57,625 nucleotides of DNA from Phycisphaeraceae bacterium (lineage in GTDB: Bacteria > Planctomycetota > Phycisphaerae > Phycisphaerales > Phycisphaeraceae), in the NCBI GenBank assembly GCA_020849625.1, contig JADLFV010000048.1, forward strand, positions 1 through 57,625, in the 5' to 3' direction. The position numbers and the translations under genes were made by a program. Positions within the stretch are counted from its first letter, which is position 1. Each line of letters starts with the position of its first letter. Shown here piece by piece: positions 1-57,625 of the stretch. The notes under the pieces were generated by a model. It was not told the DNA's origin, ran no database searches, and saw nothing but the letters and a program-made list of their open reading frames with translations.

Positions 1-46
1 GGCTTGACGTACGTCCGCCCGTGCCCGGATCACAAGCGTTCAGAAA

Positions 47-90
47 CCCCCGCCCCCCGGAAGTTGAAATAAATACTTCCGGGGGCGGAG
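47..90. repeat. Hairpin of two inverted TTCCGGGGG motifs
   Basis: CGCCCCCCGGAAGT (51-64) and ACTTCCGGGGGCGG (75-88) are near-perfect inverted copies around the AT-rich loop TGAAATAAAT, with one extra C in the left arm. This is the only place in the window where two copies of the dispersed motif face each other closely enough to form a stem-loop. It could act as a terminator, but neither side has a clear T-run. Confidence 0.7.
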
Positions 91-251
91 GCTGACAGGC
101 GCGTCGCCTACCGGCTCTATGGGGCCTCGGCGAAACTGGCCTTCCCCCCGGAAGTGATTCACTGCGCGAGCGGTGCGTCACGAGGTGGTGTCGCTTCGCT
201 GCGCGCGTGGCGGGTCTGGGCCGATCGGATCCGTCACGGCGCGGCGGGCGA

Positions 252-350
252 ATTTTCAAATGTCGAATGTCGAATTTCGGATTTCGTATGTTCGCGCAGT
301 GCGGCTGGGATGAATCGATCACAATTCGCAAATCGAAAATCGAAAATCCC
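252..350. repeat. Heptamer-word inverted repeat (TTTCGAA words)
   Basis: The left arm reads AATGTCG, AATGTCG, AATTTCG, GATTTCG (259-286). The right arm reads AATTCGC, AAATCGA, AAATCGA, AAATCCC (323-350), roughly the reverse complement. It is one of a family of elements in this window with 7-nt periodicity, and lies just beyond the 3' end of the gene at 360-3461. Confidence 0.7.
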
Positions 351-359
351 AACTCTCCG

Positions 360-3300
360 CTACTGCTCGTCGGTTGGTTTCAGCAGCACTTCGACGATCT
401 GGCCGTCGCGCATGATGCCGTGGCCTTTCCACGAGCCATCGGTCTGCGGCAGCAGGTCGATGGGGTCGGCGATCGACTCGAGGTCCAGCGACTCCAACTC
501 CGTTTCGGGGAAGTTCTTCAGTTCGCCGGCACTGTTGATGCGGATGGCGAAGGTGTCGGTGGGCACGGACAGGGCGACGGTGGCGTGGCGGAAGCGAACG
601 GTGGCGCCGTCGGCCATCAGATCGACGGTCGCCAGGCGCAGGGTCTTGCTGGGCGTGAGCGTGACGCCGGTCTGCGGCGGCGGGGGCGGCGGCAGATACT
701 GGGTTTCAAAGCCTACATCTTCTTCCATCATGTCGAAGCTGGCCTCTCCGCCGAAGGGCTGGCCGTAGTAAGCCGGCGAACTCTGCTGGAAGCTTGGCGC
801 GGCGCCGGCAATGGGTGTGCCGGGCGGATACAGGTTCAGGACCAGCGAGTACGTGCCAGCCGCGTCGGCCAAGCGGCGGGTGAAGATGTCCTGTCGCGCA
901 GAGCCCCAGGCGCTGATGATGCCCGATTCGGTGCGGTCGCTGAGGTTGGCGAACTTCTGAATCTGTTCATCGACAGCCGTGTCATCGCCGCCGGCGGCAA
1001 AGACCAGGGCCGCCACCGCGCCCTGGGCCAGGTCGGCGTCCGTGGCGGTGACCTGTTGCAGCAGCGTGTTTTCATTGGGCGAGCTGGAGGCCCAATCGCT
1101 GGGCTGAGGCAGATCACCCACCGACAGGCGCTGACAGAACCACACGGCCGCCATGCCGTCGGGCTGGCGCATCAGGTTGACGACGCGCGTGGCTTTGCCT
1201 TTGATCGCTTCGTAGATGTGGGCTGCGAAATGGGCGCGATCATCCAGGGACAGGTCCGCCATGGCTGCGGCGATCATGCGGTTGGAACCCAGCAGCGAGC
1301 GAGCCCCTTGACCAGACGCGGACTTGTCGCCTTCGATGACCAGCTTGATCAGGGCATTGGTGGCCTGGGGCGAAGTCAACTGCTGGCTGAGGAACGGCGC
1401 CAGCGTGCTGGGCGTTCGCTTCTGACTGAAGGCAGCCTTCATCACGCGATCGATCACTTCGCCGACCACCTCGCCGGCCACGGCAGGCTGCGGGGGCTGG
1501 CGCGGATCGCTTCCGATGGAAGAAGGCTCAGCGGCGTTGAAAGCCAGCAGCGCGCTCCAGGCCAGGTCACTGGTTTCCTGGTTGCTGCTCTGGAGCAGAC
1601 TCAGCAGCGCGTGCCGCGGTGAGTTCAGCGGGATCGGCTCGGACAACTGCACTTGCGGGATGGAAGCATCGGTGGGCCGGGGCCCGAACGCCAGACGGTG
1701 CACGGCATTGGCGACCTTGCGGCCGAAGGTCTTGCCGCGGTCGGCATGGGCGATGATCTGAAGCGTGCGCTGGCTGACGTGTGCGTCGAAGGAACCCAGC
1801 AGGCCGCGATCGAGCCAGGCGGCGCTGAGCGGTTGCGTGGCGGCGCTGGACAAGACATAAGCTGCCGCCTGATCCAGCCGCGGCGGAGGCAGCTCGGAGA
1901 AGTTGATGGCTCCGCCGAAGATGGCGACGGTTTCCGGCGTCTGTCCCACCTGCAGCACCACTTCGTTGAGCACGTCACCGGCATCAGGGCCGTCGGGATT
2001 CATCAGCAACGTGCGGATGGCGCCGGTCATGGTGGACAGTTCGGCGGGCACCGCCGCGTTGCCGCGCATCAGGCCGCGCAGTTGAATCAACTGCAACGAC
2101 GGTGGCAGCGAAGCGGCGACACTGTTGAGCAGTTGGGTGGTGGCGGCCGTGGGCGGGTTGACCGCGACCAGACCTTCCAGCACCGTGCGTTGCGCTTCGA
2201 GATCGGCCCCAGCCAGCAGCAGCCCGATCAACTGGTGCAACCCATCGCCCTGGATGGCGCGGCCGATGAGGTTGCTGCGCACCAGCACGGAGGCGATTAG
2301 CCGATGGGTCAGCGGCTGGGCATCGCGGGCCATCTGGGACAATTGAAAGACGCTGGCGCTGGTGCTGGCGTCCAGCGGCCCCTGACCTGCTGACGTTTTG
2401 GCGACCTCGGCCAACAGTTGCAGATTGCTGATGCTGATGTGCCAGGGCAGCGGTGGTTCGCCGCCGAAGGAAAGCTCATCCGTGCTACTGGTCAACTCGA
2501 AGATGGCCCAGACATGCGAAGGAATCGGTTGCGTGAAAGTTTCGGGCAGAGCGTTGACCTGATCGCGCAGCTCTCGGAAAGCGTTGACCTGTCGGCGATA
2601 TTCCTCCTCCGCAGCGCGGCGTTGGGCTGCGTTCTGCGCCGCGTTGCCGCTGCCGTACTGAGGCGCGGGGGCGCCGCCCTCGAAATCACCGCCGCCGCCG
2701 GGAAGCAATGTCCCGCCGCCGCTGCGCACGGCGCCGGGGCGTTGCGGCTCAAGTTCCCGCAACAAGTCGGGCCGGGCCTTCAATGCGTACAGCGAGGTCG
2801 AGCCCTGGCCGGCCGTGACCCCCGGCATCTGCGCCAGCACGCGATCCAGTTCCCAACTGACCTGCCCATCGGCGGTCAGCGTGATCGTCCGCGCCACGCG
2901 CGGCGCGTTCTCCGGTACGCCCATCGCTGCTGCGGCTTCCTGCCCCGCCGGCGGCTGCATCATGGGCGACCACGACGGCGACTGGCCATAGGGCTGGCCG
3001 TAAGCTTGTCCGTAGGGCGAAGCGCCCGGCATCTCCTGGAATTCATCCTCGAATCCCATGCTGCCGTATCCGCCGCCGCTGACCCATCCCGCGCCGCCTG
3101 CGCCGCCCGCGGCCTGACCGTCAGCCGGCGGAATCTGCCAACATATGAATCGTCCGCCGCCCTTGAGCCAGAACGACGGCTTGTCCAGCTTCGTCTCCTG
3201 ATTCGCCGCCGACAGGCGCACCGGCAGCTTCACCAGGCGCCGCCCCGGCAGCGTGGCCATGGTCCAGACCGTGTCCTGAATCTGCGTGGGCAGAACTTCG

Positions 3301-3461
3301 TTGACTTCCAGCAGCATCCCGACATCCAACTCCGCAACCGGGACTACGGTTGAGGTCGGCTCGTCCTGCTGTTGCGTCAGGGCATCCTGGCCGGTCACAG
3401 GCGACACCAAGGCCCAGACCAGCGTAAAGACCACCCATCCAACGCTGCGGTGATTAAGCAT
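360..3461 (-). CDS. Large secreted protein of unknown function
   Basis: This is a 1033-residue protein with an N-terminal signal peptide (hydrophobic segment at about residues 8-23, ending near SPVTGQ). A moderately conserved-looking N-terminal region (about 40-115) is followed by a Gly/Gln/Tyr/Pro-rich low-complexity stretch (about 115-180) with repeated YGQ units. The rest is long and Ala/Leu/Gln-rich with a helical-repeat character, and another Pro-rich patch lies near residue 930. I recognise no enzyme motif. The start has AAGGA only four bases ahead of the ATG. Envelope location is inferred from the signal peptide. The gene is alone on its strand here and diverges from the VanZ-MurJ gene. 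Confidence 0.75.
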   Translation of the reverse strand: MLNHRSVGWVVFTLVWALVSPVTGQDALTQQQDEPTSTVVPVAELDVGMLLEVNEVLPTQIQDTVWTMATLPGRRLVKLPVRLSAANQETKLDKPSFWLKGGGRFICWQIPPADGQAAGGAGGAGWVSGGGYGSMGFEDEFQEMPGASPYGQAYGQPYGQSPSWSPMMQPPAGQEAAAAMGVPENAPRVARTITLTADGQVSWELDRVLAQMPGVTAGQGSTSLYALKARPDLLRELEPQRPGAVRSGGGTLLPGGGGDFEGGAPAPQYGSGNAAQNAAQRRAAEEEYRRQVNAFRELRDQVNALPETFTQPIPSHVWAIFELTSSTDELSFGGEPPLPWHISISNLQLLAEVAKTSAGQGPLDASTSASVFQLSQMARDAQPLTHRLIASVLVRSNLIGRAIQGDGLHQLIGLLLAGADLEAQRTVLEGLVAVNPPTAATTQLLNSVAASLPPSLQLIQLRGLMRGNAAVPAELSTMTGAIRTLLMNPDGPDAGDVLNEVVLQVGQTPETVAIFGGAINFSELPPPRLDQAAAYVLSSAATQPLSAAWLDRGLLGSFDAHVSQRTLQIIAHADRGKTFGRKVANAVHRLAFGPRPTDASIPQVQLSEPIPLNSPRHALLSLLQSSNQETSDLAWSALLAFNAAEPSSIGSDPRQPPQPAVAGEVVGEVIDRVMKAAFSQKRTPSTLAPFLSQQLTSPQATNALIKLVIEGDKSASGQGARSLLGSNRMIAAAMADLSLDDRAHFAAHIYEAIKGKATRVVNLMRQPDGMAAVWFCQRLSVGDLPQPSDWASSSPNENTLLQQVTATDADLAQGAVAALVFAAGGDDTAVDEQIQKFANLSDRTESGIISAWGSARQDIFTRRLADAAGTYSLVLNLYPPGTPIAGAAPSFQQSSPAYYGQPFGGEASFDMMEEDVGFETQYLPPPPPPQTGVTLTPSKTLRLATVDLMADGATVRFRHATVALSVPTDTFAIRINSAGELKNFPETELESLDLESIADPIDLLPQTDGSWKGHGIMRDGQIVEVLLKPTDEQ

Positions 3462-3533
3462 GAATCCTTACTCCCTGGTAAGAACGGATACGGGGATGTA
3501 TATCAGGATTCTACCGCATCTTGCGTCCATACC

Positions 3534-3640
3534 CAAAGCCCACCCACTGCGGTGGGCGCTACTCAAAGCCCACCCACTCCCGGGGGTGGGTCGCCGGGCG
3601 AGGTCCGGCAACAGGGCCCGGCAACAGGAGTTGCCGGGCT
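3534..3640. repeat. Cluster of small hairpins between divergent genes
   Basis: The near-duplicate unit CAAAGCCCACCCACT occurs twice (3534-3548 and 3564-3578). Each copy forms a hairpin with a following GGTGGGC or GGGTGGGT. A third hairpin, CCCGGCAACAGGAGTTGCCGGG, lies at 3617-3638. The cluster lies just upstream of the presumed promoter of the rightward gene. Confidence 0.6.
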
Positions 3641-3666
3641 TTGGACATGGTGAAGCGTGTTGCCCG

Positions 3667-3672
3667 TACAAT
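3667..3672 (+). promoter_or_regulatory. -10-like TACAAT before the VanZ-MurJ gene
   Basis: TACAAT ends eight bases before the ATG at 3680, so a transcript from it would start at or beside the start codon (leaderless). I see no strong -35. The same spacing recurs at many genes in this window. Confidence 0.5.
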
Positions 3673-3679
3673 CCCCGCC

Positions 3680-5668
3680 ATGACGGATCGGGTGCTCTCC
3701 TGTTCGCCGCGGATGAGGCGATGGTTGCTGGGCGTGTACTGGCTGGCGCTGGCGGTGAGCACGCACTGGCCGAAACTCCAGATCGTATGCCCGCTGCCTG
3801 ACGTGCCCATCGACAAGCTGCTGCACGCCGCGGCCTTCGGCCTGCTGGCCGCCCTGCTGATCGCGGCCATGGGGCGACGGCTCTATCCGCTGGCGGTGTT
3901 GATCGCGCTGGCCTACGCGCCGCTGGATGAGATCACCCAGACTCTGGTGCAGCGCACGCTGGATTGGGGCGATACAGTTGCCGGGCTGTGCGGCATCATC
4001 CTGTTCGCCGCCATGCTGTGGACGCCCCGCAAGGTGAGCCAACCGTCATCCGCAGACGGCGAACAGGCCGCCGACGCCAGCGGCAGCGCTTTCGTGGGTC
4101 ATGCCGTGCTGGTGGCGGCGATGACTTTCATCTCCCGGCTCACCGGCCTGCTGCGCGACGCGGTGGTCCTGGGCGTGATGGGTCAGCAGGCGCTCAGCGA
4201 CGCTTTCTTCATGGCCTTTCAGATTCCCAATCTTTTTCGCCGGCTGTTCGGCGAAGGCGCGCTTAGCGCCGCGTTCATTCCCCACTACACGCAACTGCTC
4301 AAGCGCGACAAGGCGGCCGCCCGCCGCTTCAGCCTGCTGTGCATCGGGGGTCTGTTAACGGTGACCGCGGCCATCACGCTGCTGGGTGAACTGGCCCTGG
4401 GCGCGTGGCTGTCGCGCATGGCGGCCGATCACCGCTGGCGGTTGGTGGTCGAGTTGACCATGGCCATGCTTCCCTACATGCCGCTGATCTGCGCCGCGGC
4501 TCTGGCCGGCAGCGTGTTGCAGGTTCATCGCCGCTTCGGTCCGCCCGCCGCGGCGCCGATCCTGTTGAACCTGGGCATGATCGGCTTCGCCTGGTGGGCT
4601 TTCCAAATAGGCCACGATGATGAAGGCGTCGCCTGGATGATGGCGGCCGGTGTCCTCTGCGCCGGCCTGATGCAGTTGGCCTGGCTGAGCGTGCTGGTGG
4701 TGCGCCACGCCGGGGTGAGCCTCGGCCTGGCCGGCACCGGCGCGGCGGTGCGCTCCATGATGGTGATGATGCTGCCCATGATCATCGGCCTGGCGGTGTT
4801 CCAGATCAACACCTTCATGGACAGTCTGATCGCCTACGGTCTGTCCACGGAAGATGCAACGGCGCAACTGCACCTGTTCGGCCACAGCTTCGACTATCCC
4901 ATCCTCTCCGGCGCGGTGGCTGCCCTCAACGGTGCCCAGCGCGTCTATCAGTTTCCCCTGGGCGTGTTCGCCATCGCCATCGCCACGGCCATCTTCCCCG
5001 CCCTGGCTCATGCCGCCGCCACTGATGATCACCAATCCTACGCCCGCATGCTCCGCCACGGCCTGCGCCTGAGCATGTTCATCGGCCTGCCCGCCAGCAT
5101 GGGGCTGATCCTGCTGCGCGTGCCGCTGGTGCAACTGTTCTTCGAGCACGGCGCTTTCACGCACGACGACACGCTGCGGACCGCGGACATCATGGCCTGT
5201 TACGCGGCCGGCGTGTGGGCCTATTCCACCACACACACATTGACCCGCGCCTTCTACGCCCGCCATGACTCCCGCACGCCGCTGCGCGTCAGCCTGGCCA
5301 TGGTGGGCTTGAACCTGACGCTGAACCTGACGCTGATCTGGCCGCTGGGCGCCGGGGGACTGGCTCTTTCCACAGCCATCTGCGGCTCGGTGCAGACGGT
5401 GATCCTGATTCTGCTGCTGCAACGCGGCGGCGTGCAGGCGGTGGACCGGAGTGTGGCTGGCAGTTGGTTGCGCACGCTGGTGCTGACCGCGCTGATGAGC
5501 GCGGCGGTGGGCGCCTTAGCGCAGATGACCAACCCGCTGACCACCTGGCAGGCGCTGGGCGTGGTGCTGGGCGGCGTGGGTGTCGGCGCGGTTGTGGTGC
5601 TGGGCGGGGCCTGGATCAGCGGAGCGCCGGAAACGCGCTGGCTGCTGCGCCGAAAGGTCGAAAGTTGA
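3680..5668 (+). CDS. murJ: VanZ-like domain fused to MurJ lipid II flippase
   Basis: The protein has 662 residues. Residues about 15-115 look like a VanZ-family membrane domain: DKLLHAAAFG (45-54), then DE at 83-84 and D-W-G-D-x-x-A-G-L at 95-103. A polar linker (about 117-135) leads into a MurJ/MviN domain, recognised by SRLTGLLRD (152-160), SDAFFMAFQIPNLFRRLFGE (173-192) and LSAAFIPHY. MurJ flips lipid II across the inner membrane for peptidoglycan synthesis; the role of VanZ domains is poorly known. A longer frame from 3521 runs through repeats, so I chose the ATG eight bases after TACAAT. The fusion is continuous, with no stop or frameshift between the domains. MurJ identity is firm; the VanZ call is likely. 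Confidence 0.9.
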   Translation: MTDRVLSCSPRMRRWLLGVYWLALAVSTHWPKLQIVCPLPDVPIDKLLHAAAFGLLAALLIAAMGRRLYPLAVLIALAYAPLDEITQTLVQRTLDWGDTVAGLCGIILFAAMLWTPRKVSQPSSADGEQAADASGSAFVGHAVLVAAMTFISRLTGLLRDAVVLGVMGQQALSDAFFMAFQIPNLFRRLFGEGALSAAFIPHYTQLLKRDKAAARRFSLLCIGGLLTVTAAITLLGELALGAWLSRMAADHRWRLVVELTMAMLPYMPLICAAALAGSVLQVHRRFGPPAAAPILLNLGMIGFAWWAFQIGHDDEGVAWMMAAGVLCAGLMQLAWLSVLVVRHAGVSLGLAGTGAAVRSMMVMMLPMIIGLAVFQINTFMDSLIAYGLSTEDATAQLHLFGHSFDYPILSGAVAALNGAQRVYQFPLGVFAIAIATAIFPALAHAAATDDHQSYARMLRHGLRLSMFIGLPASMGLILLRVPLVQLFFEHGAFTHDDTLRTADIMACYAAGVWAYSTTHTLTRAFYARHDSRTPLRVSLAMVGLNLTLNLTLIWPLGAGGLALSTAICGSVQTVILILLLQRGGVQAVDRSVAGSWLRTLVLTALMSAAVGALAQMTNPLTTWQALGVVLGGVGVGAVVVLGGAWISGAPETRWLLRRKVES

Positions 5669-5673
5669 GCGCA

Positions 5674-5703
5674 TTGCGGCCTTTATGCCCGCTGACATAC
5701 AAT
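5674..5703 (+). promoter_or_regulatory. Promoter of the small lipoprotein gene
   Basis: TTGCGG (5674-5679) and TACAAT (5698-5703) are separated by 18 bases, a plausible sigma-70-type promoter for the lipoprotein at 5762. The leader of about 50 bases carries an AAGGAG ribosome site. Confidence 0.6.
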
Positions 5704-5761
5704 AGGGGCACGGTTAGGGTGGCACTATCAATCACAATCAACCAGAACAAGGAGCTACAAC

Positions 5762-6235
5762 ATGATGATTCAAAAATGGCAATGGCTGGTGGTCACGGGC
5801 GCAGCCCTGATGCTGTGGGGCTGCGATCAAGGTGGCGGCTCGGGCTCGACACCCGCGCCCGGCGGCGGCGCAGAGACACCGGCCATGACCACCGAACCAG
5901 CAACCACCGAGGCCGCTGATCAAGCCAAGGAAGCCGCCGAGTCAACCCAGCAGCAGGCAGAACAGATGACCGAGCAGGCCAAAGAGCAGGTCGAAGCCGC
6001 CTCCTCCGACATGATGGCCAAAGCTCAGCCGCTGATCGACCAGGCCAAAACGTACCTCGATGAAAACAAGTTCGACCTGGCGGACCAGGCCCTGGCCCAG
6101 GTCGAGCAGATGGAAGGTCTGCCGGCCAACATCATGGATCAGGTCAAGAGCCTGCGTTCCATGATCGACGCCAAGAAGCAGATGGACGCGGCCGGCGCAG
6201 CGGGCGACAAGCTCCAAGGGCTGACAGGCAACTGA
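5762..6235 (+). CDS. Small Ala/Gln-rich lipoprotein
   Basis: This 157-residue protein starts with a lipoprotein signal peptide; the lipobox LWGC places the lipidated Cys at residue 20. A Gly/Thr/Pro-rich linker follows, then a predicted amphipathic helical or coiled-coil region (about 45-150) rich in Ala, Gln, Glu and Lys, with repeats of AEQMTEQAKEQVE type. Function is unknown; an envelope helical-bundle or spacer protein is a guess. An AAGGAG site sits about nine bases ahead of the ATG, and a strong intrinsic terminator follows. Confidence 0.8.
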   Translation: MMIQKWQWLVVTGAALMLWGCDQGGGSGSTPAPGGGAETPAMTTEPATTEAADQAKEAAESTQQQAEQMTEQAKEQVEAASSDMMAKAQPLIDQAKTYLDENKFDLADQALAQVEQMEGLPANIMDQVKSLRSMIDAKKQMDAAGAAGDKLQGLTGN

Positions 6236-6292
6236 TGCCATGCTGCCTTTGACGCGATCAATCGCGGCGCTTCATCACTCGATTAACAAACC

Positions 6293-6328
6293 ACGGCCGA
6301 CAGGCGAACAACCTGTCGGCCGTTTTTG
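6293..6328 (+). terminator. Intrinsic terminator after the lipoprotein gene
   Basis: ACGGCCGACAGG (6293-6304) pairs perfectly with CCTGTCGGCCGT (6312-6323) across a 7-base loop and is followed by TTTTTG. It lies between convergent genes. Confidence 0.9.
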
Positions 6329-6357
6329 TGGCGCATGCATTCGGGTGTCAATCGGGG

Positions 6358-7953
6358 TCACGATTTGAACTGGAACGCCGCCTTGCGCTGCTGCAGGCGG
6401 CCGTTGGCAGCCAGGTGCTCGCAGATGTGCTCGATAGTCTCCACGTCCGGGGCGCCGATCGCTTGTGCGATCTGCTCGGCTGTCAGTGCCTCGGATGCGC
6501 GATCGCGCAGACAAGCGACGGCTTTCTTCTGCAAGTCCAGCACCGCGGCGGCGGCTTTTTTGCCCGCTTCCACGCCCGGCTGATGATACGCATTGATGTT
6601 CACCAGCGAGGCATAAAGTCCCACCGCGCGCTCGTACAATCCGATCAGCGCGCCCAGCGTGCGGGCATCGAGCTTGTCGCACAGGATCGACATCGAGCCG
6701 CGCCCGTTTTCGTACAGCGCCTGCCGCGTGCCGAGATAGAACCCGTGCAGGTAATCGCCGCTGGTGATGCCGGGTTCAACCTCCAGTGCAGATGTTGACC
6801 TTCCGGGGGCGGGGTGATCCTGGGCAATGACGATGAAGGTGACGAAGAAGTTGTTGACGCCCTCGCGCAACTGCTGCACGTAGGCATGCTGATCGGTCGA
6901 ACCCTTGTTGCCATAGACCGCGATGCCCTGATGCACCACGGCCCCGTTGAGATCTTTTTCTTTGCCGAGCGATTCCATGACGAGCTGCTGGAGATAGCGT
7001 GACAGCAGCAGCAAACGGTCCTTGTAGGGCAAAATCACCATGTCCTTTTCGCCCCGGCCGGCGGTGGCGTAATGCCACATCAGGGCCAGCAGCGCGGCGG
7101 GATTCTTCGCGGTGTTGTGACTGCGGGTGAGTTTGTCCATTTTCGCTGCGCCGTCGAGCAATTGACGAATCTTCAATCCCTGCAGCGCGGCAGGCAGCAG
7201 GCCCACAGCCGCCATCACGCTGGTGCGCCCGCCGATGAAGTCCCACATGGGAAAGCGCGCCAACCAGCCCCCGGAAGCAGCCTCCTGGTCCAACTTCGAG
7301 CCCTCGCCGGTGACAGCCACAGCCTGCTTGGCGAAGTCGAAATTTTTCGCTTTGAACGCAGCTTGAGTTTCGATCATGCCGTTGCGCGTCTCGGGCGTGC
7401 CGCCGGACTTGGACACGACCAGCACCAGCGTGCTTTTGAGCCGGGCCCCGATCTGCCTGATGGTGCGGGCGATGCCGTCGGGATCGGTGTTGTCCAGGAA
7501 GTGGACCGCCATCCTGTCCCGCCCCCGGAAGTTACCCAGAGCATCCGCGATCAGTTGCGGGCCCAGCGCCGAGCCGCCGATGCCGATCAGCAGCAGGTCC
7601 GTGAACTTCGCAGCGTTCGGCGGCGTGATCTTCTTCTGATGCACATCCGCGGCGAAGCGCTCCACGTCGTCGATCATTTTCGTGATCTGGGCTGCGATGG
7701 CCGGGTCCGGCGCACCCTTTCCGGGGGCGGGGGCCCGCAGCCAGTAGTGACCCACCATGCGGTTTTCATCGGGGTTGGCGATCGCCCCGCCTTCCAGCGC
7801 GTCCATGGCCTCAAACGCGCTCTGCACGGCCGGCTCCATGTTTCGAAAAAAATCTTCCGGGGGATCCATGCGCGAGATGTCCAGGCGAATGCCCAAACCC
7901 GGGCACGGGCAAAGAAGCTGCTGATAACGCTGATACAGATCGTGGCTGGGCAT
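6358..7953 (-). CDS. pgi: Glucose-6-phosphate isomerase
   Basis: This 531-residue enzyme interconverts glucose-6-phosphate and fructose-6-phosphate. Visible motifs are the sugar-phosphate SIS region [29 protein letters not shown], the Glu-bearing ESLGKEKD, the His-bearing GSTDQHAY, and [13 protein letters not shown] with the likely catalytic Lys. A frame extending to 8025 starts in repeat sequence (SSASLRF comes from the GCGGAGG words), so I start at MPSHDLY. The gene carries five copies of the TTCCGGGGG motif. Two encode Pro-rich peptides of PAPGK/PAPGR type that look like extra residues in loops. It supplies fructose-6-phosphate, the substrate of the nearby GlmS. Confidence 0.93.
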
Positions 7954-7990
7954 GGTGTGTGAATCCAAGGTTGTGAATGATTCGGATTTG

Positions 7991-8160
7991 AACCGCAGAG
8001 ACGCGGAGGACACGGAGGAAGGCATGATAAAAGAAAGAAACCAGGAAGGCAGGAAGAAAAAAACAATTCACACGATCTTATTCATGGTTTCCTGGGTTCC
8101 TGGATTCCTTCTTCAATGAGTTTTCTTGTCTTCCTCCGTGTCCTCCGCGTCTCCGCGGTT
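7991..8160. repeat. Nested inverted repeat (GCAGAGACGCGGAGG words)
   Basis: The outer arms at 7991-8021 and 8130-8160 are near-perfect reverse complements built from AACCGCAGAGACGCGGAGG and ACACGGAGGAAG. Inside is a second inverted repeat of CCAGGAAGGCAGGAAG type (about 8038-8058 and 8087-8112). The outer word family recurs at 29292-29463. The element separates two leftward genes and lies just upstream of the pgi start. Confidence 0.85.
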
Positions 8161-8162
8161 CA

Positions 8163-8606
8163 TCAGTACTCCCGCGGCTGCGGCTGGACGGTCAGGCGGT
8201 GGCGCAGGTTCGTGGTCGGATCGATCAACTCCACCTGCACCAGCAGCAGGCTTTGATCGGGTTTGAGGAAACTGCCCACCGGATAGCAGCGGCCGTGGCG
8301 GTCCACCGACTGTCGCAGGTCGATGACGTTGTCTGTGCCGATGACGATCTGCTGCATCGGATGGACATACTGCTGGTTGAACCAGAGCGTGACGCCGTCG
8401 TAAGTGCGCGGCGTGCGGTTGACCAGGCGCAGCTCGGGGCCGCGGCGCACTGCCACGATGTCCAGGTCATCGCCCCACTTGCCCTCGGCCGGGTAGATCA
8501 TGGCGGAAAGTTCAGCCACGCGCGGCGGGGGCAGTGTCGGGGTGGTGGAGACGCAGCCGGCGGAAAACAGCAGCAGCAACGAGCAGGCAACAGTGGCGGT
8601 TCGCAT
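8163..8606 (-). CDS. Putative lipoprotein with a DUF1425-like look
   Basis: This 147-residue protein has a lipoprotein signal (MRTATVACSLLLLFSAGC, Cys at 18). The mature part reads like a small beta-rich domain with RLVNRTPRTYDGVTLWFNQQ in the middle and ends in a Gln/Pro-rich tail. It resembles short envelope proteins with a phrase such as 'NRT...VTLWVN', but I cannot name the family with confidence. The start was chosen at the signal-peptide Met rather than a Met seven residues upstream. It diverges from the dihydrouridine synthase gene by 19 bases and shares its AT-rich promoter core. Confidence 0.75.
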   Translation of the reverse strand: MRTATVACSLLLLFSAGCVSTTPTLPPPRVAELSAMIYPAEGKWGDDLDIVAVRRGPELRLVNRTPRTYDGVTLWFNQQYVHPMQQIVIGTDNVIDLRQSVDRHGRCYPVGSFLKPDQSLLLVQVELIDPTTNLRHRLTVQPQPREY

Positions 8607-8612
8607 GGCTTC

Positions 8613-8620
8613 TATAATGA
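8613..8620. promoter_or_regulatory. Shared AT core of divergent leaderless promoters
   Basis: Rightward, TATAAT (8613-8618) ends eight bases before the ATG at 8626. Leftward, CATTAT (8620-8615) ends nine bases before the ATG at 8606. One 8-base core could therefore serve as -10 element for both strands, with both mRNAs starting at or next to their start codons. Confidence 0.5.
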
Positions 8621-8625
8621 CGGTC

Positions 8626-9633
8626 ATGGTTCATCTGGGCAAACTGGCACTGGACGCGCCGTTTTTTCAGGCGGGACTGGCGGGCTATTCCGATGCCGCC
8701 ATGCGCCTGATCGCCCGCCGCCACGGCGCGCCCTACTGCGTGACCGAGGCCATGCTCGATCAGTTCCTGCTGCGGGGCGGCAAAGGACTGGCGGCCGCGC
8801 GGCTGGATGAACGGGACCATCCCATTGCCGGGCAACTGATGGGCTCGCACCCGCGGGACATCGCGGCCGGGGCCCGGGTGCTGCTGCAACTGGGTTACGA
8901 CGTGATCGACGTGAACCTGGCCTGCCCGGTCAAGAAGATCCGCAAAAAATGCCGCGGCGGCCACCTGCTGAGCGCCCCGGATGAAGCGATCGCCATTCTT
9001 GACGCGGTCAAACAAATGGTGGGCGACGACGCGCCCTGCACGGTGAAGCTTCGCCGCGGCAGCGACGACAGCGCCGAAGCGGAGGCCAACTTCTATCGCA
9101 TCTTCGAGGCGGCGATCAGCCTGGGTTATGCCGGCGTGGTGGTGCACGGGCGCACGGTGAAGCAGAAGTACCTCGGGCCGTCACGCTGGGCGTTTCTCAA
9201 GCAACTGACAGCTCGATATTCTCGCGAAGCCGCCAGCGGTTTTGTCATCGGCGGCAGTGGTGACATCGAAACGGCGGCTGACATCTTCCGCATGATCGAC
9301 GAGACCGGCGTGCAACTGGTCAGCGTCGCCCGCGGCTGCATCGGCAACCCCTGGCTTTTCACCCAGGCCCGGGCCCTGATCAACGACCGACCCGCACTGC
9401 CGCCGACCATCGAGCAACAGGCGAACGTGCTGCGCGAGCATTTCGACCTGTCAGCCCGCCTGCACGGCGAGATCGCCGCCACGCGCATGATGCGCAAGTT
9501 CGGCATCCGCTTCAGCAGCCATCACCCCGAGCCGCCGATGCAGCAGCAGATCAAGGATGCGTTCATCGCGGTGCAGACCAGCGGCCAGTGGCGCGCGGTG
9601 CTTGAGCGGTTTTATGAAACGAGCCAAGTGTGA
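8626..9633 (+). CDS. dus: tRNA-dihydrouridine synthase
   Basis: This 335-residue FMN enzyme reduces uridines in tRNA D-loops. It shows the Dus TIM-barrel signatures: APFFQAGLAGYSDAAMR at the N-terminus, Q-L-M-G, NLACPVKKIRKKCRGG with the catalytic Cys of the NxxCP motif, VKLRRG, VVHGRTVKQKYLG, GGSGDIETA and ARGCIGNPWLF. I chose the ATG eight bases downstream of TATAAT rather than earlier in-frame Mets that overlap the promoter. The gene ends directly against a TTCGAA-word inverted repeat. Which D-loop positions it modifies cannot be told from the sequence. Confidence 0.92.
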   Translation: MVHLGKLALDAPFFQAGLAGYSDAAMRLIARRHGAPYCVTEAMLDQFLLRGGKGLAAARLDERDHPIAGQLMGSHPRDIAAGARVLLQLGYDVIDVNLACPVKKIRKKCRGGHLLSAPDEAIAILDAVKQMVGDDAPCTVKLRRGSDDSAEAEANFYRIFEAAISLGYAGVVVHGRTVKQKYLGPSRWAFLKQLTARYSREAASGFVIGGSGDIETAADIFRMIDETGVQLVSVARGCIGNPWLFTQARALINDRPALPPTIEQQANVLREHFDLSARLHGEIAATRMMRKFGIRFSSHHPEPPMQQQIKDAFIAVQTSGQWRAVLERFYETSQV

Positions 9634-9634
9634 G

Positions 9635-9713
9635 ATTTTCGAATTTCGATATACGAATTGCGAATTTGCGATTGGGGACGGCATTTGTGATTCGAAATTC
9701 GAAATTCGAAAAT
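9635..9713. repeat. Inverted repeat of TTCGAA words
   Basis: TTTTCGAATTTCGATATACG with GAATTGCGAATTTGCG (left, about 9636-9671) faces GATTCGAAATTCGAAATTCG (right, about 9689-9713). It begins two bases after the stop of the dihydrouridine synthase gene. The same words recur near 252, 22289, 32404 and 42729. Confidence 0.8.
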
Positions 9714-9900
9714 TCCCCCTGCTTTTATCGGGCACTTACCGATATTTTCACCCGGTTGCAGGGCGGAGGCGATCCGGCCGAGTTACCATTGGTCGCTGCA
9801 AATGCTTGGCAGGGGCAACTTTGGCCTCATGGCTGGGAGTCCGCGAACTTTCATCGGCCGCGGCTCGTTTGATAGAAGTCACAAAAGGAGCTAACGGCCC

Positions 9901-11802
9901 ATGTGCGGAATCGTCGCTTACGTCGGGAACAAGTCGGCCGCTGCCCTGTTGATCGAAGGGCTCAAGCGCCTGGAATATCGCGGCTATGACTCGGCCGGCC
10001 TGGCGGTGGTGCGCGGCCAGGATCAGGGCATCGCTCTCTGTCGCAGTGTCGGCCGCGTCAGTGTGCTCGAAGCCCGCTACGCCAAAGATGCCGCCATTTA
10101 TGAAGGTCAGCTCGGCGTCGCTCACACCCGCTGGGCCACGCACGGCAAAGTCACCGAGGAAAACGCCCATCCCCACATCGGCGCCACCCGCAGCGGGCAC
10201 ACCGTCGCCCTCGTCCACAACGGCACCATCGAAAATTACGCCACCCTGCGCAAGTATCTCGAAGGTCGCGGACACCAGTTCTACGGCCAGTCCGACACCG
10301 AAGTGCTGGCCAAGCTGGTGGCGGAACTCTACGAACCCCAGAAGAACATCGACTTGGAGCGAGCGGTGCAGTTGGCCCTGCAGGAAGTCACCGGCGCCTA
10401 TGCCATTGCCGTGATCTGCGACCGCGAAGCGCACACGCTCATCTGCGCCCGCAAGGGCAGCCCGCTGACCATCGGCCTGGCGGACAACGCCTACGTCGTG
10501 GCGTCCGATCAGTCCGCCATCGTCGCCCACACCACGCAGGTCATTCACCTGAATGACTACCAGGTGGCCCGACTCTGTGCCGGCCCCAGCGATCACGGCA
10601 GCAACGAGCCCTGGTCCATCGACTTCCGCACCACCACCATCGATAACGTAACCGTCGAGCAGCAGGTGACCGAGCTGGAACTGGACCTCCAGCAGATTGA
10701 ATTGGCCGGCTACCCGCACTACATGCTCAAGGAGATCATGGAGCAGCCCGAAGCGCTGCGCACCAGCATGACCGGCCGGCTCGATCTGCGTGAGGGCCGG
10801 GTGGTGCTGGGTGGATTGACCAACATGTCGCGCGACCTGGCCCGGGCCCGCAAGTTCATCATCACCGGCCAGGGCACCGCCTATCACGCAGCTCTGATCG
10901 GCGAGTACCTGATGGAAGAGATGGCCCGCATTCCCTGCGAATGCGAATACGCCAGCGAGTTCCGCTATCGCAATCCGGTGATTGAAGAAGGCACGTTCGT
11001 GGTGGCGGTGAGCCAGTCGGGCGAAACCAGCGACACGCTGGAGGCTTTGCGCGAGGCCCGGGAGCGCGGAGCGGTAAGCCTGGGCGTGGTGAATGTCGTC
11101 GGTTCGACCATGAGCCGCGAGACGGATGCGGGAGTCTATCTGCGTGTGGGGCCGGAGATCGGCGTCGCTTCCACCAAGGCGTTCCTGGGGCAGCTCGCGG
11201 TGCTGACCATGATGGCGCTGTACGTCGGTCGCCGCCGCCACCTTTCGCAGCAGACCATCGGCGAGCTGCTCACTGAGTTGGCTGCCATCCCGGACAAGAT
11301 CAGCCAGGTGCTGAAGCAGAGTGAAAAGATTCAGGCCTGCGTCGAGAAGGTGGTGGATCGCAACAACTGGCTGTTCCTGGGGCGCGGGTACAACTATCCG
11401 GTGGCTCTGGAGGGGGCGTTGAAGCTGAAGGAGCTTTCCTACATCCATGCCGAGGGCATGCCGGCGGCGGAGATGAAGCACGGCCCGATCGCCCTGATCG
11501 ACGAAGGCATGCCCGTGGTCTTCATCGCCACCCAGGGCAACCAGTATGACAAGGTCATCAGCAACATCGAAGAGGTCAAAGCCCGCGGCGGGCGTATCAT
11601 CGCCGTGGCCACCGAGGGCGATCAGCACATCGAGCGCTACTGCGAGGGCGATTTCATCTTCCGCGTGCCGCACGCCGCCGAGCCTTTGCAGCCGCTGCTG
11701 ACCACGGTGCCATTGCAGTTGCTGGCCTACCATGCCGCCCTGCAGCGCGGCCACGACGTGGACAAACCGCGCAACCTGGCCAAGAGCGTCACCGTCGAGT
11801 GA
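9901..11802 (+). CDS. glmS: Glutamine-fructose-6-phosphate aminotransferase
   Basis: This 633-residue enzyme makes glucosamine-6-phosphate, the entry point to peptidoglycan and lipid A. The N-terminal Ntn glutaminase domain begins MCGIVAYVG, so Cys2 becomes the nucleophile. RYRGYDSAG-like and HTRWATHG motifs follow, then two SIS isomerase domains (SQSGETSDT, GVASTKAF, E-G-A-L-K-L-K-E), ending in the conserved KSVTVE. An AAGGAG site precedes the ATG. The long open frame on the opposite strand is a shadow of this gene. Two hairpins follow the stop. Confidence 0.97.
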   Translation: MCGIVAYVGNKSAAALLIEGLKRLEYRGYDSAGLAVVRGQDQGIALCRSVGRVSVLEARYAKDAAIYEGQLGVAHTRWATHGKVTEENAHPHIGATRSGHTVALVHNGTIENYATLRKYLEGRGHQFYGQSDTEVLAKLVAELYEPQKNIDLERAVQLALQEVTGAYAIAVICDREAHTLICARKGSPLTIGLADNAYVVASDQSAIVAHTTQVIHLNDYQVARLCAGPSDHGSNEPWSIDFRTTTIDNVTVEQQVTELELDLQQIELAGYPHYMLKEIMEQPEALRTSMTGRLDLREGRVVLGGLTNMSRDLARARKFIITGQGTAYHAALIGEYLMEEMARIPCECEYASEFRYRNPVIEEGTFVVAVSQSGETSDTLEALREARERGAVSLGVVNVVGSTMSRETDAGVYLRVGPEIGVASTKAFLGQLAVLTMMALYVGRRRHLSQQTIGELLTELAAIPDKISQVLKQSEKIQACVEKVVDRNNWLFLGRGYNYPVALEGALKLKELSYIHAEGMPAAEMKHGPIALIDEGMPVVFIATQGNQYDKVISNIEEVKARGGRIIAVATEGDQHIERYCEGDFIFRVPHAAEPLQPLLTTVPLQLLAYHAALQRGHDVDKPRNLAKSVTVE

Positions 11803-11807
11803 GCAAA

Positions 11808-11862
11808 GCCCCCGATCGCCTGATCGGGGGCCACTGGGGAAACCGGCCACGCGAGTGGCCGG
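11808..11862 (+). terminator. Paired hairpins after glmS
   Basis: GCCCCCGATCGCCTGATCGGGGGC (11808-11831, a perfect stem) is followed by CCGGCCACGCGAGTGGCCGG (11843-11862). Neither has a T-run directly after it, so termination is inferred from position and stem strength only. Confidence 0.5.
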
Positions 11863-11941
11863 GCTTGGGGTGGTTTCAACCATACATGTTTTTCCGTAGT
11901 GCCGTACAATGTCTCTGGCACCACCACACAGGGGACCGATC

Positions 11942-12451
11942 ATGACCCGTTCACTTCGCCCGCTTGCCGCCCTTGCTCTGTTGCTGCTGGTTCTTCCGGG
12001 AGCCGGCTGCAATCCGTACACCTATGTCAACGTCCCGCCCCAGTCCGGCGACGTGGCGCGGCACGGCCCGAATCAGGAGCTGGTCCGCGAGGTGGAAGTC
12101 GAGGCCATCAGATCGCTGCTGAGCGAGCGGCCGCTCGATCCGCCGGTGGCTGTGGAACTGCCGGTCGGCACCAATGAACTGACCACCAGCGACGTGGCCC
12201 GCCGCAGCGGCGAAGGCGTCCTGCCGGTGCATGAGGCACAGGAAGCTGCGTCGCTGATCAAGGTCACCCAGGTGCGCATCCGCGGCCCGCGGGCACAGGT
12301 TGACCTGATGTACCCCACCCTCACGGGCATGTCGCAGTTACTGACCGTTTACATGAGCTACACCCCCATCAACGGCTGGCAGACCGAACGCATCGTCGAT
12401 TGGCCCGGCGTCACCCAGCCTGTGGATCACGGGGGAACGGAGCAGCCATGA
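11942..12451 (+). CDS. Lipoprotein of unknown function
   Basis: This 169-residue protein has a clear lipoprotein signal (ALALLLLVLPGAGC, Cys at about residue 22). The mature domain contains ELVREVEVEAIRSLLSE and ends with VYMSYTPINGWQTERIVDWP, reminiscent of small beta-sheet envelope domains, but I cannot name a family. A TACAAT hexamer at 11904-11909 may be its promoter, leaving a short leader. Its stop overlaps the start of the next gene (ATGA), so the two are probably translated together. Confidence 0.75.
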   Translation: MTRSLRPLAALALLLLVLPGAGCNPYTYVNVPPQSGDVARHGPNQELVREVEVEAIRSLLSERPLDPPVAVELPVGTNELTTSDVARRSGEGVLPVHEAQEAASLIKVTQVRIRGPRAQVDLMYPTLTGMSQLLTVYMSYTPINGWQTERIVDWPGVTQPVDHGGTEQP

Positions 12452-13320
12452 GTTGGCCCTTCAGTGCCTTTGCTGATGAGGCGGGCAAACCCATCGATCA
12501 ACAGATCGCGGCCCTGCTCGATGCCGGCCTGCACTACATAGACCTGCGCAACGTCGGCCAGCACAACATCGTAGATCTGCCCCTGGACGAGGCCCATCGC
12601 GTCAAGGCTGCCCTCGATGAGGCGCAGATCCGCGTCTGCATGTTCGGCTCACCCATCGGCAAACTGGACATCGCCGACGATTTTGCCGTCGATCAGCGCC
12701 GCCTCGAGCACCTGGCCCAGTTGGCGCCCATCCTCGACTGCCGCTGGGTCCGCATCTTCAGCTACTACAACAAGCAGAACCGGGCCAAGACCCAGTGGCA
12801 GGCTGAATCCCTTCAACGCCTCAGCCGGCTGCGCGACATCGCCCGCAAGCACAACCTCGTGCTCTATCACGAAAACGAACGCCACATCTTCGGCGACCGC
12901 TGCCCCGAGGTGATCGTCATCACCGACGCCCTGCGCGACGGCAAGAACTTCAAGATCATCTTCGACTTCGACAACTTCAACCAGTCCGGCGACGACGTCT
13001 GGGATTGCTGGCTGAAGCTGCGCGATCGCGTGGACTGCCTTCACTTCAAGGACTCCACCGCGCCGCCCAATCCCATGCACGTGCCGCTGGGGCAGGGCAA
13101 CGGAAAGGTGCGCGCCATCCTCGCCGATGCCCGCGATCGCGGATGGACCGGCCCGGTCATCCTCGAACCGCACCTGGCTCGCTCCGCCGCCGTCCTGGCC
13201 ACCGGACCCTCCGGCATCGCCAACCAGGCTCTCAGCGATCTGACCTCCGGCGAGAGCTTCCAACTGGCGGCTGACACCGCGCAGAGCCTGCTGGCTGAGC
13301 TCGGCATTGACTACTGTTGA
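12448..13320 (+). CDS. Sugar phosphate isomerase/epimerase-like TIM barrel
   Basis: This 290-residue protein fits the xylose-isomerase-like AP-endonuclease-2 TIM-barrel superfamily. MSWPFSAFADEAG opens the barrel, YHENERHIFG carries a metal-site Glu region, IIFDFDNFNQSGDD an Asp/Asn site, HFKDS a His, and VILEPHL a final Glu. Such proteins isomerise or epimerise sugars and related polyols; the substrate is unknown. The start overlaps the stop of the lipoprotein gene by ATGA; a longer frame starting at 12400 was rejected for that reason. Confidence 0.88.
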   Translation: MSWPFSAFADEAGKPIDQQIAALLDAGLHYIDLRNVGQHNIVDLPLDEAHRVKAALDEAQIRVCMFGSPIGKLDIADDFAVDQRRLEHLAQLAPILDCRWVRIFSYYNKQNRAKTQWQAESLQRLSRLRDIARKHNLVLYHENERHIFGDRCPEVIVITDALRDGKNFKIIFDFDNFNQSGDDVWDCWLKLRDRVDCLHFKDSTAPPNPMHVPLGQGNGKVRAILADARDRGWTGPVILEPHLARSAAVLATGPSGIANQALSDLTSGESFQLAADTAQSLLAELGIDYC

Positions 13321-13349
13321 CTTGCGAATTCCCCACGGAACCGCCTGCC

Positions 13350-14486
13350 ATGACCCGTAAGCATTTCATCTTCACGCTGACGGCCCTGGCGCTGTGCAGT
13401 TGGCCTGTACCCGCGCAGCAGCAGGACCCGCAAATCGAACCCGCTCCGCCGGTCGAAGAGCAACCCGTGCGCACGCTCGAACTGGGCACGCCCGCCGAGC
13501 CGATCCAACCCCAGGAACACGATGTGCAGGCCCTGCCTCAGCGCGTCGGCATCCCGGCCGCATCGGTTGATATCGACCCGGCCGTCATCGGTGTGGCTCC
13601 CGGACAGCCGATGCCCACGCTTCTGCGCGAAGGCCAGTTCATCGTCAACCGTTACGGCCACCTGCGCAAGACCAACGGCATCCTGCTGATGGTCTTCGAG
13701 CCGCGCCCCGATCAGCAGCAGCCCGATCCACCCATGCTCATGCAGGCCTGCGCCAGCCTCGAACTGATCGAGCGCCTCATCGAAAACCGCGGGCCCGACA
13801 CCATGCTCAAAGTCTCCGGCCAGGTCCACGCCTATCGCGGCTTCAACTACCTGCTGCCCACCCTCCTCGAACCCGTCACCGTCACCCCCGCCCCCGGAAG
13901 TGAACAAACGTCAGCACCGGAAACCACTGGCGAGGATACAACCTCCACAACCGAGTCCGACTCTCCATCCGCCATCAGCCATCCGCCATCGGCCATCTCC
14001 GAGCAGGACACCATGGCCCAACTACTGGCCCTGCGGCCGAGCACCGCGCCCGCGGCCGACGCGGCTGCCGAGACGGATCAGCCTTTGGATCGCTCGCGCC
14101 CGCTGATCGAAGCCCTGGCCGAGTTGGAGCCGACCACCGCCGCGGTCAAGATCGATCCAGCCCTGATGGGCATCGCGCCCGAACAGGAGTTGCCGCCGCT
14201 GAAACGCGAGGGCGAGTTCGTGGTCGATCGTCGCGGCCGGCTGGTGCGCCCGGCGGAGGGCAAGGCGCTGCTGTTCGTCTTTGATGCTGACAGTGCCGCC
14301 GCGGCCGAACTGCCCATGGTGGTGCAGCCCTGTCGCCTGCGCGAGTCGATGGAAGACCTGGTCGCCAATCGCGGCGATTCGGTGGTGTTCATCGTCTCGG
14401 GCCAGGTGCACACCTACCGCGGCGCCAACTACCTGCTGCCCACCATGATGAAACTGGCTGTGGACAAAGGCAATCTGTTGAACTGA
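13350..14486 (+). CDS. Secreted protein with two copies of an unnamed domain
   Basis: This 378-residue protein has a signal peptide (ALALCSWPVPAQQ). Two related units of about 100 residues follow: one at about 75-175 (LLREGQFIVNRYGHLRK ... VSGQVHAYRGFNYLLPT) and one at about 270-370 (LKREGEFVVDRRGRLVR ... VSGQVHTYRGANYLLPT). The shared ending GQVHxYRGxNYLLPT is the clearest signature; I do not recognise the family. The linker between the units contains a CCCCCGGAA motif (encoding TPAPGS) and five tandem CCATCNN heptamers (13965-13999, encoding SAISHPPSAIS), so repeats appear to have expanded the linker. Export is inferred. Confidence 0.8.
   Translation: MTRKHFIFTLTALALCSWPVPAQQQDPQIEPAPPVEEQPVRTLELGTPAEPIQPQEHDVQALPQRVGIPAASVDIDPAVIGVAPGQPMPTLLREGQFIVNRYGHLRKTNGILLMVFEPRPDQQQPDPPMLMQACASLELIERLIENRGPDTMLKVSGQVHAYRGFNYLLPTLLEPVTVTPAPGSEQTSAPETTGEDTTSTTESDSPSAISHPPSAISEQDTMAQLLALRPSTAPAADAAAETDQPLDRSRPLIEALAELEPTTAAVKIDPALMGIAPEQELPPLKREGEFVVDRRGRLVRPAEGKALLFVFDADSAAAAELPMVVQPCRLRESMEDLVANRGDSVVFIVSGQVHTYRGANYLLPTMMKLAVDKGNLLN
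13965..13999. repeat. Five in-frame CCATCNN heptamers
   Basis: CCATCCG, CCATCAG, CCATCCG, CCATCGG and CCATCTC lie in register inside a coding linker. The same words recur inside the genes at 25458-25506 and 44026-44067. Confidence 0.85.
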
Positions 14487-14498
14487 CCCCCCCCGGCT

Positions 14499-14518
14499 GA
14501 GGGCGATTCATCGCCCGT
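14499..14518. repeat. 20-mer hairpin shared with 43847-43866
   Basis: GAGGGCGATTCATCGCCCGT is self-complementary (GGGCGAT/ATCGCCC) and occurs again, identically, inside the coding sequence at 43847-43866. Here it lies between two genes just upstream of the fmdB-like gene. Confidence 0.8.
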
Positions 14519-14538
14519 TGTTTTTGAGGAAAGACCCC

Positions 14539-14763
14539 ATGCCCGTGTACGAGTACCAATGCAGCAAGTGCGGCCACGTCACCGAGGCCGTCCGCACCAT
14601 GAGCGCCGCCGACGAGGCGCTGCCTTGCGAAAAGTGCGGCAGTAAAACCACGCGCCAACACAGCATCTTCCAGGCTGCAGCTGGTAAAAGCTCAAGTTCC
14701 TCTTCTCTACCTTCCGGGGGGGGCGGCGGTTGCGGGCCCGGCTGCGGTTGTCACATGCACTGA
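14539..14763 (+). CDS. FmdB-family zinc-ribbon protein
   Basis: This 74-residue protein begins MPVYEYQCSKCG, the start of FmdB/CxxC_CXXC_SSSS regulators. A second CEKCG pair completes a zinc ribbon. The C-terminus is Ser-rich, then Gly/Cys-rich (GCGPGCGCHMH), and the LPSGGGGG part is encoded by a copy of the TTCCGGGGG motif. GAGGAAAG precedes the ATG; an earlier in-frame Met is ignored. The family's function is uncertain. Confidence 0.88.
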   Translation: MPVYEYQCSKCGHVTEAVRTMSAADEALPCEKCGSKTTRQHSIFQAAAGKSSSSSSLPSGGGGGCGPGCGCHMH

Positions 14764-14825
14764 TCGCCTGTCCACCGGCGCACTGTCATTTCCTCTCGCT
14801 TTTCATCAGGCTTGCCTGGGCTGCC

Positions 14826-16031
14826 ATGAAACAAGACGCCTTGAACGTCGCGATGATCGGCTCCAAGTTCATGGGCCGGGCCCATGCCAATGCCTATTCG
14901 CAGGCGGGTCGATTCTTTGATCTTCCGCGCCCCGTGGTGATGCATACATTGGCTGCCCGCAACCTGGCGCAGACGCGGCAGTTCGCACAACGCTGGGGCT
15001 GGCTGCACGCCAGCGACCACTGGCAAGCCGTGGTGCGCGATCCGCAGATCGACCTGGTCGATGTCGGCACACCCAATCACGTGCACATGGAGCAGGCGGT
15101 GGCGGCGCTGGAGGCGGGCAAACACGTGGCGTGTGAGAAGCCTTTGGCTGGCACATTGGACGACGCCCGCGCCATGCTGCTGGCGGCCAAACGCAGGCCG
15201 AAGCAGCATACTTTCGTGTGGTACAACTACCGCCGCTGCCCCGCACTGGCATTGGCTTACCAGTTGGCGCGGGCCGGGAAACTTGGTCGCATCTATCACG
15301 TGCGGGCCTGTTACCTGCAGGATTGGGCGGGCCCCGATGCCCCGCTGGTCTGGCGCTTCCAGGGCAAGGTCGCAGGCTCCGGCTCGCTGGGCGATCTCTG
15401 CGCCCACAGCATCGACACCGCACGTTTCATCACCGGCGACCAGATCACCGAAGTCGAAGGTGCTGTGCTGGAAACGTTCATCAAGCAGCGAGCTGTTCTT
15501 TCCGACGCGGCCGGCGGCGAAATCTCCGGCAAAGGTGCAGACGCCAAAACCCGCAAAGGCAAAAGCACCGTGGATGATGTGGTCCTGTTCATCGCCCGCT
15601 TCAAGGGCGGCGCTGTCGCCAGCTTCGAAGCCAGTCGCCTGGCCACCGGCTACAAGAACAACAACCGCATCGAAATCCATGGCGACAAGGGCGCCATCCG
15701 CTTCGACTTCGAGCGCTTGAGTGAACTGGACTGGTACGACGCCACCGCGGATGATCGCTTGGCCGGCTGGACCACCATCAACGTCTCCAATCCCGGCGTC
15801 GCCAACGGCGGCCACCCTTATGCCCACGCCTGGTGGCCCACCGCCCACGCCATCGGCTACGAACACACGTTCATCAACCAGGTGGCCGACATGGTGCAGG
15901 TGCTATCCGGTAGCAAGCCCGTGGTCCCCCTGCCCGACTTCGCCGACGCCTACGAGACTCAGAAAGTCCTGCACGCCGTAACCGAATCCGCCCGCCACCG
16001 CTGCCCGGTCAAGCTCAGTCAGATCAAGTAG
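14826..16031 (+). CDS. Gfo/Idh/MocA-family oxidoreductase
   Basis: This 401-residue protein has an N-terminal Rossmann domain (NVAMIGSKFMGRAHANAY; V-G-T-P-N-H-V-H; EAGKHVACEKPLA with the conserved EKP) and a C-terminal alpha/beta domain with GSLGDLCAHSIDTARF, whose G-x-x-x-D-x-x-x-H pattern is typical of inositol- and glucose-fructose-oxidoreductase relatives. It probably oxidises a sugar or inositol using NAD(P). The substrate is unknown, but the sugar-isomerase-like gene nearby hints at carbohydrate use. The start was chosen at the Met directly before the Rossmann strand. It converges with the sulfatase gene, one base apart. Confidence 0.92.
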   Translation: MKQDALNVAMIGSKFMGRAHANAYSQAGRFFDLPRPVVMHTLAARNLAQTRQFAQRWGWLHASDHWQAVVRDPQIDLVDVGTPNHVHMEQAVAALEAGKHVACEKPLAGTLDDARAMLLAAKRRPKQHTFVWYNYRRCPALALAYQLARAGKLGRIYHVRACYLQDWAGPDAPLVWRFQGKVAGSGSLGDLCAHSIDTARFITGDQITEVEGAVLETFIKQRAVLSDAAGGEISGKGADAKTRKGKSTVDDVVLFIARFKGGAVASFEASRLATGYKNNNRIEIHGDKGAIRFDFERLSELDWYDATADDRLAGWTTINVSNPGVANGGHPYAHAWWPTAHAIGYEHTFINQVADMVQVLSGSKPVVPLPDFADAYETQKVLHAVTESARHRCPVKLSQIK

Positions 16032-16032
16032 C

Positions 16033-17499
16033 TCACGCCGGTATCAGCGCATCAGCGCGGGCGTCATTCAGTGCGGTCAATTGCTCGCGCAGTTTCGCGC
16101 GCATCGTCTGCAACAGTGAAGCGTACTGCGGATCGGCGGCCAGGTTGTGCATGTTGGCTGGATCCTGATGCACGTCGTACAGCTCTTCGGGCGGGCGCTT
16201 GTCGAAAGCGAGTTTGAACAGCGGCGCGACCTGCGGGTCGTCGGGGTGGTCGAGCATGTAATCCTTGCTCAGCGAGCCGCGGCCGCCGCTCGGATCCACA
16301 TCGCTGAATTTCGGCGGATCGCCGGCCGGCCAGCGCTCGGGCTGGAAGTTACGGATGTAGAGATGGTCCGCCGTGCGCAGGGCACGCATGGGATAGCCCA
16401 CTTCGCCGGCCCGGGCTTCGCCGACGTGCCGCTCGAACGTGGTGATGAGCGAATCGCGGTGCGGGGCGAGGTCCGGGCGGTCGCTTGTCAGTGTGCTCAG
16501 CAGGCTGCGTCCGCTCATCGTGGAGGGAATCGCCACGCCGGCCGCGTCGAGGAACGTCGGGGCGAAGTCGGCGAAGCTGATCAGATCATCAATGGTTCTA
16601 CCGGGCGCGATGTGTCCGGGCCAGCGGATCGCCAGCGGCATGCGCGTGCCGTATTCGTAGAGATTGGCCTTGGCCCGGGGGAAGGGCATGCCGTTGTCGC
16701 TGGTGACCACGATGAGGGTGTCGTCGAGCTGGCCGTATTGTTCAAGCAGGGCCAGGGCCTGGCCCAGGTCGCGATCGAAGCGTTCGATCTCAGCCATGTA
16801 GTCGATGATGTCCTCGCGCACGTCCGGCACATCAGGCAGGAACGGCGGCACGTTGATGCGCTGCGGATCGAGCCCCGCTGCACGCCCCGAGCCGGGATCG
16901 TACGTGCGGTGCGGATCGAAGCTGCCCAGCCAGAAGCAGAAGGGTTGCTCGGCGTTGCACTGATTGAGAAAACGATCAAAACCCTGGACAAAATCCGTGC
17001 GCTGGAGTCCTTCGTCGTAATGAGGGCCGGCGGGATTGAACGTTCGGCCGTTGTTGAGGAACTCGCCGGGCCCCCAGCCTTTGCCCGCCATGCCCACCTG
17101 GTAGCCGACCTGTGCCAGCAGGTCGGGATACAGCGGCGCGTCGGCGGGAATCGGCCCGCGCAGGTTGGCGGCGTCACCCAGCCGGAACGGCTCCTGCCCG
17201 GATAGCACCGCCGCCCGCGAAGGCGAACACGACGGCGAACAACAGAACGCCTGGCGGCAGCATGCGCCTTCTTTGGCTACGCGGTCAAAATTCGGTGTGC
17301 GCACCACCGGATCACCGGCCAGCGAGGTGTGCAGCCAGCTCTGGTCGTCGCTGATCATAAACAGAATGTTCGGGCGGCGTTTTGATGTCGAAGTTTGCGC
17401 CGAAGCGCGGCGCGGCAGATGTCCCAAACCCAGGCCCAGGCCGGTCAGGCCCATGCACTTGAGCGCATTGCGACGACTGAGTAGCGGTTGACCAGCCAT
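16033..17499 (-). CDS. Tat-exported sulfatase
   Basis: This 488-residue arylsulfatase-family enzyme begins with a twin-arginine signal (LSRRNALKCMGLTGLGLG). NILFMISDDQS supplies metal-binding Asp residues. CSPSRAAVLSG contains the C-x-P-S-R motif whose Cys is converted to formylglycine. Later motifs include VVTSDNGMPF and the W-P-G-H segment. It should cleave sulfate esters, probably of polysaccharides, outside the cytoplasm; a maturase is not in this window. GAGGAG sits seven bases upstream of the chosen ATG, favouring it over a Met ten residues earlier. It lies downstream of pntB on the same strand, 48 bases away. Confidence 0.93.
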   Translation of the reverse strand: MAGQPLLSRRNALKCMGLTGLGLGLGHLPRRASAQTSTSKRRPNILFMISDDQSWLHTSLAGDPVVRTPNFDRVAKEGACCRQAFCCSPSCSPSRAAVLSGQEPFRLGDAANLRGPIPADAPLYPDLLAQVGYQVGMAGKGWGPGEFLNNGRTFNPAGPHYDEGLQRTDFVQGFDRFLNQCNAEQPFCFWLGSFDPHRTYDPGSGRAAGLDPQRINVPPFLPDVPDVREDIIDYMAEIERFDRDLGQALALLEQYGQLDDTLIVVTSDNGMPFPRAKANLYEYGTRMPLAIRWPGHIAPGRTIDDLISFADFAPTFLDAAGVAIPSTMSGRSLLSTLTSDRPDLAPHRDSLITTFERHVGEARAGEVGYPMRALRTADHLYIRNFQPERWPAGDPPKFSDVDPSGGRGSLSKDYMLDHPDDPQVAPLFKLAFDKRPPEELYDVHQDPANMHNLAADPQYASLLQTMRAKLREQLTALNDARADALIPA

Positions 17500-17547
17500 G
17501 GCGCACTCCTCGCGCCATCCATCAAACATGGCTACGAGACCAGCGGA

Positions 17548-18975
<1,428 letters not shown>

Positions 18976-18978
18976 GGC

Positions 18979-19296
18979 TTAGCGGCCCTTCTGTCCGCGT
19001 TCGGACTTGAACATCTTGAGCATGCGATCAGTCACCACATACCCGCCGACCACGTTGATGGTGGCGAAGATGATGGCCAGGAAGCCGAGGATGGTCCCCG
19101 CCAACTGGGCGTGATCGCCCAGGGCGGCGCTGGTGCTGTAGGCGGCCAGCAGGGCGCCCACGATGGTGATGCCGCTGATGGCGTTCGAGCCGCTGGTCAG
19201 CGGCGTGTGCAGCAGCACAGGCACGCGGCTGATGACCTCGAAACCAATGAAGATCGCCAACACGAACACGACAATGGAAGTGACAAACGGGTCCAT
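18979..19296 (-). CDS. pntAB: NAD(P) transhydrogenase alpha subunit, membrane part
   Basis: This 105-residue protein has three or four membrane helices and the phrase LLHTPLTSGSNAISGITIVG, typical of the alpha-2 membrane segment that is a separate polypeptide in many bacteria. I start at MDPFVTS because GGAG lies ahead of it; a longer frame (to 19365) reads through the heptamer/octamer repeat and would add a spurious N-terminus. It sits in the pntAA-pntAB-pntB operon. Confidence 0.93.
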   Translation of the reverse strand: MDPFVTSIVVFVLAIFIGFEVISRVPVLLHTPLTSGSNAISGITIVGALLAAYSTSAALGDHAQLAGTILGFLAIIFATINVVGGYVVTDRMLKMFKSERGQKGR

Positions 19297-19320
19297 GGGA
19301 TGCTCCGGGGGGAGATTGCC

Positions 19321-19402
19321 TGAATGCTTGATTGCTTGATTGCTTGAATGGGTGACTGAATACAATTCCCAAAATCAAGCAATCATCAATTCCTCAAATT
19401 GC
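19321..19402. repeat. Octamer-word inverted repeat inside the pnt operon
   Basis: GCTTGATT is repeated in tandem (about 19326-19349) and faces AATCAAGCAATCATCAATTC in the right arm (19373-19402). The arm overlaps the end of pntAA: its TGA stop lies in the CAATTTGA word. This unit separates pntAA from pntAB. Confidence 0.8.
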
Positions 19403-20515
19403 TTTTCTCACTTGTCCTTCATGGGTGATGACGGCACCGGCCTGGATTTCGTCCTCCAGATTGATCTTCACGTTGCCCTCGACGATCAGCTCCTGGAGAA
19501 GATTGGCCATGTTGTTGGCGTAGGCCTGGGCGGCGTGCGACGGCACCAGTGAGGGCAGGTTGAGCGTGCCCACGATGATGACGCCCTGCTCGGTGGTGAA
19601 CACTTCACCGGGCTTCGTCAATTCACAGTTGCCGCGGCTATGCTCGGGGCTGGCGGCCATGTCCACGATGACGCTGCCGCTGTGCATCTTGGCTACTACG
19701 TCGGCAGGGATCAACATGGGCGGTGCCTTGCCGAAGATGGCCGCGGTGGTCACTACCACGTCGGAACCGGTCACGTGCTTGGCCATCAACTCTGCCTGCT
19801 TCTTCTGCTGCTCAGCGGACTGTTCCTTGGCGTAGCCGCCGGCCGTCTCGGCGTCAGCGGTGTCCATGGGCAATTCGACGAAGCGAGCGCCCAGCGACTG
19901 GACCTGCTCCTTGGTGGCCGGGCGAACGTCGTAGGCTTCCACGATCGCGCCTAAGCGTTTGGCGGTGGCGATGGCCTGCAGGCCCGCGACGCCCACACCG
20001 ATGATCAGCACCCGCGCCGGCGCCAGCGTACCCGCTGCCGTCATCATCATGGGGAACACTTTGGCACAGTGCTCAGCCCCCATGATCACCGCCTTGTAGC
20101 CGGCTATGTTGGCTTGGCTGGACAGCACGTCCATCGACTGGGCGCGGCTGATGCGGGGGATGAACTCCATCGAGATGGCGGTGATCTGGCGCTCGGCCAG
20201 CTTGGCCATCAGTTCTTTGTTGAGCGTCGGCTGCAACATGCCGATGACCACCGCCCCGCTCTTGAGCCGATCGGCCTGCTGCGGTGTCGGCCGGTGCAGC
20301 ATGAGCACGACGTCCGCGTCGTTCCAGCTTGCGCCCGCGGCGTCGATCTCCGCGCCGACCTCGGTAAAACCTTGATCGGGGAAATGGGCAGCCGCTCCGG
20401 CGCCGGCTTCCACCGCCACCTGGGCTCCGCCTTTGACCAGCTTCTTGACCACCGCCGGGATCATCGCCACGCGGGTTTCACCACCAGCGGTTTCCTTGGG
20501 AATAAATAGCTTCAT
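19394..20515 (-). CDS. pntAA: NAD(P) transhydrogenase alpha subunit, NAD domain
   Basis: This 373-residue soluble subunit starts MKLFIPKETAGGETRVAM, the alanine-dehydrogenase/PNT N-terminal signature. It has IIGVGVAGLQAIATAKRLGA (NAD-binding Rossmann glycines), YDVRPA and D-M-A-x-x-P-E-H-S-R-G-N. It binds NAD(H) and passes hydride to PntB. The protein stops without membrane segments, as expected for a split alpha subunit. Its last codons and stop lie in the adjacent repeat. It heads a leftward operon with pntAB, pntB and perhaps the sulfatase. Confidence 0.95.
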   Translation of the reverse strand: MKLFIPKETAGGETRVAMIPAVVKKLVKGGAQVAVEAGAGAAAHFPDQGFTEVGAEIDAAGASWNDADVVLMLHRPTPQQADRLKSGAVVIGMLQPTLNKELMAKLAERQITAISMEFIPRISRAQSMDVLSSQANIAGYKAVIMGAEHCAKVFPMMMTAAGTLAPARVLIIGVGVAGLQAIATAKRLGAIVEAYDVRPATKEQVQSLGARFVELPMDTADAETAGGYAKEQSAEQQKKQAELMAKHVTGSDVVVTTAAIFGKAPPMLIPADVVAKMHSGSVIVDMAASPEHSRGNCELTKPGEVFTTEQGVIIVGTLNLPSLVPSHAAQAYANNMANLLQELIVEGNVKINLEDEIQAGAVITHEGQVRKAI

Positions 20516-20655
20516 TGGTCCTTGACCCTCAAGTTGAGCGGGGCAATTTAGCGTATTTGATCCCGCTTGTCACATGGCTGCGAGAGGGCTGCGACGTAAC
20601 GGACCGACTCGCCCGCCTGCTGAAGCAGGCTCGCCCCTGGACACGGGTAAATCCG

Positions 20656-20661
20656 TATCAT
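20656..20661 (+). promoter_or_regulatory. -10-like TATCAT before yjbQ
   Basis: TATCAT ends eight bases before the ATG at 20669. This fits the leaderless spacing seen at other genes and argues against the Met nine bases earlier. Confidence 0.4.
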
Positions 20662-20668
20662 GAACGCC

Positions 20669-21073
20669 ATGCAGCGAAAAACCCTGGAAATCCGCACCCG
20701 CAGCCGTGACCAGATGCTCGATCTGACCGAACAGGTCCGACAGGTCGTCCGCGAGACTGACGTACAGTCCGGTACAGTCATGGTTTACGTCCCCCACACC
20801 ACCGCCGGCGTCACCATCAACGAAAATGCCGACCCCGACGTGGTCCACGACATGCTCACCCAACTCGACCAGATGGTCCCCTGGCGGCAGCCCTTCTACC
20901 AGCACGGCGAAGGCAACAGCGCCAGCCACGTCAAAGCCACCATGACCGGCTCCAGCGTCAGCGTGCTGATCGACGGCGGGCAACTGGTGCTGGGCACCTG
21001 GCAGGGCATCTGGTTCTGCGAATTCGACGGCCCGCGCACGCGGCAGGTCCACGTGGCGGTGTTCGAAGGGTGA
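20669..21073 (+). CDS. yjbQ: YjbQ/UPF0047 family protein
   Basis: This 134-residue single-domain protein has the UPF0047 signatures VYVPHTTAGVTINENADPDV, GEGNSASHVKA (metal-site His) and LVLGTWQGIWFCEFDGPR. Members are small, widely conserved proteins; weak thiamine-phosphate-synthase activity has been described for some, but the cellular role is unclear. I chose the ATG at 20669 for its spacing from TATCAT. The opposite strand carries only a shadow frame. Confidence 0.9.
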   Translation: MQRKTLEIRTRSRDQMLDLTEQVRQVVRETDVQSGTVMVYVPHTTAGVTINENADPDVVHDMLTQLDQMVPWRQPFYQHGEGNSASHVKATMTGSSVSVLIDGGQLVLGTWQGIWFCEFDGPRTRQVHVAVFEG

Positions 21074-21106
21074 ATGAAACACCACAAAAAAACAGCGTAA
21101 CGTCCC

Positions 21107-21194
21107 AGCCGCTTGCGGCTTCGCAACGGCTTCAACAACGCGAGGTGTTAAACCACAGGACCATCGGGGGCGCTTCGCGAAGCCGCAAGCGGCT
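21107..21194. repeat. Inverted repeat of AGCCGCTTGCGGCTTCGC
   Basis: AGCCGCTTGCGGCTTCGC (21107-21124) and its exact reverse complement (21177-21194) enclose about 50 bases between yjbQ and the end of rpsI. The same 16-18 base word occurs at 22805-22820 and, as a full inverted pair, inside the GTPase gene at 25906-25969. Confidence 0.85.
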
Positions 21195-21203
21195 GTACCG
21201 CAA

Positions 21204-21689
21204 TCAGCGCTTGGAGAACTGGAAGCGGCGACGAGCGCCGGCCTGACCGTACTTCTTACGCTCGACCTCGCGCGGATCGCGGGTCAGATAGCCTTCGCTG
21301 CGCAGCTTCGGTTCCAGTGAGGGATCGTAACCCTTCAGAGCACGGGCCACACCCAGCAGGATGGCATCGGCCTGGCCGGTGATCCCGCCGCCGTTGACGC
21401 GGGCGATCACGTCGAGCTTGCCCCTGGTGCTGGTGGCTTCGAGCGGCTTGTAGCAGGCGGCCCGATGCTGCGGCTCGCTGAAGAACTGTTCGACCGCGCG
21501 GCCGTTGACCATGAACTTGCCCTCGCCGGGCTTGATGCGGACGCGGGCGACGGCGGTCTTGCGCCGGCCGGTGCCGCCGAAGTAGCCGCCCTTGTCGGGC
21601 TGGGCCGGCTGGGCCACGGGCTTGGTCTGGGCCTGCTGGCCGATCGTCACGGCTGCTGCACTGTCGAGGGTGGTGGTGGTGCTGCTCAT
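21204..21689 (-). CDS. rpsI: 30S ribosomal protein S9
   Basis: This 161-residue protein has the S9 core YFGGTGRRKTAVARVRIKPG, VNGGGITGQADAI, ALKGYDPSLEP and the basic C-terminus ERKKYGQAGARRRFQFSKR. The first 33 or so residues (Thr/Gln/Ala-rich) are an extension compared with the usual S9 of about 130 residues. It lies 28 bases downstream of rplM, the standard L13-S9 pair. Confidence 0.97.
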   Translation of the reverse strand: MSSTTTTLDSAAAVTIGQQAQTKPVAQPAQPDKGGYFGGTGRRKTAVARVRIKPGEGKFMVNGRAVEQFFSEPQHRAACYKPLEATSTRGKLDVIARVNGGGITGQADAILLGVARALKGYDPSLEPKLRSEGYLTRDPREVERKKYGQAGARRRFQFSKR

Positions 21690-21717
21690 GGTGGTCAGGG
21701 TCAGTCAGCCCGCGGCA

Positions 21718-22161
21718 TTATGCGGCGGACGGGTCCAGGGTCTGCGGGTTCTGGGCACTGTGCGGATGCTCGGAGCCGGCGTAGATTTTCAGCTTGTTGA
21801 TCTGGGAGTCGGCCAGCTTGTTCTTGGGCAGCATGCGGCGAACCGCCTGCTCCAGCAGCAGTTCGGGCTTGTCAACCAGCATCTTGGCGTAACTGGTCTG
21901 CTTGAGTCCCGAGGGGTGGCCGGAGAAAGTCTTGTAGAACTTCTGATTGGCCTTATCACCGGTGAGGCGAACCTTGGCGGCATTGGTCACCACCACGAAA
22001 TCGCCCACGTCGCAATGCGGGGTGTAGGTCGGCTTGTGCTTGCCCATCAGCAGCGTCGCCAGGCGGACAGCCAGGCGGCCGAGCACCTGATCGGTGGCAT
22101 CGACGTGCAGCCATTGACGGGTGGCGGTCTGGGGATTGGCTAAGGTCGTCTGACGATTCAT
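21718..22161 (-). CDS. rplM: 50S ribosomal protein L13
   Basis: This 147-residue protein carries [38 protein letters not shown], the K-x-Y-x-x-x-S-G-H-P-x-G region and a RRMLPKNKL segment. A longer frame upstream reads through repeats and the promoter, so I start at MNRQTTL. It is co-transcribed with rpsI from a strong promoter just upstream. The C-terminal tail ([16 protein letters not shown]) is slightly longer than usual. Confidence 0.97.
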
Positions 22162-22191
22162 GGCTGGTCCATCCACTTGGGCGAGCCGCAC

Positions 22192-22221
22192 AGTGTACCG
22201 GCCCCGGACAAGGGGTGTCAA
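22192..22221 (-). promoter_or_regulatory. Promoter of rplM-rpsI
   Basis: On the minus strand a perfect TTGACA (22221-22216) is followed after 18 bases by TACACT (22197-22192), about 30 bases before the rplM start codon. It is the best -35 in the window, as expected for a ribosomal protein operon. Confidence 0.75.
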
Positions 22222-22288
22222 ACCCCGGACTTGCACGGCCCCGGCGAGCTTTGGGGCGGGTGCATGACATCCCACTCGGGGCTCAAGA

Positions 22289-22421
22289 AATTCGAAACCC
22301 GAAATTCGAAACTCGAAATAAATCCCAAACTCAAAACCTCGAAACACCCTTTGTCGGCGGCTTTTTCACGTTCGAGTTTTGAGTTTATTTTGGATTTCGA
22401 GTTTCGAATTTCGAGTTTTCA
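22289..22421. repeat. Long inverted repeat of TTCGAA-type words
   Basis: The left arm has AAATTCGAAACCCGAAATTCG then AACTCGAAATAAATCCCAAACTC (from 22289). The right arm mirrors it with GAGTTTTGAGTTTATTTTGG and ATTTCGAGTTTCGAATTTCG (to 22421). The word changes within an arm and the change is mirrored in the other arm. Confidence 0.85.
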
Positions 22422-22450
22422 GCCCCCCATCCCCTGCCCCGATCAGCCGG

Positions 22451-22479
22451 TTGCCGCTGGGGCGGCGGGTCGGTACAAT
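22451..22479 (+). promoter_or_regulatory. Promoter of rpmA-obgE
   Basis: TTGCCG (22451-22456) and TACAAT (22474-22479) are 17 bases apart, upstream of rpmA with a leader of about 30 bases that holds an AGAGGTG ribosome site. Confidence 0.7.
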
Positions 22480-22515
22480 GCCCGGCTCGCAAAACAACCG
22501 CCAAAGAGGTGCGCC

Positions 22516-22758
22516 ATGGCACATAAAAAGGGACAAGGTTCCACCAAGAACGGCCGCGACTCCAATGCCCAGTTCCGCGGCATCAAGCTCTTTGGCGGTC
22601 AGGCCGCCAAGGCCGGCTCGATCATCGTGCGCCAGTGCGGCACCCGCTTCAAGCCCGGCTTCAACGTCAAGCGAGCCAACGACGATTCACTTTTCGCCCT
22701 GGCAGAGGGCATCGTCGAGTTCCAGGGTCGCAAAGTCAGCGTGCGGGCTGCTTCCTGA
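22516..22758 (+). CDS. rpmA: 50S ribosomal protein L27
   Basis: This 80-residue protein begins [19 protein letters not shown], unmistakably L27, and continues with [18 protein letters not shown] and D-D-S-L-F-A-L. L27 lies at the peptidyl transferase centre. There is no rplU (L21) directly upstream, which is its usual partner; the obgE gene follows as in many bacteria. Confidence 0.97.
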
Positions 22759-22804
22759 GCTGCTGAATATCTTCACAAAACTCCACGTTTCCTCGGGCGG
22801 CTGC

Positions 22805-22820
22805 GCGAAGCCGCAAGCGG
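22805..22820. repeat. Single arm of the GCGAAGCCGCAAGCGG repeat
   Basis: GCGAAGCCGCAAGCGG lies just before the obgE start codon, between rpmA and obgE. It matches the arms at 21177-21194 and 25951-25966. Confidence 0.75.
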
Positions 22821-22824
22821 TCCC

Positions 22825-23862
22825 ATGATCATCGACCAGGCTCACATTCACGTGCAGTCGGGCAAGGGCGGCGACGGCGTGGTCAGCTTTCGCCGTGAGA
22901 AATACATCAACCGCGGCGGACCCGACGGCGGTGACGGCGGCAACGGCGGTTCGGTCATCCTCATCGCTGACCCGCAGGTGGACACGCTGCTGGACTTCGC
23001 CGGCCGCCATCACTGGCACGCTCAGAGCGGCCAACCCGGCGGCGGCAAGCAATGTCACGGCCGCAACGGCGCGGACCTGGAAGTTCATCTGCCTCCGGGC
23101 ACGCTGATCTATGACGACACCAGCGGTGAACTGCTGGTGGATATGGATCAGCCGGGCAAGCGCTTCACCATCGCCCAGGGCGGCCGGGGCGGCTTCGGCA
23201 ATGAGCACTTTAAATCCGCCACCCACCAGGCCCCGCGCGAGGCGACCCCCGGTGAACCCGGCCAAGCCTTTGACCTGCGCCTGGAGTTGAAACTGATCGC
23301 CGACGTCGGCTTGATCGGCAAACCCAATGCGGGCAAGAGCACGCTGCTCAGTCGCATCAGCCGGGCCACGCCCAAGATCGCCGATTATCCATTCACCACG
23401 CTGGAGCCGAACCTGGGCATCGCGGAACTTCCGGGGGGCCGAAGAATGGTGTTTGCCGACGTGCCGGGGCTGATCGAGGGAGCCTCGGACGGGGCGGGAT
23501 TGGGCATGCGTTTCCTGCGTCACGTCGAGCGAACGCGGGTGCTGGTGCATCTGCTGGAGGTTCAGCCGCTGGATGGCTCGAAACCGGTGGAGAACTATCA
23601 GGCCATCCGCCGGGAGCTGGCTTCCTACTCGCCGCTGCTAGCGGAAAAACATGAGATCGTGGCCTTGAGTAAGATGGACCTGCTGCCTGCGGCCGAGGGC
23701 GCAGCGATGGCGCAGCGCGTGGCGGCGGAACTGGGGCGGCCCGTGATGGCTGTCAGCGCCGCCAGCGGCCAGAAACTGAACGAACTGTTGGAGGCTTGTT
23801 GGCGCCTGCTGGGTCCAGATGAGCACACTCAAAGTCAATCTCCTGGCCATCAGCGTGGGTAA
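22825..23862 (+). CDS. obgE: Obg-family GTPase
   Basis: This 345-residue GTPase is linked to ribosome assembly and stress. The glycine-rich Obg fold spans residues 1-160 (SGKGGDGVVSFRREKYI, GGPDGGDGGNGGSV, QGGRGGFGNEHF). The G domain shows GKPNAGKSTLLSRI, DYPFTTLEPNLG, DVPGLIEGAS and SKMD as G4. The segment AELPGGRR between G2 and G3 is encoded by a copy of the TTCCGGGGG motif. The last 44 bases overlap the next gene. Confidence 0.96.
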   Translation: MIIDQAHIHVQSGKGGDGVVSFRREKYINRGGPDGGDGGNGGSVILIADPQVDTLLDFAGRHHWHAQSGQPGGGKQCHGRNGADLEVHLPPGTLIYDDTSGELLVDMDQPGKRFTIAQGGRGGFGNEHFKSATHQAPREATPGEPGQAFDLRLELKLIADVGLIGKPNAGKSTLLSRISRATPKIADYPFTTLEPNLGIAELPGGRRMVFADVPGLIEGASDGAGLGMRFLRHVERTRVLVHLLEVQPLDGSKPVENYQAIRRELASYSPLLAEKHEIVALSKMDLLPAAEGAAMAQRVAAELGRPVMAVSAASGQKLNELLEACWRLLGPDEHTQSQSPGHQRG

Positions 23863-24604
23863 CACCCGCACCCGGGTCGGCGCGTTCATCGATGGCGTGC
23901 TGACGCAGACAGCCACCTTCGTCAACGAAAAACAAAGTCGCATCCTCGAAGCGGTCAAAAGCGGCTTCGAGCAGGTCGGCCGCCGCGATGATGCCGTCGT
24001 GCTGATGACCTCGGTCAACCCCCGGAAGGCTGATGAGCTCGAAACACAAATCAGCGAAATCACGCAGCGCCACGTGCGGCGCGTGGAGCGCGACATTCAG
24101 GTGCCCATCGGCCGCCAGCTCGATCCGCAGACCATCGTGGGCGAAGACCGCCTGCTCAACGCCGCGGCCGCCTACGACGTGATGCGGCAGGCCTGCGTGG
24201 TCGTCGATGCCGGCACCGCCATCACCATTGACTTCGTGGACGGCACGGGCACGTTTCACGGCGGAGCCATCGCCCCGGGGGCGCAACTGATGCTCGATGC
24301 GCTGCATCATCACACCGCCCTGCTGCCGCATGTGGAGTTCGCCCGCCCCGATGAGCCGATCGGCCACAACACGCAGCAGGCCATGCAATCCGGAACCTTT
24401 CACGGGCTGCGCGGCATGGTGCACGAACTGGTCGAGAAATATGCCGAACAGGTCGGCCAGTACCCGATGGTCATCGCCACCGGCGGCGACGCTGACCTGC
24501 TGTTCCGCAATGATGAGTTGATCGACCGCGTGGTGCCGGACCTGACGCTGATGGGTCTGGCGGTGACGCTGCGCGTGGCCCGTGAGCAGGCCAAGGAGGC
24601 ATAA
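23819..24604 (+). CDS. coaX: Type III pantothenate kinase (CoaX-like)
   Basis: This 261-residue protein aligns with CoaX, which phosphorylates pantothenate in CoA synthesis. SVGNTRTRVG stands where the phosphate-binding D-x-G-N-T usually is, VGEDRLLNAAAAY is the second motif, and VVDAGTAITIDFVDG ... GGAIAPGAQLM the third. The first Asp of the family motif is Ser here, so activity is not certain; a diverged CoaX or a regulatory homologue of the Baf/CoaX type is possible. It overlaps obgE by 44 bases, so co-expression is likely. Confidence 0.85.
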   Translation: MSTLKVNLLAISVGNTRTRVGAFIDGVLTQTATFVNEKQSRILEAVKSGFEQVGRRDDAVVLMTSVNPRKADELETQISEITQRHVRRVERDIQVPIGRQLDPQTIVGEDRLLNAAAAYDVMRQACVVVDAGTAITIDFVDGTGTFHGGAIAPGAQLMLDALHHHTALLPHVEFARPDEPIGHNTQQAMQSGTFHGLRGMVHELVEKYAEQVGQYPMVIATGGDADLLFRNDELIDRVVPDLTLMGLAVTLRVAREQAKEA

Positions 24605-24607
24605 GCG

Positions 24608-25054
24608 ATGTCCTCGCCGCAGACACCCGATTCCGCCCTGCGCCTGCTGCGCGTGATCTGGGCGGCCATGCTGCTGGGCATCATCGCCCTGGCGGGCCTG
24701 GCCCTGACCTTCGCCGGCGGACAGCCGAACAACGCTGATGCCGCTTTCGATATCGACCGCATCCAGATCGGCCTGCTGATCGGCATGGTCGTCACCGTCG
24801 CCCTTGCACACGTCATCCGATTGCAGATCTACAAACGCCACTGGCGCGATTACGCCATCCTGCCCCAGGGCTACTTTCTGGGCAACCTTATCCTGTTCGC
24901 CCTGCTGGAGGGCTTCATCGTGCTGAACCTGGTGATGATGTTGGTGGCCCACCAGGCTGCTGCTTTGGCGCTGCCGGCGGCGATCATGCTGGTCCTGTTC
25001 GTGATCAATTTCCCCACCGGCTCGATGATGTTCTCCAATCGCCGGCTTTCATGA
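24608..25054 (+). CDS. Small integral membrane protein
   Basis: This 148-residue protein has four predicted membrane helices (about 17-37, 55-72, 90-110 and 115-135). I recognise no family. A near-perfect AAGGAGG site precedes the start, three bases after the coaX stop, and its own end overlaps the next start, so it belongs to the rpmA-obgE-coaX operon. Confidence 0.8.
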   Translation: MSSPQTPDSALRLLRVIWAAMLLGIIALAGLALTFAGGQPNNADAAFDIDRIQIGLLIGMVVTVALAHVIRLQIYKRHWRDYAILPQGYFLGNLILFALLEGFIVLNLVMMLVAHQAAALALPAAIMLVLFVINFPTGSMMFSNRRLS

Positions 25055-26154
25055 ACCGCCCTGCTCTCATCGTCGCCACCAACTCGCTGCCGGGTGCTGT
25101 CGCCCTGCTGCAACTGCACGGGCCCGGCAGCCGCGATCTCGTGCAGCAACTGACCGGCCGCCGTCACTTCGAGGATCACCGCCTGTATCTGCTGCCCTTT
25201 GCCGACATCGACGAGGGACTTGCCGTCTGCCGCGGCGACGACTGGGCCCAGCTCTGCCCGCACGGCGGACCGCGCGTGGTGCGCAAACTGATCGACAAGC
25301 TGACCGAACTGGGCGCGACGCTCGACGCCCAGCCCAATTACCGCCAGCTTTACCCGGAAGCTGCCAGCGATCTGGAAGCGGACATGCTGGCCGCCCTGGC
25401 CCTGACGCCGAGCCCCGCCGCCATCGACCTGCTGCTGGCACAGCCCGCGCTGTGGCGATCATCCATCATCCATCCGCCATCATCCTCGATTCCGGGGGTC
25501 CGCCATCTCGACGCTCTGCTCACCCCGCCCACCGTAGTCGTGGCCGGGGCCGCCAACGTCGGCAAGTCCACGCTCAGCAACGCCATCCTCGGCCGCAGCG
25601 CCAGCCTGGTCGCCGACCTGCCCGGCACCACCCGGGACTGGGTGGGCTCCCTGGCCCAGATATCAAATGGCGGATGGCGGCGCCCCGGAAAGGCGGATGG
25701 CGGATTGGGCACCGTTGCCGTGCATTGGATCGACACACCAGGCCAGCGTGACAGCGACGACCCGATCGAGCGCGAAGCAATCGCCCTGTCACAGCAGGTG
25801 ATCGAGCGGGCTGACGTGCTGATCCTGATGCGCGAGCCCGCAAGTGAATATCCATTGCTTTCGCGCCAACCGGACATCAGTGTGATCAACAAGGTGGATG
25901 ACGCTCGGCCGCTTGCGGCTTCGCGCAGCCGTCCGTTGGCCGAGGGTTCCGCGAAGCCGCAAGCGGCCGAGGAATTGTCCATCAGCGCTTTGCACGAGCG
26001 CAATCTCGACCTGCTGCAACAGCGGGTGCTGCGCGTGCTGGGCCTGGATGACATCTCGCCGCGGACGTTGTGGGCCTTCAGCGACACACTCAAGCGCTAC
26101 GCGGCCGGGGAAAAGATTAACCTGCGGGCCTACGTCAGCGGGGCAGAATGCTGA
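25051..26154 (+). CDS. Reduced MnmE-like GTPase
   Basis: This 367-residue protein resembles the tRNA-modifying GTPase MnmE but is shortened. A degenerate N-terminal TrmE/folate-type domain spans about 1-140. The G domain shows GAANVGKSTLSNAILGR (G1), DLPGTTRDW (G2), DTPGQRDS (G3) and INKVD (G4). It ends at YVSGAEC and lacks the C-terminal C-x-G-K signature required for MnmE chemistry. Three repeat elements lie in frame: CCATCNN heptamers with a TTCCGGGGG motif before G1, GGCGGAT words between G2 and G3, and a full AGCCGCTTGCGG inverted pair between G4 and G5. It may be an MnmE relative with another role. Confidence 0.82.
   Translation: MNRPALIVATNSLPGAVALLQLHGPGSRDLVQQLTGRRHFEDHRLYLLPFADIDEGLAVCRGDDWAQLCPHGGPRVVRKLIDKLTELGATLDAQPNYRQLYPEAASDLEADMLAALALTPSPAAIDLLLAQPALWRSSIIHPPSSSIPGVRHLDALLTPPTVVVAGAANVGKSTLSNAILGRSASLVADLPGTTRDWVGSLAQISNGGWRRPGKADGGLGTVAVHWIDTPGQRDSDDPIEREAIALSQQVIERADVLILMREPASEYPLLSRQPDISVINKVDDARPLAASRSRPLAEGSAKPQAAEELSISALHERNLDLLQQRVLRVLGLDDISPRTLWAFSDTLKRYAAGEKINLRAYVSGAEC
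25458..25506. repeat. In-frame heptamers with embedded motif
   Basis: Seven 7-nt units run from ATCATCC to CCGCCAT, with TTCCGGGGG in register. The last 20 bases, CGATTCCGGGGGTCCGCCAT, recur exactly at 44041-44060. Units of the opposite orientation (GGCGGAT) lie 160 bases downstream at 25667-25706, so the two blocks form the separated arms of one inverted repeat within a single gene. Confidence 0.85.
25906..25969. repeat. Perfect inverted repeat inside the GTPase gene
   Basis: CGGCCGCTTGCGGCTTCGCG (25906-25925) and its exact reverse complement (25950-25969) encode RPLAASRSRPLAEGSAKPQA in the loop between the G4 and G5 motifs. Related arms lie at 21107-21194 and 22805-22820, outside genes. 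Confidence 0.88.
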
Positions 26155-26929
26155 TGCTGAAGTTGGCATAGCGGGAGACGCGACCGCGCATCTGGCGCAG
26201 GCCGATGCGTCCTTCATCGACCGGTGGGAAACCATCAGCGTTGAAGGTGAACAGGTGCTGGTCGCCGCCTTGTGAGACATTGAAGAACAGTTGGCGACCG
26301 CGCTTGATGCAGGTGATTCGGTAGGTGACGCCGACCTGGAACAGGCCGGAGTTGGCGTAGTCCGGCGGAATGCGGGTGTCGAACTCGAAGTTGCCGTCTT
26401 TGGGCCTGGGATAGCGCCGGGCCCGGATGTAATCGTTTTGCGGATCGAAGGTGGCGTAGCTGATGTGCAGCAGATTCATGTGGTTGTAGTAGAGCTTCAT
26501 GGCCGGGTCGCGGCGAAGTTCGCTCCACTGGGCGATGTCCCGTGCGAACGGCCCTTCCCCCACGCCGGTGGCCTGGATGTAAAGGATATTGACGAAGCGC
26601 GGCAAGTCGTCGAGCCGGGTGAAGTCGTATTCGATCTTCACGTCACCGGCGAAGGACTGGTGTGTCCAAAGCACGGTGTTGGCCGCGTCGCCGCCTCCCT
26701 CGGGTCCGGCCGCGAGGATCATTCCGTCGGGCGTGTTCTCCAGCTTCGACTGTCTGCCGTCGAGGAACCAAAACTCGCGCCAATCACCCGTGCAGGTGTC
26801 GGAAAAGACCTGTTGCCAGGGCAATTTCAGAGCAGCCTGAAAATCTTCGGCTGCGGGTGGCGCGGGCGTCTGCCCGGTCGAGGCGCAGCAAGTAAGCAGC
26901 GCCGTGGCAGCGAGGAGCAAGGCCATCAT
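26135..26929 (-). CDS. DUF1961-like secreted lipoprotein
   Basis: This 264-residue protein begins MMALLLAATALLTCC, a lipoprotein signal. The mature domain looks like the concanavalin-type beta sandwich of DUF1961/YesU: FSDTCTGDWREFWFLDG, LWTHQSFAGDVKIEYDF, NLLHISYATF and GRIGLRQMRGRVSRYANFSI near the end. Relatives occur beside polysaccharide-degrading genes, so a surface carbohydrate-binding or lyase-associated role is plausible but unproven. I placed the start at the signal peptide; a longer frame extends into the end of floA. Its 3' end overlaps the converging GTPase gene by 20 bases. Confidence 0.82.
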   Translation of the reverse strand: MMALLLAATALLTCCASTGQTPAPPAAEDFQAALKLPWQQVFSDTCTGDWREFWFLDGRQSKLENTPDGMILAAGPEGGGDAANTVLWTHQSFAGDVKIEYDFTRLDDLPRFVNILYIQATGVGEGPFARDIAQWSELRRDPAMKLYYNHMNLLHISYATFDPQNDYIRARRYPRPKDGNFEFDTRIPPDYANSGLFQVGVTYRITCIKRGRQLFFNVSQGGDQHLFTFNADGFPPVDEGRIGLRQMRGRVSRYANFSISILPR

Positions 26930-27021
26930 CGCCGGCTGAACGACGCAGCGCCCGAACCCGGACGCGGTCAGATCAATCCGGGCACGGGGCGTTATGTCTG
27001 TTGAATCAGGTTGCCCGACGA

Positions 27022-28077
27022 TCATCGCTGCTGCTTCGGCTCATCGCTGCCGCCGGCCTTTTCGCCGCGGGCGATGGCGTCGCGCATCGAGGTGTCCGCC
27101 CCGATGTTGCGATAGCGCTGGTAGTCCATGATGCCCAGGTTGCCCGAGCGGAACGCCTCGGCCATAGCCTTGGGCACTTCCGCTTCGGCCAGCACCACCA
27201 ACGCCCGGTTCTTCTGCACTTCAGCCTGGAACTCCGTCTCCTGGGCCACCGCCATGGCGCGACGTTTCTCAGCCTCAGCCTGGAAGCGGCGTTTGTCAGC
27301 CTCGGCCTGGTCGGCCTGCAGCTTGGCGCCGATGTTCTCGCCCACGTCGATGTCAGCGATATCAATCGAAAGAATCTCGAACGCGGTCCCGGCATCGAGG
27401 CCCTTGTTCAGCACCGTCTTGGAAATCTTGTCGGGGTTCTCCAGCACCGCCTTGTGTGAAGTCGATGAGCCGATGGTGGTGACGATGCCTTCGCCGACGC
27501 GGGCGATGATGGTTTCCTCGGTGGCGCCGCCGATCAAACGGGCGATGTTGGCCCGCACCGTGACGCGGGCCTTGGCCTTGAGCTGAATGCCGTCCTGGGC
27601 CACGGCATCGATCGTGTTGCGACCCTGGCTGACGCTGGGGCAGTCGATCACCTTGGGATTCACCGAGGTCTGCACCGCGTCGAGAATGTCGCGCCCGGCC
27701 AGGTCGATGGCGCAGGCCACGTCCCACGGCAACTCGATCCTGGCCCGGTCGGCGGCGATCAGTGCGGTGACCACCCGCGGCACGTTGCCGCCGGCCAGGT
27801 AGTGCGTCTCGAGCTGATTGGTCGTCACATCCAGCCCCGCCTTCACCGCCCGGATGCGCGAGAGGACGATGGTCTTGGGATCGACCTTGCGGAAGCGCAT
27901 GCCGATCAACTGGAAGTAGCCGACGTGGGCCTTGCTCAACGTCGCCTGCAGCCAGATGTTGAAATACTGAATCACGAAAGCCACGATGATTAGCACGATC
28001 AGCGCAGCGACCAGCAGCACGGCGATCAACACCATCTGCGGCCCCGACAATGCAAGCGTGTTCAACAGTGCGTTCAT
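27022..28077 (-). CDS. floA: Flotillin-like protein FloA
   Basis: This 351-residue protein has an N-terminal membrane segment (about 13-40), then the FloA-specific region ([57 protein letters not shown]). A charged Ala/Glu/Gln coiled coil (about 255-310) is followed by [21 protein letters not shown]. FloA scaffolds functional membrane microdomains. It diverges from the kinase-like gene at 28171. Length and order match the UPF0365/YqfA family well. Confidence 0.95.
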
Positions 28078-28139
28078 GGCAGTTTCCCCTGTGGTTGGAA
28101 CTTGGATCGCCCACCATCATACCCGCTGAGCGGCCGGCG

Positions 28140-28145
28140 TTATAA
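28140..28145 (+). promoter_or_regulatory. TATAAT upstream of the kinase-like gene
   Basis: A consensus -10 hexamer lies 25 bases before the ATG at 28171. I see no clear -35. It leaves a leader of about 20 bases. Confidence 0.5.
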
Positions 28146-28170
28146 TCGCGGCCGATATCGGAGATTCGGC

Positions 28171-29286
28171 ATGAGAGCGATCGTCACCGGCCAGGTCGGC
28201 ATGGATAAAAAAGAATACCTCCAGGCCGTCGTGCGCCTGGCGGGAGAACGCGGCGAAACCCTGGCTGGCTATCACGTCGGCGACATGATGTACGGTGAGG
28301 CCCGCGACGTCCGCCCCGGCCGCATCCTCGACCTGCCGCTGTCCCGCCTCAACAGCCTCCGCCGCTCGGTCATCAAGGATGTCATCAGCCAGTCGGCCGG
28401 CCAGCCCAACATCATCGTCAACACCCACGCCACCTTCCGCTGGCGGCACGGCCTGTTCTCCGCCTTCGACTTCGATCAGGCCAAGGCCCTCGAACCAGAC
28501 ACGCTCATCTGCCTGCTGGATAACATCGAGGTCGTCCATCACCGCCTGCACGGCGAGCACGCCATCGACGCCACGCTCAAGGACCTGATGGTCTGGCGCG
28601 AAGAGGAAATCATGGCCACCGAACTGCTGGCCCAGGCCCTGGGTTGCAGCAACCAGTTCTACATCCTCGCCCGCGGCCGACTCATCGACACGACCGAAAC
28701 CTGCTTCCGCCTGGTCTGCCGCCCGCAGTACCGCAAGGTCTATCCGTCGTTTCCCATGACCCACGTGGTGAATATGCCGGACATCCAGGCGGAAATTGAC
28801 AACTTCCGGGGTGAACTGGCCAAGCACTTCATCGCTTTCGATCCCGGCGACGTGGATGAGAAGCTGCTGCTGGATAGCGCCCTGGCTGCCTCGCGCGACG
28901 GCCGCGACTTCATCGAGGCGGAGATGGCGGTCCACGGCCAGCGCCGCACCATCCGCGTGCCCGTGCGCCAGGTCACCGACATTGCCGGCGACATCGACGG
29001 CCAGATCTACATGCGCGATTTCAAACTCATCGACCAGTCCGACATGATCGTGTCCCTTGTTCCTGAACTTCCGGGGGGCCTGCCGGGCCTTTCCAGCGGC
29101 GTCGAACGCGAACTGCAGCACGCCTTCGAGCACGGCAAGGAAGTTTACGTCGTCTGGAAGCCGCGCAAAGCCCCCTCGCCCTTCATCACCGAAACCGCCA
29201 CCAAGGTCTTCAAAACCACCGACAAGGCCCTTTCCTACTTCGAGGAACAGGGCATGTTCCCGCAGATGAACCTGTTTGGGCATTGA
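28171..29286 (+). CDS. P-loop kinase fused to a deoxyribosyltransferase-like domain
   Basis: In this 371-residue protein, MRAIVTGQVGMDKKEYL opens with a variant P-loop (G-x-x-G-x-x-K-K, residues 7-14). IIVNTHATFRWRHG (81-94) and ICLLDN (113-118) resemble the substrate and strand motifs of archaeal-type adenylate kinases and related nucleotide kinases. The C-terminal part (about 275-360) reads RDFKLIDQSDMIVSLVPE, then SSGVERELQHAFEHGKEVYVVW and SPFITE, like nucleoside 2-deoxyribosyltransferases or related NDT/SLOG folds. The substrate is unknown; a nucleotide-handling or signalling enzyme is an inference. ELPGGL within the C-terminal domain is encoded by a TTCCGGGGG motif. Confidence 0.75.
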   Translation: MRAIVTGQVGMDKKEYLQAVVRLAGERGETLAGYHVGDMMYGEARDVRPGRILDLPLSRLNSLRRSVIKDVISQSAGQPNIIVNTHATFRWRHGLFSAFDFDQAKALEPDTLICLLDNIEVVHHRLHGEHAIDATLKDLMVWREEEIMATELLAQALGCSNQFYILARGRLIDTTETCFRLVCRPQYRKVYPSFPMTHVVNMPDIQAEIDNFRGELAKHFIAFDPGDVDEKLLLDSALAASRDGRDFIEAEMAVHGQRRTIRVPVRQVTDIAGDIDGQIYMRDFKLIDQSDMIVSLVPELPGGLPGLSSGVERELQHAFEHGKEVYVVWKPRKAPSPFITETATKVFKTTDKALSYFEEQGMFPQMNLFGH

Positions 29287-29291
29287 GCCAT

Positions 29292-29463
29292 TGAACCGCA
29301 GAGACGCAGAGGACGCGGAGGAAGAAAGAAACCACAGATTGCGCAGATGGCGCAGATTCAAACATTAATAATCTGTGAAATCTGCGCAATCTGCGGTTTC
29401 TTTTTTCCAGATTATTGTCTTGGTAATCGTCTTTCTCCGCGTCCTCTGCGTCTCTGCGGTTCA
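29292..29463. repeat. Nested double inverted repeat
   Basis: The outer arms (29292-29324 and 29431-29463) are made of TGAACCGCAGAGACGCAGAG and GACGCGGAGGAAG words. The inner arms (29328-29358 and 29370-29400) are made of CACAGATTGCGCAGATGGCG words. The two word families are nested, as in the element at 7991-8160. It fills the gap between the kinase-like gene and pqiA. Confidence 0.88.
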
Positions 29464-29468
29464 ATCAT

Positions 29469-29993
29469 ATGAACTCAACTAACGCCAAGCCCAAATCCCT
29501 GTTCGCCCGCCATCCCAGGCGCTACGACGTGCCCGCTCTGTTGCTGCTGAGTGCCGTCACGCTGATCGTCGGGTACATGCTGCCGCTGATGAGCATCAGC
29601 AAGCTGGTCTTCTGGCAGGACGACTACACGCTGCTCACCAGCGTCACCGGCCTGTGGAACTCGGGCAACTACATCCTGGCCATCATCATCTTCGTTTTCT
29701 CCATCGTGTTCCCGATCACCAAGCTGACCGCCCTGGCCATCGTATGGTTTAAGCGCTTCGATGATGAAACGCGCAATCGCGTGGTGTTCCTGGTCGGCGT
29801 GCTGGGCAAATGGTCGATGCTGGACGTGTTCGTCTGCGCCCTGTTGATCGTGATGACCAAAGCCAAATCATTTCTCGACGCCGAGCCGCGATCGGGCCTG
29901 TTCGTCTTCGCGGTGGCCATCGCCCTGTCGATGGTGGCGTCGATTCTGGTCGAGCACCTGGCGAAGAAGCAGGCAATAGGCAGTAGGGAGTAG
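29469..29993 (+). CDS. pqiA: PqiA-family membrane protein
   Basis: This 174-residue protein has four membrane helices. ADVPALLLLSAV-like start, GYMLPLMSI and especially GKWSMLDVFVCALLIVM are hallmarks of paraquat-inducible protein A, an envelope/lipid-transport family. Full PqiA has two such units; this is a single-unit form without a PqiB partner here. Its last residues, AIGSRE, and its TAG stop are encoded by the AGTAGGN heptamer repeat that follows, so the C-terminus is repeat-derived. Confidence 0.9.
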   Translation: MNSTNAKPKSLFARHPRRYDVPALLLLSAVTLIVGYMLPLMSISKLVFWQDDYTLLTSVTGLWNSGNYILAIIIFVFSIVFPITKLTALAIVWFKRFDDETRNRVVFLVGVLGKWSMLDVFVCALLIVMTKAKSFLDAEPRSGLFVFAVAIALSMVASILVEHLAKKQAIGSRE

Positions 29994-30060
29994 GCAGTAG
30001 GGTTGCCAATCACGGAGCGTTTAACCACCCTTCTGCCTACTGCCTACTCCCTACTGCCCA
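29974..30060. repeat. AGTAGGN heptamer inverted repeat, copy 1
   Basis: Four 7-nt units (CAATAGG, CAGTAGG, GAGTAGG, CAGTAGG; 29974-30001) face CTGCCTA, CTGCCTA, CTCCCTA, CTGCCCA (30033-30060). The left arm overlaps the end of pqiA and supplies its stop codon. Related arms lie at about 30836-30862 and 41193-41285. Confidence 0.88.
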
Positions 30061-30121
30061 ACTCCCCCAGCAGTTGGGCGTGAAGGCGGGTGATGCGGAG
30101 GATCGAGCCGTCGGCAGGCTG
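30061..30121 (-). pseudogene. Duplicated 3' tail of a peptidase-like gene
   Basis: Bases 30064-30084 are identical to 30865-30885, the 3' end of the M20 peptidase gene. Read leftward in frame, this copy encodes RLHAQLLGELGSRE and a TAG, against RIHAQLLGEIGSRE in the intact gene. There is no room for the rest of a gene, because hepT ends at 30122. The tail and its heptamer repeat are thus present on both sides of the toxin-antitoxin pair. Confidence 0.65.
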
Positions 30122-30469
30122 TTAGCCGCTCTCTGCATTTAGGATCGCGGTGAGTTGATCGATCAGCGGGGGCATGTCGTCCGTGGCGATCCGCCACAGC
30201 AGGTCCAGGTCCACCTGGTCGTAGCCGTGAATCAAACGGTGGCGCGTGCCGATGATCTGTCGCCAGGGAATGTCGGGGTGGCTCTGTTGCATCGACTCCG
30301 TTACCCGGACGGCGGCTTCGCCGTTGACCTCGACGGCGCGGACCAAGGCCAGGCGCAGTTTCTCATCGTGCTCCAGATCGGCCCGCTGACACCCCTCAGC
30401 CAGACGGCGCACGGAGTGAGCGTAGTCGAGCATGTGGCGGAGTCGAATGGTGTCGTCACGCCGCGTCAT
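30122..30469 (-). CDS. hepT: HepT-like toxin (DUF86)
   Basis: This 115-residue HEPN-domain protein contains the R-x4-H-x-Y motif as RHRLIHGY, the nuclease site of HepT toxins and the site of adenylylation of its Tyr by the partner. RDDTIRLRHMLDYAH at the start and VEVNGEAA in the middle match the DUF86 family. It overlaps the nucleotidyltransferase gene by 14 bases, the usual arrangement with the antitoxin gene first. Confidence 0.92.
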   Translation of the reverse strand: MTRRDDTIRLRHMLDYAHSVRRLAEGCQRADLEHDEKLRLALVRAVEVNGEAAVRVTESMQQSHPDIPWRQIIGTRHRLIHGYDQVDLDLLWRIATDDMPPLIDQLTAILNAESG

Positions 30470-30758
30470 ACAGGGTCTCCGCTTCGCTCAGCACTTCATC
30501 GCGGAAATACTTGCTCAGGAAGCCAGGCGTATTCAGGTCCACCTGGCGGCCGAGCATGTCGGAAAGCTCTTCCTGCAAGCCGAAGAAAGCGAACCCCGGC
30601 GTGGCGTTCGGCTCGAACTCGACCAGCACGTCAATGTCACTGTCGGGTCGGAAGTCATCGCGCAGAACCGACCCAAACAAGGACAAACGGCGGATGCGGT
30701 GCCGCTTACAGAACTCGGCCAAGCGATCAACGGGGATGTTCAAGCCGTGGTAACGCAT
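30456..30758 (-). CDS. mntA: MntA-like nucleotidyltransferase antitoxin
   Basis: This 100-residue minimal nucleotidyltransferase has the signature LSLFGSVLRDDFRPDSDIDVLVEF (G-S-x10-D-x-D), which binds ATP/Mg. MntA antitoxins neutralise HepT by adenylylating it. I chose MRYHGLNIP as start because upstream codons come from intergenic repeat-flanking DNA; a start at 30836 remains possible. It is in one unit with hepT; the pair is bracketed by duplicated sequence. Confidence 0.88.
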   Translation of the reverse strand: MRYHGLNIPVDRLAEFCKRHRIRRLSLFGSVLRDDFRPDSDIDVLVEFEPNATPGFAFFGLQEELSDMLGRQVDLNTPGFLSKYFRDEVLSEAETLYDAA

Positions 30759-30835
30759 CTGGTGTTTAATGGTCCGCCATTTCGTATCAAAACGCAAGAG
30801 AGCAATAGGATCACCACTTACAGGGAGTTTCACCA

Positions 30836-30862
30836 CCCTACTGTCTACTCCCTGCTGCCTAT
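30836..30862. repeat. AGTAGGN heptamer arm, copy 2
   Basis: CACCCTACTGTCTACTCCCTGCTGCCTAT-like sequence (ACTGTCT, ACTCCCT, GCTGCCT units) is a degraded arm of the repeat at 30033-30060 and supplies the last codons and the stop of the M20 peptidase gene. The matching left arm near 30810-30830 is barely recognisable. Confidence 0.65.
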
Positions 30863-32218
30863 TTCCCCCAGCAGTTGGGCGTGAATGCGGATGCCCAGGT
30901 GGAAGCGGTCGAGGGCGAAGTGCTCGTTGGGGGAGTGGGCCAGGTCGGTGTCGAGGCCGAAGCCGAGCATGATGACGGGGGTGCCGAGGATGCGCTGCAT
31001 GTCAGCCGCGATGGGGATGGTGGCGCCGCAGCGGGCCAGCAGGACGGGTTCGCCGGTGATCGCTTCGACCACGTGGTTGGTCAGCTTCATCCAGGGTGAA
31101 TCGATGGGCACGGTGCAGGGCCAGGCTTCGCCGTGGTTTTCCAGCTTCCACGTGCAACCGCCGACGTCGTGCGTGTGCAGCCAATCAGTGAACTGCTTTG
31201 AAACCTTGCGGGGGTCCATGTGGGCGGGGATGCGGAAGCTGACCTTGCAGCCGGCGAAACTGGGGATGATGGTTTTAGCGCCGCGTTGCATGTAGCCGCC
31301 GTAGAGGCCGTTGACATCGCAGGCCGGCCGGGTCCACATGCGGGCCGGCGTGCTGAAGCCGGCTTCGCCAAATGGTTCTGCGCCGATTTCGTCGAACCAT
31401 CGGGATTCATCGAAGCCCAGGTCATTCCAGCGTGCCAGTTCGTCATCTTCCGGGGGGGGGACGTCGTCGTAGAAGCCGGGGATGGTGATGCGATTGTTGT
31501 CGTCGAACAGTTTACCGATGACGCGGGTGAGCATGGTGGCGGGGTTGGCGAGTGTGCCGCCGAAGACGCCCGAGTGCAGATCGCGTTTGGGGCCGTGCAG
31601 TTGGACGTCGAAATAGACCATGCCGCGCAGGGCGTAGGTGATGGTCGGTTTGGGGCCTTGCGGAGTGACCCACATGGCCGAGTCGCTGACCAGGCAGAAG
31701 TCAGCGGCCAGCAGGTCGCGATGTTTTTCGATGAAGGATGTCAGGTGGGCTGAGCCGACTTCTTCTTCACCTTCCAGCAGGATTTTCACGTTGAATGGCA
31801 TTTCCCCAGCCATGTGCCAGGCCCGCAGGGCTTCGAGGAAACTGAGCACCTGGCCCTTGTCATCGACCGCACCGCGGGCATAAACGATCCCCTCGCGCAC
31901 CTGCGGCTCAAACGGCGGCGACTGCCATAACTCCAGAGGCTCCGGCGGCTGCACGTCATAATGGCCGTAAAACAGAACCGTCGGTTTGTCCGCAGCGCCT
32001 TTCACTTGCGCATACACCACGGGCGGCCCGCCGGTGGGCATCAGCTTCGCATCCAGTCCCGATTGCTTGAGGTGATCGCAGGCCCACTGCGCGGCCGCGG
32101 CCATGTCGTCAGCACGGGCCGGATCGGCACTGACGCTGGGAATGCGCAGCCACTGCATCAGGCGCTGCTCGGCTTCACGGCTCTGGCGCTCGACGATCTG
32201 CTGGACGGACTGCGACAT
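30845..32218 (-). CDS. M20-family dipeptidase
   Basis: This 457-residue metallopeptidase should be cytoplasmic and hydrolyse dipeptides or acylated amino acids. Zinc-site motifs are FYGHYDVQP (His/Asp), ARGAVDDKGQ (bridging Asp), LEGEEEVGS (catalytic and metal Glu), SDSAMW (metal Asp) and HSPNEHF (final His). DLHSGVFGG marks the dimerisation/lid region of CNDP-type members. The C-terminus IGSRE and TAG stop come from the AGTAGGN repeat, exactly as in the unrelated pqiA. VPPPEDD is encoded over a TTCCGGGGG copy. Confidence 0.94.
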   Translation of the reverse strand: MSQSVQQIVERQSREAEQRLMQWLRIPSVSADPARADDMAAAAQWACDHLKQSGLDAKLMPTGGPPVVYAQVKGAADKPTVLFYGHYDVQPPEPLELWQSPPFEPQVREGIVYARGAVDDKGQVLSFLEALRAWHMAGEMPFNVKILLEGEEEVGSAHLTSFIEKHRDLLAADFCLVSDSAMWVTPQGPKPTITYALRGMVYFDVQLHGPKRDLHSGVFGGTLANPATMLTRVIGKLFDDNNRITIPGFYDDVPPPEDDELARWNDLGFDESRWFDEIGAEPFGEAGFSTPARMWTRPACDVNGLYGGYMQRGAKTIIPSFAGCKVSFRIPAHMDPRKVSKQFTDWLHTHDVGGCTWKLENHGEAWPCTVPIDSPWMKLTNHVVEAITGEPVLLARCGATIPIAADMQRILGTPVIMLGFGLDTDLAHSPNEHFALDRFHLGIRIHAQLLGEIGSRE

Positions 32219-32233
32219 AACGAAAGCTTCCTC

Positions 32234-33058
32234 GTGATACGATTGCGTGCGGTGAATGCGAACGAAAAGTATAACCGGTATCGCGCCCTGATCGCGGCCC
32301 TGGCCCGTGAGGCGATGGCCATCGCGCAGACGGTGGCCCCTCTGCCGTCAGCCAACCCGTCGGTGGAAATCGGGTTGCCCGCCGCAATGTTGTTGCTGAA
32401 TCACGACATTCGACATTCGACGGCCGCAACAGCGGCGAAGACGCTCCAATTCGAAATTCGAAATTCCTTTCCCCCTGAAGCCTTTCGCTATGACGATGCC
32501 GTCGGCTTCACCCGGCCGGTGTATCACCCGCTGATCGTGCGCCTGCATCTGCTGGCCGGCGTGGAACTGAGCCAGCGGGCCCTTTCACCTATGCGGCAAC
32601 AGGCGAAGGCGATCGACCTGGAACTGTGGCGCTGCGCGGTGCTTGCCGCGGCCGGCGAGGATGTGATTCGGCGCGTGGAGGCGGCAGTGACGCAAGCGGA
32701 CGGGGCGCTTCGGCCGCGACAGAACGATGAGCAGATCGACGGCTGGACCTACCGTGAACTGGCTGCCCTGGCGGCCCTGCACCACATGGCAGTGCAGCAG
32801 CAGCCCGGGCGCTGGTTGCAGTTGTGCGCTGCGGCAGTGGAGCATCATCAGCAGATCACGCAGCCGGACTTCACAACCCATCAGCCCTGGGCGGTGGCAG
32901 CCTTTGTGCAGTTATCCGATCCGCCGCTGTTCGCCGACCAGCAGTTGCACGACGCCCGGGCCAATCTGCACCTGGACCGCCGCAGCGCCGCGGTGACCGC
33001 CCTGATTCTGGCCGACGCCTGGCATACACTGAGGCAGTTGGGAGATCGCGGATCATGA
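32234..33058 (+). CDS. Unknown protein with repeat-derived insert
   Basis: This is a protein of about 274 residues with no recognised family. The start is uncertain: GTG at 32234 or 32252, or TTG at 32243, are all in frame, and no Shine-Dalgarno helps. The sequence is helical, Ala/Leu/Gln-rich, with FRYDDAVGFTRPVYHPLIVRL-like central motif. Near residues 57-78 a stretch encoded by ACATTCG and AATTCGA heptamers (32404-32467) interrupts it (HDIRHST ... LQFEIRN). Its stop overlaps the next start (ATGA), so it forms an operon with the following genes. Confidence 0.65.
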   Translation: MIRLRAVNANEKYNRYRALIAALAREAMAIAQTVAPLPSANPSVEIGLPAAMLLLNHDIRHSTAATAAKTLQFEIRNSFPPEAFRYDDAVGFTRPVYHPLIVRLHLLAGVELSQRALSPMRQQAKAIDLELWRCAVLAAAGEDVIRRVEAAVTQADGALRPRQNDEQIDGWTYRELAALAALHHMAVQQQPGRWLQLCAAAVEHHQQITQPDFTTHQPWAVAAFVQLSDPPLFADQQLHDARANLHLDRRSAAVTALILADAWHTLRQLGDRGS

Positions 33059-34059
33059 TGGCCTGCCTGTTGATCGTGACTCTGAGCGTAATGGGCGCAG
33101 CCGAGGGGCCGACGCTGGACCAGTTGCGCAGCCAGTTGGACCAGATGCTCGCCCCGTCGGGGCTGCCTGCTGATGCCGGGCAGACGCAGAAGCTCAACGA
33201 GCTGGCAGTCGATGCGGGACTGGCGGTCAGCGAAGACGACGATCCCGCCCATCAGTTGCAGGCCAGACTGATCCAGGTGCGGGCGTACAACGCGCTGACG
33301 CAGGAAGCGGTCGCCCAACATCAGGCGGGCATGGCCAGTCTGCGCCTGGTGCAGATGCGAGGCGCAGCCAAAAAGCTTTGCCAGTTGCAGAAGCAATCAC
33401 CTCTTCCGGGGGCGGGGCCCGGGCTTGGCGACTACTGGCTGCTGATGGCGGACCTGATCGAAGCCAATCGCAACGCCCGCAGCCTTGACGAGCGGCAGAT
33501 CGCCGCCATGGCCCAGTTGGCGCGGTTCGTGTCGATGTATGCCGAGGACGACACGCAGCGTTCGCCGGGGGTGGTTGAAGTGAAGCTGGCGTTGTTGCGG
33601 CTGTACGACCAGGTGGGCGAAAACCAGCGGGCGATGCAGCTGATGCGACAGTTGCTGGCGGTGATAGAGCCGGACGATGAACGGGCGAAGGACTTCCCCG
33701 ACATCGCCGCCACCGCCGTCCTGGTGGATCAGCCGCTGGACAAGTCGCTATGCGGCGAGTTGGACGGCAAGAGCTGGTTGCTGCTGGCGCTCGATGACGC
33801 TTTGCATGCCCCGAATGCTCAGCAGTGGAAGCAACTGCAAGAACAGGTCAGCCAGCGGCTGTCGCCGCCCGTGAAGCTGGACAAGCGATGGGTGGATGCG
33901 CAGGAGAATCCCACAACGGCGCTGCCGCAGGGATTGGGTGACAGTCTGCCGCGATACGTGCTGGTGAATCCGCAGGGTGACATCGCAGCGGTGGGCCGAA
34001 CCGCCGCCGTGCTGGAGCGATTGAACGAGCTTGCCGCGCTGCCGGTCGAGGATGAATGA
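33055..34059 (+). CDS. Exported helical-repeat protein of unknown function
   Basis: This 334-residue protein has a short signal peptide (MMACLLIVTLSVMGAAEG). The rest is alpha-helical, with TPR-like spacing (RAYNALTQEAVAQHQAGMASLRL, LMADLIEANRNARSLDE), and a C-terminal VLVNPQGDIAAVGRTAAVLERL that resembles the end of thioredoxin-like domains. SPLPGAGPGLG in the middle is encoded by a TTCCGGGGG motif and looks inserted. Function is unknown. It overlaps the genes on both sides or nearly so. Confidence 0.72.
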   Translation: MMACLLIVTLSVMGAAEGPTLDQLRSQLDQMLAPSGLPADAGQTQKLNELAVDAGLAVSEDDDPAHQLQARLIQVRAYNALTQEAVAQHQAGMASLRLVQMRGAAKKLCQLQKQSPLPGAGPGLGDYWLLMADLIEANRNARSLDERQIAAMAQLARFVSMYAEDDTQRSPGVVEVKLALLRLYDQVGENQRAMQLMRQLLAVIEPDDERAKDFPDIAATAVLVDQPLDKSLCGELDGKSWLLLALDDALHAPNAQQWKQLQEQVSQRLSPPVKLDKRWVDAQENPTTALPQGLGDSLPRYVLVNPQGDIAAVGRTAAVLERLNELAALPVEDE

Positions 34060-34063
34060 CCGT

Positions 34064-34069
34064 TATCAT
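34064..34069 (+). promoter_or_regulatory. -10-like TATCAT before the M28 peptidase gene
   Basis: TATCAT ends seven bases before the ATG at 34076, the leaderless spacing seen elsewhere, although the gene also lies within an operon-like cluster. Confidence 0.35.
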
Positions 34070-34075
34070 GTCCAC

Positions 34076-35038
34076 ATGAAACGACCGTGGTGCTTCCTGG
34101 CGTGCCTGTTCTTAATCAGCGGCTGCGCAGCGCCGAAGCTGCCGCAGCCAACGCAGGACTTCCGGGGGCTGGTGGAGCAACTGGCCGACCCGTCCATGGA
34201 GGGTCGCGGACTAGGCACGGCCGGCCTGGATCGGGCCCGCGACTTCGTGCTTCAGCAGTTGCAAAGCGACGGGCTGGTGCCCGCTTTCTCTGACAATCAA
34301 TACCTGCAGGCAATCTCATTTCGATTCCGCAGCCGCGCAGTGACGATCCACAACATCGCAGCCGGTCTGCCGGGCTGTGGCGATCTGGCTGAGCAGTGCA
34401 TCATCGTCGGCGCCCATTACGATCACCTGGGCATCGGCACGCAACGCGAAGGAATCTTCCCCGGCGCCGATGACAACGCATCCGGCACGGCCGCCATGCT
34501 GCTGCTGGCCCGGCGCTGGGCCCAGCGCGCCGAACACGACCCGGCGGCATCGCGGCGCACACTGATCTTCGTCGGCTTCAGCAGCGAGGAGCACGACCTG
34601 CGCGGATCAAGGCATTTCGTCACCCATCCCGAAGCACTTGCTTTCGACCTGCACCGCGCGGCCGCCATGATCAACCTGGACATGGTCGGCCGCCTGCGCG
34701 AGCGGACGCTCTACGTGATCGGCAACCAGACCGCGCCGTGGTGGCCGCAGGCGATCATGGCTGCCCATCAGCACACGCCCGAGCTGCAACTGCGACCGAT
34801 ACCCATCGTGCTGGCCGTGGCGGATCATGAGCCGTTCGCCGGCATCGGCATCCCCGTGCTGCAACTGTTCACCGGACTGCACGAGGATTACCATCAGCCC
34901 AGCGACGTCGCCTGGAAGATCAACGCCGCCGGCGGCGAGCTCGTGGTGGATTTCGCCGACGCCCTGCTACAGGAACTGGCTTACGACCCCGCCTATACTG
35001 GCCGGACCACCACCGCGCTGGAAGCGAGCACGCCATGA
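34076..35038 (+). CDS. M28-family zinc aminopeptidase, lipoprotein
   Basis: This 320-residue protein begins with a lipoprotein signal (FLACLFLISGC). The M28 peptidase core shows all expected ligands: VGAHYDHLG (His), PGADDNASG (bridging Asp), FSSEEHDLRGS (catalytic and metal Glu), NLDMVG (Asp) and DYHQPSD (His). It probably trims peptides at the cell envelope. The lipobox decided the start over two upstream Mets. A TTCCGGGGG copy encodes DFRGL after the signal. The stop overlaps the next start. Confidence 0.93.
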   Translation: MKRPWCFLACLFLISGCAAPKLPQPTQDFRGLVEQLADPSMEGRGLGTAGLDRARDFVLQQLQSDGLVPAFSDNQYLQAISFRFRSRAVTIHNIAAGLPGCGDLAEQCIIVGAHYDHLGIGTQREGIFPGADDNASGTAAMLLLARRWAQRAEHDPAASRRTLIFVGFSSEEHDLRGSRHFVTHPEALAFDLHRAAAMINLDMVGRLRERTLYVIGNQTAPWWPQAIMAAHQHTPELQLRPIPIVLAVADHEPFAGIGIPVLQLFTGLHEDYHQPSDVAWKINAAGGELVVDFADALLQELAYDPAYTGRTTTALEASTP

Positions 35039-35502
35039 CCGACTACACGCAGGACATCGAGCACACCGCGGTGATCATCGTCGATCACGGCTCGCGGCGA
35101 AGTGAATCCAACCAGATGTTCGAGCAGTTCGTGGCCCACTTCACCGAGCACTCGCCCTTCCGCATCGTTGAGCCGGCCCACATGGAAATGTCCGAGCCGA
35201 CCATCGGCACCGCCTTCGACCGCTGCGTGGCGCACGGCGCCAAACGGGTGGTGGTCTGCCCCTACTTCCTGCTGCCGGGCAAGCACTGGGACACAGATAT
35301 TCCCGAACTGGTCGCTATCGCCGCCCGCCGCCATCCCGGCGTCGCCCACATGGTCACCGCGCCCATCGGCCTGCATCCGATGATGCACGAGGTGATCGGC
35401 TCACGCATCGACTACTGCCTGCGCCACGTCTCAGGCACCGTGCAAGAGTGCGAATCGTGCAGGGGAACGGGAAGATGCATGATGAAAAAAAATGACCAAT
35501 GA
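35035..35502 (+). CDS. CbiX/sirohydrochlorin-chelatase-like protein
   Basis: This 155-residue single-domain protein resembles small CbiX/SirB chelatases that insert Co or Fe into sirohydrochlorin. IIVDHGSRRSESNQMF carries the metal-site His, AHMEMSEPTIGTAFDRCV follows, VVVCPYFLLPGKHWDTDIPEL contains the second His, and IGLHPMMHEVI closes the domain. The C-terminal extension CESCRGTGRC could bind a metal or cluster. No other tetrapyrrole gene is nearby. Its final codons NDQ and TGA stop lie in the CCAATGA heptamer repeat. It overlaps the M28 peptidase gene by ATGA. Confidence 0.85.
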   Translation: MTDYTQDIEHTAVIIVDHGSRRSESNQMFEQFVAHFTEHSPFRIVEPAHMEMSEPTIGTAFDRCVAHGAKRVVVCPYFLLPGKHWDTDIPELVAIAARRHPGVAHMVTAPIGLHPMMHEVIGSRIDYCLRHVSGTVQECESCRGTGRCMMKKNDQ

Positions 35503-35589
35503 CCAATGACCAATGTCTAATGTCTAATGTCTAATGACCAAACCAAGGCACAGCACCTCCTCATTAGACATTAGACATTAGACATTCGG
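35491..35589. repeat. AATGACC/AATGTCT heptamer inverted repeat
   Basis: The left arm is AATGACC x3, AATGTCT x3, AATGACC (35491-35539), a perfect 7x7 array with a word switch. The right arm is CATTAGA x3 plus CATTCGG (35562-35589), mirroring only the AATGTCT block. The left arm begins inside the coding end of the CbiX-like gene. Confidence 0.92.
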
Positions 35590-35598
35590 CTTTCCCCT

Positions 35599-35937
35599 TC
35601 ACCCCTTCTGCCACCATTCCCGATCCTCATCTTCATCATCGTCATCGTCATCGTCGTCCTCATCGAGGTTTTCGTCATCCTCCATCAGCAGGTCGCGGTC
35701 GTTCGGTGTTGGGGGCAACATGCTGGCCAGGCGCTTGCCACCCAGTCGCCACAGGTCCTGCATTTCGGTATGGCGATGAGCAGCCCGGCGGGCTTCGAGC
35801 TGGCGGCGGTGCAGGCCATAGCGGCGCCAGGCAGCCAGCAGACTGACCAGGATGGCGACGCCGAACAACCCGAGGGCCGCGATCGCCGCCAGGCTCCAGT
35901 AGGCTCGCATCAGTTGCCACAATTGCCAGTCGCTCAT
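35599..35937 (-). CDS. Membrane protein with poly-acidic tail
   Basis: This 112-residue protein has one membrane helix (about 13-36), an Arg/Ala-rich middle, and a run of Asp/Glu (EDDDDDDDDEDED-type) ending WWQKG. No family is recognised. Its start overlaps the stop of the PTPS-like gene (ATGA), so it is translated downstream of it. The acidic tail is encoded by a GAT/GAC triplet-repeat tract. Confidence 0.75.
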   Translation of the reverse strand: MSDWQLWQLMRAYWSLAAIAALGLFGVAILVSLLAAWRRYGLHRRQLEARRAAHRHTEMQDLWRLGGKRLASMLPPTPNDRDLLMEDDENLDEDDDDDDDDEDEDREWWQKG

Positions 35938-36746
35938 GGCTCAGCCCGGTCCCGGGGACCTCGGTACGTGCACACGGTTTTGCCTGTTTCCCACACGCTG
36001 ACCTCCTGCAATTCCGCACCCAGATCGCCCAACGGGGCCGCCAGCATGTCCCAGATCACTTTGGCGATGTGCTCCACCGAGGGATTCAAGGCGGCGAACT
36101 GCGGCACGTCATGGTTCAGGTGCTTGTGGTCCAGTTTCTCAATGACCCGGGCGTTGACCAGTTGATCGAGTCGCTCGACGGGCAACACCGAGCCGCGGTC
36201 ATCCATGGCCACATTCACCGCCACCTGCACACGATAGTTGTGGCCGTGACCCGCCGGGTTGTTGCACTTGCCGAAGATGCGCAGGTTCTCCTGATCGCTC
36301 AACTGCGGCACGTGCAGGCGATGAGCGGCGGAAAACTCGTACTGCTGGCTGATCTCGATCTGGTCCATGCTTCGGCTCCGGATGCTCAGTGAGAAGTACG
36401 GCGTCAGGGCCAGGCGCAAGCGCGTGACGCTGTGATCCAACTTCGACTCCAGGGCCCGCAACATCCTACGCATCAGGTCGCCCAGGGTCACCGCCCCGCC
36501 GCTTCGGGCCGCCTGCTCGATCAGGGGCAGCGCCGCCGCCCGGGCTGCCTCGTCGATGCGCTTGATGTTCATGACGTAGCCGGTCTTCGCATCAGGCTCG
36601 CCGCGGCAAGCGACCTCCAACTCGTAGTACCGGCCGAGCCCGCGCATGGCCGGCCAGGCGCTGAACGTGTTGTCGCGCCCGCCGGGGTCATCGCCCTGGC
36701 TGGCATCGTTGATACAGAAACGCACGGTGCGGCGAAGCTCGACCAT
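35934..36746 (-). CDS. Tandem 6-pyruvoyl-tetrahydropterin-synthase-like protein
   Basis: In this 270-residue protein, the C-terminal half (about 125-270) is a full PTPS/QueD domain: YEFSAAHRLHV (zinc His), FGKCNNPAGHGHNYRV (catalytic Cys and two zinc His), DHKHLNHD and PSVEHIAKVIW. The N-terminal half has a similar strand order (FSAWPAMRGLGRYYELEVACRG, TGYVMNIKRIDEA) but lacks the Cys and the HGH zinc ligands, so it looks like a degenerate duplicate domain. The product could be a queuosine or pterin precursor enzyme. ATG lies eight bases after TATAAT, which decided the start. Confidence 0.85.
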   Translation of the reverse strand: MVELRRTVRFCINDASQGDDPGGRDNTFSAWPAMRGLGRYYELEVACRGEPDAKTGYVMNIKRIDEAARAAALPLIEQAARSGGAVTLGDLMRRMLRALESKLDHSVTRLRLALTPYFSLSIRSRSMDQIEISQQYEFSAAHRLHVPQLSDQENLRIFGKCNNPAGHGHNYRVQVAVNVAMDDRGSVLPVERLDQLVNARVIEKLDHKHLNHDVPQFAALNPSVEHIAKVIWDMLAAPLGDLGAELQEVSVWETGKTVCTYRGPRDRAEP

Positions 36747-36753
36747 CGCCTGG

Positions 36754-36790
36754 ATTATACGTTTGCAGCCGCCCTCAGCCCTGCTACGCT
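36754..36790. promoter_or_regulatory. Divergent leaderless promoters
   Basis: Leftward, TATAAT (36759-36754) ends eight bases before the ATG at 36746. Rightward, TACGCT (36785-36790) ends seven bases before the ATG at 36797. Both genes therefore appear to lack a leader. Confidence 0.5.
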
Positions 36791-36796
36791 TGCAGC

Positions 36797-37801
36797 ATGA
36801 AAAGTCCGCTGCTGTGGTTGATCGTGCTGCTGACCGCGATGTTGAGCGCCTGCGATCGCTCCGCACCTCCACCCCCGCAGGTGAAATCGTCAGCAACCGA
36901 TGAGAAACAGGCCCAGACCGAGCTGGACGTTCTGCAGACGCGCTTCCAGAACGCGCTGGAAAACCATGACGATCTTGCGCTGCTGACTGCCGATGCCCGC
37001 AAGTACGTGCAGCGCTATCCCAAGGTCGCAGCCGGTCACGTCATGCTGGGCAACATGCTCATGTTGCAGCAGGATCTGGATGCCGCGGCCGCTGAATTCG
37101 ATGCGGCCCTGGCCCTGGACGGCTCGCAGGCGGAGGTGCGGATCAACGCCGGCACGCTGGCCCTTCAGCGCGGCGACCTGGACATAGCCCAGCGCCATTT
37201 CTCGCAGGCGGTCGGCCTGGATACTTCCAATCCACGATTCCGCGTTCACCTGGCCGAGGTTTACATCCGCAAGCAGGATTACGCCCAGGCGGAGATGGAA
37301 CTGCTCGAGGCCCTGCGCATCAACGCTTCCTCGCACCGGGCCTACGCTCTGCTTAGCGACCTGTACGCCCGCCAGAACAAGCTGAAGCTGGCCATCGATC
37401 AGATCGACAAAGCGATCAAGCTGGCGGCCGGGGAATCGAAGTTCGAGAACGCCTACGTGCTCAGCCGGGCCACGCTGCTGCTGCGTGACAACCAGCCGGG
37501 CGAAGCACTCAAGACGCTCAACAGTCTGCCGCCACGGCGTCTGATCCAACCCGATGCGGCCGGCAAACTGGCCGAGTGCTGGGCCATGCTGGGCCAACCG
37601 CAGCAGGCAGCCGCGTTCTATGAGCAACTGACGTCCATCGACCCGGCCAACGAAACCTTCCTGGCCGAAGCCGCCCGATGGATGATCCAGGCCGATCAGT
37701 TCGACGACGCTCAGCGCATGATCGATCGCCTGCGCCGCACCAACTCGCGCAATGCGGAGATAGACAAGCTGCAGAAGCTGCTGGATGAGCACCGCAAGTG
37801 A
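36797..37801 (+). CDS. TPR-repeat lipoprotein
   Basis: This 334-residue protein has a lipoprotein signal (LIVLLTAMLSAC, Cys at 19). About six tetratricopeptide-like units run from residue 70 onward (HVMLGNMLMLQQDLDAAAAEFDAALALD, INAGTLALQRGDLDIAQRHFSQAVGLD and so on), with typical Ala/Leu/Tyr spacing. It probably acts as a protein-interaction scaffold at the envelope. It resembles the lipoprotein TPR partners of exosortase/PEP-CTERM systems only in general design; no such cluster is present here. Confidence 0.88.
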   Translation: MKSPLLWLIVLLTAMLSACDRSAPPPPQVKSSATDEKQAQTELDVLQTRFQNALENHDDLALLTADARKYVQRYPKVAAGHVMLGNMLMLQQDLDAAAAEFDAALALDGSQAEVRINAGTLALQRGDLDIAQRHFSQAVGLDTSNPRFRVHLAEVYIRKQDYAQAEMELLEALRINASSHRAYALLSDLYARQNKLKLAIDQIDKAIKLAAGESKFENAYVLSRATLLLRDNQPGEALKTLNSLPPRRLIQPDAAGKLAECWAMLGQPQQAAAFYEQLTSIDPANETFLAEAARWMIQADQFDDAQRMIDRLRRTNSRNAEIDKLQKLLDEHRK

Positions 37802-37925
37802 TTGATACGATTTACGGTTGAAACTCGTGCGTCTAGGCGTGCCGACTTCAGTCGGCATGTCTGCCCGCGATCATGCCAGCTAAAGCTGGCACGCCCAAGG
37901 GATTATCATAAACCGTATGAGAGGG
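37802..37925. repeat. Compound hairpin element
   Basis: GGCGTGCCGACTTCAGTCGG and CCAGCTAAAGCTGGCACGCC (about 37836-37893) each form a small hairpin. The flanking GGCGTGCC/GGCACGCC also pair, and so do TACGATTTACGGTT and AACCGTA outside. It starts at the stop codon of the TPR gene and separates it from the end of hldE. Confidence 0.75.
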
Positions 37926-37954
37926 ATGGCGCCGCATTTACATACGGTGTTACT

Positions 37955-39454
37955 CTATTGCCCGCGGACTTTGCGGATGATGTTGGTGGTGCTCAGACCC
38001 TCGATCAGGCCCACGCGCTCGATGCGGCCGCCGTAGCCTTCCACGATCTGCCAGCCCACCACGTCCTGTTTGCGCTTGTAATCGGCGCCCTTGACCAGCA
38101 CGTGCGGCTTGAGCCGACGCAGCAGCGGCTCGGGCGTGAGACCGTCGAAGATCACGATGTAATCCACGCTCGCCAGTTCGCTGAGCACCATGACGCGGTC
38201 AAGCTGGGTGTTGACCGGCCGGCCTTTGCCCTTGAGTTTGCGAATGGAGCGGTCGCTGTTGATGGCCACCACCAGCAGATCGCCCAGCCGGCGGGCCTGG
38301 CGCAGATACTGCACGTGCCCGGCATGAAGGATGTCGAAGCAGCCGTTGGTGAAAACGATGTTTTTGCCCTGGGCGCGATAGGCGTCCAGTTCGACGGCCA
38401 ACTGATCGAGCGTGCGCAGCTTGCCCGATTCAGCCCGGTGTCGCTCCAGTTCGGCCAGCAGCAGTTCGTGCAGGGCGATGGGCGCCACGCCGAAACGTTC
38501 GACCTCCAGCCCGGCTGCGAGATTCGCCAGCGCCAGCGCCTCCGGCCAGTCCAGCCCGTTGGCGCAACCGGACGCCAGGGCTGCCAGCACCATGTCGCCG
38601 GCCCCGGTTACGTCATACACCTCGCGCACCTGCGTGGGCACGTGCAGCGGCGGCTGCTTGGCACGCACCAGCATCAGGCCCTGGCGGTCCAGAGTCAGCA
38701 CCACGTTGGCGATCGACAGGTCCTGCTGCAAGCGTCGGCCGATGCGTTCGAGCGTGCGCCCGTTGGCCGCCGCGGCGTTGAGGCCGGTGGCCAGCGATGC
38801 TTCACTGCGGTTGGGCGTGATGCAGGTGCAGCCGCGGTACTTGGAAAAATCACTGATCGCGGCCGGATCGACGAAGACCGGCACCCTGGCTTTCTTCGCC
38901 ATGCGGATGACCGCCTGACACATTCCGGGGGTGAGCACGCCCTTGTTGTAGTCCTCGATGCAGAGCACGTCGGCACGCTTGAGTAACGGGTCAATCTTCG
39001 CCAGCAGCTTCTTCTCCACATCCGGGGGGATGGCAGCGCGCTTTTCATCATCGACGCGGAACATCTTCTGGGGGTGACGATGCTGGGCCAGGCCGACGAA
39101 ATTGTGTTTGACCGTGGTGGGCCGATCGCTCGCAGCGATGAGTCCGGCCACTTTGCAGCCTGCTTTGCTCAGCTCATGGCGCAGCGTGCGACCGTGCACA
39201 TCGCGCCCCACCACGCCCACGCAATGCACATCGCAGCGCAGTGCCCGCAGGTCAAGGCAGACGTTGGCCGCCCCGCCGGCCGCATGTTCGCGCCGCTCGG
39301 CGGCCAGCACCGGCACCGGGGCGTCGGGCGAGAGGCGCTCGGCATTGCCGTAGATGTGCCGATCGAGCATGAAGTCGCCCACGACGATCATGCGCGTTCG
39401 CTGCCAGCGGTCGAGGATGGACACCAGGTTGTCGGGTTGTTGTGGATCGCTCAC
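37955..39454 (-). CDS. hldE: Bifunctional heptose kinase/adenylyltransferase
   Basis: This 499-residue enzyme makes ADP-heptose precursors for the lipopolysaccharide core. Residues 1-330 form a PfkB-type kinase: GDFMLDRHIYG, GGAANVCLDLRAL, DYNKGVL, and DVTGAGDMVLAALA with the catalytic Asp. The C-terminal cytidylyltransferase-type domain shows FTNGCFDILHAGHVQYLRQA (H-x-G-H) and a LKGKGRPVN segment, ending STTNIIRKVRG. The start codon is GTG at 39454. A possible -10 (TATACG) for it lies within the neighbouring heptamer repeat. It sits upstream-adjacent to lpxK on the same strand order. Confidence 0.96.
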   Translation of the reverse strand: MSDPQQPDNLVSILDRWQRTRMIVVGDFMLDRHIYGNAERLSPDAPVPVLAAERREHAAGGAANVCLDLRALRCDVHCVGVVGRDVHGRTLRHELSKAGCKVAGLIAASDRPTTVKHNFVGLAQHRHPQKMFRVDDEKRAAIPPDVEKKLLAKIDPLLKRADVLCIEDYNKGVLTPGMCQAVIRMAKKARVPVFVDPAAISDFSKYRGCTCITPNRSEASLATGLNAAAANGRTLERIGRRLQQDLSIANVVLTLDRQGLMLVRAKQPPLHVPTQVREVYDVTGAGDMVLAALASGCANGLDWPEALALANLAAGLEVERFGVAPIALHELLLAELERHRAESGKLRTLDQLAVELDAYRAQGKNIVFTNGCFDILHAGHVQYLRQARRLGDLLVVAINSDRSIRKLKGKGRPVNTQLDRVMVLSELASVDYIVIFDGLTPEPLLRRLKPHVLVKGADYKRKQDVVGWQIVEGYGGRIERVGLIEGLSTTNIIRKVRGQ

Positions 39455-39459
39455 GGGTA

Positions 39460-39545
39460 ATAGCGTATAGCGTAGAGCGTAGAGCGTCTAAGGAGGCGTG
39501 GGCATGAGGCCTATACGCTATACGCCCTACGCACCACGCCCTACG
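39460..39545. repeat. ATAGCGT heptamer inverted repeat
   Basis: ATAGCGT x2 and AGAGCGT x2 (39460-39487) face CTATACG x2, CCCTACG, CACCACG, CCCTACG (39511-39545). The right arm overlaps the end of lpxK and supplies its last codons (GRGA) and TAG stop; the left arm may supply the -10 of hldE. Confidence 0.9.
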
Positions 39546-40570
39546 ACTTTCCGCACCAGGGATTCCAGGGCGTGCTCGCCGTGCCGGTAGCTCATCGTCA
39601 GCACCGGCCGCAGCACGGGCAGCGCCGGCTCCACGCCCTTCAGCAGCGGTTGCCACTTGACGTAATCCTTTTCCGTGGTCACCACCGCGTCGGCGAAATC
39701 GCGTTTGGCCTGATCGATGATGCCCACGATCTGCTGGCGGCTGTAGTGGTGATGGTCCTGGAACGTCGCCATCGCCTGCACCCGGCCGGCATGCTGCTTG
39801 AGCGTGCGTTCGAACGCCTCCGGGTTGCCGATGCCGCACACGCCCACCACGCGCAGCCCCCGGAAGTTGTCCAATGACACATCATCTGATCCTTCACCAC
39901 GCAGGGCGGACCAGCGATGCGACACGTGCGCGATCGGCGGTTTGCCGGTCAGTTCGATCACGCGGTTGTCCAGTTCGCACAGGGCGTCGGGGTGCAGTTG
40001 ATCACAGCGGGTGACGATCACCGCATCAGCACGTTTGAGATTCTCCACCGGCTCGCGCAACAATCCGCGCGGCAGCAGATGATCGAAGCCGAACGGCCTC
40101 GTGGCGTCAATCAGCACCAGGTCCAGATCGCGCTGCACCTGACGATGCTGGAAGCCGTCGTCCAGCAGCAGCACGCGCGTTTGCGGGGCACGGGCGAGCA
40201 GAGCACGGGCCCCGGCTGCGCGGTCGGGATTGGCTTCGACCTGGGCGGTATCACCGACCGCCTGGCGCAGTTCGAGTGTTTCATCCTCGCCGTGATAACC
40301 ACGCAGGAGAATGCCGGCATGTTCGAGTCGGCGGGCCAGGTCGATGACCAGGGGCGTCTTGCCCGTGCCGCCGGTGGTGATGTTGCCGACGCTGATCGTC
40401 GGGCGGCCCAGGGGCAAGGACTTGCGACTGCCGCGATCAAAGGCACGATTGCGCTGCCGCACCGCACAGCGATACACCGGCTCGGCGCAGCGCAGCATGC
40501 CGCGCATCACGGATGCCCGCATGGAAGCGTCCGAGCCATCGAGCACCGGGATCAGGCGACTGAGGTTCAT
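39527..40570 (-). CDS. lpxK: Tetraacyldisaccharide 4'-kinase
   Basis: This 347-residue lipid A pathway enzyme phosphorylates the 4' position of the disaccharide. It shows SVGNITTGGTGKTPLV (Walker A), LLLDDGFQHRQVQRDLDLVL (the family DDGFQHR motif), LLPRGLLREP, VCGIGNPEAFERTL and TTEKDYVKW. I start at MNLSRLIP, whose ATG overlaps the maf stop; a longer frame to 40666 is read through maf. The membrane-anchoring N-terminal helix expected in LpxK is short here. The C-terminus lies in a heptamer repeat. Confidence 0.95.
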   Translation of the reverse strand: MNLSRLIPVLDGSDASMRASVMRGMLRCAEPVYRCAVRQRNRAFDRGSRKSLPLGRPTISVGNITTGGTGKTPLVIDLARRLEHAGILLRGYHGEDETLELRQAVGDTAQVEANPDRAAGARALLARAPQTRVLLLDDGFQHRQVQRDLDLVLIDATRPFGFDHLLPRGLLREPVENLKRADAVIVTRCDQLHPDALCELDNRVIELTGKPPIAHVSHRWSALRGEGSDDVSLDNFRGLRVVGVCGIGNPEAFERTLKQHAGRVQAMATFQDHHHYSRQQIVGIIDQAKRDFADAVVTTEKDYVKWQPLLKGVEPALPVLRPVLTMSYRHGEHALESLVRKVVGRGA

Positions 40571-41181
40571 GCGGCTGAGATGCCCCATCGCGCCAACGCC
40601 ACCGTCAGCTTCTTCATCGGCAGACCCACCACCGTGGTCGGATCGCCCTGCACGCTGATCGGCCAACCGGCCGCCTGTCGCTCAAAGAGGTTGTACCCGC
40701 CCGCCTTGCCCTGCCATAACCCACCGGCCAGATAATCTGCGATCTGCTGTAATTCCAATGGCCCAAAAACCACTTCGGCGCTGTCCGCCAGCGTCTCGAC
40801 CTGTCCGCCTCGCCGCAGGGCGACGCCGCTGACCACCTGATGGGCGCTGTTCACGAAGGCCTGGATCATCTGCCCCGCGGCCTCGGCCGTGGCGGGTGTG
40901 CCGATCAACGCGCCGTCGCTGCCGACGCAGATGGTGTCGGCCGCGAGGATCACAGCGTCGGTGGCGTCGGAATCACGGCCGCTGAAGCGGCCTCCGCCGA
41001 GGTCGATGCTGAGCGCCTTTCGCGCGGCCAGGTCCATCGCCACCTGCTGCGGCGAGTGGCCGTCAAGCTGAACCGGGTTCGCCGGATCATCGAACAATGG
41101 CGTGGCCACCTCGAAGACGTAACCCGCCTCGCGCAACAGCAGGGCCCGGCGGGCGGATTTGCTGGCCAGGATCAGTCGCAT
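40567..41181 (-). CDS. maf: Maf-like nucleoside triphosphate pyrophosphatase
   Basis: This 204-residue protein begins MRLILASKSARRALLLREAG, the Maf signature with S-x-R-R. It continues with VILAADTICVG (metal Asp) and GLWQGKAGGYNLFE near the end. Maf proteins hydrolyse non-canonical or modified NTPs such as dTTP/UTP or m7GTP. TACAAT (41195-41190) ends nine bases before the ATG and itself lies at the edge of the AGTAGGN repeat. The stop overlaps the lpxK start, so maf-lpxK are co-transcribed. Confidence 0.93.
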   Translation of the reverse strand: MRLILASKSARRALLLREAGYVFEVATPLFDDPANPVQLDGHSPQQVAMDLAARKALSIDLGGGRFSGRDSDATDAVILAADTICVGSDGALIGTPATAEAAGQMIQAFVNSAHQVVSGVALRRGGQVETLADSAEVVFGPLELQQIADYLAGGLWQGKAGGYNLFERQAAGWPISVQGDPTTVVGLPMKKLTVALARWGISAA

Positions 41182-41192
41182 GGGGGAGTATT

Positions 41193-41285
41193 GTAGGGAG
41201 TAGGCAGTAGGCAGTAGGGTTCGGATTCGCATGCGTCCCCCTTTTGCAGCCCCTACTGCCTACTGCCTACTCCCTACTGCCTGCT
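41193..41285. repeat. AGTAGGN heptamer inverted repeat, copy 3
   Basis: GTAGGGA, GTAGGCA, GTAGGCA, GTAGGGT (41193-41220) face CCCTACT, GCCTACT, GCCTACT, CCCTACT, GCCTGCT (41251-41285). The repeat separates divergent maf and the ParA-like gene and matches the elements flanking hepT-mntA 11 kb away. Confidence 0.92.
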
Positions 41286-41312
41286 TTTCAAGATTTTCTC
41301 GGATGCACGTCG

Positions 41313-42728
41313 ATGACAGCGACAGCACTTGTCCCTCGACGGCCAAGGAAGGCGCGCAGCGTGCGGACCATCGCCATCATCAATCAGAAAGGCGGCTGCG
41401 GAAAGACCACCGTCTCAATCAACCTGGCTGCCACGCTGGCGGCCCAGGGACATCGCACCCTGCTGGTGGACATGGACCCCCAGGCCCACTGTGCCATGGG
41501 TCTGGCGGTGCCCGATGCTCAGATCGAGCGCTCCACCTCCGACCTGATGCGGGCGGGGCTTGACGGCTCGCTCGCGGTGGCGGACATCGTCTGGCAGATC
41601 AGCCGCAACTTCGACCTGGCGCCCTCGACCATTCAACTGGCAGGCATTGAACAGCAGCTATCTGGGGCAGCCGACCGTGATCGCCGGCTGTCCCAGGTGC
41701 TGTCCACCGTGCAGCAGCGCTATGACTTCTGCGTGATCGACTGCCCGCCGTCGATCGGACTGCTGACCTTCAACGCCCTGCGCGCGGCCGACGAGGTGAT
41801 CATCCCCGTGGAGACCGGCTACTTCGCGTTGCAGGGCTCGGTGCGACAGGAGCAGACCATCGAAATGCTGGCCCGCCGGGCTGGTCACCGCGTGCGCTTC
41901 AGCGTGCTGGCCACGATGTACGACGTGCGCACCAAGCTGGCCCGCGAGATCCTCAGTGAATTGAAGCGCCAGTTTGCCGGCAAGCTGCTGCCGGTGGTCA
42001 TCAACTTCAACAGCAAGCTCAAAGAGGCGGCCAGTTTCGGCCAGCCCATCACCGAATACGATGCCGCCAGTCGGGGCATGGCAGACTTCGAGCGATTGTA
42101 CGCCTGGCTGATGGCCAACCCGCCGCAGCCGCCGAGCATGGAAGAATTCGAGGCGGCTGGTGTCGGCGCGGAAGCCAGTGATCCGCTGATCGCCACCAGC
42201 AGTCCGCCCCGCAATGCCGCCATGAGCCGGGCCGCGGAACTGGTCGAACGGGCTCGGGCCCTCAGCGCCCGCACCGCGGCCATCTCCGCCCGCCTCAGTG
42301 CCGATGAAGACATGATCGCTGAAGATCTCAACGAGCCCGCCCGCCCGCCGGTGCGCGTCGATGCTGATCTGAATCCCCTGACCCGGGCCGGCGACGATCG
42401 GCCGACGATCGGCAGCAACGTGCAGGTGCGCGAGCGCCTGAACAGCGTCTATGGCGTTCGCCCGACCACGCAGGGATTGCTGTTCGTGCAGCCGGCCGAC
42501 ATGGCCCGCCGCATGGCGATTGCCGGCGACTTCAACGGCTGGAACCCCGAGCGCACGCCCATGATCGCCAACGAACAACTGGGCGTCTGGCAGGCCTGCG
42601 TCCCCGTGCCGCCCGGCCGCTACCAGTACCGCCTGGTGGTCGATGGCCAGTGGGTGGCTGACCCCTACAATGAGAAGACCGAGTCCAACCCCTACGGCGA
42701 AGTGAACAACGTCATTGAGATAGCCTGA
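41313..42728 (+). CDS. ParA ATPase fused to a glycogen-binding CBM48 domain
   Basis: In this 471-residue protein, residues 15-265 are a ParA/Soj ATPase: INQKGGCGKTT (deviant Walker A), LVDMDPQAHCAMGL, VIDCPPSIGLLTFNAL and ELKRQFAGKLLPVVINFN. A linker with a likely coiled coil (about 300-335, AAELVERARALSARTAAISA) follows. Residues about 395-471 match the CBM48/AMPK-beta glycogen-binding fold: MAIAGDFNGWNPERTPM, PPGRYQYRLVVDGQWVADP and a final N-N-V-I-E-I. No ParB or replication gene is near, so an orphan positioning ATPase that senses glycogen-like polymer is a reasonable guess. ParA is certain, CBM48 likely. Confidence 0.9.
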   Translation: MTATALVPRRPRKARSVRTIAIINQKGGCGKTTVSINLAATLAAQGHRTLLVDMDPQAHCAMGLAVPDAQIERSTSDLMRAGLDGSLAVADIVWQISRNFDLAPSTIQLAGIEQQLSGAADRDRRLSQVLSTVQQRYDFCVIDCPPSIGLLTFNALRAADEVIIPVETGYFALQGSVRQEQTIEMLARRAGHRVRFSVLATMYDVRTKLAREILSELKRQFAGKLLPVVINFNSKLKEAASFGQPITEYDAASRGMADFERLYAWLMANPPQPPSMEEFEAAGVGAEASDPLIATSSPPRNAAMSRAAELVERARALSARTAAISARLSADEDMIAEDLNEPARPPVRVDADLNPLTRAGDDRPTIGSNVQVRERLNSVYGVRPTTQGLLFVQPADMARRMAIAGDFNGWNPERTPMIANEQLGVWQACVPVPPGRYQYRLVVDGQWVADPYNEKTESNPYGEVNNVIEIA

Positions 42729-42800
42729 TTTTCGAATGTCGAATTGCGATTTTCGAATTGGAAATCGTGGTCGATAGAATGCATTCGAAAATCGAAAATC
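42729..42800. repeat. TTTCGAA-word repeat between the ParA gene and its partner
   Basis: TTTTCGAATGTCGAATTGCG and ATTTTCGAATTGG (left) face ATTCGAAAATCGAAAATC (right). It starts directly at the stop of the ParA-CBM48 gene and ends just before the partner's start. Confidence 0.85.
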
Positions 42801-42808
42801 AATCTGTC

Positions 42809-44452
42809 ATGGACGACGAACGCACCAAACAGGCCCTCGATGACCTGGCTGATCTCTACCTGACCGGGATCAGCCCGGATGGTCAGACCGTGCGCAAGAC
42901 CAGCGATCCCCTGGACGCACCGGCCCCCATCCGCCTCAAACCCAAACTCTCCCCCGGAAGTGCCCCCGTCCCCGGAAGTGATCCTTCCGAAGCTGAGGGC
43001 AAATCGCAGCAGCAGCAGCAACTCGACGCGGTCACCGGCGCCCATCGGGCCGCCAACGGCCGAACCGAAGAGGCCCCGTTCCTGCGCCTGACCGATGATG
43101 AGGAATCCAAAGAGTCCGCCACAGCCATCATAGCTCCACCCGAACCGCAGCCCATGCTTGGCGCGCAGGTCGAAGCGGTGCTGCTGGGCAACCTGCCGGG
43201 CGTCAGCGGGCCGTGGCTTCAGCAGTACGCCCAATTGCTGTCCGACCAGAATGGCCCCGTGGCGCTGCTGCACGTGGCGGGTGAGCGCATCGAACTGGAA
43301 CTGGTTGAGCCGAAAAACGCGGTGGGCAAGACCCGGCCGGTGATCGAGATGGGTCAAAGCAGCGACCGTCGCCCGGCCATCGTGGCGCTACTCGAAGCAC
43401 TGGTGCGGGCTGGACAAAGCGCGGTGACCAGCGTGCTGGTGCACGTGGAGCCGGCCCTGGACGGCACGGAAGCTCTGCGCCTGTTCGCACTGGACGACTG
43501 GACGCTGCTGTGCGGAGCGGATGACGCTTCGATCATCAGCGCCTATCGCATGCTCAAGCAGCGTGCGGAAACGGACGTCACCGTATCGGACAAGCGCATC
43601 GGACTGATGATCATGGGCAGCGAGCAGTCCGTCGCTCAGTCCGCCGCGGCCCGCATTCGCAGCGCGTCGGAGAGTTTCCTGAACACGCCGGTGCGGTTGA
43701 TGGGCTGGCAGAAGCAGATGGTGCCGGTGCACGTTCGTCGCCTGGGCACATTCGAAGGCGTCAACCAGGTCTGGCCCAAGCTGTGCGACTGGTTCGCCAC
43801 GCTCGAGCGCCCGCAGGTCGAGCAGATCGAACCGGCCGCCACGGCGGAGGGCGATTCATCGCCCGTCCCGCACCCGGAAATGAAAAAGTCCGCATCGACC
43901 GCCCCGGAACGCAGACCACAGCTTCCGCGCCGCTCCCGCATCATGGATATCCCCGCGCCCGCCAAACCAGCCGAGCGCCCGAAGCGCGAACCGGCCTCCA
44001 TACCTGCCCCGGCGCCCGTCACCGAGCCATCCGCCATTCGCGATTCCGGGGGTCCGCCATCCGCCATCCCCTCTCTGTCCGCCCTCATCACCACCCTTCC
44101 GGGGGCCATCGCCCTGGAAGCCCGATGTCCCCAACTTCCGGGGGTCGAGATCGTGCTCGATCAACGCGGCGTCATGCACCTGCTGCACCGCGAAGCTGAC
44201 AACCTGCAGAGTGCCATCACCGAACTGCTGTCCGCACGCCAGTGGGCGGTCGAGCACCGCCAGTTGCTGGCTCTGACCCAGCGGCAGTTGAAGCTGGACG
44301 CCGACGCGGAGCCGATGCTGCACCTGTTCACCGGGCGCTGCGAACAGGCCACCGCCTTGGTGGCCCGACTGGGTGATCAATTCAAGCTGCACCTGCTGCG
44401 GCAGGTCGCTGTGGGCAGCCAGTCCACCTGGTTCTGCGCCCCACTGAACTGA
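42809..44452 (+). CDS. Unknown partner of the ParA-CBM48 protein
   Basis: This 547-residue protein has no recognised family. It begins MDDERTKQALDDLADLYLTG. A Pro/Ser/Gln-rich linker with two CCCCGGAAGT copies (SPGSAPVPGS) follows, then a possible alpha/beta domain (about 130-320; LLGNLPGVSGPWLQQYAQLL, VALLHVAGERIELELVE, IGLMIMGSEQS). A second Pro-rich linker full of repeats (EGDSSPV, SAIRDSGGPPSAIP) leads to a C-terminal domain (about 425-547; GVMHLLHREADNLQSAITEL). The first domain has the look of a degenerate P-loop or MinD-related fold, but I see no Walker A. It probably works with the ParA-like protein, 80 bases upstream. Confidence 0.72.
   Translation: MDDERTKQALDDLADLYLTGISPDGQTVRKTSDPLDAPAPIRLKPKLSPGSAPVPGSDPSEAEGKSQQQQQLDAVTGAHRAANGRTEEAPFLRLTDDEESKESATAIIAPPEPQPMLGAQVEAVLLGNLPGVSGPWLQQYAQLLSDQNGPVALLHVAGERIELELVEPKNAVGKTRPVIEMGQSSDRRPAIVALLEALVRAGQSAVTSVLVHVEPALDGTEALRLFALDDWTLLCGADDASIISAYRMLKQRAETDVTVSDKRIGLMIMGSEQSVAQSAAARIRSASESFLNTPVRLMGWQKQMVPVHVRRLGTFEGVNQVWPKLCDWFATLERPQVEQIEPAATAEGDSSPVPHPEMKKSASTAPERRPQLPRRSRIMDIPAPAKPAERPKREPASIPAPAPVTEPSAIRDSGGPPSAIPSLSALITTLPGAIALEARCPQLPGVEIVLDQRGVMHLLHREADNLQSAITELLSARQWAVEHRQLLALTQRQLKLDADAEPMLHLFTGRCEQATALVARLGDQFKLHLLRQVAVGSQSTWFCAPLN
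43847..43866. repeat. 20-mer shared with 14499-14518
   Basis: GAGGGCGATTCATCGCCCGT lies in frame (EGDSSP) inside a proline-rich linker. The other copy is intergenic. It is self-complementary and so could itself be a small palindromic element. Confidence 0.8.
44026..44067. repeat. In-frame heptamers with embedded TTCCGGGGG
   Basis: Six 7-nt units (GCCATCC, GCCATTC, GCGATTC, CGGGGGT, CCGCCAT, CCGCCAT) encode a Pro/Ser/Ala-rich linker. Twenty bases (44041-44060) are identical to 25487-25506 in the GTPase gene. Confidence 0.87.
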
Positions 44453-44533
44453 CCCACCTGCCAATCTGGCACCCCACCCCCGATAGTGATGTCACTCGAC
44501 GCCATAACTACATGGTATGACTTTAATTGCGGC

Positions 44534-44539
44534 TATAAT
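44534..44539 (+). promoter_or_regulatory. TATAAT upstream of the dnaJ-like gene
   Basis: A consensus -10 lies 41 bases before the ATG at 44581; no convincing -35 is present. The leader carries a GGGAG ribosome site. It would transcribe the cbpA-clpB chaperone pair. Confidence 0.5.
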
Positions 44540-44580
44540 CCTGGCACGGCTGTTGCAACCGATCACCGGGAGATAGTGCG

Positions 44581-45498
44581 ATGGCTGTCAAATTCCAGGA
44601 TTACTACCAGACACTGGGCGTGCCGCGCGATGCTACGGCCGAGCAGATTCAGCGCGCCTATCGCAAGCTGGCCAAGCAGTATCACCCCGACCGCAACAAG
44701 GGCCTTGAAGCTGAGAGCAAGTTCAAGCAGGTCAGCGAAGCCTACGAGGTGCTCAAAGACCCCGCCAAACGGCAGCGTTATGACCAGCTCGGCGAAAACT
44801 GGCAAGCCGGCCAGGAGTTTCGACCACCACCCGGGTTTGAGGGTTTCGAATTCCGCGGCGGCCCCAATGCCCACGGCTTCAGCTTCCACGGCGGCGGCCA
44901 GTTCTCCGACTTCTTCGAAGCCCTGTTCGGCCAACACATGCGCCGCGCGGGCGGCGCTTCCGGGGGCGATCCGTTTGCCGGCTTCGCTCACCAACATGAC
45001 CACTTCCGGGGGCGGGGACCGCAGGAGCAGGAGGCAGCCATCACCGTCAGCCTGCACGAAGCGCATCACGGCTGCTCGCGCTCACTGCAACTGCAAGGCC
45101 CCGACGGCAACAAGACCATCGAAGTGCAGATCCCACCCGCGACCAAGCCCGGCCAGAAGATTCGCCTGCGCGGCCAGCACCTGCTGCTGAAGGTCAACGT
45201 CGCACCTGATCCGCGCTTCAGTATCGACGGCCACAACCTGACCACCGAAATTGCCGTCAGCCCCGCCACCGCGGCCCTCGGCGGCGAAGTCGATGTGCCC
45301 ACACTGGACGGCGACGTGACACTCACCGTGCCGCCCGGCGCCACTTCCGGGGGCGGGGGCAAGCTGCGCCTCAAGGGCAAAGGACTGGGCGGCAAAGGCG
45401 ACCTGTTCGTCCGCCTGCGCATCGCCGTACCCAAAACACTGACCGACGAACAACGCAAGCTGTACGAACAACTGAAAAAGCTGGATACGGGGAAGTAA
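44581..45498 (+). CDS. cbpA: DnaJ-type co-chaperone, CbpA class
   Basis: This 305-residue protein has a J domain (residues 5-72; [14 protein letters not shown] with the HPD triad), a Gly/Phe-rich linker, and two C-terminal substrate-binding beta domains ending in [20 protein letters not shown]. It lacks the cysteine zinc finger of full DnaJ, so it is the CbpA type. It stimulates DnaK; dnaK itself is not in this window. Three TTCCGGGGG copies lie in it, one within the normally conserved P-x-G-T-x-x-G-x-x-L-R-L segment. Three bases separate it from clpB. Confidence 0.95.
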
Positions 45499-45501
45499 AT
45501 C

Positions 45502-48105
45502 ATGGATTTCAACAAACTCACCCACAAAACACAGGAAGCGCTCAGCGAAGCGCAGAACCTGGCCACGCGCTTCGGACATCAGCAGGTCGATGATCCACAC
45601 CTGCTGCTGGCGTTGCTGCGCCAATCCGAAGGCCTGATCCCGCGACTGATCAGCCGCATTGACGCCAATGCCGATCAACTGGCCACCGACCTGGAAAACC
45701 TCCTGGCCAAACGCCCCAGCATTAGTGGGCCGGGAAGCGAGCCCGGGAAAATCATGATCTCGCAGCAACTTCAACAGACACTGACCAGTGCTGAATCCGA
45801 AGCAAAACGGCTCAAGGACGAGTACGTCAGCGTCGAGCACCTGGTGCTGGCCATGCTCGGCGGCAACGGCGACGTGGCGCGCCTGCTGGCCAAACACAAT
45901 CTCAACCGCGACGTGTTCCTGGCCTTGCTGACCAAGGTGCGCGGCAACCAGCGGGTACAGTCAGCCGACCCCGAAGCAACTTACGAAGCCCTCCAGCGCT
46001 ACGGCCGCGACCTGGTGACCGAGGCCCGCAACGGCAAGCTCGATCCGGTCATCGGCCGCGATCAGGAGATCCGTCGCGTGGTGCGCATCCTCTCGCGCAA
46101 GACCAAAAACAATCCCGTGCTCATCGGTGAGCCCGGCGTGGGCAAGACGGCTGTGGTGGAGGGACTCGCTCAACGTATCTTCCGGGGGGACGTGCCGGAA
46201 GGCCTGAAAAACAAGGCGATTTTCGCCCTGGACATGGGCGCTCTTATCGCTGGCGCTAAATTCCGGGGGGAGTTTGAAGAGCGCCTCAAGGCGGTGCTCA
46301 ACGAAGTCAAGCAGTCCGACGGCGGCATCCTGCTGTTTATCGACGAGCTGCACGTGATCGTCGGCGCGGGCAAGACCGAAGGAGCCATGGATGCCGGCAA
46401 CCTGCTCAAGCCCATGCTGGCTCGCGGTGAGTTGCACTGCATCGGCGCCACGACGCTCGATGAGTATCGCAAGCACATCGAGAAGGATGCGGCGCTCGAG
46501 CGGCGCTTCCAGCCGGTGATGGTGGATCAACCCACGGTGGAGGACACCATCTCGATCCTGCGCGGCTTGCGGGAGAGGTTCGAGGTTCATCACGGGGTCA
46601 AGATCCAGGACAACGCTTGCGTCGCGGCCGCTGTGTTGAGCCATCGCTACATCAGCGATCGTTTTCTGCCGGACAAGGCCATCGACCTGATCGACGAAGC
46701 CTGCGCCATGATCCGCACGGAGATCGACTCGATGCCCGCGGAGCTGGATCAGGTGACGCGGCGGGTGACGCAACTGGAGATCGAAGAAGCAGCGTTGAAA
46801 AAGGAAACCGACGACGCCAGCAAAAAGCGTCTCGATGCCCTGCGCAAGGAGCTGGCTGACCAGCGCGCCAAAGCCGACGCCATGCGGGCCCAGTGGCAGC
46901 AGGAAAAGCAATCGCTGGGCCAGGAAGCCAAACTGCGTCAACAGATCGAACAGACCAAGCTGGACATCGAGCGTGCTGAGCGCGATCACAACCTCGATAA
47001 GGCTGCGGAGTTGAAGTACGGCGTGTTGCCCAGCCTGGAAAAGCAGCTTGCGGCTGCGGAACCCGATACCCGAAACCCGAAACCCGATACCCGACTTCTC
47101 CAACAGCAGGTCACCGAGGACCAGATCGCCGGCATCGTCGCCCGTTGGACCGGCATCCCCGTCACCCGCTTGCTGGAAGGTGAGCGTGAGAAGCTGCTGA
47201 AGCTGGAGGAACAGTTGCATCGCCGCGTCATCGGGCAGGACGAAGCGGTCAAGCTGGTGTCCGATGCGGTGATCCGGGCCCGGGCCGGCATCAAGGATCC
47301 GCGCCGGCCCATCGGCAGCTTCATCTTTCTGGGGCCCACCGGCGTCGGCAAAACTGAACTGGCCAAGGCCCTGGCCCAGACGCTCTTCGACAGCGAAGAC
47401 AACCTCATCCGCATCGACATGAGCGAGTACATGGAGAAGCACAACGTCAGCCGGCTGATCGGCGCCCCGCCCGGCTACATCGGTTACGAAGAAGGCGGCC
47501 AACTGACCGAAGCTGTGCGGCGTAAGCCCTACAGCGTGATTCTCTTTGACGAAGTGGAAAAGGCGCACGCGGACGTGTTCCACGTGCTGCTGCAGATTCT
47601 CGATGACGGCCGAGTCACCGACGCCCAGGGCCGCACCGTGAACTTCAAGAACACCGTCATCATCATGACCAGCAACATCGGCAGCCAGTACCTGCTCGAC
47701 GGCGTGACCGGCGACGGGCAGATCGAGCACACCGCCCGCGAGAATGTTCTCGGCTCACTGCGCCAGCACTTCCGCCCGGAGTTTCTCAACCGTGTGGATG
47801 ACGTGGTGCTGTTCAAGCCGTTGCAGTTGGCAGAGATCGCCCGCATCGTCGATCTGCAGATCGAGGACCTGCGCCGCCGCCTGGCGGAGCGCTCGATCAC
47901 GTTGACGCTGACTGATGCTGCTCGTCAATCGGTGGCCGCGGCGGGCTTCGACCCGGTTTACGGCGCGCGGCCGCTGAAGCGCTACCTCCAGCACGAAGTC
48001 GAGACCCGCATCGGCCGGGCCATGATCGAAGGTTCCATCCCCGACGGCTCACGCCTGACGCTGGACATCGACGCCGATGAGCAACTGACGGTGAAGGTGG
48101 GATAG
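45502..48105 (+). CDS. clpB: ClpB disaggregase
   Basis: This 867-residue AAA+ chaperone works with DnaK/DnaJ to resolubilise aggregates. It has the N domain (1-145), first ATPase with [15 protein letters not shown] and [16 protein letters not shown], the middle coiled-coil domain (about 400-530), and a second ATPase with [15 protein letters not shown] and the C-terminal ARPLKRYLQ. Near residues 520-532 an insertion encoded by five perfect heptamers (47061-47095; [11 protein letters not shown]) precedes [19 protein letters not shown]. Two TTCCGGGGG copies fall on conserved F-R-G codons. The long opposite-strand frame is a shadow. Confidence 0.97.
47061..47095. repeat. Five ACCCGAN heptamers inside clpB
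   Basis: ACCCGAT, ACCCGAA, ACCCGAA, ACCCGAT and ACCCGAC run in frame between the middle domain and the second ATPase domain. They add about 12 residues at a position where ClpB linkers vary. Confidence 0.9.
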
Positions 48106-48738
48106 ACGCAGACGCCGCACCCTGAGGAGTCCGGCGACAAACGCCGCACCCTGAGGAGTCCGGCGACGAAGGGTCGGATCGAGTGGTTGCTGTGCGTTCG
48201 ATCCGGCCCTTCGTCGTCGCGGACTCCTCCTCAGGGCTCGGCTTCGATCTTTTCTCACGCATTGCGACTGGTCCGCGCCCGTGGAAAACCTGTCGGTTGC
48301 GCCGGGTCGGGTGAAATAAATTTCAAAGTAACCGTCTGACAATACTCCGCTCACACGGCTTATCTAAATTCTCAAAAGGCATCACGCATGCCTGAAAAAC
48401 AGGCGGCACGGCGGCCAGGGAGCAGGAATGCCCACGATCTGGGCGGCAAGGACGGCTGCAAACTGCTCGACGGCAGACAACCCGGCCCCGCCGGTCAGCC
48501 GCTGTCGGATGCTTGCGGCAAGGTTTGCCCCCGGAACCGCCCCCGGTTCTGGAAAAATTTGCCAATGACTGCTAGAAACCGCGGACGTTTTCTGGGATAG
48601 TCATGGCGGAGAAACGATGTTCAAACCTCTTGGCCCACATTAGTCATATGCTCACATTCGGCAGGTAGTATCCCTGCCCGTTGTTGATCGAACTCAGATC
48701 GAATTGACATGAAACCTATTTCTAAGGAGAAACGAATC
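48106..48738. other. Gene-poor stretch after clpB
   Basis: There is no gene I can support. It holds a tandem/inverted repeat (48112-48240), a small GCCTGAAAAACAGGC hairpin near 48390-48404, one CCCCCGGAA motif (48528-48536) followed by CCGCCCCCGG, and GGCAGGTAGTATCCCTGCC near 48660. A 70-codon frame at 48388-48600 lacks a good ribosome site and family resemblance. A structured RNA or a long 5' leader of the PEP-CTERM gene is possible, but I recognise no known riboswitch. Confidence 0.6.
48112..48240. repeat. Tandem 27-mer with inverted copy
   Basis: A 27-base unit starting ACGCCGCACCCTGAGGAGTC is present twice (48112-48138 and 48141-48167). Its reverse complement follows at about 48212-48240 (GTCGTCGCGGACTCCTCCTC), along with the pair CGAAGGGTCGGATCGA and TTCGATCCGGCCCTTCG. 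It can fold into a long stem and may end clpB transcription. Confidence 0.8.
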
Positions 48739-49473
48739 ATGAGAATCAGGGATTTGACAATCTGTGCGGCGACCGTCATTGCCCTCGGCCTGGCCGGCGC
48801 TACCCGGGCTGCGGTGATCAACGAAATTCGCATCGATCAGCCCAGCTCGGACAACTCAGAGTTCTTTGAGTTGTACGGATCGCCCGGCGAGTCGCTCGCG
48901 GGATTGGCTTACATCGTGATCGGTGACGGCACAGGCGGCAGCGGCGTCATCGAACGCGTCATCGACCTCAACTCCTTCGCCATTCCCGCCAGCGGGTTCT
49001 TCCTCGACATCAACCCCGCCAACGTCTATAGCGTCACCGGTGACACCACGCTGTCCAACGATACCTTCGAGAACAGCGACAACGTCACCCACCTGCTGGT
49101 CAGCGGTTTCAGCGGCGCCAATGGCAACGACCTGGACATCAACGACGACGGCGTGCTTGACTCCACACCATGGACCAGCATCATCGACGGCCTGAGCATT
49201 ATTGAAGAAGCCAATCCGCCTGCTGCAACTGAGTACTCCTATGCCGCATCTTTGGGACTGCCCGTGGTAGGCCCTGACGGGGCGTTCGCACCCGGCTTGG
49301 TTTACCGCAGCCCCGACGGCGGCGCGTGGTTAATCGGTGCCTTTGACCCGGCCGACGTCACACCCGGCGCTTATACCGGCACCCCGGGCACTACCAACGT
49401 CATCCCCGAACCGGCCAGCCTGGCGCTGATCGGTCTGGGCGCTGTGGCGATGCTGCGTCGCCGCGGTGTGTAA
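48739..49473 (+). CDS. PEP-CTERM protein with lamin-tail-like domain
   Basis: This 244-residue exported protein has a signal peptide (LTICAATVIALGLAGATRA). The mature part begins AVINEIRIDQPSSDNSEFFELYG, like lamin-tail (LTD) domains, with ERVIDLNSFAIPASGFFLD. An Asp/Asn/Gly-rich stretch ND-NDDGVLD may bind calcium. The C-terminus carries the PEP-CTERM sorting signal (VIPEPASLALIGLG, then RRR), recognised by an exosortase not present here. AAGGAGA precedes the ATG, which decided against a Met ten residues earlier. Confidence 0.9.
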   Translation: MRIRDLTICAATVIALGLAGATRAAVINEIRIDQPSSDNSEFFELYGSPGESLAGLAYIVIGDGTGGSGVIERVIDLNSFAIPASGFFLDINPANVYSVTGDTTLSNDTFENSDNVTHLLVSGFSGANGNDLDINDDGVLDSTPWTSIIDGLSIIEEANPPAATEYSYAASLGLPVVGPDGAFAPGLVYRSPDGGAWLIGAFDPADVTPGAYTGTPGTTNVIPEPASLALIGLGAVAMLRRRGV

Positions 49474-49494
49474 GTGGTTTGGAGTTGGAACTTC

Positions 49495-49527
49495 AAGGGG
49501 TCGGCCTTACCGGGTCGGCCCCTTCTT
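49495..49527 (+). terminator. Terminator after the PEP-CTERM gene
   Basis: AAGGGGTCGGCC and GGGTCGGCCCCTT flank a TTACC loop and are followed by CTTTAT. The AAGGGG/CCCCTT ends pair; the inner part pairs imperfectly. Confidence 0.55.
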
Positions 49528-49591
49528 TATGCGATCAGGTTGATGTTGTACCCAGCTTAACTTTCTACCGCTTGCCACGGATGACGAGCCC

Positions 49592-50566
49592 ATGCTGCCT
49601 CACCACCACACGCCACGCCGCGCTTTCACCCTCATCGAACTGCTCGTGGTCATCAGTATCATCGCCCTGCTGATCGGCCTGCTGCTGCCGGCCTTGGGCA
49701 AAGCCCGCGGCGCGGCCCAGAGCGGCGCCTGCCTCGGCCACCTGCGCGGCGCCGGGCAGGGCATGATGGCTTATACGGTCGAAAGCAAGGACTGGCTGGC
49801 TGGTCCCAACACCAGCGGCGCGGAGTTGACCCGGCTCGATACCGGTTACACCTTCGCCAACAATCCCAGCGAGCCGACCCAGAACTTCGACTGGGTCTCG
49901 CCCACCCTCGGCCGCAGCCTCGGCCTGCCGCCGGGCCGCTGGGATCGCGTGAAACGAATCTTTCAGGAGGAGTTCCGCTGCCCCGCCAACAAGGAGGTTT
50001 ACGACCGGGTCGAGGGCAGTTCGCCCATTGGGCCTGGACATCCGATTTCCAGCTATTCGATCAACTCCAACCTGGTGGTCAGTTGGAAGACTGCCGCCCA
50101 GGCTGCGCCCAACGAGATCTATCAGTACAGCTACGTCACCAGCGCCATCCGCGCCCCCGCCAACTACGCCGGTCGCCTCGACGTGGTCGGCAATCCTTCC
50201 CTCAAAGCCATCGCCCTCGACGGCGCACGCTACATCGAAGCAGCCACAGGCGAGTCCTCCTTCAACAGCTACGTCAAGCAGATCGGCGGCGGCAACTGGG
50301 GCACCCTCGGCCCGGGCATCTCCGTCATGGTCAGCAACGGCAACCCCTACAAGTTTGCTACGAATCAGCAGAAGCTCAACGCCCGCCGCTTCGCCTACCG
50401 CCATAACGGCGATACGCTCAACATCGCCTTCCTCGACGGCCATGCCGGCAGCTTCAATGAGCCGGACTCCCGCAAGGTCGATATGTGGTTCCCCAGCAAG
50501 TCCATCGTCCTGAACGCCAGCGCCACGGACGACCCCAACGACTTTGCAGGCTATCAGGTGCGATAA
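49592..50566 (+). CDS. Pseudopilin-like protein with H-x10-DG motif
   Basis: This 324-residue protein has the prepilin leader RRAFTLIELLVVISIIALLIGLL, with cleavage expected before FTLIE and Glu at +5. The globular part ends with YRHNGDTLNIAFLDGHAGSF, close to the H-x9-DG signature of DUF1559-type proteins abundant in planctomycetes. Such proteins are thought to be secreted through type II-like machinery; their roles are unknown. Cys residues occur at the start of the globular part. It stands alone behind the PEP-CTERM gene. Confidence 0.9.
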   Translation: MLPHHHTPRRAFTLIELLVVISIIALLIGLLLPALGKARGAAQSGACLGHLRGAGQGMMAYTVESKDWLAGPNTSGAELTRLDTGYTFANNPSEPTQNFDWVSPTLGRSLGLPPGRWDRVKRIFQEEFRCPANKEVYDRVEGSSPIGPGHPISSYSINSNLVVSWKTAAQAAPNEIYQYSYVTSAIRAPANYAGRLDVVGNPSLKAIALDGARYIEAATGESSFNSYVKQIGGGNWGTLGPGISVMVSNGNPYKFATNQQKLNARRFAYRHNGDTLNIAFLDGHAGSFNEPDSRKVDMWFPSKSIVLNASATDDPNDFAGYQVR

Positions 50567-50596
50567 GCCGATTCACGACAGCCCCCCAGCCACCCG

Positions 50597-50625
50597 TTGC
50601 ATCGTCTGCCGCGGCCGGGTATGCT
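50597..50625 (+). promoter_or_regulatory. Promoter of rpsU
   Basis: TTGCAT (50597-50602) and TATGCT (50620-50625) are 17 bases apart, 42 bases ahead of the rpsU start. Confidence 0.6.
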
Positions 50626-50667
50626 GTTTGGCTCGATTTGACGCGAACATGGATCAGGAGTGACCGT

Positions 50668-50880
50668 ATGGCCATCCGCATCAAGGCCCGCAGTGGTGAG
50701 TCAGCCGAGCAAATGCTTCGCCGCTTCAAGAAGCTGTGCGAAAAGGAAGGGCTGACCAAGGAAATCAAGAAGCGGGCCTATTACGAAAAGCCTTCCGAGC
50801 GCAAGCAGCGCGCCCTGCGCAAGAGCGTCAAGCGACGCCAGGGCGGCCCCGCGCCGCGGATGGTCAAGCCGGCACGCTGA
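50668..50880 (+). CDS. rpsU: 30S ribosomal protein S21
   Basis: This 70-residue protein is rich in Arg and Lys and contains EQMLRRFKKLCEKEGLTKEIKKRAYYEKPSERK, the S21 core. CAGGAG precedes the ATG. It has its own promoter and a strong intrinsic terminator, so it is a single-gene transcript. Confidence 0.96.
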   Translation: MAIRIKARSGESAEQMLRRFKKLCEKEGLTKEIKKRAYYEKPSERKQRALRKSVKRRQGGPAPRMVKPAR

Positions 50881-50908
50881 GCAAACAACCATGAGCAATG
50901 TGCATTCA

Positions 50909-50941
50909 ACCGACGAATCCGCGGATTCGCCGGTTTTTTTA
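50909..50941 (+). terminator. Intrinsic terminator after rpsU
   Basis: ACCGACGAATCC and GGATTCGCCGGT pair closely around GC, followed by TTTTTTT. The stem and T-run are clear. Confidence 0.9.
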
Positions 50942-51108
50942 TTGCACCCGCTCCGATGCCTGTTTGCATACCGCGACCCGGACCGCTATCTTCGCCGATC
51001 CGCTATGTATTTCGGTCCAACTGTGTCGATAAAGCTCTGTCCGGTCCACGCAGTTGAGGCAACGTCCACGAGGAAATTTGCAACCGTTACCCTTGGAGGC
51101 ATTCTAAT

Positions 51109-53733
<2,625 letters not shown>

Positions 53734-53760
53734 GTTTGACCGTAATTTCAACGCAACCAA

Positions 53761-53786
53761 ACGCCCCTTCCCCGGGGCGTTTTTTA
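53761..53786 (+). terminator. Intrinsic terminator after hppA
   Basis: ACGCCCC (53761-53767) pairs with GGGGCGT (53774-53780), followed by a run of T. Confidence 0.9.
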
Positions 53787-53859
53787 TTCTTGCCTCCCGC
53801 TATTGGCAATTTCCCGCAAAGTGATTGTTTCGTACATCCGGCAGCGATAGACGCATTGT

Positions 53860-53887
53860 TTGAAATAACAGGCTGAAGCACTACAAT
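53860..53887 (+). promoter_or_regulatory. Promoter of rsfS
   Basis: TTGAAA (53860-53865) and TACAAT (53882-53887) are 16 bases apart. The predicted transcript start (about 53894) lies just before a terminator-like hairpin. Confidence 0.65.
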
Positions 53888-53890
53888 GGT

Positions 53891-54361
53891 GTGCTATCCC
53901 ACGGGGCGGCCGTGGGTTTTTTCGTAATCGGGCCGGCGATCGTGCAGCATTGCGACACCGAAGCAGAGATCAGCGTCAACGGCGAGTCCGGCCGCGAATT
54001 CGCTATCGCCGCGGCGAGGCAGATGAGCGATCTGCACTGCGAGGACGTGCGCATTTTCGATGTGCGCGGCCTGAGCCCGCTGACCAACTTCCTGGTCATC
54101 GGCTCGGGCACCAGCGATCGCCAGATCAAGGCGGTGGCGGATCACGTCAGCGACCTGGCCCGCGAGCAGTTCAACCTCGAGCGCTTCGCCGGCGAGCGCG
54201 ACACGGCTGCCACCTGGCTGGTGCTGGATTTCATCGACGTGATGGTGCACCTGTTCGAGCCGGCCACGCGGGCCCATTACGACCTGGAAATGTTATGGGG
54301 CGACGCCCCTTTTATGGAATGGAGCAGACATGGCCAACATCGGAAAACTGTTGAAGGATGA
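53891..54361 (+). CDS. rsfS: Ribosomal silencing factor RsfS
   Basis: This protein has up to 156 residues. The RsfS core is clear: DVRGLSPLTNFLVIGSGTSDRQIKAVADHV, then a GERDTAATWLVLDFIDVMVHLF segment and YDLEMLWGDAP. RsfS binds L14 and blocks subunit joining in starvation. The start is uncertain: I give the longest frame (GTG at 53891), but it overlaps the expected transcript start. GTG at 53912 or 53942 (VQHCDTEAEI) are more plausible biologically. The 3' end overlaps the next gene by 32 bases. Confidence 0.88.
   Translation: MLSHGAAVGFFVIGPAIVQHCDTEAEISVNGESGREFAIAAARQMSDLHCEDVRIFDVRGLSPLTNFLVIGSGTSDRQIKAVADHVSDLAREQFNLERFAGERDTAATWLVLDFIDVMVHLFEPATRAHYDLEMLWGDAPFMEWSRHGQHRKTVEG
53898..53922 (+). 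terminator. Terminator-like hairpin at the start of the rsfS transcript
   Basis: CCCACGG (53898-53904) and CCGTGGG (53910-53916) form a perfect stem around GGCGG and are followed by TTTTTT. It lies within or just ahead of the coding start of rsfS, directly after its promoter. It could be an attenuator or an accident of sequence. Confidence 0.6.
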
Positions 54362-54767
54362 AATCGCACGCCTCGGTCGCAAGGAGGCCCGCAGCGAAAC
54401 TTCGCTCCTGAAGAAACAGAGCGCCCAGTATCGCCGCGACATCGCGGTGCTCAAGCGCCAGGTGGCGGACCTTTCGCGCAAGGTCACCTATTTTCAAAAG
54501 CAGGAGAAAAAGCGGGTCCACGAAGGCCCCGCCGCCGCACCCAAGGGCGCCCGTTTCCGCGCCGACGGCCTCAAGAGCCACCGCGAACGCCTCGGCCTGT
54601 CCGCCGCGGATTACGCCAAGCTCGTCGGCTGCTCCGCCCTCTCCATCTATCACTGGGAGTCGGGCAAGAGCAAGCCGCGCGATGAGCAATTGGCAAAGCT
54701 GGTGGAAGTGCGCCGCCTGGGCGTCCGCGAAGCCCACCAGCGCCTCGAGATGCTCGAAGGCGAATAA
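54330..54767 (+). CDS. Coiled-coil protein with XRE-type HTH
   Basis: In this 145-residue protein, residues 1-65 are charged and helical with heptad character (LLKKQSAQYRRDIAVLKRQVADLSRKV). Residues 78-135 form a lambda-repressor-like helix-turn-helix (LKSHRERLGLSAADYAKLVGC, then ALSIYHWESGKSKPRDEQL). It is probably a DNA-binding regulator that oligomerises through its N-terminus. GGAG precedes the start. It overlaps the end of rsfS and converges with tilS two bases after its stop. Confidence 0.88.
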   Translation: MANIGKLLKDEIARLGRKEARSETSLLKKQSAQYRRDIAVLKRQVADLSRKVTYFQKQEKKRVHEGPAAAPKGARFRADGLKSHRERLGLSAADYAKLVGCSALSIYHWESGKSKPRDEQLAKLVEVRRLGVREAHQRLEMLEGE

Positions 54768-54769
54768 GC

Positions 54770-55747
54770 CTACGCATCGCCCCGTTGCACGCTGAGTGAT
54801 TCGGAGGTCACCGTCACGCTGCAACCATCCGCCAGATCGAAGCGGCGCTGCCCGCCGTGGTGATCCTGCGCTGCGAGCACGATGCGATTCAAAGTGGCGT
54901 GGCTGATGCGATCCGCCCCGACGCCGCTGCGCTCGATCATCCGCCGCAGCACCGCTGACAGCAGCAGGGGAAACATGCGGCGAGCGACGTTGCGATCGAG
55001 ATGGTCGCCCGGCGGCGTGCAGCGCTGCGTTACCGATTCCACCCAGGCTGCCAGTCCGCGCAGGTGATCGCTCAACTGCGTCATGCGTCGCGCCATCCGC
55101 GGCTGAATGCGGCGCAGCATGGGCAGCCAGTCGCGGCGAATCAGGTTGCGGGTCAGCGAAACGTCGTCGTTGGTCGGATCCTCGCGCCATGATTGCCCGA
55201 GCGCGTGCAGGTAATCCTCGATGGTCGGTCGATCCACGCCCAGCAACGGGCGGACGATGCGATCGCGCCGCCAGTCCATGCCCGCCAGGCCCGCGATGCT
55301 CGAGCCGCGCAGCAGGCGCATGAGAATCGTTTCCAGTTGATCGTCACCGTGGTGAGCGACCGCGATGGTTGCAGCCTGCGCTTCGTCGGCCATCTCGTGC
55401 AAAGCCGCATAGCGGGCATCGCGGGCGGCCGCTTCCAGGTTGTCCGTCACACCGCTCAGATCGAGCGTGCGCTCCAGGCAGTTCAAACCCAATGTCTGTG
55501 CCAACTCGCGCACGAAGGCGGCATCCTGATCGCTGCCGTGGCGCAGGGCGTGATTGACGTGGCCCACGGTCAGGCGCAGACGCCAGCGCCGCCGCAGCGC
55601 CAGGCCATGCAATGCCCGCAGCAGTGCCACCGAATCCGCCCCGCCGCTGACCGCCAGCAGCAGGTGCTCGCCCTCGCGCACGCCGCAGCGCCGCCGCAGC
55701 GTTTCGGCCGCGGACCGCACCAATCCGTGGTAAGCGGCATCAGGCAT
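54770..55747 (-). CDS. tilS: tRNA(Ile)-lysidine synthase
   Basis: This 325-residue PP-loop ATPase converts C34 of the AUA-reading tRNA-Ile to lysidine. It shows LLAVSGGADSVALLRAL (the S-G-G-x-D-S motif), VGHVNHALR, VAHHGDDQLETILMRLLRG and RPLLGVDRPTI, followed by NLIRRDWLP. The C-terminal part is short, ending in a small beta domain. A GTG codon directly precedes the chosen ATG. Confidence 0.95.
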   Translation of the reverse strand: MPDAAYHGLVRSAAETLRRRCGVREGEHLLLAVSGGADSVALLRALHGLALRRRWRLRLTVGHVNHALRHGSDQDAAFVRELAQTLGLNCLERTLDLSGVTDNLEAAARDARYAALHEMADEAQAATIAVAHHGDDQLETILMRLLRGSSIAGLAGMDWRRDRIVRPLLGVDRPTIEDYLHALGQSWREDPTNDDVSLTRNLIRRDWLPMLRRIQPRMARRMTQLSDHLRGLAAWVESVTQRCTPPGDHLDRNVARRMFPLLLSAVLRRMIERSGVGADRISHATLNRIVLAAQDHHGGQRRFDLADGCSVTVTSESLSVQRGDA

Positions 55748-55756
55748 CACTCGATC

Positions 55757-55785
55757 TTACCGCCGCCGAGCCCTTGCGGTACACT
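55757..55785 (+). promoter_or_regulatory. Promoter of the membrane coiled-coil gene
   Basis: TACACT (55780-55785) ends nine bases before the ATG at 55794; a weak TTACCG lies 17 bases upstream. A leaderless transcript is expected. Confidence 0.45.
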
Positions 55786-55793
55786 TTCCGGGC

Positions 55794-56378
55794 ATGGATG
55801 CACCGGCCCTGTTGCTGCTGTCGGACATCGTCAAGAGCCTGATGCCGCTGGTCGGCATCATGATGATCGTCACAGCCCTGATGATGATGCTGCGAAACAG
55901 GCGAAAGCGAAGTGCCCATCGCCTCACGCCCATGGAGCAGGTCGAGCGCTACCAGCAGGAACGCGGCATGCGGCAGGACCTCGAATCGCTGATGGTGGAG
56001 ATCGAGCAACTCGCCCGCCGCTTTTCAAGCCAACTCGACGCCAAGAGCGTGCAACTGGAAAAGCTGCTGCGCGAAGCGGACGAGAAGATCGCTCAATTGC
56101 AGCAGACCTCCGCCGCGACGCAGACGCCGCAGACACCGCAGCCGCGGTCATCCCTTCCGGGGGCGGGAGAGACGCCCGGCGTGCTGCCACCGGGAGTGAA
56201 ACACGCCTCGCACCACAAGGCCCATGCGGATGCACCGGCACGTTCAGGGGCGGGGGAAGACGAACTGGCCCGTCAGGTGTATCGCCTGGCGGACGAGGGC
56301 CTGACCAGCGACCAGATCGCCCGCCGGCTCGACGAGCATGTGGGCAAGGTGGAGCTGATCTTGGCGCTGCGGAAGTAG
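55794..56378 (+). CDS. Membrane-anchored coiled-coil protein
   Basis: This 194-residue protein has one N-terminal membrane helix (about 12-33) with Met-rich sequence, then a coiled coil (about 50-105, VEIEQLARRFSSQLDAKSVQLEKLLREADEKI). A Pro/Thr/Ala-rich linker follows that includes SLPGAGE from a TTCCGGGGG copy, then a C-terminal helix-turn-helix-like segment (VYRLADEGLTSDQIARRLDEHVGKVELIL). The design resembles small DUF-type envelope or regulatory proteins with a sigma-70 region-4-like tail; function unknown. It diverges from tilS. Confidence 0.8.
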   Translation: MDAPALLLLSDIVKSLMPLVGIMMIVTALMMMLRNRRKRSAHRLTPMEQVERYQQERGMRQDLESLMVEIEQLARRFSSQLDAKSVQLEKLLREADEKIAQLQQTSAATQTPQTPQPRSSLPGAGETPGVLPPGVKHASHHKAHADAPARSGAGEDELARQVYRLADEGLTSDQIARRLDEHVGKVELILALRK

Positions 56379-56476
56379 CGAAGGCACCAAGGGACCGAGG
56401 CACCAAGGGCTGACAATCGTGCCCAGTCTGAATCCCTTGGTCCCTCGGTGCCTCGATGCCTCGGTGCCTATCTTTC
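56379..56476. repeat. GGCACCAAGGGACCGA-word inverted repeat
   Basis: AAGGCACCAAGGGACCGAGG followed by CACCAAGGG (left, 56381-56409) faces CCCTTGGTCCCTCGGTGCCT and CGATGCCTCGGTGCCTA (right, 56434-56470). The flanking CGAAGG/CTTTCG also pair. It begins just after the stop of the coiled-coil gene and ends at the -10 of dapA. Confidence 0.88.
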
Positions 56477-56478
56477 GC

Positions 56479-56484
56479 TACCAT
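56479..56484 (+). promoter_or_regulatory. -10-like TACCAT before dapA
   Basis: TACCAT ends eight bases before the ATG at 56492, again a leaderless spacing; it directly follows the inverted repeat. Confidence 0.4.
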
Positions 56485-56491
56485 GCCTCCC

Positions 56492-57376
56492 ATGAGCAAG
56501 CCTAATTTCCACGGCGCCATGACCGCACTGGTGACCCCCTTCCGCGACGGGCAGGTGGACTACGATCGGCTCAAGGCCAACATCCAGTTCCAGATCGCCC
56601 AGGGCATCGACGGCGTCGTGCCGGTGGGCACCACGGGTGAATCGCCCACACTCAGCCACGATGAACACGACAAGGTGATTGAGGTGGCGGTGGAGGCGGC
56701 CGGGGGCAAGGTGCCGGTGATCGCCGGGGCAGGGTCGAACGCCACCAGTGAAGCCCTGCGCCTGACCAAACACGCCAAAGAAGTCGGCGCCGATGCCTGT
56801 TTGCAGGTCAATCCCTACTACAACAAGCCCACGCAGGAAGGGCTGTACCGCCACTTCAGCACCATTGCCGAGGTCGGCCTGCCGGTGATTCTCTACAACA
56901 TTCCCAGCCGCAGCGGTGTGGCGATGACACCGCAAACCGTCGCTCGCCTGGCCCAGCACCCCAACATCGTGGGCGTGAAGGAAGCCACAGGTTCAATGGA
57001 TGTCGCCAGCGAAATCGCCACGCTGACCAGCCGCGAGCGTTTGGCCATCCTCAGCGGTGACGATTCGCTGACACTGCCGCTGATGAGCATAGGCGGCGCA
57101 GGCGTGATCAGCGTGCTGAGCAACCTGCTGCCGGCCATGGTCAAGGCCATGGTGGCTGCGGCCATGCTCGGCAACTGGCAGGAAGCCCGCCGCCTGCACC
57201 TGGAGCTGTTCCCGCTGTGCAAGGCCATGTTCATCGAAACCAACCCCATCCCCATCAAGGCGGCCATGGCCTTCAAAGGCATGGACAGCGGCGAGCTGCG
57301 CCTGCCCATGTGCCCGCTGAGCGAAGCCAACCACGCCGCGCTGGAAACGATCCTCAAACAGCACGGGGTGATTTAA
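56492..57376 (+). CDS. dapA: 4-hydroxy-tetrahydrodipicolinate synthase
   Basis: This 294-residue aldolase-family enzyme condenses pyruvate with aspartate semialdehyde in lysine/diaminopimelate synthesis, feeding peptidoglycan. It shows GAMTALVTPF, VVPVGTTGESPTLSHDEH (the GTTGE motif), NPYYNKPTQEG, ILYNIPSRSG (catalytic Tyr) and IVGVKEATGSM (Schiff-base Lys). I chose MSKPNF over two earlier Mets that lie in the repeat, because it begins the conserved domain and sits eight bases after TACCAT. Confidence 0.96.
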   Translation: MSKPNFHGAMTALVTPFRDGQVDYDRLKANIQFQIAQGIDGVVPVGTTGESPTLSHDEHDKVIEVAVEAAGGKVPVIAGAGSNATSEALRLTKHAKEVGADACLQVNPYYNKPTQEGLYRHFSTIAEVGLPVILYNIPSRSGVAMTPQTVARLAQHPNIVGVKEATGSMDVASEIATLTSRERLAILSGDDSLTLPLMSIGGAGVISVLSNLLPAMVKAMVAAAMLGNWQEARRLHLELFPLCKAMFIETNPIPIKAAMAFKGMDSGELRLPMCPLSEANHAALETILKQHGVI

Positions 57377-57399
57377 AGGCAGACCAGGAGACACGGAGA

Positions 57400-57503
57400 C
57401 TAGGTTCTGTCGGAAAACTAATGTTTTGTTCCGGTGGGGCGGCCGTCTCGGCCGCCAGCGGGCGAGACGCCCACTCCACCTTCAGTTTTCCGACTGAGCC
57501 TAG
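57400..57503. repeat. Nested inverted repeat at the right end
   Basis: CTAGGTTCTGTCGGAAAACT (57400-57419) faces AGTTTTCCGACTGAGCCTAG (57484-57503), almost fully complementary. Inside, GGTGGGGCGGCCGTCTCGGC pairs in large part with GGGCGAGACGCCCACTCCACC-like sequence, forming a second stem. It may terminate dapA, or be a mobile palindromic element. Confidence 0.82.
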
Positions 57504-57615
57504 AGCAAACCAATTCCAAGCGTAGCGCGTTCGGCGCTTGTTAGGTGTTGCGCCCCGGGCTGCGATCCGGTAGCTTTCTCTGCGGACACTTGTCTCACCG
57601 CGCAAGGAGCTACGG

Positions 57616-57625
57616 ATGGCCCGAC
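57616..57625 (+). CDS. Possible start of a gene cut by the window edge
   Basis: AAGGAGC at about 57604-57610 is followed by ATGGCCCGAC at the very end. The good ribosome site suggests a gene begins here, but only three codons (M-A-R) are visible. Confidence 0.35.

Follow-up and report, generated by a model that had tools for sequence, protein, structure and literature searches.

In the 57,625-nucleotide stretch of Phycisphaeraceae DNA analysed here (the window), a Soj-like ParA ATPase with intact motifs, extended at its C-terminus by a CBM48 module with intact ligand contacts, was found to be encoded directly before a predicted pseudo-ATPase derived from FlhG/FleN. ATPases of the ParA/MinD type position many bacterial cargos, and the sequences of this pair suggest that it may position alpha-glucan stores, or read them. 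Our preferred reading, which we hold tentatively, is a nucleoid-based positioning of alpha-glucan bodies or of their enzymes.

A ParA ATPase fused to a CBM48 module

The fusion gene lies on the forward strand at 41313-42728 (ATG at 41313, stop at 42728) and encodes a protein of 471 amino acids, with the start in most relatives falling at the equivalent of 41361, the first base of the ParA/Soj-type ATPase domain (41361-42122, forward strand; residues 17-270). The sequence-only reading had taken this domain to be intact from its KGGCGKTT motif, and this held up: residues 18-189 matched AAA_31 above the curated Pfam cut-off (6.5e-49), and the deviant Walker A motif KGGxGKT[T/S] with its signature Lys is present as KGGCGKTT at residues 26-33, along with Asp55, the hydrolysis Asp of Soj, and Asp143. 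The signature Lys and GKTT were kept in 28 of 28 homologues, and Asp55, which aligns with the DPQ motif and D44 of Thermus thermophilus Soj, in 27 of the 28. A PDB sequence search matched the N-terminal part of the protein to Soj/ParA (5e-47 to 3e-41) and Foldseek matched its ParA domain to a Soj model (1.9e-27), with Soj its nearest relative. Of the two positions that are usually basic in the presumed DNA-binding loop of Soj, one is non-basic in ParA-CBM48, the first Arg/Lys aligning with F/N, and K235 and K237 are mostly kept. AlphaFold2 predicted the ParA and tail domains mostly at pLDDT above 90 and most of the linker between them at low pLDDT; the linker includes a predicted helix (42219-42302, forward strand; residues 303-330) with a recurring RAAEL.ERAR.LS.R motif.

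The tail is a CBM48/AMPK-beta glycogen-binding-type module (42453-42725, forward strand; residues 381-471), as had been proposed from the letters, and its identity as CBM48 is genuine on the combined weight of Pfam profiles, matches to PDB sequences and residue conservation. Residues 399-470 matched AMPK1_CBM (PF16561; 3.6e-13, 50.0 bits against a curated cut-off of 26.8), the tail also matched CBM_48 (PF02922; 2.4e-9, 37.8 bits against 22.4), so that profiles for both halves of the fusion scored above their curated cut-offs, and residues 381-470 matched AMPK-beta chains in the PDB sequence search. Structure prediction had been suggested as a further check, and here AlphaFold2 gave a beta domain at high confidence, but the match list of the structural search with the fusion protein was filled by ParA chains.

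W410 and W447 of the tail correspond to W100 and W133 of AMPK-beta1, and R440 and N465 to K126 and N150, which we take to be their counterparts. In AMPK-beta, Trp100 and Trp133 bind glucan, and plant PTST depends on the equivalent Trp residues to bind starch (PMC4339375). Among 28 homologues assembled by whole-tail similarity and not by contact-residue motifs (set A2), W410 was kept in 27, R440 in 27, W447 in 26 and N465 in 24; a few tails have contact residues missing; L074, for example, lacks W447 and L075 lacks both Trp. The invariance of these residues in a second set of 64 sequences (A5) was discarded as evidence, the patterns used to fetch that set having contained them.

The adjacent gene encodes a predicted FlhG-derived pseudo-ATPase

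The next gene (42809-44452, forward strand; ATG at 42809, stop at 44452) encodes a partner protein of 547 amino acids with no match to any Pfam or NCBIfam family. Its ordered parts in the AlphaFold2 prediction are three: a net acidic N-terminal helix (42818-42865, forward strand; residues 4-19) with a conserved D.LADLFLTG motif, a middle domain (43157-43816, forward strand; residues 117-336, of which 117-332 are ordered in the model), and a C-terminal alpha/beta domain of high pLDDT (44081-44449, forward strand; residues 425-547), which matched no Pfam family and was related by profile to neither ParA nor FlhG.

The middle domain has the FlhG/FleN fold of the MinD family. In structure searches, whose match lists covered mainly residues 117-336, the partner aligned with FlhG (4rz3) by VIA-align at Z 11.6 (rmsd 4.3 over 166 residues, 16% identity); ranks 1-7 were all FlhG/FleN (Z 9.8-11.6), with subsequent rows at 7-9, and Foldseek gave a match to the MinD/FlhG fold at 3.6e-7. 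The partner profile also aligned with the genome's own FlhG-like protein (hhalign probability 96.8, E 2e-10), whereas control alignments with shuffled FlhG gave a probability of at most 0.6 and other proteins of the window gave nothing. No relation between the partner profile and ParA was detectable by profile comparison. The Walker A motif GxxxxGK[ST] was found in 0 of 45 partner copies adjacent to the ATPase gene, its place being taken by GNLPG..GPWL (GNLPGVSGPWL in the window). By fold and profile the partner is thus best described as a pseudo-ATPase derived from FlhG/FleN, a flagellum-positioning ATPase, a kinship that the sequence-only reading overlooked in leaving it as an unknown partner.

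Known partners of ParA/MinD ATPases have a positively charged, disordered N-terminus, and they are so diverse that many of the ATPases stay "orphans" (PMC10241942). The N-terminus of the present partner, in contrast, is mostly acidic across 45 partners (median net charge -3) and is predicted to be helical.

Pairing, neighbourhood and distribution

The prediction that the partner would be kept beside ParA-CBM48 was borne out: of 99 loci, 47 had it as the next gene, directly 3' and on the same strand, and none had it in any other position. These comprised 45 distinct adjacent pairs with a median gap of 37 bp, and no other neighbour family was nearly as constant across the 99 neighbourhoods. In three genomes (G384, G540 and G548) the gene directly before the partner codes for a ParA of about 330-350 amino acids, too short to hold the CBM, which shows that the pairing is independent of the CBM. 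Conversely, ParA-CBM48 without a detectable partner was common outside the order and occurred in several lineages.

The remaining neighbours vary by lineage, with maf/lpxK/hldE and dnaJ/clpB in the window's own family and aroB in other Phycisphaerales; an aroB-like gene lies directly upstream of ParA-CBM48, on the same strand, in 13 loci from these other Phycisphaerales (for example L106). Glucan genes showed no regular linkage to the pair, no flagellar or division genes were conserved near it in the 99 neighbourhoods, and no microcompartment family recurred among the 25 neighbour families seen most often in the 99 loci. In one genus of the window's family, a gene for a GH57 branching enzyme lies 4-5 kb upstream of ParA-CBM48 (L190:6562-8295 and L191:5171-6874).

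Across Phycisphaerae the ParA-CBM48 fusion is widespread. When 392 genomes of the phylum were searched with the tail, almost every sampled member of the family, order and class had it, and a scan of named genomes returned almost exclusively Phycisphaerae (Phycisphaeraceae, Phycisphaerales, Sedimentisphaerales) or planctomycete bins. Some tail match was present in 235 of 248 genomes of the class, the weaker ones including other CBM48 proteins. Beyond the class, the fusion turned up in G058. Of the 48 genomes sampled from the window's order, 46 had the partner; in the rest of the class its matches were weaker and confined to part of the genomes, and some of the weak, short ones are probably FlhG. 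One ParA-CBM48 gene sits on a contig of 3.7 kb that bears the label Candidatus Kuenenia stuttgartiensis (L136), through either wrong binning or transfer.

Separate ParA, ParB and FlhG genes in the same genome

No ParB gene adjoins ParA-CBM48, in agreement with the earlier observation that none was present; the sole ParB_N gene of the genome is solitary and lies on another contig (C31). A canonical, tail-less ParA, also solitary, lies on contig C128, and an FlhG-like gene lies in a flagellar cluster on contig C88. As the genome has separate canonical ParA, ParB and FlhG genes, the ParA-CBM48 pair is an extra system. Compared with Helicobacter pylori Soj, the C128 ParA scored 162 bits and ParA-CBM48 129 bits; with T. 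thermophilus Soj, too, the C128 ParA was slightly ahead. The canonical ParA and ParB (L078:9203-10240 and L077:8927-10129) are each solitary on different contigs.

Alpha-glucan genes

Neither a canonical GlgA nor a GH13 GlgB was found in the window's genome, and no genome of the order had a TIGR02149-type synthase above the cut-off. An initial conclusion from the missing GlgA and GH13 GlgB, that there is no glycogen metabolism here, was withdrawn, as the genome encodes a branching enzyme of family GH57 that carries a BE_C domain, two phosphorylases (including GlgP), an amylase-like GH57 protein and a candidate synthase of family GT4 whose glycogen-synthase matches are weak.

Free-standing CBM48 proteins of 115-125 amino acids, 42-46% identical to the tail, were found directly after GT4 and GH57 genes in three genomes (L187:4913-7848, L188:7356-10337 and L186:6593-9766), with an alpha-glucan phosphorylase near one of the three clusters. 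In the same three genomes the tail was matched in long, ParA-sized frames as well, and a fourth free-standing copy (47% identical to the tail) has no GT4, GH57 or phosphorylase neighbours. These conserved clusters may represent an alternative pathway for alpha-glucan in Phycisphaerae that lack canonical GlgA/GlgB, and the window's genome has homologues of their GT4, GH57 and phosphorylase genes. Because the contact residues are kept, free-standing relatives of the tail lie in glucan clusters and the genome has glucan enzymes, an alpha-glucan is the likeliest ligand of the tail.

Neither type of branching enzyme was found in the three genomes with CBM-less ParA, nor in several CBM-bearing genomes. 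A correlation across the order between loss of the CBM and loss of branching enzyme, judged by eye, was suggestive at best, came from genomes that share descent and was not used.

Possible function of the pair

In the positioning reading, ATP-bound ParA dimers would bind the nucleoid, the CBM48 would hold alpha-glucan chains, and the partner would dock on ParA by its N-terminal helix, its FlhG-like domain or both, regulating the ATPase. Glucan particles, or enzymes bound to glucan, would thereby be kept spaced along the nucleoid and split between daughter cells; the pseudo-FlhG would serve as adaptor or regulator, and the glucan would be the cargo. A Soj-like ParA with its catalytic residues, the kept CBM contacts, the glucan clusters that contain relatives of the tail, the glucan enzymes of the genome, a partner kept as the next gene and the standing of the pair as an extra system all point this way, and we favour the reading tentatively. 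Against a simple storage-granule story are the lack of canonical GlgA and GH13 GlgB and of regular glucan-gene linkage, the absence of the CBM from three relatives that keep ParA and partner, and the many ParA-CBM48 genomes in which the partner was not found. The mostly acidic partner N-terminus and the non-basic position in the presumed DNA-binding loop also count against the positioning reading. The stronger proposal of a dedicated machine that partitions or spaces storage glucan, in which ParA would grip alpha-glucan through its CBM48 under the control of an inactive FlhG-derived ATPase and which would be widespread in Phycisphaerae, is doubtful.

The main rival is a glucan-sensing switch, in which the CBM48 would serve as a regulatory input as in AMPK-beta, altering ParA cycling or partner binding with the level of alpha-glucan, and the positioned cargo would be something else, such as the chromosome or division or envelope machinery. 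The tail is most AMPK-beta-like by Pfam, the CBM is separable in evolution from the ParA-partner pair and glucan genes are as a rule unlinked, all of which would suit a switch; yet no candidate for its cargo emerged, the conserved neighbours differing between lineages, and we consider it rather unlikely. That the CBM48 fold serves another ligand or protein docking, in a system unrelated to glucan, would accommodate both its broad retention in genomes without canonical GlgA/GlgB and the few tails (such as L074 and L075) that lost contact residues. This is improbable when the residues conserved are those that contact glucan, and when free-standing relatives of the tail are located among glucan genes.

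The match of the partner to FlhG/FleN in fold and profile, and its retention where the CBM is lost, could instead indicate an FlhG-like polarity or division factor, acting in a mixed complex of ATPase and pseudo-ATPase that positions an envelope or polar structure, with the CBM as an accessory. Known A/D ATPases, however, are described as restricted to homodimerisation (PMC10241942), and the lack of any conserved flagellar or division gene nearby further makes this a distinctly improbable account. Least probable of all is that ParA-CBM48 is a chromosome-segregation ParA with a decorative tail that uses the genome's unlinked ParB: although its nearest structures are chromosomal Soj proteins and the ParB on C31 is solitary, the tail-less ParA on C128 outscores it against both Soj proteins.

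Relation to known systems

The fusion has the ATPase domain, Walker A motif, hydrolysis Asp and overall fold in common with Soj/ParA of T. thermophilus, H. pylori and others, but adds a C-terminal linker helix and CBM48, has one basic position of the presumed DNA-binding loop replaced and lacks an adjacent ParB; relative to ParABS, parB is unlinked here. Like McdA/McdB it places a ParA-type ATPase beside a lineage-specific partner, additional to the chromosomal ParA, but the fusion matches McdA more weakly than Soj, no microcompartment genes lie nearby, and the partner differs from McdB in its ATPase-derived domain and acidic N-terminus. The partner's middle domain shares fold and profile with FlhG/FleN, but the partner lacks their Walker A (45 of 45 adjacent copies) and carries in addition the N-terminal helix and C-terminal domain. 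PTST and AMPK-beta, which the tail resembles, are non-catalytic CBM48 proteins with two glucan-binding Trp (PMC4339375); neither has a ParA ATPase, PTST acting through a coiled coil and AMPK-beta within a kinase.

The open-access PMC literature that was searched described neither a CBM48 on a ParA ATPase nor an FlhG-derived dead ATPase as partner, and these two features mark what is otherwise a variant of ParA/MinD positioning. In this pair, an orphan ParA motor with its own carbohydrate-binding module has a partner whose fold marks it as an inactive relative of a different positioning ATPase. If the link to glucan is true, these bacteria, which have an unusual cell biology, would either position and pass on their carbon reserve as cargo or use it as an input to the organisation of the cell.

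Repeats in the window

Two sets of repeats were observed in the window. Intergenic inverted repeats with 7-base steps (CTACTGC/CTACTCC) occur at 41193-41285, 29968-30055 and 30838-30863, with 12 matches across the window where 0 would be expected. Repeats of a second type, TTTTCGAA, lie between ParA-CBM48 and the partner gene (42726-42801) as well as elsewhere, with 15 matches against 0.6 expected.
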